Shown: piece by piece, positions 1 through 64,000 of the stretch | Position numbering within the stretch: the first letter of the stretch is position 1 | Layout: each line of letters opens with the position of its first letter | Source: Thelephora terrestris | Taxonomy: Eukaryota > Basidiomycota > Agaricomycetes > Thelephorales > Thelephoraceae | Assembly: GCA_015956445.1 (NCBI GenBank) | Contig: WIUZ02000025.1 | Span: forward strand, 291,770 to 355,769 | Direction of reading: 5' to 3' | Length of the DNA: 64,000 nucleotides | Made by a program: the position numbers and the translations under genes | The notes under the pieces: model-generated | Database searches by the model: none | What the model saw: only the letters and a program-made list of their open reading frames with translations | Told to the model about the DNA's origin: nothing

Positions 1-230
1 ATGATAGGTAGGTTAGGTTTGCCCATACCAGGTTAGGTTAGGTATAGGTTAGGTTAGGTTAGGTTAGGTTAGGTTAGGTCAGGTCAGGTTAGGGTTAGAT
101 TTGGGATTAGACCAGGTTTAGGATTAGGTTAGGCTTAGGTTCATGGGTCAAGTTTACATTGGCTCAGGTTAGATTGAGGATTAGGTTGTGGCTATTATCA
201 GGTTAAGTTTAGTTTCCATTAGGTTAGAGC
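1..230. repeat. Degenerate GGTTA/TTAGG simple repeat
   Basis: Repeated GGTTA/AGGTT words, perfect over about 40 bases near 30-80 and then degenerate. The perfect word is the pentamer TTAGG rather than the fungal telomere hexamer TTAGGG. It is accompanied by other satellites, so it reads as subtelomere-like or satellite sequence rather than a telomere end. Confidence 0.7.
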
Positions 231-359
231 CACAAACTGATATATGGTCTATCATGCATACAAACAGAGTCTAATTTTTTCAAATTCACACAGCTAATGG
301 TTGATTTATAAAGTATCTCCTTTCCTGGAATAGTGATATAATCCATGGGACATGGAGAA

Positions 360-1900
360 AGGACACCATTCTGCAACTGATGCCCCATGGGCACAAGATG
401 CTGTTGTACAACCCATGGTGCATGGGAATTGGATAGTGATGTACAACCCATGGGGCATGGAAAATAGATAGTGTTGTACAACCCATGCACCATGGAGAAT
501 GGATAGTGTTGTACAACCCATGCCCCATGGGGAAAGGATAGTGTTGTACAACCCATGGGGCATGGGAAATGGATAGCGTTGTACAACCCATGGGGCATGG
601 GAATTGGATAGTGTTGTACAACCCATGACCCATGGAGAAAGGATAGTGTTGTACAACCCATGGGGCATGGAGAATGGATGGTGTTGTACAACCCATGCCC
701 CATGGGGAACAGATAGCGTTGTACAACCCATGACCCATGGGGAACGGATAGCGTTGTACAATCCATGCCCCATGGGGAACAGATAGGGTTGTACAACCCA
801 TGGGGCATGGGAATTGGATAGTGTTGTACAACCCATGACCCATGGGAACTGGATAGTGTTGTACAACCCATGCCCCATGGAGAATGGATAGTGTTGTACA
901 ACCCATGCCCCATGGAGAAAGGATAGTGTTGTACAACCCATGACCCATGGGGAACGGATAGCGTTGTACAACCCATGGGGCATGGGAATTGGATAGTGTT
1001 GTACAACCCATGACCCATGGGAAATGGATAGTGTTGTACAACCCATGCCCCATGGAGAATGGATAGCGTTGTACAACCCATGACCCATGGGAAATGGATA
1101 GTGTTGTACAACCCATGCCCCATGGAGAATGGATAGTATTGTACAACCCATGCCCCATGGAGAATGGATAGCGTTGTACAACCCATGACCCATGGGGAAC
1201 AGATAGTGTTGTACAACCCATGGGGCATGGGAATTGGATAGCGTTGTACAACCCATGACCCATGGGAAATGGATAGTGTTGTACAACCCATGCCCCATGG
1301 AGAATGGATAGTATTGTACAACCCATGCCCCATGGAGAATGGATAGCGTTGTACAACCCATGACCCATGGGGAACGGATAGTGTTGTACAACCCATGACC
1401 CATGGGGAACAGATAGCATTGTACAACCCATGGGGCATGGGAATTGGATAGCGTTGTACAACCCATGCCCCATGGAGAATGGATAGTGTTGTACAACCCA
1501 TGACCCATGGGAAATGGATAGTGTTGTACAACCCATGGGGCATGGAAAATGGATAGTGTTGTACAACCCATGCCCCATGGAGAAAGGATAGCGTTGTACA
1601 ACCCATGACCCATGGGGAACGGATAGCGTTGTACAACCCATGGGGCATGGGAATTGGATAGCGTTGTACAACCCATGCCCCATGGGGAATGGATAGCATT
1701 GTACAACCCATGAGGCATGGGCAAGGGATAGTGTTGTACAACCCATGGGGCATGGGCAACAGATACCATTGTACAACCCATGGGGCATGGGCAACGGATA
1801 CTATTCCATTACCCATGGGTCATGGGTTGTACAATGGTATCTTTTCTCCATGGGTCATGGGTTGTACAACACGTTGTACAACGTTGCATGGCCCATGACC
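360..1900. repeat. 35-bp palindrome-rich minisatellite, about 40 units
   Basis: A 35-bp unit repeats with almost no length change. Each unit has the perfect palindrome GTTGTACAAC followed by a CCATGnnnCATGG module. The nnn core varies among units (mainly GGG, CCC and ACC). From about 1800 a few copies are in the opposite orientation. The minus strand lacks stop codons in all three phases of the unit. Because 35 is not a multiple of 3, each frame cycles through the same 35-residue repeat, which gives three long overlapping open frames of about 500 codons. These are explained by the repeat and are not evidence of a gene. Confidence 0.95.
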
Positions 1901-1962
1901 CATGGAGAATTGTCACGATGTATGGTCCATGACCCATGGAGAAAAGATAGCTGAACCCTGTG

Positions 1963-3128
1963 TAAACCTAACCCAATTCTAACCTTGCCTAGTTCTAACT
2001 CTGACCTGGCCTAGTTTGGCCTTATCTTATCTTATCTTATCTTATCTTATATATCTTGTATTATCATACCTATCCTTAACCTAACCTAACTCAGCCCAGC
2101 GTAACCTGACGTAGTCAACTTAACCTAGTCCACAACAGATTACCCAACCTAACATAAAGTGGTCCACCTGACCTAGCCTGATGTAACTTGACTTGATCTT
2201 ATCTCATCAGCTGTTGTCTTATCTAACCTTAGTCTAAATACCCTAGCTAACCAATGTCTCACCCAACCTCACCTGGCTCACCAGCACATGACTGGGCTAC
2301 AGGAACACACTGTGAGCTGCACCATCCCATATCCTGTACCCAACTGTCACTCAAGCACAGCAACTGTGGTGGACCTACAAGTTAGCGGACCTACAACTGT
2401 AGACTGCTCACTCAGTAGAGACATCTGTTATTCAGCCTCACCCACATACCACCCTCACCCTGTGTCCTGTACCAGACTGCAACTTCACCACAACTCAAGT
2501 TCAGCCATCTGGCTGAACCTGCAAGCCAGATTGATATAGACTACCAGTTATGCACCCGTGGATGTGTAGACCTGAGAGTACATTGGTTCAGCTGGGTAAT
2601 TGAACTTGAGTTGTGTAAAGTTGCAGTCTGGTACAGGGTGCGGGTGGTATGTGGGTGAGGCTGAATAACAGATGTCTCTACTGAGTGAGCAGTCTACAGT
2701 TGTAGGTCCGCTAACTTGTAGGTCCACCACAGTTGCTGTGCTTGAGTGACAGTTGGGTACAGGATATGGGATGGTGCAGCTCACAGTGTGTTCCTGTAGC
2801 CCAGTCATGTGCTGGTGAGCCAGGTGAGGTTGGGTGAGACATTGGTTAGCTAGGGTATTTAGACTAAGGTTAGATAAGACAACAGCTGATGAGATAAGAT
2901 CAAGTCAAGTTACATCAGGCTAGGTCAGGTGGACCACTTTATGTTAGGTTGGGTAATCTGTTGTGGACTAGGTTAAGTTGACTACGTCAGGTTACGCTGG
3001 GCTGAGTTAGGTTAGGTTAAGGATAGGTATGATAATACAAGATAGATAAGATAAGATAAGATAAGATAAGGCCAAACTAGGCCAGGTCAGAGTTAGAACT
3101 AGGCAAGGTTAGAATTGGGTTAGGTTTA
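1963..3128. repeat. Large near-perfect inverted repeat (about 0.55-kb arms)
   Basis: The left arm (about 1963-2520) is the reverse complement of the right arm (about 2584-3128), separated by a spacer of roughly 60 bases. Differences are few: six versus five CTTAT units near 2021-2050 and 3040-3070, a 7-base indel near 2465, and scattered substitutions near the loop. The arms end in the AAACCTAACCC type of sequence that makes up the surrounding satellite. Short open frames at 2288 (+) and 2808 (-) encode the same peptide only because they are the same arm read twice. It could form a long hairpin in RNA or a cruciform in DNA. No transposase or target duplication was identified. Confidence 0.92.
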
Positions 3129-3159
3129 GGGCAGGTTAGGTTTAGGTTGAGGTTTGGTG

Positions 3160-3320
3160 CTAGGTTAGGTGAGGTTTAGGTTAGGTGAGGTTTAGGTTAG
3201 GTGAGGTTTAGGTTAGGTGAGGTTTAGGTTAGGTGAGGTTTAGGTTAGGTGAGGTTTAGGTTAGGTGAGGTTTAGGTTAGGTGAGGTTTAGGTTAGGTGA
3301 GGTTTAGGTTAGGTTAGGTT
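3160..3320. repeat. 16-bp tandem satellite
   Basis: About ten tandem copies of a 16-bp unit of the form TTAGGTGAGGTTTAGG. It passes into plain GGTTA repeats and GGTTTA repeats up to about 3340. It is related in base composition to the repeat at the start of the window. Confidence 0.9.
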
Positions 3321-3339
3321 AGATTTAGGTTTAGGTTTA

Positions 3340-4079
3340 GGGGTAGTTTATGGCCAAAAACTGGTCTGTATTTTATGATATAATGAATATTATGAATATA
3401 TTTGTATTTTCCTATTTTTATGAATTTTTAGGGGCAGAAAATACATTAATATCGAAATTGTGAGCCATTTAATAAATGAAAAAAATCAAAATAATTTTCA
3501 TAAAATATTTATATATATTCTGGAATTTTTGGCAATTTTTTCGGAATTTTCCAGCCAGAAAAACCATTTTTTGGATATTTCTGGAATTAATCCACTATTT
3601 TGGGCACTTTCTAGACCCGTGGGGATTTTTTTCGGTATTTTTTACAATTTTTTCGGCATTTTTCGGATCCTTTTAGCATATAATTTCCCTTTTAAGAAAT
3701 TTCCCTTTTTGGTAATCTATCAAATATTTTCTAAAAAGGAAATTTTTTTTTAGGAAAGACCCCTCCAAAAGCATTTTTGAAATGCTTATGTAAGCCATCA
3801 AAACTTTCCTTTTTTGTTGGTCACATGACCTGCTTATGTCAGTCATCAAAAATTTCCTTTTTGGGAACTTTTTGATTGGTAATTCCCACAGTATATTTTT
3901 CATTATATAAGCAATCCACTCTCCCGGGTCATCTTACACTGTCAGCACTTGCCTAATTGGGAACACCAGTGCCCGGTCAGCTGGGTCCTAGTCTCCCCCA
4001 TAATTTTGATCAATACTCTATGAGTAAAATTTGCCCCCTTGGGGGCATTGAGAAACTTATGAGAAAAATCATTCACTTT
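3340..4079. other. AT-rich spacer without recognised gene
   Basis: AT-rich sequence with many short runs such as TTTCCTTTTT on both strands. The small open frames here are AT-biased and low in complexity, and none resembles a known protein. The last bases are the left flank of the Tc1/mariner element, ending in the TA target at 4080-4081. Confidence 0.5.
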
Positions 4080-4081
4080 TA

Positions 4082-4350
4082 TTGCGGTTTTCAATAATGT
4101 TGGCACGGGCACTTTTTCGATCATTATTATTATTATTATTTTTATAATTACAATCTCAACCTCATCGACTCGCTCGGCTTACAGCACCTCAGGGACCCAA
4201 CGGATCTGCTCAAAAATAGTGGTGTTGTGACCGCTGAGAGGTCTACTTTCAAGCAACGTTGAGCTTTTCCCAAAAAAGCGATTTTGAATTCCGACCCGCC
4301 TCTGACCCCGACCGGTGTCCAGCACCCCAAGGAACGTTCAATTTGGCCCA
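4082..4350 (+). repeat. Left terminal inverted repeat of the Tc1/mariner element
   Basis: About 269 bases pair with 14091-14359 as an inverted copy. It includes an (ATT)n run near 4125-4143 that appears as (AAT)n in the partner. Differences are mainly substitutions toward the inner end. Confidence 0.9.
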
Positions 4351-4620
4351 GGGCCTTTTGTAACAGTGCTCAGTGAGTCACTAGCTCACGATGACGATGA
4401 GATTTTGGCAGGCAGATGTACTGACACGTTGTTCTTCTTTTAGAAGATGTGCGGACGTCGATATTCAGATGACATCCGGAAGTCAGTCTCTCGTGCCGCT
4501 AAAATGGGGTCAGACTATGCTATGATTGAAGCATTCACTGGTGTGAGCAAGCGCCAAATCCAACGAATCATTTTCGAGGAGAAGCACGGAATTACGTCGC
4601 GAGACGAGGATCATGGGTGG

Positions 4621-6002
4621 TGTCGGACATGAGAACAACCATGTCATTATTTATGATAATTCACCACAAAAAAAATTAGATTAGATAAGATAGCAGCCTT
4701 ATCAGATAAGATTAGATAAGATAAGGACAAGACATTCATGGAATGTTACAGAATGTTACAGAAAGTTCAGGAACATCCTAGAATGCGCCGGAACATCCTG
4801 GAACTTGCCGGAATGTTCTAGAAGGTGACGGAACGTCACACCCCATGTGACACCGGTCACGCTTTTGTGACATTTTGTCACACTTGTGACGTCTGTCACT
4901 CCATTAATTACCATAGAATACAATAGAAGGCCATAGAATGTTCTAGAATAATCTCACATGAAAAAGTATATAAAGAACTCACCCATAACCTTTTACCCCT
5001 CTCTCTCTCTACCCAACAGCTGTTGGCCACTGGCCAGTAGTTGTCCCCTCTATCCCCTCTTCCCTCTATAACTCACCCTCTTTTACTCTACCCCTTTTCA
5101 CCAAGATCCCTACTTTGCCTCACCTCCTTAGGCCTGAGTGGTTGAGTGATTTTCAGTAATCACATACCATTTTGAGCCCCACCTCTGTGTGAATAAGTTC
5201 TAAGTTTGGACTTCTGAATAAGCTTAGTACACTTGACTCTGTGACATAGCAATATCCTTATCTCTGTTAGTGCTGAAGGCAGACCCTTCAGGCAGAGAGT
5301 ATTCTACCTCAGACTAGTGACTGACTAGGTGACAGACAGATTTAGTAATAGTACCACATTGGTATCCGACGTATCAGTATCTCAGACATATCAAGAAGTT
5401 TATCTTATCAAGACAGGTTCTCAAGTTTCAGCAGTATCAAGTTATCAGACGTATCTCAGCAGCATTTGGACGTACCTCAGCAGTATATTGACAGATCATC
5501 AAAACTACTCAGACATATCAGCACAGCCTCAGAAGTATTAGCACAGCCACCCCCTTAACACAGCCACAGCACAGCTACTTACATAGCCACAGTGCACAGC
5601 ATTCTACAGAGCCTCATACACAGCCTCGATCGTATCAGTTTCACACATCATTATCTCCATTCCCGATCATCAGTGTAGATCAGGAACTCCATTCTTATCA
5701 AGATCAGCAACCCCCTTTACATTCTTACTAGGTGTTTGGACCAGGGAATATACGTGCAGTAGTGATAAAGGTTACTGAACCCCTCTGAACACATCTGAAG
5801 GACCTACAACCTCCTTCAGCAAACTCACCAGGACAAGGAGCCGGAAAGTACGAAACCCTGCCCACCCTGTGGAGTTGATAGTCAGGATAACTGACTTCTC
5901 AACCAGCCTACTTAGTTGTTAACGCTTAGCTTCTAAGTAAACCAAGAAGGACTAGTAAGAGTTCTTATAGACCTCTACACTACAACCTCAGTCAACTTGA
6001 CA
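4621..6002 (+). mobile_element. Solo LTR (about 1.38 kb), copy 1
   Basis: It starts TGTCGGACATGAG and ends CTTGACA, and is closely similar along its length to 50221-51640. A TATA-like TATATAAAG lies near 4968, followed by a CT-rich leader, as in an LTR promoter. There is no internal reverse transcriptase or integrase. The flanking four bases are GTGG (4617-4620) and GCAG (6003-6006), two transitions apart. Taking four bases as the duplication restores the transposase frame. The short open frame at 5329 lies in low-complexity sequence and is probably not a gene. Confidence 0.8.
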
Positions 6003-6666
6003 GCAGCGGACACGTCAGAGGATTTTGAAGCCAGAGCATCTTGAGGTGAGTTGTAACAGCATCGCAATTGATGCGCCTGCCAGAACACCCACACATTTTG
6101 TCAGTTTCTGAAAGCTTCCATCTCCCGCAACCACTCGCTATTCCTCGGAGAATTGAAGTCTCAGCTCCGCAGGCAATATGGTGTCAGCGCTTCTACGTCC
6201 ACTATCTTTCGTGCCCTCAAAGAGGCTGGATATACAAGGAAGAAGGTGAACTCCTGTTCATAGTATGCTTTGTATTTTGAACTAATACCCCGCAGATTGA
6301 CCGCAGGGCAATCGAGATGGACGAAGACGATCGCGCCACATATATCTACCTCATATGTTCCAGGTATCGCCCTGAACAATTGGTATTTGTCGATGAGAGT
6401 TCTTGTGACCGCCGAATCGCTCGGGGGTATGGTCGTGCCATCAAGGGTCAGCGGGTCTTTAGGAAAGCTTTATTTGTCCGCAGTAAAAGGTTTTTTTAAT
6501 TTACCCAATTTGAACACGATCACCGCTACTCACACTGTTGTAGATTTTCAGTCCTCCCAGCTATCTCTCTCGATGGAATCCTCACCGTGAATGTCGTTGA
6601 AGGATCATATGACTCGGATTCATTTGCGAGGTTCATCGACAGCCTCTGTCAGGGTTGTGGGCCTGC

Positions 6667-7290
6667 TTACTGTTTAGGGGACGCTAGAGGATTGGTGGGC
6701 GGGTAAGGTGTGTCGGGACGAACGTTGAAAGGAGTTCCTGGGGTAGAGATGAGAGGAGGAGGAATATCAAGCGAGAGTGGAGACTCGGATTGATAGGGGT
6801 GGAAGGGTGAGTGGTAGTCTTGGCAGAATTGTCTCAGTTGTTGAATAAAGGGGTCGAAGTCGTGGTCGCTGAGGCGTTCGAAACTTACGAGGTATTCTAG
6901 AACAGAGTAAGGTAGTTCAGTTGGGATTTCCCACCACAAGACAATAATAGCAGGGGAGTGGGTATGAACGTTGGTGGTGAGATGAATACGAGGATTTGGG
7001 AAGTAAAAGGCGGGGCTTATACTGAAATAAACAGTGGCTAAAACGCTGCCGGTGACGTCGGAATTCCAAAGGAATTGGTGGTCCGCTCCTAATAAGAAAG
7101 GGGGAGTAGTGACTCCGGAATCAAGCGCAGCAAAGGGGCGATAGTAAGGGAAGTGGGTGAGTAAACCGGTGGTTCGGTTTACTTGAAGGCTTCTGATGAG
7201 TTTATACTCCCAGACAGACCTTCTGGCGTCGGGGATGACTGGACGTTGGATGGGACTAGTAGAGGGGAAGGGGTTAGGGGCTCTGAACAT
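6667..7290 (-). CDS. Hypothetical protein of the LTR-like element, ORF A copy 1
   Basis: A 207-residue open frame from the ATG at 7290 to a stop about 20 bases inside the element's left end. The protein is proline-rich at both ends and has a central segment with several aromatic and hydrophobic stretches (SVLATVYFSISPAFYFP, IIVLWWEIPTELPYSVLEYL). I recognise no family. A TATA-like box lies about 150 bases upstream. The same ORF occurs in the second copy (11267-11817) but is broken there, so copy 1 is the better version. Confidence 0.5.
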   Translation of the reverse strand: MFRAPNPFPSTSPIQRPVIPDARRSVWEYKLIRSLQVNRTTGLLTHFPYYRPFAALDSGVTTPPFLLGADHQFLWNSDVTGSVLATVYFSISPAFYFPNPRIHLTTNVHTHSPAIIVLWWEIPTELPYSVLEYLVSFERLSDHDFDPFIQQLRQFCQDYHSPFHPYQSESPLSLDIPPPLISTPGTPFNVRPDTPYPPTNPLASPKQ

Positions 7291-7610
7291 ACACTGGCAG
7301 GAGAATTCCTGCTAAGATGAGTCAGAAATAGTAAGGCGTGAAGACAATTCTTCAGCTTACTTTGTTTATTCAAGTTGTGGGTAGAGGAGTACAGAAGAGA
7401 TTGAGAATGGGGAAAAGAAAGGAGCGAACGCTCTTCCTTATATACCCAGTCCTCTACAGGAGTCATTATTCTACAACAAACCAAACAGGAATCAACATGG
7501 TCTGTGCGTACTTTAGGGTGGGGTAAATGAGTCAGGGAGGTGGAACTTAGAGCGACCGATACCGGGTACGAGATAGGGGAACAATAGCGAAGGAGTCATT
7601 AGGAACTGGA

Positions 7611-7750
7611 TGGGGATTTCTCTGGTTTCATGGTAGCAATAGAAGCATGACGGGGATTTCCCATGATCGGTGGGGATTTCCCTGGATTAATGGTGGCAAT
7701 AGAAGCGCGGTGGGGATTTCTCATGATCGATGGGGATTTCCCAGGGTTTG
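7611..7750 (+). promoter_or_regulatory. 60-bp tandem with five GGGGATTTC motifs between divergent promoters
   Basis: Five copies of GGGGATTTCyC begin at about 7612, 7652, 7672, 7712 and 7732, in a 60-bp tandem repeat of a little over two units. They lie between the two divergent TATA-like boxes of the element, where an enhancer would be expected. The second copy of the element has the equivalent region with fewer motifs. Regulatory activity is inference. Confidence 0.45.
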
Positions 7751-7953
7751 ATGGGATCTCGTTTGGGGTTAAGGGTTCGTTTTATCCTAATTGGGACTTT
7801 AATGAGTGATGTCCTTCATTGTTTTCCCTTTTTGTCGTCTCATTGAGTCAGCCGTATATAATCCCGGGGGATTACTGGTCCTTTCTCTCCATCGCCTCTT
7901 TTCCTTTCCCACAAACACCATCACCACTCCCCTCTCAAACAAGTTCTACTACT

Positions 7954-8848
7954 ATGTCTGCTTACGCTGCCAACGCTGCTCTGCTCAACGCCGCCGCCAC
8001 CCCCTTCGATCTTTCCCCGTCCTTTGAGACGGACGCTCCCTACGACGTGGAGCAACACTTGTACGATTCCCCCGCCAACATCGCCCATGACAACCAGGTG
8101 GCGGTGGACTTCTTGACCGCTCACAATGCTCCTGCCGAGTTCTGGGAGCAAGCTGGGTATGAAGACCCCAACAGGACTCGAAGGTGGGCTCCTGGAGTCA
8201 CTCCTATGCAGGATGCGATGGAACAGGAGAGGGAGGATAGGATTTTGAAGTTGGAGAGGAGGATGGACGTCATGTATGTGGTTGTTAACAGTCTTAATGA
8301 AGACTTCTCTCACTTCGCCTTGGAACATTGGAAACCTTTCCAGGAGTCTCTCCTCCGATACTTCGGTCACAGGTGTCATGGAGCCTACTGCACCGATGCA
8401 GCTCCCCACTCCCCCGTCATCCCTCCGCCGCCTTCAAGATCAGGGAGTCCCTCTTCCTCAGTCCCCTCCCTGGAGTCCTGTCCCTCGTCGTCAGATGGTG
8501 GAGAGGACCCAGAAGAAAAGTCACAAGAGTCCGATCGCTCGTACTGGACAACGTTGTCGTCCCTCCGACAAGTCACGACAGGTTCGGATGAAGTTGAAGG
8601 TGGAGGTAGCGGGTCTCCAGGACCGTTATGGATTCGCATTGGTGAGCGCGGCGTTGACGGACGTGAAGCGGGAGATGCAGGACAGTCTGTTCCATGATGT
8701 GTTAGGATGTAGGGAGTGTTGGCAGGATCCGATAACGCGGGCATACTCGTATTGCCCTCAGAGCGTACATAATCCTCACCACTTTGCTCATCGTTGTCCG
8801 TTTGCTCAGGACTGCTCTTGTGACGTGGACCCTTTTGTTCTTGTTTAG
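7954..8848 (+). CDS. Hypothetical protein of the LTR-like element, ORF B copy 1 (two overlapping frames)
   Basis: The ATG at 7954 opens a frame running to 8697: an Ala-rich start, a helical E/R-rich middle (EQEREDRILKLERRMDVM) and a Ser/Pro/acidic tail. A second overlapping frame runs to 8848 and ends in a Cys/His-rich segment (GCRECW, then CPQSVHNPHHFAHRCPFAQDC) that could bind zinc. Both frames are kept in the inverted copy at 9810-10704. This suggests an unrecognised intron, a programmed shift, or an old frameshift before the copies separated. A TATA-like box sits about 100 bases upstream. No known family recognised. Confidence 0.5.
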
Positions 8849-9809
8849 CAATGTCATGTCTAGTGGTCGTTCTTGTACTTTTATTTCTTCGAATAAGACC
8901 AATGTCTTGAATTATCTGCGTGATCTTGGATAATATGTCACGTGTTCGTGACAGCCTCCTCTATCACATGAACCCATATCCGGGGCCAAACTCTGTCATC
9001 ATCATGGATAACTGTAGAATCCACAAGTCAGACCTGGTCCGCGAGATTATCGAGGGACGGTAAGTGCATTTTTTGATGCCGCATGTGTATCATTTTGACT
9101 GCACCAGAGGGATGCGATGCGAGTTTTTGCCCGCTTATTCTCCAGATTTCAATCCTATTGAACTTGCTTTTTCCAAGTTCAAAATGTATATCAAAGGAAA
9201 GGAGGCTGAATTCCATGCACTAGATCAAGACAATGAGTTGGAAGTCCACTTATTCTTGATTAGGGCCATATATTCAGTAACGCCAGAGGATGCTCGTGCA
9301 TATTTTAGACACTGCGGTTATCTCTAGTCAAACTCTAATGTAATGCTGTGCTGTCAAGTCAAATTTGCCGAGTGGCAACCGCGTATATGGGAGGTCTGCC
9401 TTTCGAGATTTCTTTCGCTAACCACCACATGGCGGGGTCCAAATCCACCAACCGCACTGCCGCTGCAACTGCTGCTCGCCGCAAACCAAAAAACATCTCA
9501 GGCATTGAGAATGTGACAGAAACTGAGGCTCCTCCAAAGAAGCCACGGCCGAAGCCCACGCGGAAACGACCTCCGCAAAATACGAGCTCGGCAGTAGACG
9601 CGAATGCGGACCTTGACCCAGGCCAGATACAAGTGATACCCCGCAAACCAAGAGTCCCAAATGCGGACAACTATGATGACGGCGATGGCAGGAGTGTTAG
9701 AAGTGACTGTCACGAACGCGTGAGATAGTGGCTAAAATCGCACAAATAATTCAAGACATTGGTCTTATTCGTAGTAATAATACAAAGGTAACTAGCAAAT
9801 ATTACAAAA

Positions 9810-10704
9810 CTAAACAAGAACAAAGGGGTCTACATCACAAGCACAGTCCTGAGCAAAGGGGCAACGATGCGCAAAATGATGAGGGTTGTGTACGCTTTGA
9901 GGACAATAAGCATACACCCGAGTCACCGGGTCTTGCCAACATTTCCTACATCCCAACACATCATGAAATAGGCTATCATGCATCTCCCGCTTCACGTCCA
10001 TCAGCGCCGCGCTCACTAATGCGAACCCATAACGGTCCTGGAGACCCGCTACCTCTACCTTCAACTTCATCCGAACCTGCCGTGACTTGTCGGAGGGATG
10101 ACAACGTTGTCCAGTACGAGTCATCGGACTCTTGTGACTTTTCTTCTGGGTCCTCTCCACCATCTGATGCCTCGGAACAGGACTCCAAGGAGGGGATTGA
10201 GGAAGAGGAACTCCCTGATCGTGAAGGTGGCGGAGGGATGATGGGGGAGTGAGGAGCTGCATCGGTGCAGTAGGCTCCGTGGCATCTGTGACCGAAGTAC
10301 TTGAGGAAAGACTCCTGGAAGGGTTTCCAATGTTCCAAAGCAAAGTGAGAGAAGTCTTCATTGAGACTGTTGACGACCACATACATGACGACCATCCTCC
10401 GCTCCAACTTCAAGATCCTATCTTCCCTCTCTTGCTCCATCGCGGCTTGCATGGGAGTGACTCCAGGAGCCCACCTTCGAGTACTATTGGGATCTTCGTA
10501 CCCAGCTTGCTCCCAGAACTCGGCGGGAGCATTGTGAGCCATCAGAAAATCCACGGCCACCTGGTTGTCATGGGCGATGTTGGAGGGAGTATCGTATAAA
10601 TGTTGCTCCACATTGAAAGGAGCATCCGTCTCGAAGGACGGGGAGAAGTCGAAGGGGGTGGCCGCAGCGTTGAGCAAGGCGTTGTTGGTAGCCTAAGCAG
10701 ACAT
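9810..10704 (-). pseudogene. ORF B of the LTR-like element, copy 2
   Basis: Counterpart of 7954-8848. The ATG at 10704 is followed three codons later by TAG where copy 1 has TAC, so the start is broken. Downstream, the two overlapping frames (to 9976 and to 9810) and the Cys/His-rich end are well preserved. Confidence 0.6.
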
Positions 10705-11266
10705 TGAGTAGAAGAGCGATTTAAGAGAGGAAGTTTTGGTGGTGTTGGTGGGAAAGGAAAAGAGACGATGAGAGGAAAGATCAATAAACCCACTGGATTA
10801 TATACGACCAAGTCAATAGGAAACCGAAAGGGGAGAACAACGAACCATCACTCATTAAAGGTCCCAATTAGGGTAAACGAACCCTCAGCCCCAATCGCGA
10901 CCCCATCAAAACCGGAGAAATCCCCACCGATCATGAGAAATCCCCTAATACCTCCATCAGCTCACACTCCTATTGTTCCCACATTAGTAATTACCATCGA
11001 TAGTTCTAAGTTCCCTCCTTCTGACTCATTCGACCTACCCTAAAGTACGCACAGACCATGTGGATCCCTGTTTGGTTCGCTGTAATAATAGTGACTCCTG
11101 TAGAGGATTGGGTATATAAGGAAGAGCATTCGCTCCTTCTTTTCCCCATTCTCAATCTCTTCTGTACTCCTCTAACCACAACCTCAATAAACAAAGTAAG
11201 CTGAGGAATCTTCCTCACGTGTTACTTCTTTCTAACTCATTCAAGCAGGAATCCTCCTGCTAGTGT

Positions 11267-11817
11267 ATGTTTGGAGCCCCTGATCCCTTCCCCTCTACCA
11301 GCCCCATCCAACGCCCGATTATACTGGACGCCAGGAGATCTATCTGGGAGTATAAACTCATCAGAAGTCTTTACTAACTCATTTTCCTTATTATCGCCCC
11401 TTTGCGGCCCTTGACTCCAGAGTCACCACCCCCCCGTTCCTCTTAGGAGCTGATCATCAGTTCCTTTGGGACTCCGACCTTACTGGAAGCGTTCTAGCAA
11501 CCGTTTACTTCAGTATAAGTCCTGCCTTCTATTTTCCCAATCCACGTATCCACCTCACTACTAACGTTCACACCCACTCCCCTGCTATCATTGTTTTGTG
11601 GTGGGAAATTCCAACTGAATTACCTTACTCGGTTATAGAATACCTTGTAAGCTTCGAACGCCTCAGCGATCAAAACTTCGATCCCTTCATCCAACAGCTC
11701 AGCCAGTTTTGCCAGGATTACCATTCGCCCGTCTACCCTTATCAAACCGAGTCACCACTCGCTCTCGACACCCCTCCTCCTCTCACTCCCACACCCGGAA
11801 CCCCCTTCAAAGTTTGA
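11267..11817 (+). pseudogene. ORF A of the LTR-like element, copy 2
   Basis: Counterpart of 6667-7290. A deletion of about 22 bases near 11365 shifts the frame. Later parts match copy 1 again (WWEIPTELPYSVIEYL near 11600), and a stop at 11817 shortens the tail. A TATA-like TATATAAGG lies near 11112. Confidence 0.65.
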
Positions 11818-14090
11818 CCCGATACTCCTCACCCATCCGCTAATCCTCTAGCGCCCCTTGAACAGTAAGCAGGCCCACAACCCTGACAGTGACCCTGGTG
11901 GGGATGCTGGTGGTGACCTCAGCGACGGAGGAGTTGGCAGTGGCGTTGGAAACAGAGGCCTTGGTGATGGCATTGGCAACGGAGGTGTCAGTGGTGGCCT
12001 CAGCGACGGAGATGTCGATGTTGACCTCGGTGAAGGATGTGATTACAGTGAGGGTGAAAATCACCTCGGTCAGTATCGACGCACACCTGTCCTAGATGAG
12101 TATGGGAGTGAGCCTGAGCAATCCTTACAACACGATGGTGAGTCGATGATACATTCATTGACAAAATGTTTGCTCAGCATTGTTGAGACAACACAGGAGA
12201 TGAAGACAGAAATTCAATTGAATCCGATGCACACCTTACCGTCCGATTTGACATACCGGTCGACGGCGTCAACCATGCCCTTGAGTTTCCTACCAACATC
12301 TCATGGGATGAGTTCCTGTTCGAGATTGGAGGAACACTGCATCTTTGCTCCCACGAATTTCAATTGTCGTATAAACTGACGAGCCAACCAAAGGATGAAT
12401 TAGCAAGAGCGCTTGTAAAGAATCAAGACCTCGTGCATCTCATGCAAGAGTGTAAACCATTTCTCACCGGAGAGAAGAAGTGTCAAGGGAACAAGGAATT
12501 TCAGGTCCAACTTATAACCCGATCAACGACAAATGGGGGTAAGGAGGGTACCAAACCAATATTCCATAAAGGGAAGAAGATGAGATGGTATCCGTCTATA
12601 AGGAATACATGTTAATGTTTAAAACAGGGGAGGAAGGAAAAGAAAAAACCTTCCGAATCAGAAGACACCGGCGAAATGAAGGAAATAGTTGGAGTTGGGA
12701 GACGTTCTGCCATGCTCCACCAATCAAACAGATGTGACAAACACCCATCTGAAAAAACGGGTTGCTGGCTGCTGGATGGAGGAAAAAAACACTTACATCT
12801 TGCTCCCCGAGAATTTTCAATGTGGGCGACGATGATTATGAGTCAAAGTGCATGTTCCCATTGGTTCCTCACTGACTGTATTTGGAATAGCATTTTGGAA
12901 TGGCTACAGAAGATGTATGCCCCGCTTCAGTCATTGAGGCGGCACAAATGGCAGAGGAAGAGGAAATGGCAAAGGTGAAAGAGAGGAAGAAAAAGCGCCG
13001 CCATTCGTGCTCACCACCACCTCGCAAGTCGATCACTCCAGATAGAGCCACCACATCTGCTCCTTGTGCACCCTCACCTGCCCCAGTCTCACAACAGGGC
13101 CCACCGTGTTTCCAGGCCGTTAACCACCAACCAACTGCCACAGCCTTCCAAAATTCAGGTGATCCAGCCATGTTCCAAAACCCCGGGTTCCAAAACCTTC
13201 CCTCCTCAACTGGTAACCTCAATGGGTTGGGCATGTTCCCATATCAACTGGGCTACAACTTCCCAGGTTTCGGTTTCGGGACTCCTCAACCACCAATCCC
13301 TTTTCCGATACCTCCTTCGGTCCCACCTTCCTACCCCGGTTTTCTGACAGGAGGGTTCAACCTGCACCTCTCCCAACCTTCTTCCATTTACCCAACTCAG
13401 CCATACCCATCCTCCTCAGAGTTTCCTAATTGGCAGCCTCCTCAGTATCATTATTCCAAGGCGCCCTGGCAACAGCCCAGGAGCTCGTACCAACCAACCC
13501 GGCCCGACGTTGAGCGCCCGTACCGCCCATATTATAACTGTTCGAATCTTGGCCCAACGTTCTATCCTGACGACCCTATAGACTTCCCAAGGTTGACACA
13601 ATGGCTCGAGGACGTTGACCAGGATCCCGAATGCGGCTGGTGGCAAGATGACTTTTCTCAGTTCACTGCCCGGTTCGAGATGGAGCGTTTCACAACATTA
13701 CTTGACCTGGAAGGACTCACCGCAGACTATTTGGGAGCAATAACTGGTATCTCATACGACTCTGCAAGGCGACTCATCCACTTTGCAACAGAGGACATCC
13801 AAGTGATCCGGGACACTGCGCCTCGCGCCTCGAAGCGAGCTCGATATAACTAACATAAAAGCCTATAACTACACTCAGAATTAGCACTACCCTGTCACCA
13901 CCATGAGGCCCATTGATATACATTTTACTTTGGACTGATTATGACTGCAGATTGCGACCAAACACGGACGTCGCAAGACTCGACTCAACTCGATCACACA
14001 CGGAACCAACGACATGTCAATGCACCTGTTCAGCAAAATCTCATCGTGAATGCAAAATAGGGACCCACCAAACATTGCCACAGAAGGAAC

Positions 14091-14359
14091 TGGGCCAAAT
14101 CAAATGTTCCTTGGGGTGATGGACACCGGTCAAGATTGGAATTTGGTCAAAATTCAAAATCACTTTTTTGGGAAAAACTCAACGTTGCTTGAAAGTAGTC
14201 CTCTCAGCGGTCACGACACCACTATTTTTGAGCAGATCCGTTGGGTCCCTGAGGTGCTGTAAGCCAAGCAAGTCGATGAGGTTGAGATTGTAATTATAAA
14301 AATAATAATAATAATAATGATCAAAAAAGTGCCCGTGCCAACATTATTGAAAACCGCAA
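14091..14359 (-). repeat. Right terminal inverted repeat of the Tc1/mariner element
   Basis: Inverted partner of 4082-4350. It ends in CCGCAA followed by the TA duplication. It lies about 240 bases downstream of the stop codon of the second element gene. Confidence 0.9.
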
Positions 14360-14404
14360 TAAGACAAAAAGTCATAAAATCTTAATCATTTTAATAAGTA
14401 CTAC

Positions 14405-14875
14405 TGTCCATCCACCTTCTTCAGAGGATTTCCGACAACCACCCTGATCTCGATATCAAGAACATGCAACTCTCCTATTTCATCCCAAGATTCCACCGCC
14501 CCAGCTATGGTGATTTGTGCCAAAGCAAGTATTTATTCAATTACGCCAGGGGTGTCGGTAGAACACATGGTGAGACCATTGAGCAAAGCTGGTCAAACAT
14601 GAACCTTGCTGCTCTATCTACACAGGAGATGGGTCCAGGCGCTTGGCACCTGTCCCTCAACGATCATTGGAGCGGATGGAATTGGAAGAAAATATTGGGC
14701 ATGGGTATGGGCTCATTTGTTTCATGTTGACTGAAGCCGGAAACTGATCGTTTTCCCAAGCAACCTTCTTCTTCAAAACCTGTTGAAAGCCCTCCTTATG
14801 AAGGAGAAGCATACCTCAGAGAACCGCAAGTTTGATTCTATGTTTCCTGAAAACCTCCGCATTGAGTGGTTGTTG
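14405..14875 (+). pseudogene. KDZ transposase C-terminal fragment
   Basis: The frame around 14464-14700 gives a KDZ (Kyakuja-Dileera-Zisupton) signature: a FIPRFH-type segment, then CQSKYLFNYARGVGRTHGE with the GE-x3-W-like motif, EMGPGAW and LNDHWSGWNWKKI. An intron-like gap (about 14704-14760) leads to an E/K-rich helix ending near 14875. The N-terminal catalytic half is absent. It directly follows the right end of the Tc1/mariner element. Confidence 0.75.
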
Positions 14876-15006
14876 ATGGTAAAAAGAGTAGCAATGCAAC
14901 TAATTTGACAGGAAAAACACCTATTGAGCACCATAAGCTCCAAACAATTCTTCCCATGCACGGACAACATTGATTGCATATTCACGCAATTTGACTTTGC
15001 AGACTA
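14876..15006 (+). repeat. 131-bp direct repeat, copy 1
   Basis: Nearly identical to 15499-15629 (few differences). It starts ATGGTAAAAAGAG and ends TTTGCAGACTA. The copies are in the same orientation, about 490 bases apart. The origin is unknown, possibly KDZ-element debris. Confidence 0.85.
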
Positions 15007-15498
15007 TTGGGCACAGATGTCCTGGATTTTGATTTTCCTAATCCAGAATTATTTCACAAGTGAGGCTTTCAGAGCCAAACACCATATGCTTCATCCAGGA
15101 ATTTTATCAGAATGCGTGACGTATGAAGTATGGGTGGAATGGGTCACAAAAACCACCAGGTTCACAAAACCACACCTTTTTTCCCAATTTTATGTGTTTG
15201 AGCAACTGATTGTGGCAACAAATTATCAGCATCACTAGACAATGAGGGGAGAAACCCAACTGACATCAAATTTTTTGAACTTCTCTTTCAATATCTTTGC
15301 GACATAGACCCTATCTTTACCCCACACACAAGTAACTTGCGTAGACTGCCCTCTGATCTCATATAAAATATGTTCAATGTAAAATTTAAAAAATTGTCAC
15401 ACTGCCAACAGCAGCCATCTGATTTGAGATGGGTTGGTAAAGACTTCAATGGCAGTGAGGAATGAAAACAGTCCTAAATCCTTCACTCAGCCCAGCTA

Positions 15499-15629
15499 AT
15501 GGTAAAAAGAGTAGCAATGCAACTAACCTAACAGGAAAAACACCTATTGAGCACCATAAGCTCCAAACAATTTTTCCCATGCACGGACAACATTGATTGC
15601 ATATTCACGCAATTTGACTTTGCAGACTA
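15499..15629 (+). repeat. 131-bp direct repeat, copy 2
   Basis: Direct copy of 14876-15006. The sequence beyond both ends differs, so the repeat boundary is sharp. Confidence 0.85.
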
Positions 15630-16740
15630 CTAAGTCAAAAATATTGTCCCCCTGAATTGAGTTGCTTATCTGTGGAATGATTTTGTTTTTAATTTAATGA
15701 GACATTTTCTCCACGAATTTGTTAAAACCAGCAATAAGATGTTTTGAATTTCAAAAGTCCCAGGAGCTCCCAAAAAAACTGAGGCAATGGAATAAAGTCA
15801 TATAATATGTTTTAGGTGTGTGGAACAACTGAGTACTCACCTGGACAAGGAGGTTGAGGGACAACACAGCAAGGGTACAAGGGTAACAGCCTGGAATCTT
15901 AGAGCTAGTGTAACCTTCACCCTGTTTTTTGTGTAAACCTCCAATTTTTTTTTGGGGGGGTGAAGAATTGTGGTAATGAGTGAGTGAGCCATGAGATCTG
16001 TGTTCAGGTGATCATTGCTGCCACATTAAATAATTTTTAAATAAATAAAACATGCCTGAAGATTAAGCCTTCCAAACTTGAGGATCAGGGACCTTGGAGT
16101 ATATGATACTCCATAGTGTGTCAGACCCTCCAGCTCTTCAGGAAAATCCAAGGTCCCTGGTCAAACCATGTTTGATTGTCCTTATAACCACACATTAATC
16201 CTATCAAGATAATCATTTGTATAGTTATTTATAAGGTTAGAAAGCTTTGGGGACTTTTAAATTCCATCCTCTTCATCAGTTGCATCTGTGAGCAAGCCCA
16301 AGAGGGCCAAATCATGTTTATGATCATGACCAAGCCCAAGTTCCTTGACTAAAACACACTGGGAGTGTTGAAGTGAATGAAGCATTCATGGATTTCAAGC
16401 ATGAGAGCTGACTCAAGAGTACAGATCAAGCAAATGAGTTAAAATAGAACACAGTAAAGAGCTAAGATGAAAGATGGTTGTAATTGATCATGATTTGATA
16501 ACACTCCAATTTTTATAAATTATGTGACATGATTAATCAGTGGCTGGTGGCTGAGAGCATGGCAGACCCATGCTTTTGTAGATTTATCCCCTTATTGCTA
16601 AGGTCTCAAATTTTGGGAATTAATTCAGGGCATGTGGTTTCTCTCCTAAAATACAAAAAAAATGATCAGGGTTCAATATAGGGTGATTCAACTTCATTTC
16701 TTCCTCCACCTTTATCCTATATGCTCCCTTCATTCTCTCT
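15630..16740. other. AT-rich stretch without recognised gene
   Basis: No convincing open frame. A short inverted repeat (GATCAGGGACCTTGG near 16084 with its complement near 16149) could form a stem of about 15 base pairs with an inner GGAGTATATGATACTCC hairpin. Confidence 0.4.
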
Positions 16741-16746
16741 CCAAAC

Positions 16747-17103
16747 ATGATACCTCCCAGCATCGACTGGCAGTTCGAGAGCCACCTCGCCACTTTCTTC
16801 AAATTAATAAAACCTCCATCAACACCCCCCTCAAAAAAGCGTAAATAGGTCACCAAGGGTAGCGGTAGCAGCAGAGTGAGTAAGGATGACAAAAATGGAA
16901 GGAGGGCAAACATAAAATCAGATGTCTCCCCCTCTTCCAAACGTCCACAGGTGGCCAAGGACAAGGCAAAGGACGTAAAACATGACTGGTATGGCAAGCA
17001 CAACAGTGGCGACAGCGATGATGAGGACTATGTACCGTGGAAAAAGTTCCTCAAGCCCTCCACAGTAGGGTGCTGTGCGGAATTTCCCAACATTCCTAAC
17101 TAA
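16747..17103 (+). pseudogene. Unidentified acidic/lysine-rich gene relic
   Basis: One frame runs from the ATG at 16747 with a single TAG at about 16846, giving a Lys-rich segment and then GDSDDEDYVPWKKFL, ending at 17103. The nuclear-type Lys/Ser/Asp composition suggests the disordered start of a longer protein. No family recognised, and the continuation downstream is not open. Confidence 0.35.
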
Positions 17104-17295
17104 CAGTTAGTAACTGGCGCAGACAAACTTGGCCACAGCATCACTGCCAAGGTACTTTTTATATTTTTTCAACCCATTTCTCTCAACATCACCAAAATAA
17201 CACCCTGGAGCTTCATTATCCGCTTCATCAACCAGGATGTCAGGGATTTTGACCAGGTCTTCCAACTCCACTTAAAGTAGTTTCCTTCACCTTTC

Positions 17296-17861
17296 TTAAA
17301 TTGAATCAAGAAGTTTATGGAATATAGCCCCAATGTCACCAAGGTTCACAGTGGATTTACCAATGATGATTGTCTGGAAGTCATTGATGAGATTTGGGTT
17401 GGTAGCGTGTTTTGGTGTTTGGGAAAGTTTCTTGAGCCAATTCCAAGTGTAGTAGAGGGTGGAAAGGGGAAAGTCAGATTGAAGGTGGAGGTACTCTTTA
17501 AAGTGAGGTAGAGTTTTTCTCAAGGGCAAGAAGTTGAGCTTGATGGATGAATAATTAGTCTGAAATATTTGCTCAAAGAATCCAACCTTTTTAGTCTCCC
17601 TATATTTGACAAGTGCATTGAGGATAGTTGCCCGGCCAAAGAAGATAATGCCAGATATATATTGGGTGATAACACCAGCTTTTGCCAAATGCTCTTCTTG
17701 GTGGAATGAATAAAGAACCAGGAATCGGCAGATGGTGAGGGTAAATTGGTTGCCATCTTTGGTGCCTTGGGTGAAAAGCTGAAATAGGAGAGGTCCTGTA
17801 GTGCTTTGTCTTCATTTGCTTTTTCTGAACCAAGAGTGTCCACATAATGGTCTACAGCCAA
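17296..17861 (-). pseudogene. Unidentified gene relic in two frames
   Basis: Two overlapping minus frames (17861-17520 and 17688-17296) appear to be one protein broken by a frameshift near 17690. The downstream part has a hydrophobic/aromatic helix pattern (YISGIIFFGRATILNALVKYRETKKV). I do not recognise it. Confidence 0.4.
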
Positions 17862-18030
17862 CCTCAGGTCTGAGTTGGTTGGATAAGAGAAGTTGACAAA
17901 TTCTTCACATGCAAGGCCAATGCAAAAAACTCTTGGGGAAAATTAAGAAAGATTCAAATTTATGAGAAAAAGTCATAAAACATCAATCTTTTTAATAAGT
18001 ACTACTGTGGCTTGGGTGACTTGGTGACTC

Positions 18031-18382
18031 TGTGCACAGACCAAGCTGTGCTGCGCATGGACCTTGTGTTTGTACATGAGTTTAGTCACTAGTCACAAGT
18101 CACGTCACAAATTTAGGTAGTATATATATCCAAGGTAGTTCAGCTTGTACTTCCATAAATTTGTTATCATCAGACTCTCCACCTCTACTGCTGTGTGCTG
18201 AGAGCAAGAGTATCTGAAGACCCTTCTTTTCTTATTTCTCCTCCTCTCTAATCTAGTCTGTGAAGTGACTTCTAATATCCCTGGGATTGCTATAGGGTGA
18301 TTACTATGTGTTTGACCCCTATTTGTGATAGGTTTAGATAGCAAGAGTGCTATTGAACTGTAGAGGTCATGTCGGCCTGACA
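18031..18382 (+). mobile_element. Dispersed repeat of about 350 bp, probable solo LTR, copy 1
   Basis: It matches 26851-27209 with a modest number of differences. It starts near TGTGCACAGACC, has a TATATATATCC box near 18120 and ends GGCCTGACA. The ends and TATA fit a short LTR, but no target duplication could be matched. Confidence 0.55.
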
Positions 18383-18664
18383 AAATGCAATTAAAATTTC
18401 TTCAATCATCCGAGATGTAACTCAAATGCAGTCAAAAACATGAGATGTTTTCACAATGTATCCACCAGGCACATTCAGAAAACATTGAGAATATTTTGAA
18501 GAATTTTCAAATGGAGTTGGTGGACATCAGTTGGATTACGTGTCGGGGTGAAATTTGAAATGTAATCAACTTGGAGTTGGCAATTAAAATTATTGGAAAG
18601 TGCACCTGAACTCACCATGTAATCAAGATGCAATCACTAATTTTAGATGCCCTTGCCCCCAGTG
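18383..18664 (+). mobile_element. CACTG-type MITE fragment (one arm)
   Basis: It matches the right half of the MITE ending at 26219 and ends CCCCCAGTG at 18664, the family terminus. The other arm is missing where the LTR-like repeat at 18031-18382 adjoins. Confidence 0.65.
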
Positions 18665-18739
18665 TGAGTGAAGTACGCCCAAGCCACTCGGCCCAGTGTC
18701 ACAGGTGACTTGAGTTTAACAACTTATTTAGCTAACCAC

Positions 18740-19350
18740 CACTGGATCCCATGGTAGGGGATTTCAGCCATGGCAATAATTACATCACCAGGACAATAGC
18801 TAGGTGGGAAAATGAGCAAAAAACTGAGATAAAGAAAAAAAGACAGCATATGTGCAAACTTCAGGCCCAGCTGTGGAAAACAGATGGTCCCTCCAGTAAA
18901 AGCACCCCCAGGAGTAGAAGCGAAGAGCAAGTCCTGTGGATCCAAGTGACCATCCACCTGGAACTTCCATAGGGTAACCTTTCCCAGAAAACAGCCCTCC
19001 CTCTGTCGTCAATCTTCTTTTTTGAAACATCCCAGTCAGTCGATGATGCAGCTTTGGTTCCACTGCTTTGACCAAGTGTGAGATTTTGACATGCTGATCC
19101 TCTGTAAGGTTTTTATAATTGGTATACCGTAAGGAGGTGTGGGAGCCTTGCACCTGTGACTTAGAGGGGATCAATATCTGAGTTTAAAGTTAATTTTAAT
19201 TAAACATCAATCGGGAAGAGATAAAAAATCTTATGGCCCTGGGCATACCAACAGTCAACATAATGTGTGACCCCTATAGGTTCAACACTTTTTTCCTTCT
19301 CACCAGTTTTGGGATTAATTAAAGTGATATTAAAATCCCCCCAATAACAG
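18740..19350 (-). pseudogene. Unidentified gene relic
   Basis: Open frames on the minus strand (18800-19174 and a broken continuation near 19200-19340) give protein-like sequence with aromatic residues (GGWSLGSTGLALRFYSWGCFYW). Stops and shifts break it up. No family recognised, and it may be transposon debris. Confidence 0.3.
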
Positions 19351-19448
19351 TCTGTCGGTGATGGCCGTTATCGACAATTGATCTGATCTTCAGCAGGCAG
19401 TGGTGGTGGAACATCTGTGTTGCTCAGAGGGCCCATTCAACAGATTTA

Positions 19449-20166
19449 CACTGGAGACAAGGGGGTACTTACTTAGTGGGTGCAATGTGAATTCATTGTG
19501 GGTTTTAAAACAATTCACCCAGCCAGTACCCACCAGGTACTTTCTGGGTAATTTTTGAAAGATACCCATCAATTTACCCAGATTTTATCCACTGGATACA
19601 TTGTGGGTACTTTGTAAAAGTACCCACTCAGGAACCCAGTGGGTATTTTTTAAGCAAAACCCCTGAGTTATTTTACAATTCACTTTCCAATGTGCCCCCA
19701 AAAAACTGAGCCACTCATTGAGAACACTTTCACAAAGAACCCACTAATTTGATCACAATATGCCCAGTGGGTTTTTTCTCAAAGAATTCACAAAGAACTC
19801 ACAGTGTGGCTCAGTTTTGTCACAAAATCTCAAAGGACCCATTAATTATATAATTAAGTACATTTTAATTTGCTCAGTGGGTCCTTTAAAAAAGAACTGT
19901 CAACGACTGGCTCAGGTTTGTGATGGGTACATCGGAAAGTGAATTATGAAAGAACCCAGGGCTTTTGCTCAAAAAATACCCACTGGGTCCCTGAGTGGGT
20001 ACTTTCAAAAAGTACCCACAATGTACCCAATGGGTAAAATTCGGGCGAATTGATGGGTGTCTAATACACAAAAAGTACCTTGGAGGTAACGACTGGGCAA
20101 ATGGTTTTAAAACTTACAATGAACTCACCATGTACCCACTGGGCAAGTACCCCCTTGCCCCCAGTG
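19449..20166. mobile_element. Foldback MITE with CACTG ends (718 bp), TSD TTA
   Basis: The two halves are imperfect reverse complements along most of their length. It starts CACTGGAGACAAGGGGG and ends CCCCTTGCCCCCAGTG, with the 3-bp duplication TTA on both sides (19446-19448 and 20167-20169). CACTG ends plus a 3-bp duplication point to the CACTA/EnSpm group. It has no coding capacity. Confidence 0.85.
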
Positions 20167-20525
20167 TTAGGCTTTACGGTTGGTGTCAGCCTCAGGCAAA
20201 AAATAATAACCCACAGAGACATACATGGCATTGGTCAGTTTTTAATTGGCCCTGAAAAGAAAACATGAGAATTAAATTGCCAGCTAAGATGCACTCCACT
20301 TCTTTGTGCCACCTTCGGGAAGCATAGTACAACAAGTGTGATGATTTTGCCGTCTACCCCCTTTTATTTCCTTTATTTTCCGTCTCATCACCACTAAGTC
20401 AGTTGGCGCCCTGCCCTAAACACGGCGGTAGACTGTTTATTATGCAGTATGCCCTATGTTTAATGATTTGAAGTCTAATACGTGGAACGTGTTGCTAGTC
20501 AAGATACCCCAAAAAGACCCGAGGT

Positions 20526-21248
20526 CACTGGGGGCAGACCTTTACTTACCTGGCAGGCAAATTGAGGGTTTTTTGAGAGTTTTTCAACAATTTACTCAGA
20601 TTGTACCCAGTGGGTTAATTGTGAACAAATTTAAAACTTACCCACCACTTTGCCCACACTTTGATCAGTGGGTAAGTTTTGAATTTTTTCTGAACAAGCT
20701 CATCAGTTTTACCACAAGGTACTTCTTTAACAAACCCCAAGGGTTCTTTCACAAATTGCACCAACTGGGCCCACCACATGCTCTGAGCCACTCATCAAGA
20801 GTTCTTTCAAAACTTGCTCACAACATACTCACTAACATACCCACCAGGTTTTCTTTGATGTAATTACAACAAACTCTTGATATGCTCAATTTCTTGACAG
20901 ACTCTCAACAATCACACTGTGTATATGATTGAACATGTTGTGGGCAAATTTCTGGGTAATTTGTGAAAGAACTCTGGGTGAGTGGCTCAGATAATGTGGT
21001 GGACACATTTTATGCAATTTGTGAAAGAACTCTTCAAGTTTTATCAAAGAAGTACCTCATGGGAAAATTGATGAGCTTGTTGAGAACAACTTCAAAACTT
21101 ACCCACTGATAAAATTGAGGGCAAAGTGGTGGGTAAGTTTTGAATTTGTTCACAATTAACCCACTGGGTAAAATCTGAGTAAATTGTTAAAAAACTCTCA
21201 AAAAACCCTCAATTTGCCTGCCGGGTAAGTAGGGGTCTGCCCCCAGTG
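20526..21248. mobile_element. Foldback MITE with CACTG ends (723 bp), TSD GGT
   Basis: It starts CACTGGGGGCAGACC and ends GGTCTGCCCCCAGTG, with the 3-bp duplication GGT (20523-20525 and 21249-21251). The arms are imperfect inverted copies with a loop near 20890. It is related to, but distinct from, the MITE at 19449-20166. Non-coding. Confidence 0.87.
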
Positions 21249-22542
21249 GGTATAATGCGTGAACATATACTGGCGGATCCTCTTATGAAAATCCCTCCTA
21301 CCTGGCCCTCTGTTGCCTCCTAAAGACTAGCAAAGATTCAGGCTACCGACAACAAGGGATGTATTAATAAGTGTCGCGTGTTGACTGCTTGCAGAAGTCA
21401 ACTGGCTTATTAATCTGACCCTTGGATTGGACTTACGAAAACCATTATGCTTTATGACTCATGGGTTACACGCAAAAGACAAGAAAGAAGATTGATTCCA
21501 GGAGCCATCATACAAGAGGATTATCTAATCAACATCCCTGCAAATCCTCTGAACGATCTCCAAGGCGTTCCTCACCAACTCCTCGTTCGCCCAATTCTGC
21601 TCCCTGATCTTGTTCGGGTCCACGTCCAACAGGTCCTCGTAATCTGGAAGCTCCATATCAGAATTCGGTTCGGAGTCTAGAACGAATTTGGCGTACAGAT
21701 CAAATTCTAAAGCTGGCCATTGATTCCAAGGAAGGGTTGTATCAGTGACCGTGATAAGAGGAGTTAACCCCCTACCACGAGGACGAGGAGTATCCCTATG
21801 GACAACTCCGACGTTCCTATAGAACTCCTCTTCTCGGATCTCGATGACCTCATCATCGATCAGAATCAATCAACCTTCGACCGGAACCACAAACCGAGCA
21901 GGTGGAGATTCAGCCTGCTCTGGAATCATTGGCTCCTCTTCTTCAACGCAAACCTCTTCGCCTTGACACCTCCTCTGGAAATCACGGACTTCTCCGGTCA
22001 ATTCCGAAACACGACGGGTAAGACAAACCTAAAAAGGAATGGGTTAGAATGATCACAAGTCTTCTACCCCAATCCCTTACCCTGTCATCATCCAATCTTT
22101 TGGTCTGAGCAATCAGACCCCGAACCAAGTCCTTCGACGTAACCATCTCCCCCTTCAACAAATCAATATCAGCAGCCTGCTTCTCAGTAGCATCATCTGT
22201 CAACATGGTCCATTCCTGGAGCTTCGAGACATCCTTCTCAACATTTTCAATCTCCTCACGACGAGAATCAATACGCTCATTTACATGAGCAATCTCGTCC
22301 ATGAGCATAGTACCAATGTTACCAGTATGATTAATCCTGGCTTCCAAGATTGAGTTATAGGTTTTGTTTGTCTCAGTAACAAACTCCACCCCACGAGATA
22401 GGAGCTCCATGGTATACACTGGGGGCAAGGGCACCTGGAATTGGTGATTACATCTTGATTACATGGTGAGTTCATGTGCACTTTTCAATAATTGTAATCA
22501 CCAATTCCAGGTTGATTATATTTCAAATGTTACCTTGACATG

Positions 22543-25500
22543 TGTCAGGGCCACTCTACCCCAACAACTACCAGTGCACTGAGCCGACTCCGCAGAGTAC
22601 TCACTAGTCCAACTAGCTTGTGAGAGAACGATCACGTCTCTATTCTTCCGGTAGGTTGTCCGAGGTCACTACAAGTCAGGTCGAAATCCTAAAGAGAAAC
22701 CCAACCTAAACCATACTTCGTTCGGTTTAACAAGCAAGGGTTTATCTCTACAGCAGGATTGATGACTCCACCAGGTGATCGACTGGACGCTCGAGGTGTT
22801 CTAATGTGAACGCTGGGGTTCTATAGTTACGAGGCGCAGTTGACGCGCAGAGCAGGAGGGAGAGCAGATGGGGGATGTCTTGGATCAAACAAGAAACTCT
22901 GACTTGTCCTTAACTGCAACTGGGCTGAGAAGGGCAGAGGATTTCCTGAGGTAACAAAACTAAGGGACTACGATACAGCCACAGTTGCTACTTATACTAA
23001 AGGAGTGGCCATGACGTCAATACCCTAATATACCCTTATCAAGTCCGAACAAAGGGAGATAAGGAGTGTGTGAACGCTAAGTAAGGGAAGCGAGCAAAGA
23101 TGACGCGTGGGAGAATAAAGGACAAAGGGCCTTACTAGCGTGTGAAGGATTGCATAAAAGATAATGAATGTCCGCATGAAACATAGGGGTAAAGATAACA
23201 CTAGTCTTAAAAGAAAAAGGGGCATGGGGTCATGAAAGTTCGTACCTGGGGATCACACCCAAGGGCTAGGTGAGAATCTTCTTGGATGCTTCCTTTGGAG
23301 AGGCCAAAGATAGAGACCATACAGCATCCCTTGTTGTCTGTAGGCGGTAACAGCATCACGGACTAGTGGCAACCTCAACGTACGTCCGAACATGAGGAGC
23401 ACAGGCCTAGACTCATGGGACATGAGGGATTACAGATTCGCCGGTGTTTCACGCTAACGGCTACTTCCACATTCGCTTGGCTAACCAAAAGAAGTCAAAG
23501 GCACTCCTTCCAATTAACGGCGATTCCTTCCTCCGGTTAGGAGACTGTGATGTGACTGTCCACGTGTGTGATCAGGGTCCAGGGTTGATCGTAATCATAA
23601 AGTCATGAGGGGTCGTAAAAGGGGTTCGTGATGTCATAAAGGGGTCATCAGGGTCTTGAGACCTATTTTTAGTGCGCGTGCGTTCTAGGCATTCCGGAAC
23701 GAAGTTCTTCCAAGGCCGTCCCACGGGCCGAGGTGTCAGCTTGATGTAGTAAGCCAACGATTATGGTACAGTGGCGGAAGTTGATGTGACCCGGACCAAT
23801 GAGGTTCGTCGAGGTAGGTCACGTGAAGGATCACCGATCTAGGCTATAAGAAGGACGTCTTCTTGGAGCCATCCTTGATCAGCAACACCAGAAACTTCCC
23901 CATCATTTTACCAAAATGTCTTTCCCCAACAACCATACCTACAAAGTCGCCAATGGCATCTCCACCATCTCCCGCATCGACCGCCGTGCCGCCAACCGTA
24001 AGACCTATGCCAGTGAGGCGGGGACTCCCTATACCACTGATGACCAGGTATGGGGGAGGCCTAGAGCTTCGTGTGCTTGCACTAACGCCTTCCTCTAGGT
24101 AGAGGTCCGTTCTTTAGGCATTGATGTCAAACTAACGGCTTCTAGATCTTGGAGGTCGTCCAGAAGGTGGATGCCGAACGTCTCAGGGAGACGATTCCTC
24201 ATTTGATGGGGTTGACCTGGGACGATGAGCTCTGGGTCCGGTCCATGATCGCCGAGAAGGTGATCTTCCAGATGAGGGGTAGGTTCGGGGAGCTGGAGCA
24301 TCCAATCAAGAAGGAGCTCTGGTACACCCTGCAGAGGGGGATCTACGATCAGGACCTATTGGAGCACGGGGCAACCGTTCCTCGGGCCGTCCGTCATGCT
24401 ACTGCCGCCACCTCATTATTGTGGTCGCTCGTTCGGGAGGGGGAGAGCCGGGTAGGTTCTCCGTTTGAATATTTGAGTATGACTCTCAACTAATCAAACT
24501 GCCTAGGTCGAACGTTTGGAGCGCGAGGTGAAGGAGGCGAAGGCAGACGTCCTTCGTCTGTCGGCGGAGGGTCTTCTGATGAAGGAGACTCTGGCCGCCT
24601 TCCAGCAGGGGACGAATGAGGCGTTGGAGGCGATGGTCGCTAACCATCAAGAGTTGGTTGCCGGGTTGAAGGTCAGGGACAACAACATTAAGGGGGCGCT
24701 GGCCAGGAGGGATGAAAAGGTTCTTTCAGCCTTTGCAAGTTTATGCAATGACTGAGAGACTTCTTCTAGACCGAACAGCTTGAAGACATGGTGGCCGTGT
24801 TGACCGCGCAGGTGGCGTCCTTACAGGACAAGACCTGCAACTGCAAAGAGGGTCCGGTGTTGGTTGGTGAGGGGACAGCCGATGTTCCGTTCGAGCTGGA
24901 GTACGCCAACGAGGTGGTACTCCCATCGCCTAACCCGTCGTCCTACGCGACACCTCCGATTGAGAACGCGATTCCCGTCCCAACTCCGGCTCCGGCTTCC
25001 ACGTTGGCCAAGTCCGACAAGGAAAACTGTCAGCGCTGCCCATTGCAGCCGATCAGTCAGCTGGTCAAGATCGAGGATGAGGTCATGGAAGTTGACCGGG
25101 CCGAAGATGTTCCGAGGGCCATTGAGGTACGTCCGGTGACAACAGGGCAGCGTTGTAAACGCTCTCGACGCCGTGTTGCTCATCGCATGGCTCCATCGGC
25201 TAATCCTTATCCGCGTCCAGTTGAGTCGGATGGTGACCAGTCTGGTCGAGATGAGGGACGATCCTTCCGCTACCGGGTCAACCGTCCCTACCGACAGGTC
25301 GAGTCGGAGATCCAGCTTCGCCACCAGCTTCGACTCGCAAGACAGGATCCCACCCAGGGGTCTGACGAGGGAGACGGAGGGTCTCTCATCGACTACGTCG
25401 ATAGTGCTGCCGAGCAGTCACCCGGTAATGGAGATGTGGGACCAGGTGTTCAGCAGTTCGGTGACATCTGGGAGGCTGATCGGTCCGCTCAAAGGCATCT

Positions 25501-25840
25501 CTTCCTATCGGCTTGAACTAGTTGTTCAGCTGAGTGCCGAAGATGGTGACGCCATGTTCGGGGAGGTCCTTGCGAGGAGGGGCCAGCACTACGATCTCTG
25601 GGATGGACAGTTGATGACCTTTAGGCCTGCCGTAGATAGAGTTGACTTTTGAGGGACTTGGATAGCACCGTATATAGCCATGTTGTTACGATTCGCTGGG
25701 AATGGTACGCGCGTTTGTGTGTTTTGAATGATTGGTGTGAAGGATAAGGAGTGTGAAGCATTCAAAACATAAGGAGGGGTAAGAAGAATTCGAAGAAAGA
25801 GTGTGTTATAAAAAGTTTTAAAAATACCATGTTCCTGACA
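22543..25840 (-). mobile_element. LTR-like element carrying a spliced gene (3298 bp), TSD ACATG
   Basis: It starts TGTCAGGGCC and ends GTTCCTGACA, with the perfect 5-bp duplication ACATG (22538-22542 and 25841-25845) inside the MITE. The ends resemble those of the 6647-8953 family (TGTCAGGG...GTTCGTGACA). Read on the minus strand it has a TATA-like box near 23000 (TAGTATAAGTAG) and a roughly 450-base leader to the terminus, as in U3-R-U5. The spliced gene at 23916-25516 then lies antisense in the U3. There is no reverse transcriptase, integrase or second LTR. Confidence 0.78.
23916..25516 (+). CDS. Spliced coiled-coil/disordered protein inside an LTR-like element
   Basis: Exons about 23916-24047, 24146-24451, 24507-24719 and 24770-25516, with GT-AG introns that keep the frame. 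The N-terminus is short and basic. Exon 2 gives a compact helical domain (WDDELWVRSMIAEKVIFQMRGR). Exon 3 and the start of exon 4 form a coiled coil (VERLEREVKEAKADVLRLSA). The rest is acidic and proline-rich, then Arg-rich, and looks disordered. A TATA-like GCTATAAGAAGG is near 23840. The protein is intact and not recognised. Its location within TG...CA ends and a 5-bp duplication makes it an element gene and not a host gene. Boundaries of intron 1 are least certain. Confidence 0.6.
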
Positions 25841-26850
25841 ACATGTAATCCAACCAATGTCCACCAACTCCATTTGAAATGTTCTCAGCAAATGTTTCTG
25901 GGATGTTTTTGACATGTTGGCAAAAATGACATTGCAATGTAATCAAAATTTTCTCAATCGTCTGAGATGTAATCCAAATGCACTCAAAAACATGAGATGT
26001 TTTCACAATTTACCCACTGGGCACATTCAGGAAAAATTGCTTGGGAAAATTTTGAGTAAATTTCAAATGAAGTTGGTGGGCACAGTTGAATTACATGTCA
26101 ATGTAACATTTGAAATGTAATCAACCTGGAATCGGTGATTACAATTATTGAAAAGTGCACATGAACTCACCATGTAATCAAGATGTAATCACCGGTTCCA
26201 GGTGCCCTTGTCCCCAGTGATAAGTGTTAGTCTCAACGCGTGCCAACTTGCGACGAGACACTCTCTGGGACGCCTGAATAAAATCCCTAAATTCTAAAAA
26301 GGAGTTAGTTCAAATCTACAAACAAGATTTGAACACGCCCCTACCTAAGTTGGTAAACCCTTCAGTAGGGTCAGTGGTGGCAGAGCGATCCATAACCTCT
26401 CCCAAAGTGGGATAAGGGCAGGACCGATCACGATGAGTATGAGTAAAACAGTCGATGTTGAAGTTGCTCTCCTGGACAGGAGAGTAAGAGGAAGAGCAGC
26501 GGGTGGGAACACGAGTTTGAGCACGAGGCATGTTGGTTGTGTGTGTAATAAAGGATGGTTTGTTGGAAGACCTAGTCATCCAACCCCCTTTGGTTATATA
26601 CCAAATGCCACGCCCCTTCCACAACTCAGGAGCTAAGTCATCTTTTCTATTGTTTGCTGCACATGACCCACATGACATCATATGCCCCTATCCTTAGTCA
26701 TATGCTCCCCTTTTGCTATTGGCTGTTACTCAGCTAACCCACATTCACTTCCGCTGTCTTTGTCATGCTCTCAAATTGCTATTTGCTATTATTGTTTTGC
26801 ATGAGTCATCATGACTCATTTGTATTACTAAGAGTCTTAGTCATTTTGCG

Positions 26851-27209
26851 CACAGACCAGGCTGTGCTGCGCACGGACCTTGTATGACTCTGTTTGTATA
26901 TCAATGTAGTCACTAGTCACAAGTCACATCACAAATCTAGGTAGTATATATACCCAAGGTAGTTTAGCTTGTACTTCCCTAGATTTGTTATCATCAGACT
27001 CTCCGTGACCTCTACTGCTGTGTGCTAAGAGCAAGAGTGCCTGAAGACCCCTAGTCTCCATCTTTCTCCATCTCTTTATCTAGTCTGTGAAGAGACTTCC
27101 AATATCCCTGGGTTTGCATAAAGGCTATAACTGTGTGTTTGACCCTTTATTGTGATATGTTTGGATACCAAGAGTGGTATTGAACTGTAGAGGTCGCATC
27201 GGCCTGACA
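26851..27209 (+). mobile_element. Dispersed repeat of about 350 bp, probable solo LTR, copy 2
   Basis: It matches 18031-18382. The start lies near TGCGCACAGACC, the TATATATACCC box is near 26945 and the end is GGCCTGACA. It interrupts the tail of an older LTR-like element. Confidence 0.55.
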
Positions 27210-27393
27210 CCAGTTCTATACATAACTAGTCTTGTTGTTATGATAGTGCCTTGGAATTGATTGCGTGTTTCGTTGTTTGAGTGATGGTGGGATGAAGGAA
27301 AGGAATGTGAAGTGTTCAAACAATAAGAGAAGGTAAGAAAATGTCAAAGAAAGAGTGTTGTTATAAAAAGTTGAGAAATACCATGTTTCTGAC
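27210..27393 (+). mobile_element. Terminal fragment of an LTR-like element
   Basis: It is similar to the last about 170 bases of 22543-25840 (GAAGGA..AGGA..GTGAAG, then TTATAAAAAGTT and ACCATGTTyCTGACA). It ends at a TGACA-type terminus at about 27393. The rest of that element is displaced by the repeat at 26851-27209 and perhaps includes the split gene to the left. Confidence 0.6.
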
Positions 27394-30150
27394 AAAGAGA
27401 TGATTTGACCCAAAACATAAAATTTGCGATGGAAATAAATGTTCTTGCTGTAATTGTGTTGGCAGAACCAGGAGAGATATTGAGTGACCTTCCGTACTAA
27501 GAGGAGGACAAAGAGAAGGGGTAGGCAGAAGAATTATTGTAGGAAACATCAATCGCATACGTACACACAACAGTCAACAAGCGACAGGACAATGTTTCTT
27601 TGCCGAGCACGGCAGACACCTCACCCACAAGCACCATGATAATAGATCCAGAACTACACTCCAACCCCCAAACATATTCTGTGCAAAGAAGGTGGCTTAA
27701 TCACAGTCATACTGCAGCAACGGTCAAACACCGAACGACCTCTGCTTCACAAGGGAGGCAAGTATTCAACGGGTGGGAAAGCCGGAGGATCCCGAGGGCG
27801 GTCGTGGGCCATGCCGCTCTTCAGCGCTAATGATTATTAATCACATGTGTGAGTACCCTCGGGTCACTTGGTACTGAACAGGGTACTCATCATCCCGAGA
27901 AAAAACCCCGCCCTTCAGTAAGGTGCCCTGAAATTCATGTGCCCATTTTTTCAATAAGTAACACAGGCATATGGCAGTCACTTGCCGCGAGTGGCGCCAG
28001 TTCCCACAGTGCACCTTATTGCTCGGTGGTCAACATCTTCCATTTCCCGATCGAGTTCCTGGCGAAACTTTGCTCCAAACCACCTTCTCTGCACACCGCC
28101 CTGGGCAAACTTGCCGGCTTGAAGCCCCAGCGACGCATTCTCTCACCGACGCAGTCCGAAATTCACCTCTGCCAAAAGGGGACGACTTCGAACGCCACAA
28201 ACTCGTGCACTGAATGCTTAATTGCTTTGGGCGCATTGGTTGCAACATTACTGCGGGTGGGTCTGGACGCAGATTTCGGACCTACGTAATCATCTTGTAG
28301 ACTGTTCTCGCGCGAGCACATTTGATGGAAACGGGAGATTGGGTGCTCCCTTTCCCGACATTTCAAAGTCATATATGCAGTGCGCATTCACGGATCACGA
28401 TTCACGAAAGCAGCTCAAACGGCTCGTGTTTATCTCATTCTGAAGGAGCTCCGCCTTTCGGTGATCAGAACTCCCATACAGTATCCATAGATGGGGGGGG
28501 GGGGGGGGGGGGGGGGCGAATCGGACTTGGCACAGGTTCTTGGTCACCTCGGAAAGCCCCAAGGAAAAACCGATCACCCAAAAGCTGGAGCGGTGATCGA
28601 TTGATCGCTTGGCTCGGGGCCATGCAACCTCCGTCGAAAATTCGAAGCTTTCAACTCGCTCAAGTGAGTACAGATGTACTCTGTGCATCCCCTACTTACC
28701 TCTCAGATTTCATCCCCTCGTTCCTCGGCTTTCCCGAGCCCTTTAGATTCAGTCCCTTGCTCGCCCCTGGCCCGGTTCTCCCTCTAGAGCCGCACATCTA
28801 AAGCCCAGGCTCTTGCGACCTCCAGTATCGGAAGGAAAGTCACGGAAAGCGCCGCACGGCTGATATAAGTCATTGAGTACTATACCCGAATACAAATTTC
28901 CATGGTACCCACCCGATGCATGCGAACATGCACTCCCACTTTGGCAACGCTCCGCCCTTAACATACAACGCTAGAACCTGGAGGACGGGTCACATAGGCA
29001 ACGTCAGGTACAGGATGCGCAACCGTGATCCGTCCTCTTAGGCGCGCTGCATGTATGTTTGTTGCTATGTAGTACTGAGTGTGTGTGATCACCAATTGAA
29101 GCGATGAACGGATGGATGTGTATATCAAGTCCGGAGTGCCCGGTTCGCTTACCTATTTAACCTGGGAGATGGGGGGTGGGGCTGAAATATCGGACCCTCT
29201 CAACGCAACGCGATCGAACGTTAATTAACCCTCCTCTATGTACGACTAGCTTACTTTCACACCCAGTAGTTTTAGATGACAGATTAGTGTACAAATTTAT
29301 AAAAAGTAAAACAGGAAACACTCCAGGTTCTTCCGCTTACAACGTTACAGGCCAAAAGAGGGTGAGAAACCAAGCCAGAAAGGCGATGACGCAGGAAGAA
29401 GGAAATGAAAGACGATGCCTAGGGAAGTCCGTTGACCCTGAGATGCAACAAGAACGAAAAGCGACCACACCTTTTCTACTCTCCCACATCACCAGGAATC
29501 AGGGGAAAAGGAACGGAACCGTTGGCAAGCAGAGAGCGGAAGGTCTTCAACGATTTGGGTAGCGATGAGAGCAGAGACCGGTAATAGACAACGAGAGAAA
29601 GAAGAGTTGATAGAGAGGTGCGATGCGGATATGCAGGGAAAGATCTATGACAACAACCCAGGTGGTATGGAGGTACGATACAGTAGGGAATGAATGTGTT
29701 TAATTGTGTTGCGGGAAGTGGGGCTGATGGTGGGGATGCGGATCAGGTTCGATAGAACTGAAAATTCCCGACGCAGTCGACACGATACGTGACCGGGTGC
29801 GCATTTGCGACGCGCGACCACGTGGAGTAGGCTTCTGGAAGGAGCGCGTGGGACAGAGTGTCAAATGCGTTCAAGGCAGGTATGGTCGGATGGAATTATT
29901 AGGGGGAAGGCGGTGGGTGGCCACGGAGGGGATGAGGTAAGGCAACGTGTGGTGCATTGGGCGGGGGGTGATCCAGCCGAGATAGGAATAGAAACAGACA
30001 AGAGGATGACGAGACTCATTGAATGTTCGAAAGAAACTCTAACAGATTCTTGAACGTTGGCGCCATGAGTGGGTCATCTCGAGTCTTCTAGAAACAGTGA
30101 GCTGGCGGATTTCTCGAGGTACCTCTTGGCGGCTGCCCGAGAACACACCG
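27394..30150. other. Unannotated stretch with a long poly-G run
   Basis: Several open frames of 60-160 codons (for example 27849-28289 and 29176-29562 on plus) lack recognisable domains and clear splice structure. A run of more than 20 G lies at about 28492-28517. Codon-like GC content rises compared with the region to the left, so exons of an unrecognised gene are possible. Confidence 0.35.
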
Positions 30151-30156
30151 TAAATA

Positions 30157-31910
30157 TCAGGACCGGGCATAGCATTCAAGAAAGCTGTCAATTGAAGGCC
30201 TACTGACAGTATCCTCCCGGATCCGAACCTCCTTGTGAACGCCGACCTGGAGCGGACAGGGATAGCCCAATTGGCTGGAAGGGGAGTCTGCCAACATTTC
30301 CAACTAGAGAAAAGGGTTAGGTAGATATCAGTCCTGAGAAGGGCGGAAGACGGGGGATAGGAAAAGTACGAACCTTGCCCGCTTCCCCAAAGACATCGTC
30401 GGGCGATGTGGACTGAGGCGGAGGAATAGTGCCGGTATCGACCATGAGAAACGTAGGAACGGTCTCGTGAGCGTTGTCTGTTCCCCGCCCTCTGAGTACC
30501 AGCCTCGTATTAAGGGTTGCTAGGAATGAGTTGGCATACACTAGAGCGAAGGCGATGTTAGTTGTGGTACCCCAAGGTCTTCCCGTCACTCACGTTTACT
30601 CAGTACGAAGAATAAGGAAATGAAAATAAAGTTGTTCGGCATTGTTCCGTAGGTAACGAGACACGCGATGCTGAAGGCACTAGTCAACAACCCTGTGTTG
30701 ATCTGGAAGCATTTGGCTGATGTCAGGCAAGCGTGGGTTCAGGGGAAGGTACGGAAGCTTACGGCATAGGCTATCAACATGTTCACTAGCGTGTCAGAGT
30801 TTTTGTAACCCGTCTTAAGTCCCCTGAGGTACCAGGAAATGGCCGTGGCGGTCAAAACATCGGTCAATACTCCCAAACCGAGGGACACAATGGCAACCGT
30901 CTATAGAACACTGGCTTTTAGATTTTCTCCTTGGAGACCGGGTGAGAGAAAACGTACGAATATGTTATCAAGGTCTGTCAACGCTCGTAACATCAATCCA
31001 CCGATAGTGAACCCTAAGAGTGGCTTGAGTGACACCTTGCCAAAGGGCAGACTGGAAACCACTTACGGACAGAAAAACCTGACCAGCAAAATCGATCGCG
31101 TGGTCAGCAGTTGGGTCGGATATGTGAGCATGAGTTTCCATACCCAGTTGGACGAGCGTGGAGAGAATGATGACACCAGTGATCCAGACGTTCTGACCGC
31201 TGACTGGAGGGGGTTAGAGGGCGGTAGACGTGCGGCAGGATACAACTTACACCTCCAGACACGCATGGCGAAACACCTACGAGATACAGTCAGATGAGCG
31301 CCTGGTCGAGGTGGGCCAAGTCGCAGACTCACACTTTAACGATTGTGCCGACGGCCGCACTGAGAACGACCTGAACAGCCAATGTCCTTAAAGCGCCAAT
31401 TGGATCAGCCACCAGTCTAGTAGGATTCTCATGAAGGCAACACAACCGACCATATGATGGGTTCCGTAGCGATTTCCAGTGACCTTCCCCAGTCCTCGAT
31501 CACATAATGGTAAAAGAAATGACATGCACAGGAAGAATGAGCGGCCTCCAGCAGCCTATAAAATAGTTGAGTCTTGAGATTTGGGAGCGAAACGGAAGGG
31601 TTGCCCAGTACGAACCATAGCACTCCCACCTAGCAGGACGGGACAAGGGTCGATGTGAGCAAGATTCTTCCGCCCGTTGATCGGGTACGCACCAATATCT
31701 TGTAAAATCGTCGATCCGAAGGGTACCGCTCATAGTAGCTGTAGCACTGCATCGAGAAGATGCCGAAAATGCTATATAATAGCGCGATCCGTCAGCATAC
31801 AGCCAGAGTCCACTGTCGATGACAGAGAGGGAATTCGACGCATACAATGAGGAAGCGGTGACGCCAACGAAGGCAGCCCCAAACGTGTTGTCGATGGTGG
31901 TTTCAACCAT
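30157..31910 (-). CDS. DUF6534-type multi-pass membrane protein
   Basis: The gene starts at the ATG at 31910 and has about ten short GT-AG introns. The exon sequence gives the familiar agaricomycete pattern: NTFGAAFVGV..SSFIFGIFSMQCYSYYERYP, then VLWLLEAAHSSCACHFFYHYVI, VQVVLSAAVGTIVK, FRHACLEV, GLGVLTDVLTATAISWYLR, and the conserved end YANSFLATLNTRLVLRGRG followed by a short cytoplasmic tail to the stop at 30157. About seven hydrophobic segments suggest a seven-helix membrane protein. The family is expanded in mushrooms and its role is not established. No frame-breaking change was noticed across the exons I could join. Confidence 0.75.
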
Positions 31911-33270
31911 GCTGTGGGGGAGAAAAGAAGACGAGAAAGGACCACTTTTGAAGTTGCTGAGGAACGAGGAAAGAGGGACCGCCTAGAACGATCCTCCGCT
32001 TTGGTGCAGCCCCTCGATTTCGTCAGCGGGCGTCGGAAAAAGAAGTAAGGGAGGGAGAGAGAGGGTTCGACGTGGTTTGTGATATAAGTGCAAGGATTTT
32101 TTTCCCTGGGGCCGCCATCGTTGCAATGTGGCAGTCGAGTTCGTTTCTCACCCGAAGAACTGTTCCTGTTCACTTACTGAGTGCCGGGAGCGCTGATCGA
32201 TCGTCGGCACCCCACATGGTCAATTCGGTACCTTTGCTCTCGCACCGTCGGCATGCCACCATCCCGGCCGAATTGGAGCGCGGAGTCATGATGCAAGCTT
32301 CGAATTGGTATGGGGTGTCTTGTGATCATCTTGAGACCTTGACCGCCACCCCTGCGGTCAGAATACAGATGTTGCACAATCCGACAACGAATCGTCTGAG
32401 CGATAACCAATGCGAATTCAAGGCCAGGGAACACCCTGGCGGTAGTCGCAAGTGAAGACGCGCTCCACTCCTTTCGGGTCACTTGGTATGTAAGGAGCTC
32501 CCACAACGATTGATACGAGTTCCACACGGTCGGTTTCATCATCCGCAGTATTCTTGATTTGTTTAACAGAAGATGACCTCAGTGTCCTCTCGTGCGCCGG
32601 CTGGGGCCAGCTTACCCAACGCTGTTTGTTGGAGCCAAAAAATGCCTAAACTTTGATTCTCCCTGAAAAAGGTGCGAAATGTGGGTGTTCAGGGCCCATC
32701 TCGTCAAGATGGAGGAGGTTATCAGCTGAGTGGATAATGGGCACGGCAATCAGGCTGATAACCCAGATATTCAAAACTCTTTCAACGGATCCGTGACCCC
32801 TAAGCCAAGTGAATGGAGCGGAGCTGACATCTAATGAACGAACAGAAGACATTCGTGTCATTCGACTCCGGCCGCGGACTTGACGGGCGATGCTTTATCC
32901 CCAACCCTCTATGCAATGTCGACTCTGATATTGACAGGGGATGCTTAATGACTTGTTCGGGGCGTGTTCGAAGATGTCGAACGCCGAGGATACTTCAGAG
33001 GCACGAGGAGCGCGGTGTCCTCGCCGGGGGGTTGAGTAATGAGCTCTACGACATGGTGTATACGACAGAACCCTCCCCCACCAAGACCTAACCTTACAAC
33101 GCTACACCACAGAATCATATCTCATGTGGGATGCGTCGGTGGATGTTGGGGTTAGAACAAGCAACCTCCATCTGGGCTCGGTGCCGTTACTCGAAATCGA
33201 TTGTGCGAACTCCTTATCGCCATGGACACCGACGGTAAAACCGTGAATGTCATCTTAAAGTGCTGCGCCT
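31911..33270. other. No recognised gene
   Basis: Short open frames on both strands, the longest about 130 codons on minus overlapping the DUF6534 start region. None has domain motifs or a consistent exon chain. Confidence 0.4.
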
Positions 33271-33274
33271 CTTT

Positions 33275-35375
33275 CATAGGGAGTAATCGCAGTAAGGGGT
33301 TAGAAAACGATCAGATAGTGCGAATGGTGACTGGTTATCAGCGGGAGGACCTCGGGGGCTGCAAGCTATTCCACAACTCTGCTTCGGCGTTAACCTGTCC
33401 CCGATGCTGCTGCGGAGGGCCGGGAAGGCGATTACCAGGTTATGCTGTTACTTCGTTGGGATGCTAAAGGCGTATTTCGATCTAGTTCTATGTCGAAGAG
33501 CTGCTCTTGGCCGAAAGTTGCGTAGCCAGTTCTCAGGCGATCGATCTGGTAGGCAAGTTAGCTGGGATATACGCTTCACCCAAAAACCACGAGAACACAC
33601 TTGAACCCAATGTTCGATCACTGTCGGTGCGTTTTCCCGACCGCTCCAATCCAACCTCACTTTCGCGAGGAACGAGACGTCTGTCGTAGACTCCACGATG
33701 AAGGGGGGCTCATGCACCACCAAAGGTTCAGCCAGTGGCTTTGGGGAGTTTCCTGACGCGCAGGTCACAGTAACGCGGGAAAGCACCCTCGTAACGTCTA
33801 ATCCCTTGATAAATTTCAGTACCTCTATCGGCACACAGGTAGTCCTGACTCACATACGAAGGCGATTGGATGGCGATAATCCAACCGTGGGTGTCGTCCG
33901 GATGAGTGAGCGATCTTTTCTCTTGGCGTTTGCAAAGGTGAGAAAAAGTCTTGTCAGCTGATCGGTAATTCAGGGAATGGATGCGAGAGCTTACCTGGTG
34001 ACAGCCAGCGACTCCTATCGGTAACCATGATCCGACAGGTAATATGAAATCGGGTTGCATCCAACATTCCAATGTCAGGAACAACCTCGCGACGGTCGTT
34101 GCCCCCGTCTTCAGGATCACAAGTCGAGGGCAAAAGAGGCGAGACTTCCAGCCAGGTGACAGATGTCGCATCTAAGTTAACCTCCAGCTCTGGGCGGGCA
34201 ACGTTTCTGTGAGAGTATTTCATCTTCCACCTCCTACTTGTTCCTGGGGGATCGTCATTATTTTCAATGTCGACGGGTTCGTCTTCATCGAACGCTCGTA
34301 TTTGGCGCCGGGCCACCCGTCTTCCTAGTATTGCCGCCAACGCGGGCGTCTCTTGGTGGACGCCCAGGGTTCTTGATAAGTGAGTCCCTTCGGGTTCAGG
34401 ACCTCCCACGATAAGAAGCTCCTTGTGCTCGACCGTAAACGTGTCCTGATCTGAGGAAGGTTCCGGTTTGGGAGTGGGAAAAAGTGAAGTCCTCTTGCCC
34501 ACCGCGATCTCGAACAGCCTTCGCAAGCTCGGGATACCGACTCCAGTAATCTCAGACCCATTCTGCAAGACCCAGTCTCGTTCGGAAGATGCGACGAGGA
34601 CGGAGCATTCCCTGATACATTCGTCATGGCTCCCGTATTCGCGCTGGTGACAGATTCGGCAGTGGTTAAGAAATCCTTGGAGGTTCGAAAAGTTCCACCG
34701 CCCGCAGTCTGGACATTCGATCCGCGCTACTTCCGCGTTTGTTTCACACGAAGGAGCCGTTTCACGGGGCTCCGATGAAATGGATGTGTTGCGAATGAAA
34801 AGAAGTTTCACGTTTGAAGTAAGGTTACGGATGATGCGATGACGGGAGTTGGAAGGGCGAGACGAATGGTGGGTACGTTCGAGGGAATCGGCGGGATTTG
34901 GGTGGACCTGTGGTGGGAAACCGGTCGGCGTGGCGTGATCGTCGGCATTCAGTTCTCCAGCGGGCGCGAAGAAGGGGTCTCTTGTCAAGATCAGTTCGCA
35001 AGGTCGTTCAATGGCATCAAGGGCCTCGAGGGCGGCAAGTTGGAACTCATTCGCACCAACAATAGCGTCGTTCACTAGGAAATCAGTTGGGGATTATAGG
35101 GTGCCACACGGAAGGAAGAGCAACTCGGACCGGTCGATTCGGTTTGTAGCGATTCTCGGAGACAAAGAGCCCAAGCTATCCGAGCCTCTACGGTCTCCGC
35201 TATCCGGTTTTTCACCGCGATCTCAAGCTCGATTTCTCGGAGGGCAAGGTGTTTCACGGTCGGTCTGTTCGCCTGGACTAAGAGGAGTCTGCAAAAAGAT
35301 TGTGGGGAGAGTTGGGAGGTACTCGCCTGATTCCACCACTGCCCTTTTTCGCTTGGTGCCTGTTACTGGGGCCAT
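33275..35375 (-). CDS. YEATS-domain protein with N-terminal zinc-finger-like motif
   Basis: Spliced gene from the ATG at 35375 to the stop at 33275. The first exon is short and basic (TGTKRKRAVVESG). The second has a charged helix (REIELEIAVKNRIAETVEAR). The large third exon (about 35070-33995) contains a CPDCGRWNFSNLQGFLNHC-x2-C type zinc-binding motif followed by CIREC. Downstream exons give the YEATS fold: THGWIIAIQSP, then VVHEPPFIVESTTDVSFLAKVRLDW. This arrangement resembles YEATS2-like proteins. YEATS domains read acylated lysines on histones in acetyltransferase and remodelling complexes, so a nuclear chromatin role is likely. It is divergent from FEN1 with 149 bases between start codons. 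Confidence 0.72.
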
Positions 35376-35524
35376 CTCAGTGCCACCCAAAGCCTAGTCC
35401 GAGGTGGTGAGAAATAATGCGTCAGTTACCGTGACGTGACGAACACGCTTGTCACACACATCACGTTGACCTCATCGAGTCGAGTCGCGACCGCACGCGT
35501 CCAACCACCAGCAACGACGACGAC
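35376..35524. promoter_or_regulatory. Bidirectional promoter of YEATS gene and FEN1
   Basis: A 149-base gap between divergent start codons, with no TATA box. It holds TGACGTGACG near 35432 and an ACGCGT at 35495-35500, the core of the MluI cell-cycle box bound by MBF in yeasts, 24 bases before the FEN1 ATG. Function here is inference. Confidence 0.5.
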
Positions 35525-37339
35525 ATGGGTATCAAAGGTCTCACAGGTCTCATCTCTGAGCATGCACCCTCTGCTCTTCAGGTACTCAAGCTCTCTCGCT
35601 CTCTCACTCGTCCTCTGAGGACGGCGCTCACAACTATCCATCAGGAATACAAAATCAACACGCTGTTCGGGCGGAAGGTCGCCATCGACGCGTCCATGTC
35701 CATTTATCAGTTCCTCATCGCGGTGAGGCAACAGGATGGCCAGTTGTTACAGAATGATGCGGGAGAGGTTACTAGGTACGCCTACAGGTAGCTCAAGCGG
35801 GGATCGTAAGACCGTTAACTACGTTAATAGCCATCTTATGGGGTTCTTCTATCGGACTATACGAATGGTAGAGAATGGCATCAAACCTGCCTATGTCTTT
35901 GACGGGAAACCGCCAGAGCTGAAATCGGGGGTGGTGGGTTCCATCCTCTATGCAAACTCCGTCGCGGGTTAAATGTTCCCGGGACTTCTAGTTATCTAAA
36001 CGTCTCGAGCGGAGAGAAGAAGCGAAGGAAGCAGGAGAGGAAGCGAAAGAAACTGGCAAGTCACCGAGTTTGCCGTTGAGATGGGGAGCCTAACCCACGG
36101 ATAGGCACAGCCGAGGATTTGGAGAAGTATACCCGACGAACAGTCAAAGTCACTCGTGAACACAACGAAGAGTGCAGGAAGTTACTTACGCTGATGGGTA
36201 TTCCCGTGGTTGTGGTACGGAGGTCAATTTCTCTCCCAGTTGGTGATAATTACACATGCCTAGGCGCCCACTGAGGCGGAGGCCCAATGCGCGGAACTCG
36301 CCCGTGGCGGCAAGGTATGTGCACCCAATCTTGCAACCGTTTCGTCCTCTCAGTGTAACATCCCAGGTGTATGCCGCTGGATCTGAGGACATGGACACGC
36401 TCACATTCAATACCCCCATTCTCTTCCGTCACCTCACGTTTTCAGAGGCTAAGAAACAACCAATCCTCGAAGTGGATCTCAAGAAGGCTCTAGAGGGACT
36501 CGATATGACAATGTCGCAGGTCCTCCAGGCGACGTTCCTTTTGATGACATCTTCTAACCAATTGTTCCTACAGTTTATCGAACTATGCCTGTTGCTCGGC
36601 TGTGACTATCTCGAACCAATAAAGGGCATTGGCCCCAAGACAGCCTACAAACTGATGCAAGAACATGGCAGCTTGGGCAAGGTCCTTGAGCATCTCAGGG
36701 CTAAGTACGACCCTTCCGGTCATGAGTCCAAAGCATCAGGACTGACAGAGGGGACACAGGGCCGCCGCGAAGCAAGACGGTGATGCCGACGAGGGGAAGA
36801 AAAAAAGAGGCGGGATCCAGATACCCGAAGAATGGCCGTGGGAAGAGGCGAAGAAGCTCTTCGAGAAGCCTGACATTACCCCCGCAGACGAGATCGACGT
36901 GAGTCTGGGCCTTCATTGTTCTGTGAAGATCTCTGACATGCGCCCCAGCTCGAATGGAAAGAACCGGACGTGGAGGGGCTAGTCGAATTCCTTGTCCGGG
37001 ATAAAGGATTCATGTATGTCCCCTCCATCATCTCCTCTACCCACCATCTCACGTTTCGTGTGCCCCTAGGGAGGAACGTGTACGCAAGTCCTGCGAGAAA
37101 CTCACGAAAGCCATCAATTCAAAACAACAAGGACGTATCGATGGTTTCTTCACCGTCAAGCCTAAAGACAATACGGCTTCAACATCCAAGGCCAAGGGCA
37201 AGAAAGATGACTCAAAAACGAAGAGTACCAAGAGAAAGGTTAGTCTGATCCTGCGCAAGAGCTGGATTTCAGCTGAGAATTCCCCCAGGCAGAGGACAAA
37301 GAAAGCGGTGGCACGAAGAAGACCAGGACAAAAAAGTGA
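35525..37339 (+). CDS. FEN1: Flap endonuclease 1
   Basis: Structure-specific nuclease that removes 5' flaps in Okazaki fragment maturation and long-patch base excision repair, acting with PCNA in the nucleus. The N-terminal [24 protein letters not shown] and [10 protein letters not shown] give the N-nuclease domain. [12 protein letters not shown] and [12 protein letters not shown] give the I-domain metal ligands, and [19 protein letters not shown] is the helix-hairpin-helix. A PCNA box (QQGRIDGFF) precedes a lysine-rich tail. There are about ten short introns. The one after the EETG-like segment near 36055 uses a GC-AG pair (GCAAGT...TAG) that preserves the frame. All catalytic motifs are present and the gene looks intact. 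Stop at 37337-37339. Confidence 0.93.
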
Positions 37340-39170
37340 TGAGAAATCTTCAAAGACGCACGCGCCTTGTTCGTAAGGTTATTATCCTTATTGCTTGTAT
37401 CCTTAGGGTTTACCTTATACTGTACGATTTTTTCCCTCTGTTGATGGAACTCCAGGCGGGAATGGCTGTTTGAGATCCCCTTTCCCAATGATCCCAGTCG
37501 ACGTCGAGGCTGTACACCCCGTCAGGTGGACTGGGACCAACGGGTCACACAAAGATAGAGTTCTGCATCTCCGGGGAGCAAGCTGAGGCGCGAGTCTAAG
37601 AAGGGTGAAGAACTTGTCCCCGCCAGATAGACTCGAGATAGAGGCAAATAAAGTGTTACAAAAGTCCTGGACGGATGGAAATATACGGTCGTCGCTTTCA
37701 GCGTGGGGTGGCGTATGGTCTGGAATTGCGAAGCTCTCCCCCATTGTTTTGTCTTAGGGCGGGGCCCGGTTACTCAGGATGCGAGATTGGGTCAGGCTGT
37801 ATCGGACTGGCTCCTCTCAGTCCGTTCAAACCCTCACCAACCGCGTCCCCGCTATTCAGGTAGAGGGTGCGCCTAGAGAGGTCCAGAGTTCCTAAGGGTC
37901 AATGGTGGAGCGTCGCAAGATCCTTCGCCATAGTTGCTCCTTATCACAAGTAGTCGCAAATTCTGGCCGCTGGGGGGTCCGGGAGCGTTGAACCCGGTAC
38001 GATGGTGACTGAAGTCTGGGGACCGGCAACCCGCCTTGGGCGCGCGTTCTGATGTGAAATTCATTTTTAGTGAAGAGTACCATGGCCTGTTTTCCAGCAC
38101 ACCAAAGGTGAGCACATCGGACTAGATACACGGAAATGATACATGGCGTCATTGTGCACCTATCGGTGACGGGAATTTATTTAGTATGAAATACCCAGCA
38201 TGAAATGTCCGTTCTGGTGGTTATAAAAGGAGTAACCTTGCTCAGCAGTTGGGGTGTTACAATCCTCGAGTTTTGCCGCATTCTGGTTCGTTGGGTGTTA
38301 CACTTGACACTGTGTTTACCAACATATGGCGCATCTCACGCCAGGCCCAAGGGACGGGCTCTCTATCCCCATGGTCCCTTATACCCGGGTTACAGCCGTT
38401 GCGTTCAAGGGAGGGCTGTGGCGCAGACCCTGTCCTGTGGAGCCGCTTCACCCAGTTCGATCACTGAGATTTTGGGAAAAACCTCAAATTCCGCCGTTTG
38501 AGAAACCTTCACAAAAAATCCCGTCACCAAATCGAAGCCTAAGGTACCCCCTCACGCTACATGTTTTTTAATTGAGTGTAGTATGCAACAGTCCAGAGCA
38601 AACTGGTTTCGAAAAATGCGGGCAGAGCTGAGTGTGTGGGAATTCCGCGTGGAGCCAAAATTTGGCAGAGGGTTGCCGGTCCCCATGAAGTCACCACCGT
38701 CACCACTCGCACAAGATACCGTGTTTGAAGGGTTTTCTGCTTTCTATACAACATCTGTGTAGTGAGCAATCCGTTATGAATAACGAACATACCAGGTTTT
38801 GGGTAGGCGAAGTACTGGGTTGGATGGAAGTCGAGTCAGAGAAGAAATTGATTAAGCCCGGGACTTTTCTTGCGTTGAAGAGGTCTAGGGTAGAGAGGAG
38901 AACTGTGCTTTGATCTTCCGGGGTCTGACTTTGTAAACAGGGTCATTGGTCCGGCTCATGTACGCGAATTCAGGAAACAGTCATGAACAATTGAAGAACT
39001 TCGAGCTATTTTTCCAAAGCTAACAAGTGCTTGATTTAACAATTAGGGAAAGTGTCGTTCGCGTACATGATCCATAACAAGTGGTGTCTGCAAGAAAGTA
39101 ATTCAGCATCGAGGCCTCTAGCAGTCTGATGAGCAACCAGTCATATGGCGCCCAATACAAACCTCCCACT
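37340..39170. other. No recognised gene
   Basis: Open frames up to about 110 codons on both strands (for example 37415-37744 minus and 38205-38501 plus) overlap each other and carry no domain signature. The 3' region of FEN1 lies at the left edge. Confidence 0.4.
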
Positions 39171-39173
39171 CAT

Positions 39174-39391
39174 TCATTCTTCTGGGTGCCGCTCCTCATG
39201 GAAATCCAATGTACCAACCCACCGCCCCAAATCCTCCTTCATCCCCACGGGGAAACTCGACATACGAAGTTCCACGTGTTCGAAGGGCCTCTCCAGCGCG
39301 TGTTGTGTCTTTGCGAGTTCCACGATCCCACCCATGCATTCCATATCATCAAGCCCCATTGTTGGGTGTATTATCGTGAGCTTCTTGACAT
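39174..39391 (-). pseudogene. C-terminal part of the split F-box gene
   Basis: Reading on minus from 39391, the frame VKKLTIIHPTMGLDDMECM runs to a stop at 39174. It continues the N-terminal part that ends at 48601, on the far side of the Plavaka-type element. Removing 39392-48600 and one AT joins PHIH to VKKLTIIHP in frame, typical of the LRR-like tail of such F-box proteins. Confidence 0.75.
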
Positions 39392-39673
39392 CAGCAAACT
39401 TGTCCCAGCCGGATCTGGCCAGACGGCGAATGCCGGGCCAGATCAGGCCTGACGAACCAAGATGCTGCGCGTGCCTCGCAGGTCTTGATCCGACGAGGGA
39501 CCGCGTTCGACCCTTGGTGTGACCCAAGTGTGACCGGAGGGTCTGACAGTCGAGATCACGTGAGACGTGGCCATATCTGGCGCACACCCTGCAGACCTTC
39601 ACAGTCGATGACGGTCGGGCCTCAACTGTACAGTAGTAGTCACGCGTAGTCACACATATATAATTAATAAAAC

Positions 39674-40323
39674 ATGAGATACCAACACAAGCCTGAGTGC
39701 GACCGCCTTCCCATTTCCCCTACAAAAATGTCGGGACTCCCCTTCACCATTCACTTGCACCCTACCCGTGATTCCCCCTTCCAGTGGATGCCCCCCCAAC
39801 TGGAGGAAAAATACCTGGAGCAAGCGAGGCTTCAACGCCAACACCAGTGAGTCTGCCATCAATTACTCAATTGAATGTCATACCTGACAGCGCTTCCCAT
39901 CAGGAACACTTATTTTGACGCGGTCTCCAGGGTTTGCACACCAAGAGTCCGGACCTTGATCTCGGAACATTGCCGAGAACGCCTCGACACGCTCAACGCG
40001 GCGGCGGAAGCCGCCATCAAAGAAAATGTGGCAGACGCCGATCCGGAATACGCGATGATGATCAACACCTTCACTCAGCTTGAGCTGAGTTATTACTTAA
40101 GCGAACAGTACCTGTAAGTTTTTTATTTATGTAACGTTCGCCCAGACTGACTCGGCACGTTCCTAGGGAAGCGTACGAGGCGCTCATCAAAGCCATTGGC
40201 ATGCCGTTCTTCGACGTCGCCGGAGATCGCCTCAACAAAAAAGACGACCGCAAGGCAACCGAAGAAGAGAGCGAGGCAGACATGTTCTTGTTCCTCGCTC
40301 AAGCAGCGGCCATGCACGCATGA
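39674..40323 (+). CDS. Small unknown protein, tandem paralogue 1 (transposon cargo)
   Basis: Exons 39674-39846, 39904-40113 and 40167-40323, all GT-AG and in frame. About 179 residues. The N-terminus is proline-rich with FQWMPPQLEEKY. The middle exon gives YFDAVSRVCTPRVRTLISEH and a helix rich in E/A. The last gives AYEALIKAIGMPFFDVAGDRLN and an acidic end. It is clearly paralogous to 40514-41153, with the same intron positions and phases. An AT-rich box (ACATATATAATTAATAAAAC) lies just upstream. No family recognised; soluble, mostly helical. Confidence 0.65.
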
Positions 40324-40329
40324 ATGAAC

Positions 40330-40415
40330 CGGGTATTTTGACTAGCCGAAAATTTTTTGTATGTTTTTTGTATGTTTTTTGTATGTTTTTTTGTATGTTT
40401 TTTTCAATATAAATC
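40330..40415 (+). repeat. TTTTTTGTATG short tandem repeat
   Basis: Four to five copies of a TTTTTTGTATG-type unit between the tandem paralogues, in the 3' region of the first. Confidence 0.8.
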
Positions 40416-40513
40416 AGTCGCCTAAACTTGACCTCAGGCCCCTGCCAGCCTCAGCTGTATAGTCCGACTTGTAGTCACACGCGGTCACACAATAATATAT
40501 ATAATTAAAAAAC

Positions 40514-41153
40514 ATGAACACTAGTGACAAGTCCGAGCGCCGCCTTCCCCTTTCCTCTACAAAACCGACGAGCACCATGCAATACTATCCAATCCGTCCC
40601 ACCCCCTTCCAGTGGTTGCCCAGCACTCTGGCGGAGGAATTCAGGTCCTGCGACAAGCTTCGCGAAGAATTACAGTAAGTTTGATCAATTACTCAATTAT
40701 ATCAGTGACGGCCTGACACACCGGCAACTCTTCACATCAGGATTTTTTTTTTTGATGCAGTCTCCCAGGTTTTCACGCCCAGAGTCCAGGCCATTATCTC
40801 GGACCAGTTTGAGGACCGCCTCAAGAAGCTTTGCGAGGCAGCGGAAATTGAGATTAAAAAAAATGTTGCTGTCGCTGAGCCGCGATATGTGGCCATGATC
40901 AACACGAGAACCCAGCTCGAGCTCCTCAACATCTTATGCGAAGACTACCGGTATGTTTTCTTGTTTATGTAATGAGCGCTCAGACTAACATAATCTCAGG
41001 GAAGCGTACTTCCGGCTCATGAAAATCGTCGGCGTGGGACTCTTCGACGTCATCGGAGACCGCCTCAACCAAAGGGAGGGCCGCAAGGAAACCGAAGACG
41101 TGAACCGCCTCAACAGGCTCGGGCGGCTCGCTGAGGCGGCATCTGGGCATTAA
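40514..41153 (+). CDS. Small unknown protein, tandem paralogue 2 (transposon cargo)
   Basis: Exons about 40514-40674, 40741-40951 and 40999-41153, matching paralogue 1 in intron position and phase. Shared landmarks are TPFQWLPSTLAEEF, FFDAVSQVFTPRVQAIISDQ and AYFRLMKIVGVGLFDVIGDRLN. The upstream AT-rich box and the repeated TAGTCACACGCGGTCACAC-like word are also shared. The duplication therefore included the promoter, and both copies remain open, which suggests constraint. Confidence 0.65.
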
Positions 41154-41391
41154 ATTGGCCAAGTTGATTTGTCGTGCGGCGGCAGGAATTTTGACTTCGA
41201 AGTTGTACATGATATGTTTTTTCTTATGTTCTGTTATGTAACTCATATTTCAAGACAAAAATCAGATTCATTGATCGTAAAAACGGGGCTAGCAGAGACA
41301 GAAATATGTATCGTAAGTACCGACAAGTAGTACTAGGAGGTCTGCAGTGAAAAGTCCATATCGGCCGCCATGGTGTGGGTGTTGCCAGTGC

Positions 41392-44300
41392 TCAGGGATC
41401 TGCCAGGCCGTAAGAGTCGTAGTCAATATCCGAGGCAATCTCATCGGAACCCTCATCTTGATCTTCGCCGCTGGAGCCTGCTTCAGATGGTGCGTGGTCT
41501 TCTTCATCAGATTCGCCCGAGTTTTGTACACCTTCGTCGAGGCCGCTGATTGCTGGCTCGGGATCCTCAGGTTCGTCGTCGCCGTCACTCACGTTGTTGA
41601 TGCCGCCGTCAACCGGAGGGGGTCCGGGCCTGTGGTGGGGCCCCTTACCGTGCAAACGTTCTCGGGACATGTCTCCATACTTATCCTCGATGTTTCGCAT
41701 GTACTTGTGCCCCACACCACCTCCGCGATATCGCATGAACATATCGCGGTCGACAAATCTGTCATACAGTAAGAAATGGGTCCAACGTTTACACACAAAC
41801 TACTCACTGGTTGACATAGTATGCCTCCCAATCAAACTCCTTCTTGGGGTTCCATTCGCTTGTGGGGTTGGTTGGAGAAAGTGTCCTATGCCCGAGAGAA
41901 AAACCAGGAACGAGGTGGGTCCCGCGAATGATGTCGTCTGGGTTGAGAAAGCCAAACGCGCCGTCCTCGAGGGGTGGAACAAACTTGAGTCGATACAGCC
42001 GTTTGCTTTTCCACCCTGCCCGGTGGGTCTCATCAATCTTGAACCAACGGACCCAGACAACGTCCATCCTGACTTCATCTGGTGTTGTCGGGCCATGGAG
42101 AACGTCAAGCTTGAAGATTCCAAGAACCTGGGCGTAGGCGTATGGGTGGTCGTCGTCCTGAGAGAGTGTCATAACGTGTGATCGGTTCTTCATGTTCACC
42201 CTATCTTTGCCGCGCCGGAGGTCATATGTTGTGTAATAGATGTTCATGCCATATCGCTGTTCAAGGCGGTCTTCAGAAATGTAGAGCCGGTCGCGATCCT
42301 CGTTGGTGAACGTGGGTGGATCAGTGTCGTACTGCCTATTGAGGATGCGAGCGAGTAAGTGGTCCTTGAGCCTAGCAGCGAAGTCCTGTAAGAGTATTAG
42401 CTACGTAGCGGCCGTAGGTGTCAGGAAAAGATACTAACCTTCAGGGCAGGGTCACCGGGATGCTTGTTTGACAAGGAATAGAGGTCGACGTGGTCCCTGT
42501 CCCGCTTTGCCATCGAATGGTGTTGCTGCGGCAACACACTTTCGACAGCATCTGTGGACAACCCGGGTCGAGATGTCGCCCGACCACCAGTTCTTTTCCT
42601 CAGCGCACTGATGTACTTCCGGTAGTGACGCTCGAACCGCTCGTGTTTCGCAATTTGGCGCTCAAACCGCACTTTGTTGGTTCGCTTGTAAAACCTTTTG
42701 ACACGACGGTGCTCAAGTTCGCCCTGTCCAGCCAGCGACGTTGATGAGCGTCAAGTAACTCCGAAGTACTTAGGTACGAACCTGTTGTGTGGAGAAGCAG
42801 TCGGTTGGGCCGAACTGTTCAATGTGGTCCGCGTAGTCTCCGAGTGCATGGATCTTGTAGGTCTCAAGGTTGAAACCCGAGCCTTTGGGTTTCGTGTTTG
42901 ATGTCTTGGGTTTCTTGGTAACAGAAGCGGCCTTCTTGGGGTTTGCGGCCTGGCGACGATAGGCGGCGGCGGCTTCGCCTGGCAACAGCTTTGTTGCATA
43001 CTTCGGACACAGGTTGTTGGCATAGGAACGAAGCAGGCGGCCAAGTTCCTTCGCCTGGGATCGGAGGGACTCAATGGTGTGTGTTGTGTGCAGTCGAAGC
43101 TTCGCATACGCATGCCAGGTAGCAAGATCAAAAGCAAGGTCGAGTAGAATCTTGTTGTCGTCCGAGTTTGGTAGGATCCCTTCCAATACTGGGATCCAAC
43201 ACTGACAGGGAAAGGGTGTTTAAGCAGTTAGACCGGCAGAGACAAGGATGTACCCACTTGCAAAATGTCCTCAAAATCACGTCCGGCAAGTTTTTTCATC
43301 GCGGAGACACTTCCTCCAAACCTCCGGATAGTGTCGCGGCCGAAGGTAGGGACCAGGCGGAAACTGTCAATCTATCAATGTAGAGTCGAGGATGGGATAT
43401 GGGTTGGAGTCTCACCGTGTATCGAATGTGTTAACAGCTCCTTGTCCGAGCGCATGGAAGATTCGGATGTTGTGCGTGACCACGCCCTTCCCGAAACCGA
43501 GTTCGCAATCATGAAGAATGTCGACCGGCATGATTGTTGCTGGATTGATGCCGAGTTCAGTGTGGTACGCATTCTAAGATGCATTAGCGGGAGCACTGCG
43601 GACGTAGAGTGTGTGCATTACCCGTGTGGGAATTAAAGATCCCCTTTTTAGGATCTCTAGTTCACCGCCGACGCTCCTCCCGAGGTCAAAGATGAGCCTT
43701 CGTGAACTCTCCACACGGGCGGCTGCATCATGTGCATAATCTCGGAGGAGACGTCGGGTGCCTTCGTCAGACTTCATGCCGACTCTGGGAACGCGACTCT
43801 TGATGATCAAACACCGGGGACACAAGAACAATCCCAGGCTCTTGATCGTTGCCAAGATAGACCTAAATAAACATTGATATCACAACGTCGGAAAAAGTAA
43901 TTGTGTACATACTTTTCCTTATAATCTGCCGAGTGGAGAAGAAGCCGAAGGAGCCAACGGCGCAAAATGCCATCCCCACATTTGACGCGCCGAAGTTTCT
44001 TGTGGGCGTCCGCGAACGAGCCTTTGAAAATCAGTCGCAGCACCCCTTGAGTCAACTCGCGCCCCAAGTAAGTGAGCATCTCCGCGCTGGGTTCTTTGTT
44101 ATAGTGTTCCCGGTAGAACTCTTTTATCGTGTCAGGGAGCTAGCAACGATCAATCAGATATGTTGAGGGGCTGTGCGAAAGGTAAATAAACACATACCGT
44201 GGGAATGTATGCGATATGGTGAGCAGAGAAGGAGGTTGGTTTTGAACGAACATATTTTGAGACGTTGCCAAGGAAAAGGTAGATCGGCCACAGAGATGCA

Positions 44301-45608
44301 TTCCCGAACGAGGCAAGATGGGTAGAATCTGAGTAGAGGAGTGCCGATACTAGAAAAGCCTCAAGGTCTTCATCTGGGCCGTGTGCCGCCTTCAGATCGT
44401 CTCGCATCCTACTATCGGCTTCGAGCATTGCATCGGAATTGTAAGTCTCGGAGTAGACACGAACAGGTTCTTGATCTGGTCCTGGCTTCCACCGTTCCGT
44501 ATATGGCATGACGTGTATGTCTTTGAAGGCGTCCGGGTCCTCGAGTTCGGCCGTTATGACTTCGACGACATCCCGATAGAGGATGCCAGTGACATTGAAC
44601 TCGGGTGCCTCAGTTTCCCTCTGCTGCACCCCTGTGCAAGGTACTCGTATGCTCACTGATCCCTCTTTCCACCCGTCGCCAGCCGTAAGTGCTGTTCCCG
44701 GCTTGGCGAACTGTTCTCGCTCGAACCGCCGGAGTGCTGTGACGGCATTGAAGTTTTCAAGGTCCGAAGGGTGGAACTCTGGGTGCCGTATAACGTTGTG
44801 GACGAGTTCGTTCACCCCTGCAGGAGTGCTTCCAGGGCCCGTCGCCATCCAGGAAAGGATAAGATCTGCCGAGACGTTTGTTGAGTTCGCAAGGGGAGAG
44901 TCGTTTTGTGAATCTGAGGCGGGAGAGACCATCAGGCCGGATCCAATGGATTGGGGGACAGGGATAGTCGGTTGAGCGTCCGCGAAAGCGTCCGGGTTGC
45001 GTGGATTGTGGGAGGAAAAGGTGGGGTACTCCCGGAAGACCCCAAAGGAGTTGGTGTTTGTCACAGTGATGTTGCGTGTGGGGTTTGCAGAGTCGATAGA
45101 GTCTTCGAGTCCGCCGTTGTGTGGTGGATCGGTGGGATCGATGGAGATTTGCTGGCAGGAAACTTCCAGTGTTTCCTGTTCAAGTCGTGGGGCACGAGGT
45201 ACCGGCGCTACCGACGTCGGCAAAGAGTCGCGAAAACGTGCGGGAAGGCGCCGGTTTCTCACCGAACGATGAAGTCCAGCATCAACAGCTTGCTCAAACA
45301 ACGGGATCTGGAAAAAGTAAGCAAATGTTCTGCTTTATCGAGCGGGATATCAATCTCACCGGTCGCGGTTCAGGTTCGTGGCTTGCAGAGTCCAATGCCA
45401 GCTGGATCAAGTCTTGTCGTCGTCGTCGGTCCTCTTCGTCCTCCGCATCACGCTTGCACTTCAACATTCTCGAGCGATGGAGAGATGTGTCTTCTTCCGG
45501 AGTTGCCTTGTGAGCCTTTTCATAGTGTGTACGAAGACCACGGATTGAAGAGAAGACCCGTCGCTTTCCACCGGCGCCGCAGGCTCCTTCATAACAGATG
45601 TGTTGCAT
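41392..45608 (-). CDS. Plavaka-family transposase
   Basis: Multi-exon gene from the ATG at 45608 to the stop at 41392, over 1100 residues. The first exon has a C2H2-like finger (CYEGACGAGGKRRVF..RGLRTHYEKAH). An intron at 45308-45359 precedes a large exon with the typical sequence HVMPYTERWKPG and FGNASLWPIYLFLGNVSKY. Later exons give LLLHSADYKEK, the signature ATIKSLGLFLCPRCL, and MPVDILHDCELGFGKGVVTH, which match the Plavaka pattern (CPRC, then V-D-x-LHE/D-EL). The C-terminus is a bromo-adjacent-like domain region and an acidic tail. Reading frames join at every intron I could place. It would act on the ends at 39392 and 48600. Confidence 0.8.
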
Positions 45609-45761
45609 TTTATCCTGGGCTGCTGTGTTTGTGGACGATGGGGATTCAAGAAATTGGCGGTCACAGCGGATCTGCCCATATCTGGGCTCAGACTTAATCG
45701 GAAACTTGAACCCGCGGCGGGGAGTGACCCATCGCACCACCCCTTTCCTCTCTCACTGACT
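45609..45761. promoter_or_regulatory. Bidirectional promoter between transposase and DUF6698 gene
   Basis: 153 bases separate the divergent start codons of the transposase and the DUF6698 gene, so a single short promoter region must serve both. No clear TATA box is visible. Confidence 0.5.
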
Positions 45762-47253
45762 ATGACGACCCCATCGGGGAGCGACCAAGTGTACGTCCGT
45801 TGAGAATCTTGTGTGTCTGACAGTAAAATAACCACTGACGCCCGGATACCTATAGACAAGTCGAACTTAGCCCTCAGGAGAAGGAGGACATCAAAGAAAA
45901 AGCAAGATGGCTGCGCCGCGTTGCCAATCCGTTTGTGGACTTCTATATAATTGTTGTCATCGGAGCTGCCGGCTCCCCTGCAGCTACTGAAGCGGCCCGG
46001 GGGCGTGAGGACAGGCACATTTGAGACCACGCCAAGGATCTGTAGGTCCCATGGCACTTAGGAGTACTCACGGTCAACTCACCATCATGGCCCCCGGGCC
46101 TTGCAGCACGCCGATTCAGCGGAAAATCTACACAGATGACTTTGACGCGATCACTGGTCACCTCCCATTCCTCAAAGATCGTATCGAGTCCGATGTCCCC
46201 TCTAAGGTCATCCGAAAGATCATGAACCAAGTACGTCCGTGACACTCCTACACATCTACCTCACATACAAGCGCTCACAAACTCATCAGGTACAGTCTGC
46301 TGCATCGCGAGCAAGACAAACGGACACTAAGACCCTCAAGCAAGCTATCATCACGATTATCCCGCAAAAATATTTCCTGTGTGGTGATGATGGCAGTGCG
46401 GCGGCAAACGCACTTAGCGAATTCACCAAGTTGGTTATGAACCCAGCCAGCACCAAGTCCTGGTGTGGGTGGGAAAACCTCGTCACGGCCAGATTGCTGT
46501 GCCCGATCGACAACCTCAGCGAATTCAAGGTAGACCCAGGGAGGTAAGCAAAGGCGTGTCTGGTTGGGTCGTTTCCTGATCAAGTGCGCGGTCACAGCAC
46601 CAGGGCGAAACTGCGTGACGGGAGCCTCAAGTTGGTCGATAGCAAGGGCGATCCAAAACTACCAGCTTTTTTGTACGACAAAGATCTAATGGACGGCTCC
46701 ATCACACAGGGCCTCTTCCGTGGGCCTCTTTTGTTGGCAGTAAGTCCCACATCTTTCTCCCTGCGCAACACCGCTAATCATTAAGGTTCAGGTATACACC
46801 CACATTTTCATCTCACCCTCTGCCGCCACTGGCGCAAAGATGTCGTTGAAGCGGGGAAATGCAAGAATCCATGGCATGGAGAAAGTGATTCCCTCGACGA
46901 TCTGTTATGCTGCAGTTCAGGTTTGCATGAACCCGGCAAGCGCGGTTTGGTTTCTAACCTTCCTCATCTATTAGGCATATGTGGCATTGTGTTGTGCCAA
47001 AGAGTGGAAGGAGGAGTGGAAGGGAATCAAATTTCCGAGCCTCTATATCTTCCTTCGTGAGCAATTCGCTCACCCAGATGACCCGTGGTCCGTAGAAACC
47101 CTCAAGTGGTGGAACATGTATGTACATCTCCTTCCATTCTTCCATATCACTGGCACGTGCTGATCCTCCTCTAGGAAAATATTTGGCGGCCCCCCTGAGA
47201 CGGACGAAGATCCCTCAGAAACGGAGCAGGACGTGCAGGGACCATCCATGTGA
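45762..47253 (+). CDS. DUF6698-type protein (transposon cargo)
   Basis: Spliced gene from the ATG at 45762 to the TGA at 47251-47253, with about seven introns. Recognisable family landmarks in order are ANPFVDFYIIVVIGA, KVIRKIMNQ, LLCPIDNLSEFKVD, RAKLRDGSLKL, LPAFLYDKDLMDG, GLFRGPLLLAV and THIFISPSAA. They are followed by GNARIHGM, YAAVQAYVALCCA and WSVETLKWWN. DUF6698 is common in mushroom genomes with unknown activity. Its place inside the transposon ends, sharing a promoter with the transposase, suggests a role in the element, but this is inference. Confidence 0.72.
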
Positions 47254-47424
47254 GAGCGCATGGAGAACGAGAGACGGGAGAGGATCCAAGCGGCGGCCGC
47301 GGGGTGATGAAGCATCACAAGGGTCATTTGAAAGTACTGCCTCTGTTTCGTCACATGTAAAAGTAAAGTCCTCACATATGTTTCGAAATCGAATGCCAAA
47401 TATCATCATGATCTTGATCCTGCG

Positions 47425-48111
47425 ATGTCCCAAAATATTTTTAATGAAGAGAATTCCGTTGCTTGGAAAAGTGCTCGGACGTCACGTGTCACCAGTCACC
47501 CCTCGAAAACATATATCTTGGAATGGGGATCCGGGCGGTATCGCGTAGTGCAAAGTCATTTCCACTCTGCTTGTCTTCCTCCCATTGCAGTCACCGTTGT
47601 CCCACTCACTGATGGTTGTGTCCCCAATCGACCGTGACTCCATAGTCTTATTCTCTGACAATATTGTGATCATGTACATACCTCTGCCTTCTGTTCACGA
47701 AGCCGCCTGCTCACAATCCATTCGCATCGGCACTCCAAGCTCAACCGCAGCATCGGATTCCGAGTTCGTTATTTATCAATTCACAGTTACGGTGTGTTAA
47801 CTTCCCCAACTTTTTTTAATGGGTCCACCAAGCTAATGGTTATCCGCGTTCCGCAGTCGCCACTGGCCAACCCCTGTTTCAGACACAAGGAACACATGCC
47901 TTCGAAGAGAATTTTCGCATCCCTTAATTTTAGGCCCGATCGCACGGAATCTGGGCACCTTGTTGAACCGGTACGTTATCGTCTGACTTCCTCAAAGCCG
48001 ACGCTAATCCATGGTCAGGTTACTCCGCAGCGTGCCCTGCCTATCTCGGTTCCTTCTCTAGGCGACGACGACGATGTTCCCCCCCTCATGCCTGTGTTCC
48101 CCCCCCACTGA
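47425..48111 (+). CDS. Short spliced hypothetical protein (transposon cargo)
   Basis: Four exons can be joined with GT-AG introns at about 47547-47591, 47791-47856 and 47971-48018, all phase 0, ending at the TGA at 48109-48111. The product, about 175 residues, begins MSQNIFNEENSVAW and ends with an acidic, proline-rich tail (GDDDDVPPLMPVF). No family recognised. The consistent phases across three introns are the main support. Confidence 0.5.
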
Positions 48112-48374
48112 TTCACAACACGCTTATGTTCTACCACTCCGGGGCCCTCTGGCTGTCGTCACCTCACTCACCAACATTTTGTTCGGTACTTATTTTTCTG
48201 TACGCCAGGCATCGCGGATATATTCTATTATATTTTCTATAGGCTGGTGCAAATAAATTGAGGCTTTTCATTATCGGGGTTTGATTCGTAAATACATAAC
48301 AAAATGAAAATAGAACTGAATTTCCAATCGAATTACTGAGAAAAAATAAAAACACTGGCACACCGTCTGTAAAG

Positions 48375-48600
48375 TTCTGGGCTGACACGCTAATGGGTGT
48401 ACAAGATCAGGGCCGACACTAACAAAGGTGCACGAGATCTTGCCAGCCCGACGCACAGGGTGTGCAGATCTTGTGCGGTAGGTCACGGATCAGGCCTCGT
48501 ATGGCAAGAGATACGCTTACCAACTTCGTCCGGCCAGACGGCCATATGTTTGGCCATCCTAGGGGAGATCTTGAAAGATCTGGCCCGGACAAATTTGCTG
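48375..48600. repeat. Right subterminal region of the Plavaka-type element
   Basis: Contains repeated AGATCT/GATCTTG words and GCCAGA-type sequence, similar in style to 39400-39480 at the other end. Such subterminal repeats are usual transposase-binding candidates. Confidence 0.5.
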
Positions 48601-50142
48601 ATGGATGTGCGGGAATATGATGGGTCGTTCCGAGTCTTCGAGCTCTGAACCGTCAAGGAAGGTGGAAAGGAGTATGCGTAAATCGCAACCACGGATGGTC
48701 AACTCGTCCAAGGGCCCCAATGAACCGAGCAGTTCCTCAACCTTGTCCTCCACAGAAATCGTCCAAAATGCTTCCAACACAGACCAATGCTCGAGTTCAA
48801 GCCGTTTAATGTGAGACAGTAGGGGGTGATCTTGGATGGTCGTAAGGGCTTGAGAGAAGATCCCCCAATGCATCTCTGCATGGGACATGCTCAAATCGTC
48901 CTCATCCATACCTATTACTTCAACTATGAAACCCAATCTAACGACAGCCGTCTCGGACTGGAACATGAGGAAGCACCGCATGTCTTCGTCCTGCGGGTGT
49001 TCTATCTTGACTGTGACTGCCTCGATTGGGCTCGCCATGTACTGTTGAACAATCGCGTTCCACGGAAAGGGGGTGGGGAATATCCTCAGGTGGGCGTTCA
49101 TCCTGGTTTCGGTTTCCCCGTGTGGCAGTGACGTATACCTCGCGCGAGGACACAATATAAGGGCTGCAATAGTATAAACATTTTCCATGTCTCCATCGGA
49201 ATGCAGGGAGAAGTTCTTGACATTGGGCAGTACGACCACCATTTCTTGTGGGACATCCCTCAGGTCTATCCGATGGGAAATCCTTACTTCGACCGTTTGC
49301 AATGTGGGTGAAGCATTCAAAAAGTTAAGCAGGAGTGAGGCACTACACTGCTCTGTCGAGTATGATGATAGTTTGAACATGGTGAGGTTCGGGAAGACAA
49401 AATGGCTCAGCGAGGAAAGCTTTGCGGAAGTGATGACAAATTGCTCCAGATTGACAGAACCTCTAAAATTGGGGGGCGAGGAAGGGGTCGCGACGTTGGG
49501 TTGATCGCATGGGTTGGGGGCCTCGGGGGAGAAGATTTTGAGGATGCGGAGGAGCGGAAGTTGCCCGGAGTTGAATTCGGAGAATGTCCTGATGTCTTTC
49601 CAGTCGGTTTGTATGAATTCGAGATACCTGGTCTGATGGGCGCAGGGAGATATCATTTGTATAGTGCCGGCAGGAGCATCGCCATGGACGACGATATCTA
49701 GCATGGAACCTTTCGCGCGTTCGAGGAGGGTTGACACGTAGTCCTCACCCTTCTTGAGGACTAATTGTGACCATAGCGCGCCGTGTTTGAGCAGAGTTCC
49801 ACGCCAATGACGGCACACGGAAGCGGCGTGAAAGCGGTCTTTCTGGGCAGGGAGGTAAGTAGGGATGAGGGAAAGGATGTCTATCGGAATGCTGTTGACG
49901 CAAGTGAAGGAGTTCCTCCACTCGCGAATGGATGCCAACGCAGCTGAAGCATCCTGGTCAAGTTGAGAGACCGCTTCCAAAGTGAAGCTGCAGTGGCGAT
50001 CAGCGTGTCATTCTTTGGTGAGTCCAGAATGACCTGTTGCAACATACGATGGAGAATGTGTCACACGCTTCAGCTCTTCGTTGAGAGCAAAGAGGAGCTG
50101 CGAAAGCGACAGGCCCCTTCCGGGGTAAGTATGTGTGTCCAT
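48601..50142 (-). pseudogene. F-box/LRR-like protein gene, N-terminal part (split by transposon)
   Basis: The first exon starts at the ATG at 50142 (MDTHTYPGRGLSLSQLLFAL), and an intron of about 60 bases ends near 49989. The second exon contains an F-box (IPIDILSLIPTYLPAQKDRF..ASVCRHWRGTLLKHGALW) and then LRR-like repeats of the kind common in agaricomycete F-box families. F-box proteins recruit substrates to SCF ubiquitin ligases. The frame runs into the transposon end (HQQICPGQIFQDLP is transposon-derived) and stops at 48559. The missing C-terminus is at 39174-39391. Confidence 0.82.
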
Positions 50143-50220
50143 TGGAGAGATGGAGAGTGTGGAAAATCGGGTTGGCTCTCTGCGCGTGGCTTAGCTGGGG
50201 TGAGCACCGGTGATGAACGC

Positions 50221-51640
50221 TGTTGGACATGAGAACAACCATGTCATTATTTATGATAATTCACCACAGCAAGATTAGATTAGATTAGATAACAGTCTTA
50301 TCAGATAAGATAAGATTAGATAAGGACAAGAAACTCATGGAAAGTTACAGAATGTTACAGAATGTTCAGGAACACCCTGGAATGCGCCGGAACATCCTGG
50401 AACTTGCCGGAATGTTCTAGAAGGTGACGGAACGTCACACCCCATGTGACACTGGTCACGCTTTTGTGACATTTTGTTACGCTTGTGACATCTGTCACTC
50501 CATTAATTACCATAGAATACAGTAGAAGGCCATAGAACGTTCTAGAATAATCTCACATGAAAAAGTATATAAAGAACTCACCCCCAGTTCTAAGGAAAGG
50601 CAACTCACCCATAACCTTTTACCCCTCTCTCTCTCTACCCAACAGCTGTTGGCCACTGGCCAGTAGTTGTCCCCTCTATCCCCTCTTCTCTCTATAACCC
50701 ACCCTCTTTTACTCTACCCCTTTTCACCAAGACCCCTACTTTGCCTCACCTCCTTAGGCCTGAGTAGTTGAGTGATTTTCAGTAATCACATACCATTTTG
50801 AGCCCCACCTCTGTGTGAATAAGTTCTAAGTTTGGACTTCTAAATAAGCTTAGTACACTTGACTCTGTGACGTAGCAATATCCTTATCTCTGTTAGTGCT
50901 GAAGGCAGACCCTTCAGGCAGAGAGTATTCTACCTCAGACTAGTGACTGACTAGGTGACAGACAGATTTAGTAATAGTACCACATTGGTATCCGACGTAT
51001 CAGTATCTCAGACATATCAAGAAGTTTATCTTATCAAGACAGGTTCTCAAGTTTCAGCAGTATCAAGTTATCAGACGTATCTCAGCAGCATTTGGACGTA
51101 CCTCAGCAGTATATTGACAGATCATCAAAACTACTCAGACATATCAGCACAGCCTCAGAAGTATTAGCACAGCCACCCCCTTAACACAGCCACAGCACAG
51201 CCACTTACACAGCCACAGTGCACAGCATTCTACACAGCCTTCTTCACAGCCTCATACACAGCCTCAATCGTATCAGTTTCACACATCATTATCTCCATTC
51301 CCGATCATCAGCGTAGATCAGGAACTCCATTCTTATCAAGATCAGCAACCCCCTTTACATTCTTACTAGGTGTTTGGACCAGGGAATATACGTGCAGTAG
51401 TGATAAAGGTTACTGAACCCCTCTGAACACATCTGAAGGACCTACAACCTCCTTCAGCGAACTCATCAGGACAAGGAGCCGGAAAGTACAAAACCCCGCC
51501 CACCCTGTGGAGTTGATAGTCGGGATAACTGACTTCTCAACCAGCCTACTTAGTTGTTAACGCTTAGCTTCTAAGTAAACCAAGAAGGACTAGTAAGAGT
51601 TCTTATAGACCTCTTCACTACAACCCCAGCAAACTCGACA
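50221..51640 (+). mobile_element. Solo LTR (about 1.42 kb), copy 2
   Basis: It starts TGTTGGACATGAG and ends CTCGACA, closely similar to 4621-6002 and with a 26-base extra segment near 50581-50606. Flanks show the duplication ACGC (50217-50220 and 51641-51644; the preceding A also matches). It sits about 80 bases upstream of the split F-box gene's start codon, so it may affect that promoter. Confidence 0.85.
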
Positions 51641-52059
51641 ACGCGTGGGAGGAAAGCCACTCGGGAAACTCTACGGGCACCGATGCCAGTGGTACACTCG
51701 ACTCTGGTTCTTCCCTCGACTATTCTTTCACTCAAACTCTTACCCGCAGTTACTCAATTGCACGGCTGATCAGAGCTTCTGGGGTCGCACGTTGGATGAG
51801 CGGTTGGGTACCTGCTACCGGAAAAGGCGAAGGAGGTGATTATTGTCGCGTTCAGTGAGTCCCGTTGACGAACATGCATTACCGCAAGACTGGAGCATAG
51901 ACCACTCGCGATAAAGACTTGCTCGGTTCCGTGCTCGGTCGAAAACTCCGTCTCACCGACGTTGCCATCGCGATCACCGTGGGCACGAATCTGAGCTTAA
52001 GGAGGGGTCGTCTTTTCTTTGCCACGAGCGCGAGTCCGCTGCATTTATCTCACTCGAAT

Positions 52060-55000
52060 ATGAACCAGGCGCAAGGGGAACAAGAACACGCTCCGATCCA
52101 AGTCGATCCGAAGTGGTAATGCAGCGATCGCCTCACCTTGTCACATTGAGCACGTTCTCACCAGTCCGGACAGCATTCACTCCGCTCTCAAAGAGTTCTT
52201 CCAACCGCTGAAGGCGAATGACCCCCGCTCCGACTTCTTTGCCATCTATCGCAAAGAATCTGAGGAGTTTGACAGAGAAAACACCAAGAAATATGACGAG
52301 GATCTCAATACCTCCCTGATTTTCGTGAGTTTGAGATCAGAGCACTGATTTTATGATAACCGGCATATTAAAACCACACTCTTAGGCTGGTCTGTTCTCG
52401 GCCGCCAGCTCGGCCTTCATTATTGACGTCCAGTCCAAGTTGGAACCCGACTCCAACCAGCTGATCGCTGCCTACATGCAAGTCCTCCTCCACGCGACTA
52501 ACCCAAACCTCTACCCCGATGCCGAACTACCCTCTGCGACTTGGCCAGGGCCCAGCTATGTGATCGTGGTGGTTCAGTGCCTACTTTACGCCAGCCTCGC
52601 CATCTCCCTCTTCACGGCACTTGTGGCAATGCTCGGGAAGCAATGGCTCGTTCGATTTTCTCACAAACAGGGAAGGACGGTAGCGGAGAAGAGCTGGGAC
52701 CGCCAGAATAAACTTCAGGGAATGGAGAACTGGCGATTCCACGTCGTTATGGAGAGTTTGCCCATCATGCTACAGCTCGCGCTGTTACTCTTTGGTTGTG
52801 CTCTGTCCGGTTATCTCTGGTCGCTAAACCGTGCCGTGGGGAGCGTCGTTCTCGCGTTCACTTCGTGTGGAGTCGCATTCTACGCTTTCATAACGATTGC
52901 GGGGTCCATCTTTTACGAATGTCCATACCAGACACCTGCGTCGTTATTTATCAGGGCGGGCGTCTCGCATTTATCCCTCCACACTTCCCGCGTCATCACT
53001 CCGCTCGTCAACCAATTCCTCCGGCTTCTCACCCTATTGGACGAAAGCTTTCGCCTCGTCAAGTCGATGATTCGTCAGGCACCCGCTTTGGCCCTCGGTG
53101 CCATGCAAGAGCTCCCCGTGATGGATGATATCAACGTTGTTCCCGCTCCTCTGTTCAACGGCGAATTGGCCGACTGGTTGCAGCACCGAGAAGATTCCAA
53201 ATGCGTGTTATGGACGATGGACACAAGTGCTGATGCGGATGTGTTGTCGTTTGCGTTCCGGTTCGCGGCGGACATTGTCTGGTACCCCGGTATAGCCACC
53301 TCGGTATGCCCAATTCGCCTTGCCCGCACGTTCCTCGACTGTTTCACCGACGGAAAAGTGATCCCTGGAGCGGAAGAGCGCGCATGCCACATCGCCCGTA
53401 TCCTCGCATCCATTCTTAATATCTACGCGTGCATCGGGTACCGCTTGGAAGCCATCAACTCCATCGGAGAACAGATCTGCGCCCTGGGGTGGGAACACAA
53501 AGATCCAGACGTCGCTATGGCCTGGTGGATCCTCACTCTCACCTTCCACGAAGAAATCCTCGTCTGCCCACCGCTTCAAAAGAATGCTTCCCAGGCGTTC
53601 TGCATCTGGTTATCTCACATGATTCTCCAATCGGTTTATTGGAGGCAGGCGAGAGCAGAGAATAGGAGATATAGCATCGTATGGTTTGGGCAACCGTTTG
53701 GACAAATTTTGGCGAAGCGGAAGGTTCCAAATGCAGTTCATCTCAACCTCGTTCTTGCCTGCGCGGTCTCGCTTGGCCTTCCTCTCAACATCTCGGACCT
53801 CCACGTGTCAAACAATTCGTGAGTGAGCTGGCCAACTCTTATCTCCCTACAATTCTGACGGACGATTGGTATGGCAATAGAGATCTAGCCCTTCGCACTG
53901 CTCTGAAGAAATTAAACGAGTGGATGACTGTGGCAATTTATGACTTGTCGTACGATGAAGAACACATTCGAGTCGTCCTACGGTTCCTACGGTTGTGGAA
54001 TGACTCCGGCTTTCAGGACCTTGCGACATACTGCATGGCCTGGATTCAAGCAACACTGGACTCGGAAAGACCCGAATTACAACAGTACCGGATCGCAAGG
54101 AACGCTTTGCTGGTTCTCGACGACTACCCAGGTTTCTCCTGGTTTGACGAACCTATTCCACTTGAAGAAGCCACACACGCGAAAGTCGCTCTGCGTTACC
54201 TCGTTCTCTATGACCGCACCCGAACTCTTGGCCAGACCGATTCGGCTCCCTGCCTCGCCGCGGCCATCATCGCGCTCCAAATACTTCGGATGGAGTGTTC
54301 CGACGCAAAACGCCCAGCGCCCAAGATTCACCTCCTCGACAACTCACTCGTTCATACACTGACGTGGGCCTCGCAAAAGGAGCCGGGCAACCCATTGCAT
54401 TTCCGACTTCTCGCACGCGAAATCTTCACCCTTATTGGCGGAATGTGGTTCGACCCTTGGGTGGACGACATACCCGAATACGATAGGGCACAATTCATCG
54501 ACGCTCTTGGAAACGTTCTTGACGCTCGAGACCCCACTCACGGTACCCCCCATCTCCCCACCCAGACGTTACTCTCCACGCGTATCGGCGCCTATGACGA
54601 TGCCACCTTTGCGGGTCGGACCGGAGCGTTCGTAGACCGCTCATCAAACATTTTCCTCATCCCCATCCTCTTCGGGCTGTGCTCGTCCCGGTCGTGGCAA
54701 ACGTCAATCACAAAATCCACGTTCTCCTTCGTGTCAGATCCCTCATTCGAGCCTGATGAATGGGTCATGTGGTTGCGGCATACGTTGAAGATGATCGCGA
54801 ATGACAGTCGCCTCGACATCACGCTTCTGGTGTCGAGGTTGAAGGAACTGGAATGCTACGACGTCCTGTCGCTGGTTATCAAGTGCATATGGTTATCGCC
54901 CGACCCTGAAATCCTCCCGCAAAGTCTCTGGGCATGGGTAGAACGGGAGACCATCGAAATGTTGGAAATACCGGGCGACTCAGGGTGGGCACCACTCCGA

Positions 55001-55348
55001 GGATACTTCCCCATCATATTGGATACCTACGTCGAACCGGACCCGGACGATACGATCACATCTCCATTCGAGGCGGCGAGGTTGGTTTTCCGATGCGACG
55101 AGCAGTTGAGAGCACGACAATCAAACGGCGGGTCCTATCGTCGTCCTTCTCTCGAGCCAGAGCGGCCTCTACATTGGAAGATCCATAAGGTTTGCATGGT
55201 GAAACGGTTGTGCCAAGTTTTGACGCGCGAGAGGGAGATAGAGGGGCTCGATGCGCTCGATTTGCTTCGAACGGCCCCCAACGATGGGGAGTTAATTTCA
55301 TCACAAAGCGACGGGGGTTTTCTTCAGGATACCTCCCAATCCGCTTGA
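52060..55348 (+). pseudogene. DUF6535-type membrane protein gene with a frameshift
   Basis: The ATG at 52060 starts a short exon. An intron follows near 52117-52168, then an exon with the family lead-in (DPRSDFFAIYRKESEEFDRE..YDEDLNTSLIF), an intron near 52325-52385, and the conserved AGLFSAASSAFIIDVQSKLE. Several membrane helices follow (IVVVQCLLYASLAISLFTAL; IMLQLALLLFGCALSGYLW; VVLAFTSCGVAFYAFITIAG). The long C-terminal region is open to 53822. The next part, through to the stop at 55348, is open in another phase, with the switch near 53800-53820. No intron explains it, so a one-base indel or an assembly error is likely. The family is expanded in mushrooms and its role is unknown. Confidence 0.75.
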
Positions 55349-56493
55349 CCATCATTATTCCTGGTGGCGCCATGCAATAGCGGGGAGCCAAGGCTCGACG
55401 GTTCACCACCCCGGTCTAATCTTATATGTAATTTTATATGGAATGTCACGCCTTGGAGTTCGGTCTCCATGAAGGTCGGAATTGGAAGCTTGTCCACATT
55501 TCTCTCGCATTCACGTCGAAAAGTCTGGGGGGGGGGGGGGGGGGGGTGACCTCCCCATGTACAATTCTCGTGTAGCATATACCCCGTTGAGTAAACAAAC
55601 CTACATCTCCCTTACAGAGTGTTATCGATCTAGCTGCACCAAAAAAGGCGATAGCGTACCATGAAACTGGACGCCTTGGTTGTGGTCCAGTTAGTCGACG
55701 TCAGCGCCAGTCTAATTTTTTTTGGAACTATTGGTGGGCTGAGTATGCGGTCCCCAACTTTCGCTAAAAGACTTGTAATTCACATGTCGTACTTAGCAAT
55801 AGCCAACGCCACAGATGGTAGGTCGGATACGCATGGCCCTAGATGGTCTTGTTGTTGAAGCAATCTGTGTGAGGTGTTTCCACTGCTACTCAGCAGGAAG
55901 CCGTTTCTCTGGGGGTCATTCCTCATTTGTATTCAGCTAGTCGGGGTATCGTTATGTAGGGAGCAGATGTTCTCCACCTCGGCATAGCGGTCTCTCGCTA
56001 ACAGGGCGGACAAAACAAAGGGATTGAAAAACGTCCCAATACCATTGGAGGGCACTCGGATGGCGATTCCTTGTATTTTCCGGGTCCTTCCAACACCATA
56101 AATGTCAATAATATAGCGGTCGCGAAAATACAGTTGGTCCGCAACAATAACCGAAAGCGAACAGACACGAAGCGGGGAACATACTGGCAGGTGTCGCCTT
56201 TGGCTACTGCACCAAAAAACGAAGCGGGGGACATGGGGTTTCGTTATGCCGGTTACAAACCAACGACGTGGAGCTAGTAGAGCAATTAAGAGGGAATCAT
56301 GGTTATAGGAAGTCAAATAGTAATATGACGGAGATCCACCCTTGAGCGAGAGACAAATAAAATGCATTTAGGAATAAAATTTGCGTGGTCGGTGTCTTCA
56401 GGAGGTTTCGTTGATGGGCTGGTCTCGGATGGTGTACCTGTACCACAGACTACTGTAAGAATGGGGACTAACGGGAGAAGGGTATCGTCTCGC
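55349..56493. other. Intergenic, with a poly-G run
   Basis: A run of about 22 G lies near 55528-55548. No open frame with domain content. The convergent ends of the DUF6535 and NLR-like genes flank it. Confidence 0.5.
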
Positions 56494-59346
56494 TCACCAA
56501 TGGAATTTGAGATTCGGCTCGCAGGAGGCAGGTAGGCCTTTCATTGATTGATCGATATTTTGAAGAAGACCTTCGCACATCCCCTGCCCCTTTGTCGCCC
56601 CGAGATTCTCGAAAACCCTGAGAGCGCGCGAAGCCTCGGACATCGCCTCTGTTGAACGGCCTCGACGATATAAAGTCCAAGCCCGCAAAAGAACCGTGCG
56701 AGCCATGAAGTATACGTTATTGGCCGCGTGCGACTCGGCGAGTTTGATGTGAGTCTCTGCGTGGTCGAACATGTCTTCCCCAAACAACAGCAATGCGATG
56801 GAGTGATGGATCCAAATGACGTGGTTGTTCAAGCTGAAATGGGGTGCGATTGTAAGGGCCTCCTGGAGATGGCGAATGCCCTCCTCTCTCTTCTCCTTGT
56901 AGAGGAATATATCTCCAAGGATACGATGAGACTTGCAGGCTAAAAATTCCTGGCCCTCCTTGGGGAGGAGGTTCAGCGCACGAGTGGCGGCTTCTTCTGC
57001 ATCGTCGAGCTGCCCATTTCGATGTAAGGACCAAGCGAGCGTGTTCAAACTCGCTGCTGTCAACTCCGGGATACCGAAAGGCTCGATGATGTCCAACGCT
57101 TCCTTCGCTTGTTCCATCCCTTCATCGTAGAATCCTAGCTCGAGGTTTGCGTCTGATAGATACATGAGTGCGAGAGCGACCCGGTAGCGATCGCCTTTCT
57201 CCTTCTCGAGCCTTACGGCATGAGACAGGAGTACCTTTCGCTCCGCATCGCTTCCAGTAGATTTGAGCACCCTTGAAAGCTCGAACAAGCACAATGCTTT
57301 GCAAGGATGACTATCCGGGAGCGCTTTGACTTTCGGTTCCAGCGCAGTTGTCCGCTGTTTGTGCCAATGGAGGTGTTTCATGAAGTTGGCGCAAGCGTTC
57401 CATACGTCTTCGGAGTCCGGGTCGATGGAGGTGAAGACGTCGATCAGGTACTCCACATTCGTGTCCTCCAACGTGATCCACTCTGAATCCTTGAAGTTTC
57501 CCTGCCTATAACATTCGATTTCGACAGACAACCGGGTGAAATAACACTCCTTCGTTTTGAGGAGGAGAGAGGATGATTTTGGGTCTTTGAGGCGAAGACT
57601 ATCTCGGAGCGGGGCAAGCATTGTGACGAACCCTTCACACCGATAGGTCAGGGAAAGGTTGCAAAGCTTGTCGAGGATGGGAATTCCGTCTGAGATTGTG
57701 GGAAACAGCAGGTGAAAACTTTTCTCGTTGATCCCTTGCGGAAAGAAGGCGATGACCTCGAGAATCCCCCGGACATCAGGTCCGAGTGCCTGGAACGTGG
57801 GGGAGGCGAGGGAGAGCTCGATTGTCGCCGCGAGGTTATTCCCGTGCTCCGTCTGAAGTACACCCGTTTGGCGTCGCCTCCACTCCCTACCCAGTCGATT
57901 GTTGTTCCACTCGTTTTGATGTGCGACGGTGGCTAGCAAGGTCACTGAGAGCGGATGGAAGTCGAGTTGTTCGAGGATTTCATCGACGAGAGCTGGTTGT
58001 TCGCCTTTGTCGCAGAAGTCATAAAATGTTTTGCGTGCGTCATCCAGTGATATTGCGGGGATGTCCAGACGCTTGCAATATGGCGGTATCGCCCTAATGC
58101 GGGATGTGATGGCGAGAGAAATGTTGCCGAATTGGCTGAGTTCTTCAACTATATCGTAGATCTCCTGCGCATCGGCTCCCTGAGGGTCTAGTATGGACTC
58201 TGCGTTGTCGAGTACGATAAACATTTCCTCGGATGCGAGGGCCGGACGTAGGGGGGCCAAGCTCTCAGGGTTTTCGACCCCTGCGCCGATAACCTCTGAG
58301 AGTCGACGTAGAAAATTGGCCCGCGAAGCCGTGAACTGGTCGCACCGTACGAATCGACGGTTATCACCAAACCGTCGCTTGATGCTTTCGTGGTGGAGGA
58401 CAGTCAATGCGATAGACGTCTTGCCGATCCCTCCAGCACCGATGAGAGCGACGGGCTTCTTGTCTTCTGCGAAGTCAACGACCTTTTTAATTAGTTCATC
58501 TCGCCCGAAACAGTTCCTTGGCGCCGGGGGAGGCAATTCGCCACGTATGCTAGAGGCAAACATAAGGCATTGATTGCCTTGGAAATATAAGGCGCTGACC
58601 TGCTTTGTGTCTATGCAACTGTAAGTACTTTGTCGTTGACGGAATGGATGTTACTCACCAAAAGGACCTGATTGCTAAATCCTTCCAAGATCCTCCGGTG
58701 TATGCCGTAGACCGTTACGTTGGTATTTACGGCTAACTGCGTCTGAAAGCGGAACAGTTAGGGGCAGCCCAGCAAAAGCCGACCAAACCCACGTTGAAAA
58801 TCTGCAGGATCCTATTAAGTTCTGCCTTCCAATCTGCAATCGTGCCCTTGTCGGTCCTTGCACGAAGGAATCTGCAGATTGGGTTAAGCTTGCTCAATTT
58901 ATCGACCTTCCTCTGGATCGCCGCAACAGTCCTAGGATCAAATGCGTCGTCGATAATCAGCCCAAACTGTGCACCATGGTTTAACTCACGTCAATAACTG
59001 GTCTACCGCCACCCATACGAACCGACTGATGTCTTCCGGTTTCTTCCCATCGATGCCCAGGTCGAGTGCTGTGCAGATCTCATAGCAGGATTTTCCAAGT
59101 TCGACGTAACCTTGCTCGTTCTCCATGAAGTCCTGAATAAACGTGAATCGGAAGTTCGTCGCCGAGGGCTAAGAGGGAGCGTACCCTGATCATGACCAAG
59201 ATGACACCGACTGTGCCAAATACTGCCTTGGCTGGCGTGATGCTCGAGATGTTCTGGGCAATATTTAAGGCATCGATAGCCATATCCAATCCCGTGACCG
59301 CGGTCGTAGTGTTGAAAAGTTTTGCTCGTCGGAACTTTCTAACCAT
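56494..59346 (-). CDS. NLR-like STAND NTPase with C-terminal TPR repeats
   Basis: The ATG at 59346 opens a helical N-terminal region of the type seen in fungal STAND proteins (AIDALNIAQNISS..AVFGTVGVILVMIR), spread over short exons down to about 58700. An 11-base microexon near 58600 (encoding part of TQSS) keeps the frame to the main exon. That exon has the NTPase domain: Walker A ALIGAGGIGKTSIAL, Walker B-like EMFIVLDNAESIL, the sensor-like SLAITSRI, and then HPLSVTLLATVA. From about residue 480 of the exon on, TPR-like helical repeats follow (LNTLAWSLHRNGQLDDAEEAATRA is one unit). Fungal NLR-like proteins are implicated in non-self recognition. All key nucleotide-binding residues are present. 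Confidence 0.82.
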
Positions 59347-62300
59347 CGTCGGGGGTCGTGGCGCCTGGAGGAGAGCTGGACGCTATCGAGGTTATAAGGA
59401 AGAAACTAGGCCTCCAGGGAATGGGAGTTGCAATTTTGTTGCGACGCCTCGCGGAAGCAGGACATTTGATTGAGATTCAAGTTCTCGGTTGATAAGCGAA
59501 TGAGCTGGCGACAGGCACCCCCACTTCGCGGCGCTAGCCGGTGTATTCACTAGCCTCCAGGTCGTAAGTTCCTGGTTATTCTACTTGTGGTCTTTAGGGT
59601 CGCAAGCGAGCCGTTGTTATTACCACAAAATCATTGCAGTTATTTTGGGTGGCTATGATGGAGTGAGTTACACTGAGGGATACTGAGCCAAAACCATCAA
59701 AAGGAAAACAAAAAATAGGGCTACATCAAATGACCTCCCACGATGCTGACACCGACCTGACGGTACTGCTGGCGTTTCCTTCTCCAGCCGCGATGCATCC
59801 AAGTTCCGAAAATCTGTGGTGCTGTGGCAATCGCACAGCACCATTGAATGCCCGTCCCAGCATGACCGCAGCAGCCGGATTTGTTTGCTGATGGAGTCAC
59901 CTAGACCTCAAACCAGATTGTAAGTTACCGCATCTGCATGATCACTAGCCTTGGCCACATTGGGCTTCATCAACACGGTCATTTTCGGGAAGGTGATTTG
60001 GTAGGGGAGCTGGGTAGTTGGTGTGCGGCTAGGGACCTCCGAATCGACGAACTTAGTGTCCATCAGACCAACATGAAGTCAAAAGTCAATTTCCGAAAGA
60101 GAGAAAATAATGCGGTTGAGAAGTGCAGGCCCGGACGGACACGACGGTATGAAATTGGCCCGGCCAGTCAAGTTAAGTCAAGTTGAGCGAGAAGAAAAGA
60201 GATCGATTGCAAACGTGTCAGTTTCGGCTCAGTCCGATGACCTGATCGCCACGATCACCTGCTGGATAGGGCGCTTGACCCCAAATGCGATCTTGCTGAT
60301 CACGACGTACGACGCGGCGCGAAACATTGGTCATAACTCTCGCAGATAAGTGAGTACCTGGTTGCTCAAGTCATTCTTACGAGTTCTCAGAGCGTCGCTC
60401 ATCCTCTTTAGGCCAGACGCTGTTCGTTAGCAGCGTGATAGTGCGGCAACGATCGGTGTCTTGAGCCTCGATAGTCATGCATGGAGCAGAGCGACAGATC
60501 GAAGTTCACCAACCACATGCTTTCGATTCGCACAGCTTGTGATGACAAATTCAAGCATATGCTCGCAGGCCTTATCGGATGAGTTATGGGATGGGAGGTT
60601 CAACCCAAAGAGTTGAGCCCCTGGATGCTCCAAAAAGTGTTTATGGACGAAGGGATCGAGGTCTCTGCCTGCGAGCGTGATCATCCTGAACCAATGGGGG
60701 AAAACAAAGCCAGGGATGCTCACATATGCCGGGGGCGAAAGGGAAACACATGCTGAGATCTAAACGCACTTTTCCCGACGTGGCCTACTATCAGCGGTAT
60801 CCGGACTCCTCCCCGTAGTAGGGCCTTCATGAGAGTCAACGAGAACTAGTGAGTCTGCAAACGCTAGTTCATTCCAAACATCTGATCGCATCATTCTTTT
60901 CACCGAAACATCTCGTCGTGGTCGCCAACGTGTTGGCTGAATTACTGGATCAAATGAGGAACCAACTCTGGATATTTCATCTCTTCAAGTGACCAGAAGT
61001 GACCCTACTATCATCAGTAGCGTGCTGTTTGTCACGGGCCAGGGGGAGTGAGGAGAGTGAGAAAGGGGACCCCTTCACAGCCAGACCCCGCTGGCCGATT
61101 TCCACCCCAAGGGCCCGTCCGCTTTCGTCGGCAACGCCGAGACCCCACTCTCATCAAACACAGATTGAAGTCGCGCGCAGTACCCTCATGTATATTGGCA
61201 GATGCTTACTGCATGCTTGTGAATCAATTTCCGTGAACGTCCAAGGTGGGGATGGACTTCACACACACCGTTTCGTGCCCTTAGGAAGCGACTCTCGAAA
61301 CTTCGAAGATCACGCTGGGAAAGGGAACCGTCAGGGCCCCGACCACGAAGTTGTGCCGACGTTCCCGAATTAACAGCCAGAACATTCAAAAATGGAAATC
61401 TTGAACTCGCTCTGGGGTCCTCGGTTTGGGTCGGACTAGGTGTTTATGTCTGCCGCCTGTGGCCCGTACCTCGCCTAAGTCTACCGGTGGTCGGCCTGCC
61501 GCGAGAAAGGAAAGGTATCCGTAATTATACTCGTTAGAAATCCAAGATGTATACGGAATGAATCAATACAGACCGATTCTTATTAATAAAAGCGACCATT
61601 CAGCGACTGGGTGACTGTACCCAAGGCTACCATGTCCACAGGTGAATACATAAACGAATATATGAGGAAGGAGCGGGGGCCCCGACCGCTCTGTCAGGTC
61701 ACAACCACTAGCAGGGACTCGCGGTGTTCCTGAACCTGCAGAGCGGTCGGCGTCTCTGTGCCTCCCTCTTCCAGAAGCCCACCTATCCACGTATATAACC
61801 TTGCGGTTAGTCACCCACCGGATACAGTTCCATTCAATCCCCATGTGGTGTAGATAACGTTCCGCGTGAGAGCGCTATTTGTTGACTGGCCCGGATAAAA
61901 TACTTCCAATTTGATGTTGACCCGATGGACGGGCGTGGACCTTGCTTTCGCGGTTTGGTGAGCCACCCCCGACGAAGGATCATCTACCAGCCAAGCAACT
62001 GGCTGAAAGGCTCATAGTGAAGCGGCCCGCCAGACTTTGAAAGTCTTACCTCACCGCGAGCGTCGTGGACGCTTCGTTTCCGTGGATTCGTCGAAACCTC
62101 GTCAAGCCCTGCGAGGGAAGGTTTGCGCCTGATGGGTCATGTTTCAGTCCCGAGGTAGGCTCTTTTGAATCTAGCCTCACTTGCGTAAGGTGGAATCTCA
62201 AGAAGATCGTGACATTTCCTAAACAACGCGACAGCCGTCAGGATCGCGGGAGCTACCGATAAAGAAAGGGGAGGATGGGAGAGGCGCTGTAAAAGTGAGG

Positions 62301-62415
62301 TTTGAGACAAGTCGCCCTCAGATTAACAACGCGAGCGGTGGTGGCAACCGAGGAGTCTGGAAGCGCTCGAACTGGCTGAAAGGGTTTCATCATCCGTAAA
62401 CTCCACAAGGCATTC
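59347..62415. other. No confidently recognised gene
   Basis: One minus frame at 60475-60723 (PHWFRMITLAGRDLDPFVHKHF) looks protein-like and may be a relic of a host gene, but it has no domain I can name. The remaining frames are short and overlapping. Confidence 0.35.
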
Positions 62416-62419
62416 TACC

Positions 62420-63902
62420 CTAAGCGGACACATCTGGGTATACATCGAACCTTCGCTGTGTTGTCACTGGAATTCCAGCCCTCGCATCTTCAAACACCTG
62501 CGGATCTGGAAAAAGGATAAGACCTCAGTTGGCGAAACGTACGCCGAAAGAAAGCGATTACCGATGTGAACGTGAATGATCTCTTCCTCATGACCAGCCT
62601 CCGCGAGCACAGCGCCCCTAGAAAAGGGAGATCAGCGGGCCGAGGAGAATCGCTTGAAGATGAAAACACGTACATTGGGTCAACCACAAGTGAGTGACCC
62701 CACTGAATTCAATCGGTCGGGAAACAATAAGTCGTCAGAGTTTAGTCATTCTAAGCAATTGCTGCGCACCGCATGATAACCTGCACCCAAGTCTCGTGCT
62801 GGACTGCACATCCCGAAGAACACTGATTGTCGACAGCCCTGGAAAGGGCAATCAATCGATCACCTATTCGGCCTACTATCTGCCTTACCTCGCCGTTGGA
62901 GAAGTTGCCAGTGGAGTGGTCCTGTGGTCATGTTAGATGCTCCTGGGTAGATGAAAACCTGACAGCCTGCTCCCGCGCTGAGCCGTTAGAGATTGGTATC
63001 ATGGATGGAATTCAAAGTGCAGAAGAACCTTTTCGTGCACCGATTGCGGTCAGTTCCGGGAACCTCACGTCGTAACATATCCCCAAGCCGACACGGGCAA
63101 ACTCTGTCGAACCAGATGTAAGCGGCATTAGTGGCATTACGGTGAGGGGACGAGGCGGACAAGTTGCGCACCCGTGTCGAAATAATGAGGCGAGCTTCCT
63201 CCTGTCAACGTTTCGCTCTCCTGCACCCGAGATCAGATGATGGTAGGAGTTACACGAATTTGATGATCGTTGACCTTAAATGTGATTTTCCCGGGATATC
63301 AATGTCGAACAAATGGATCTTGCGGTATAGAGCCACCAACTCTCCTATTTGGTGTCGATTGGTGGCATAGATCAGGCAACAAGATGAGTGGTCAAACCTT
63401 GGGGTGAGTACACGGTAGCCGTGTTGTAGAGGTTTCCCGTGGATGCCTCCCTCTCTGGAATAGTTCCTGCTCCCGCATCTAGTTCTTCCTGCAAATGTGC
63501 CGTGAACGATAGATATGCGTACCCCCGAACAACCAAGTACCGGTCTCCTTGGCTACAGACGAAAGCATCTTGACGGTGTCGCTCTCACTTTTAGCGATGT
63601 CATAGGGCTCCCCGGGAATGTACCCAATTGTCTCGGCGTATGCAGGGAAATGAGTGGCGCCATAGGGAGAATTAAGCCTCCTGTCGTCGTTCCCGGTAAA
63701 TTTCAATGTCGCGTTCTGAGCGTGACAAAAATCCCGATACGCACCGGAAGAACAATCAGCTGTGGCTTTGGCCATCTTCTCGAGATGCGGCCTTTAAATT
63801 GTGCTCTCGCGCATGGGCAGGTTCTTTGTTTTATCTGACAACATGACCGAGTTGGACGAAAGCGAGGTTGAATGCCCTCAAAGTAGGAGCAGACGATGCC
63901 AT
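62420..63902 (-). pseudogene. Decayed Nit2-type omega-amidase (nitrilase superfamily) gene
   Basis: Starts MASSAPTLRAFNLAFVQLG at 63902, as in Nit2 proteins, which hydrolyse alpha-ketoglutaramate and related omega-amides. Further pieces are PKPQLIVLP, NSPYGATHFPAYAE, TGTWLFGG, a LYRKIHLFDIDIPGK segment with the catalytic Lys, and GLGICYDVRFPEL with the catalytic Cys. GCQVFIYPGASNMTTGPLHW, WGHSLVVDPM and GAVLAEAGHEEEIIHV follow, ending with a stop at 62420. Introns are short. The frame breaks at least three times: near 63835-63800, at the ECFNSPYG site near 63690 where two bases seem lost, and at AVDNQ near 62822 where one base seems lost. It is therefore probably non-functional, unless the assembly is wrong. 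Confidence 0.75.
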
Positions 63903-64000
63903 TGGAGAGAAAGCCCGAGGACCAAGAGGTATTGGGTGGCAGTGGGCCAACAGAGTAGTTACTCAGTCAGCCTATGAAAATCTAGTACCCGGTACGAAGG
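63903..64000. other. Upstream region of the omega-amidase relic
   Basis: About 100 bases to the window edge with no feature recognised. Confidence 0.4.

Follow-up and report, generated by a model that had tools for sequence, protein, structure and literature searches.

Two insertions in a 64,000-nt stretch of Thelephora terrestris DNA (contig WIUZ02000025.1, positions 291,770 to 355,769; this whole stretch is hereafter called the window) end in TG...CA and carry divergent genes. The question that they raise is whether such a unit is a long terminal repeat (LTR) with genes inside it or a mobile element of another kind. To our knowledge, protein genes within LTRs have rarely been described.

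Two copies in the window and their family in the genome

The two copies and their borders are the following (positions are those of the window).

6647..8953, plus strand: copy 1 of the unit, 2307 bp, with ends TGTCAGGG...CGTGACA and a GCCTC duplication
6642..6646, strand not applicable: left GCCTC target duplication, 5 bp, read from the sequence
8954..8958, strand not applicable: right GCCTC target duplication, 5 bp, read from the sequence
9708..11888, minus strand: copy 2 of the unit, 2181 bp, with a GTGAC duplication and a broken sense ORF
8936..8953, plus strand: terminal palindrome TGTCACG(N4)CGTGACA, from end comparison; present beside another repeat family too

The initial annotation had given coordinates, TG...CA ends and perfect 5-bp duplications (GCCTC and GTGAC) for both insertions, and all of these are correct; GTGAC flanks copy 2 at 9703-9707 and 11889-11893. 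The two copies are mutually inverted, with 79% identity across the entire unit and 73-90% in the longer ungapped pieces. Copy 1 looks like an insertion into the remnant of an apparent DDE transposase gene, with a DDE_3 match in its right flank. Copy 2 is not intact, since its 207-aa ORF is broken and its divergent gene has an early in-frame stop.

Other copies with the same ends were expected, and the 40.6 Mb assembly indeed holds many. Precisely, there were 318 left ends (24-mer, at most 3 mismatches; 0 matches for the backward-pattern control) and 296 right ends (20-mer, at most 3 mismatches; 1 control match), at least 2 of the latter belonging to another family. The family comprises about 300 copies. 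No relatives of the unit were found in viral contigs.

We considered as complete 42 copies chosen by these left and right ends; 24 of them originate in the window or the list of DNA matches, and the other 18 in the best-ORF list. Entries L001, L003, L006, L007 and L008 were omitted as duplicates, and 19 lone ends were listed separately, outside the complete copies. All 24 copies that were printed have TG...CA: their left end is TGTCAGGG or a close variant of it, and their right end is of the GTGACA type. Perfect 5-bp duplications flank 38 of the 42 complete copies (the chance is about 0.001 per copy), and the unit is thus mobile, with a 5-bp target duplication. One pair of copies is 99.96% identical yet carries different duplications, which shows that movement has been very recent.

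Coding regions of the unit

The features of copy 1 are listed below, from left to right.

6667..7290, minus strand: 207-aa ORF, the sense gene, with its stop about 20 bp from the unit end
7308..7313, minus strand: 3' splice-site-like AG/CAGG of a possible leader intron; AGCAGG in all 40 copies shown, of 42
7355..7360, minus strand: GTAAGC, similar to a 5' splice site and present in 41 of 42 copies; a leader intron of 49 nt may start here
7365..7370, minus strand: AATAAA (35 of 42 copies), some 70 nt downstream of the TATA box, at the position expected for the R region of an LTR
7437..7444, minus strand: TATATAAG box of the sense gene, without variation among the 42 copies
7597..7760, strand not applicable: variable intergenic region with GGGGATTTCC repeats, where conservation is among the lowest in the unit
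7855..7861, plus strand: box of the divergent gene, TATATAA (21 copies) or TATTTAA (20 copies), of 42
7954..8697, plus strand: frame 1 of the divergent gene, 247 aa in copy 1 (242-245 aa as a rule), ending in an acidic tail rich in serine
8398..8848, plus strand: frame 2 (+1) of the divergent gene, with a basic, Cys/His-rich C-terminal part

TATA-like boxes had been proposed for both genes, and the counts above show that both sequences recur across the copies. The 207-aa ORF is intact in 38 of the 42 complete copies, a count that leans upward for the 18 copies taken from the best-ORF list (1 of these 18 is broken, versus 3 of the other 24). The best conserved 40-nt stretch of the whole unit is the leader beside the TATA box; judged from the sequence, such conservation is different from that of an ordinary untranslated leader.

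The coding regions of the unit are under strong purifying selection. The ORFs had been predicted to be non-neutral, and over 24 copies dN/dS was 0.068 for the 207-aa gene, 0.070 for frame 1 upstream of the overlap and 0.128 for frame 2 (the opposite strand gives 1.2), so that selection acts on the sense gene and on the non-overlapping parts of both divergent frames. Of the claim that both window copies keep two divergent coding regions, the constraint therefore stands, but the ORFs of copy 2 are damaged.

The divergent gene had been described as one coding region. It is coding, but it is made of two overlapping frames, with the frame change located at about 8398-8432. In 17 of 24 copies, frame 1 runs uninterrupted from its start to its usual stop near 8680, and 7 of 24 have a stop inside frame 2. 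Within the overlap, change at silent sites of frame 2 is damped, which suggests that both frames are used there. The use of frame 1 in the overlap is read from this damping, of which other DNA or RNA constraints could also be the cause; taken alone within the overlap, frame 1 gives a dN/dS of 0.97, or 0.45 when the count is confined to 29 codons (8374-8460). An intron was considered as the source of the frame change and discarded, there being no conserved GT-AG pair at the switch.

A dispersed host gene family, with flanks that merely resemble those of a transposon, would have many intact and constrained ORFs, and in fact 144 of the 150 best-scoring ORF matches are free of stops and dN/dS is low. 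The exact common ends, the 5-bp duplications and the nested insertions argue against this explanation, to which we give almost no credence.

A Pfam scan of the ORFs of the unit gave nothing above cut-off (DUF7500, at E 0.23-0.24, was below its own), and hence no DDE integrase-like transposase. The scan was empty also for the 207-aa protein, which we had presumed to resemble DUF6699. A PDB sequence search with the left protein only returned a single match at E 0.48, and a fold search with two low-confidence models (mean pLDDT 49 and 55; frame 1 excluded) returned no significant match.

These searches bear on the alternative of an autonomous DNA transposon of an unknown superfamily, with one of the three small products as its transposase. 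All three frames are conserved, movement is recent, and the short inverted ends TGTCA/TGACA would suit such an element; some DDE transposons, Ginger among them, have TGTNR ends. We nevertheless hold it to be quite improbable, as no product gave a transposase-like match by Pfam, PDB sequence (left protein only) or fold (low-confidence models), and the end motif is common to a Gypsy LTR of the same genome.

The search for paired units, and a Gypsy family with gene-carrying LTRs

If the unit were an LTR, it should be found in pairs around gag-pol, as had been predicted. No such pair was found: the 42 complete copies, and a further copy on C56, are without sign of a partner. Neighbouring units form 50 same-strand and 42 opposite-strand pairs, and the same-strand excess is not clear. 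Two of the 50 same-strand pairs, which are 3.5-17 kb apart, enclose a reverse transcriptase (RT) match, and neither is a supported element: in the first the RT match appears to belong to an element of the 3.3-kb Gypsy LTR family described below, and in the second both members carry their own duplications. We considered one member's own perfect duplication sufficient to reject a pair. Reading showed a member with a duplication of its own in 10 of the 50 pairs; for the remaining 40, apart from the C1 pair, a lack of RT was the sole criterion. A few elements may have been missed, since the known left ends were 245 of about 318.

Several single candidates were also rejected. The C58 pair was discarded as an LTR pair; at C23, C60 and C12 the members carry their own duplications, and a perfect duplication of its own marks one member at C59 and one at C10, where the two members are 17.5 kb apart. 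Five spans of about 5.6 kb, taken as possible longer autonomous relatives, all have a 3.3-kb Gypsy LTR nested inside. The C56 unit beside a 1556-aa ORF is a single unit, flanked by a CCTGC duplication that belongs to it alone. A match at C23:1773763, in a flank, proved to be no end of the unit, and the flank common to C23:2524911 and C59:1481166 belongs to a different family sharing the palindrome. That the palindrome lies, at two loci, beside a repeat family other than the unit, where a TATATAAA box follows after some 450 nt, speaks for the LTR reading.

As regards primer sites, no 10-mer at equal distance from the end was common to 70 distinct left flanks (a set of 59 flanks held duplicates, and the recount used looser locus ends). 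Three self-primer patterns had six matches in the genome and gave no supported junction; the one of the six that was read is not an end of the unit, and the other five lie on C5, C16, C58, C18 and C60.

The weight of the missing pairs depends on a second family. The region C12:3167893-3180557 (L055+L053+L056) is a full-length chromodomain Ty3/Gypsy element with RT, RNase H, integrase and chromodomain, and with paired LTRs of 3324 bp each that are 99.97% identical, end in TGTCAGG...CCTGACA and are flanked by GATGG. Within its LTR lies an antisense gene whose conservation follows codon phase and whose two frames overlap in +1 (L053, L055 and L056, as reference, and L008, as a duplicate, were left out of this conservation analysis). 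Of the 8 loci of the family that were scanned, 5 have a frame A that runs through to its stop and 4 have such a frame B. The window holds a solo copy of this LTR.

22543..25840, strand not applicable: solo LTR of the 3.3-kb Gypsy LTR family, with an ACATG duplication, from its match to the C12 element
24770..25516, plus strand: frame A of its antisense gene, from the frame scan
25140..25652, plus strand: frame B (+1) of the same gene, overlapping frame A

In this solo LTR the sense of pol would be the minus strand.

The genome has 411 U3 ends of the C12 family (at most 3 mismatches), while about 8 RT matches fall in the score class of this family, by our own grouping. Very rare full-length copies thus seem normal in this genome, and the missing pairs are weak evidence, because solo LTRs of the C12 family seem to outnumber full-length elements by about 50 to 1. 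A gene inside an LTR, antisense in its U3, as the initial annotation had proposed, is real for the C12 family, but the unit itself was never found as an LTR pair.

The absence of a pair keeps a non-autonomous element among the candidates. Precisely, a stand-alone unit, perhaps derived from an LTR, would enter its target as one piece of 2.3 kb, through an integrase or transposase acting in trans, and its genes would promote its spread. This agrees with complete copies that are single and mostly have a perfect duplication of their own, with the nearly identical copies at different targets, with the lack of a supported pair and with genes that are selected even though the copies are single. The TATA box, AATAAA and U5-like end are, however, the anatomy of an LTR, the absent pairs weigh little for the reason above, and we know of no route for copying a single LTR unit. 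We regard this explanation as the main rival of the LTR reading, possible if rather unlikely. As for a gene-bearing LTR that has turned into a single-piece 2.3-kb mobile element, with two divergent genes of which one is dual-coded, with Gypsy-type ends and an integrase in trans, without pairs or an RT of its own, we consider it doubtful.

The unit as a probable gene-carrying LTR

The explanation that we favour, with a probability of roughly 0.6, is that the unit works like the gene-carrying LTR of a Gypsy-type retrotransposon, nearly all of its copies being solo LTRs. Indirect support comes from the C12 Gypsy LTRs, in which the two frames of an antisense gene overlap in +1 in a similar manner. 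If the sense direction is that of the 207-aa gene, the unit would read 5'-TGTCACG...CCTGACA-3'. U3 would hold the antisense gene with its two overlapping frames; R would begin at the TATATAAG box and contain AATAAA; and U5 would hold a leader intron and then the 207-aa gene, which stops about 20 bp short of the terminal CA.

On this LTR reading, a full-length parent element would exist or would once have existed, and the insertions would be made by a Gypsy-type integrase. A single transcript may serve as genomic RNA and as mRNA for the 207-aa protein, and the antisense gene may give a short frame 1 product and, by +1 frameshifting, a longer one with a basic Cys/His-rich tail. The products would act as regulators or in accessory roles, and every new insertion would need them, which would account for the selection on the genes. 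A conserved leader intron would count against the LTR reading, as it would be lost if spliced RNA were copied; the missing pairs, the failure to find a primer site and the lack of homology to the C12 LTR genes also speak against it.

The unit and the C12 Gypsy element are alike in the CCTGACA end, in TG...CA, in the 5-bp duplication, in a long LTR and in an antisense U3 gene with a +1 overlap of two frames. The C12 element differs in being present at full length with gag-pol and in its 3324-bp LTR, in which no sense ORF resembling the 207-aa one was seen; its LTR proteins are not detectably related to those of the unit, and a profile comparison of the LTR genes of the two families detected no homology.

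Among animal retroviruses, mouse mammary tumour virus has a gene in its LTR, and retroviral 3' LTRs can start antisense genes. They resemble the unit in coding sequence within an LTR, or in antisense transcripts that start in one, and differ in having one gene in place of a divergent pair. Among plant elements, Retand Gypsy elements have ORFs in antisense orientation close to the 3' LTR, whose products may bind DNA; these ORFs differ in lying between pol and the 3' LTR, outside the LTR itself (PMC11963269). The rice element Retrosat2 is similar in having LTRs of more than 3 kb; the abstract names ORF0 next to the pol ORF1, with no placement of ORF0 in the LTR (PMC3485330).

Within a single fungus, divergent or antisense genes whose two frames overlap in a similar way occur in two LTR or LTR-like families; homology between the two sets of genes was not detected, and those of the unit are strongly selected across about 300 copies. 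If the genes act for the element (in regulation, packaging, targeting or silencing suppression), they would be a testable set of accessory proteins. Genes of this type may also account for annotations in which solo LTRs appear as numerous host genes without a known function.

Ends, duplications and movement of the focal unit

The window corresponds to C18:291770-355769. Its two LTR-like insertions, both copies of the focal unit, are as follows.

6647-8953, plus strand, copy 1 of the focal unit
9708-11888, minus strand, copy 2 of the focal unit

The ends and duplications that the initial annotation had assigned to both copies were confirmed. In the whole-genome pattern search (40.6 Mb, 60 contigs; at most 3 mismatches) we obtained 318 left ends, with none in the control, and 296 right ends, with one in the control; the right ends include at least two matches from another repeat family. 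The 42 complete copies were 2.2-2.4 kb in length and 38 of them had perfect 5-bp duplications; as for the other four, one had a single duplication mismatch, a second had its end hit by another unit, in the third the duplication comes out as 4 bp and the fourth apparently lacks two bases of its left end. The same 5-bp overlap was present where one unit was nested in another. Importantly, two copies on contig C7 were 99.96% identical and had different duplications (AATGC vs GTAAC), hence the family moved very recently.

Two further arrangements were observed. On C60 (locus L016, 3878-8432) the terminal palindrome of one unit served as the insertion site of a second unit, with duplication GTCAC, which gives a tail-to-tail pair. 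At C13:553100-558450 two identical units, inverted and about 535 bp apart, both have the duplication GCTAC; either the sequence was truly duplicated in inverted orientation or the arrangement is an artefact of the assembly.

The genes around carry DUF6535, F-box and NTPase-TPR domains; the genome is probably that of an agaricomycete-like fungus. The right flank of copy 1 matched DDE_3 (E 1.1e-6), and copy 1 disrupts an apparent transposase gene. On its minus strand, a repeat region at 224-1819 of the window has three open frames, in which a 'MGHGLYNTI'-like peptide recurs.

Coding regions of the focal unit

The coding regions in copy 1 are listed below.

6667..7290, minus strand, 207-aa ORF (the sense gene)
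7954..8697, plus strand, frame 1 of the divergent (antisense) gene
8398..8848, plus strand, frame 2 (+1) of the divergent gene

The 207-aa ORF was intact in 38 of the 42 copies, a share that leans upward because 18 copies came from the list of best ORF matches (17 of these 18 were intact, and 21 of the remaining 24). The neutral expectation at the observed divergence is that 17% to 41% of these ORFs would still be open, indels not yet counted. No stop was found in 144 of the best-scoring 150 genomic matches (409 candidates). The initial annotation had proposed dN/dS across copies as a check, and the result was not neutral: over 24 copies we obtained 0.068 for the 207-aa ORF (mean dS 0.90) and, in the divergent gene, 0.070 for the first part and 0.128 for the second frame, vs 1.23 when the 207-aa ORF was read on its opposite strand, values to be taken as a strong sign and not as estimates because the pairs are non-independent and dS is near saturation. 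Between both genes, the stretch at 7531-7850, with GGGGATTTCC repeats and TGAGTCA sites, varies among copies.

Along the divergent gene, the codon position that varies moves to the next phase at about 8398-8432, with neither an unconstrained or gapped stretch between the phases nor a conserved GT-AG pair at the switch. In 17 of 24 copies frame 1 stayed open from its beginning up to the usual stop near 8680, and 7 of 24 carried a frame-2 stop beyond the switch. Third-position variation of frame 2 was 0.192 in the overlap vs 0.358 past the frame-1 stop in 24 copies, and 0.214 vs 0.375 in all 42 (permutation p 0.00005 in both cases). This reduction to about half suggests that both frames are translated, although a signal in the RNA or DNA could also reduce silent-site variation there. 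Frame 1 alone had a dN/dS of 0.97 over the overlap, where such ratios are hard to interpret, and of 0.45 in the 29 codons just before; taken alone, these values do not demonstrate that frame 1 is under selection. As the cause we prefer +1 frameshifting, which would join the two frames; each frame might also have its own start, but the ATG candidates close to the switch lack conservation.

None of the proteins of the unit matched a Pfam family above cut-off, and a PDB sequence search with the 207-aa protein gave nothing significant; fold models were weak for this protein and for the frame-2 part. The frame-2 tail combines a basic composition with a conserved Cys/His cluster, which suggests nucleic acid binding. 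Plant Retand elements encode antisense proteins (PMC11963269), and by analogy a regulatory or accessory role for the element is proposed. In titles and abstract openings of open-access papers we found no description of protein genes inside fungal LTRs.

A second LTR family with an antisense gene

For comparison of the ends we read a full-length chromodomain Ty3/Gypsy element at C12:3167893-3180557 (the C12 element). Its 3324-bp LTRs are 99.97% identical, with ends TGTCAGG...CCTGACA and duplication GATGG, and it matched gag (slightly below its cut-off, with a zinc knuckle above cut-off), protease, RT, RNase H, integrase and chromodomain. The primer site of the element appears to be complementary to sequence shortly past its own TATA box, which resembles the self-priming of Tf1-type elements.

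On the antisense strand of this LTR, 19 alignments revealed a coding region with more than one change of codon phase, as introns would cause, and with a +1 overlap at its end. Within this overlap the third-position rate dropped to 0.124 from 0.245 for frame A; for frame B it was 0.10 there and 0.15 past the overlap. Among 8 loci scanned, two of them with partial coverage, frame A was open up to its stop in 5 and frame B in 4; neither frame was so at L015 (77% identical there) or at L090 (partial). The window contains one such LTR.

22543-25840, solo LTR of the 3.3-kb C12-type family, duplication ACATG, with the antisense gene and its +1 overlap

The full-length element carries this coding region in its LTR, so that an LTR-internal gene does occur in this genome. 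We detected no homology between the LTR proteins of the two families, hence their likeness is one of architecture.

LTR-like anatomy and the search for paired units

With the 207-aa gene taken as sense, TATATAAG is present in 42/42 copies and the ORF is preceded by a highly conserved leader, with AATAAA in 35/42 and a splice donor sequence in 41/42; the unit so oriented terminates in CCTGACA. The initial annotation had considered the units either solo LTRs with internal genes or a non-autonomous element: as judged from their sequence, anatomy and ends are LTR-like, in keeping with the former, but no focal units were found as an LTR pair (245 of about 318 left ends known). This absence is not decisive because only about 2% of the C12-type family seems to be full length (411 U3 ends at ≤3 mismatches vs about 8 RT matches in the score class of this family). 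Both ends are known for an estimated 59% or so of focal elements, and up to three full-length ones could have been overlooked.

Precisely, neighbouring units 3.5-17 kb apart formed 50 same-strand and 42 opposite pairs, and an RT match lay between the members in only 2 of the 50. The first match is flanked by C12-type LTR ends and thus appears to be part of that family; in the second pair each member has its own duplication. A member with its own duplication was read in 10 of the 50 same-strand pairs.

A further repeat family, with a TATATAAA box, likewise lies next to the focal terminal palindrome, TGTCACG(N4)CGTGACA; at the two loci concerned (L078 and L079) the palindrome is followed by ACTTCCCTCT and, about 450 nt on, by the TATATAAAGG box.

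Among 70 distinct left flanks no common 10-mer was found at equal distance from the end. Three self-primer patterns gave six genomic matches; the single one read was not a focal end, and the match at C18:121595 begins with the focal end motif, at about chance expectation. Identical 40-nt matches to a self-primer pattern (CCTGACA...GATTGAGAA) at C16:259845 and C58:1393409 are perhaps LTR-internal junctions of another family.
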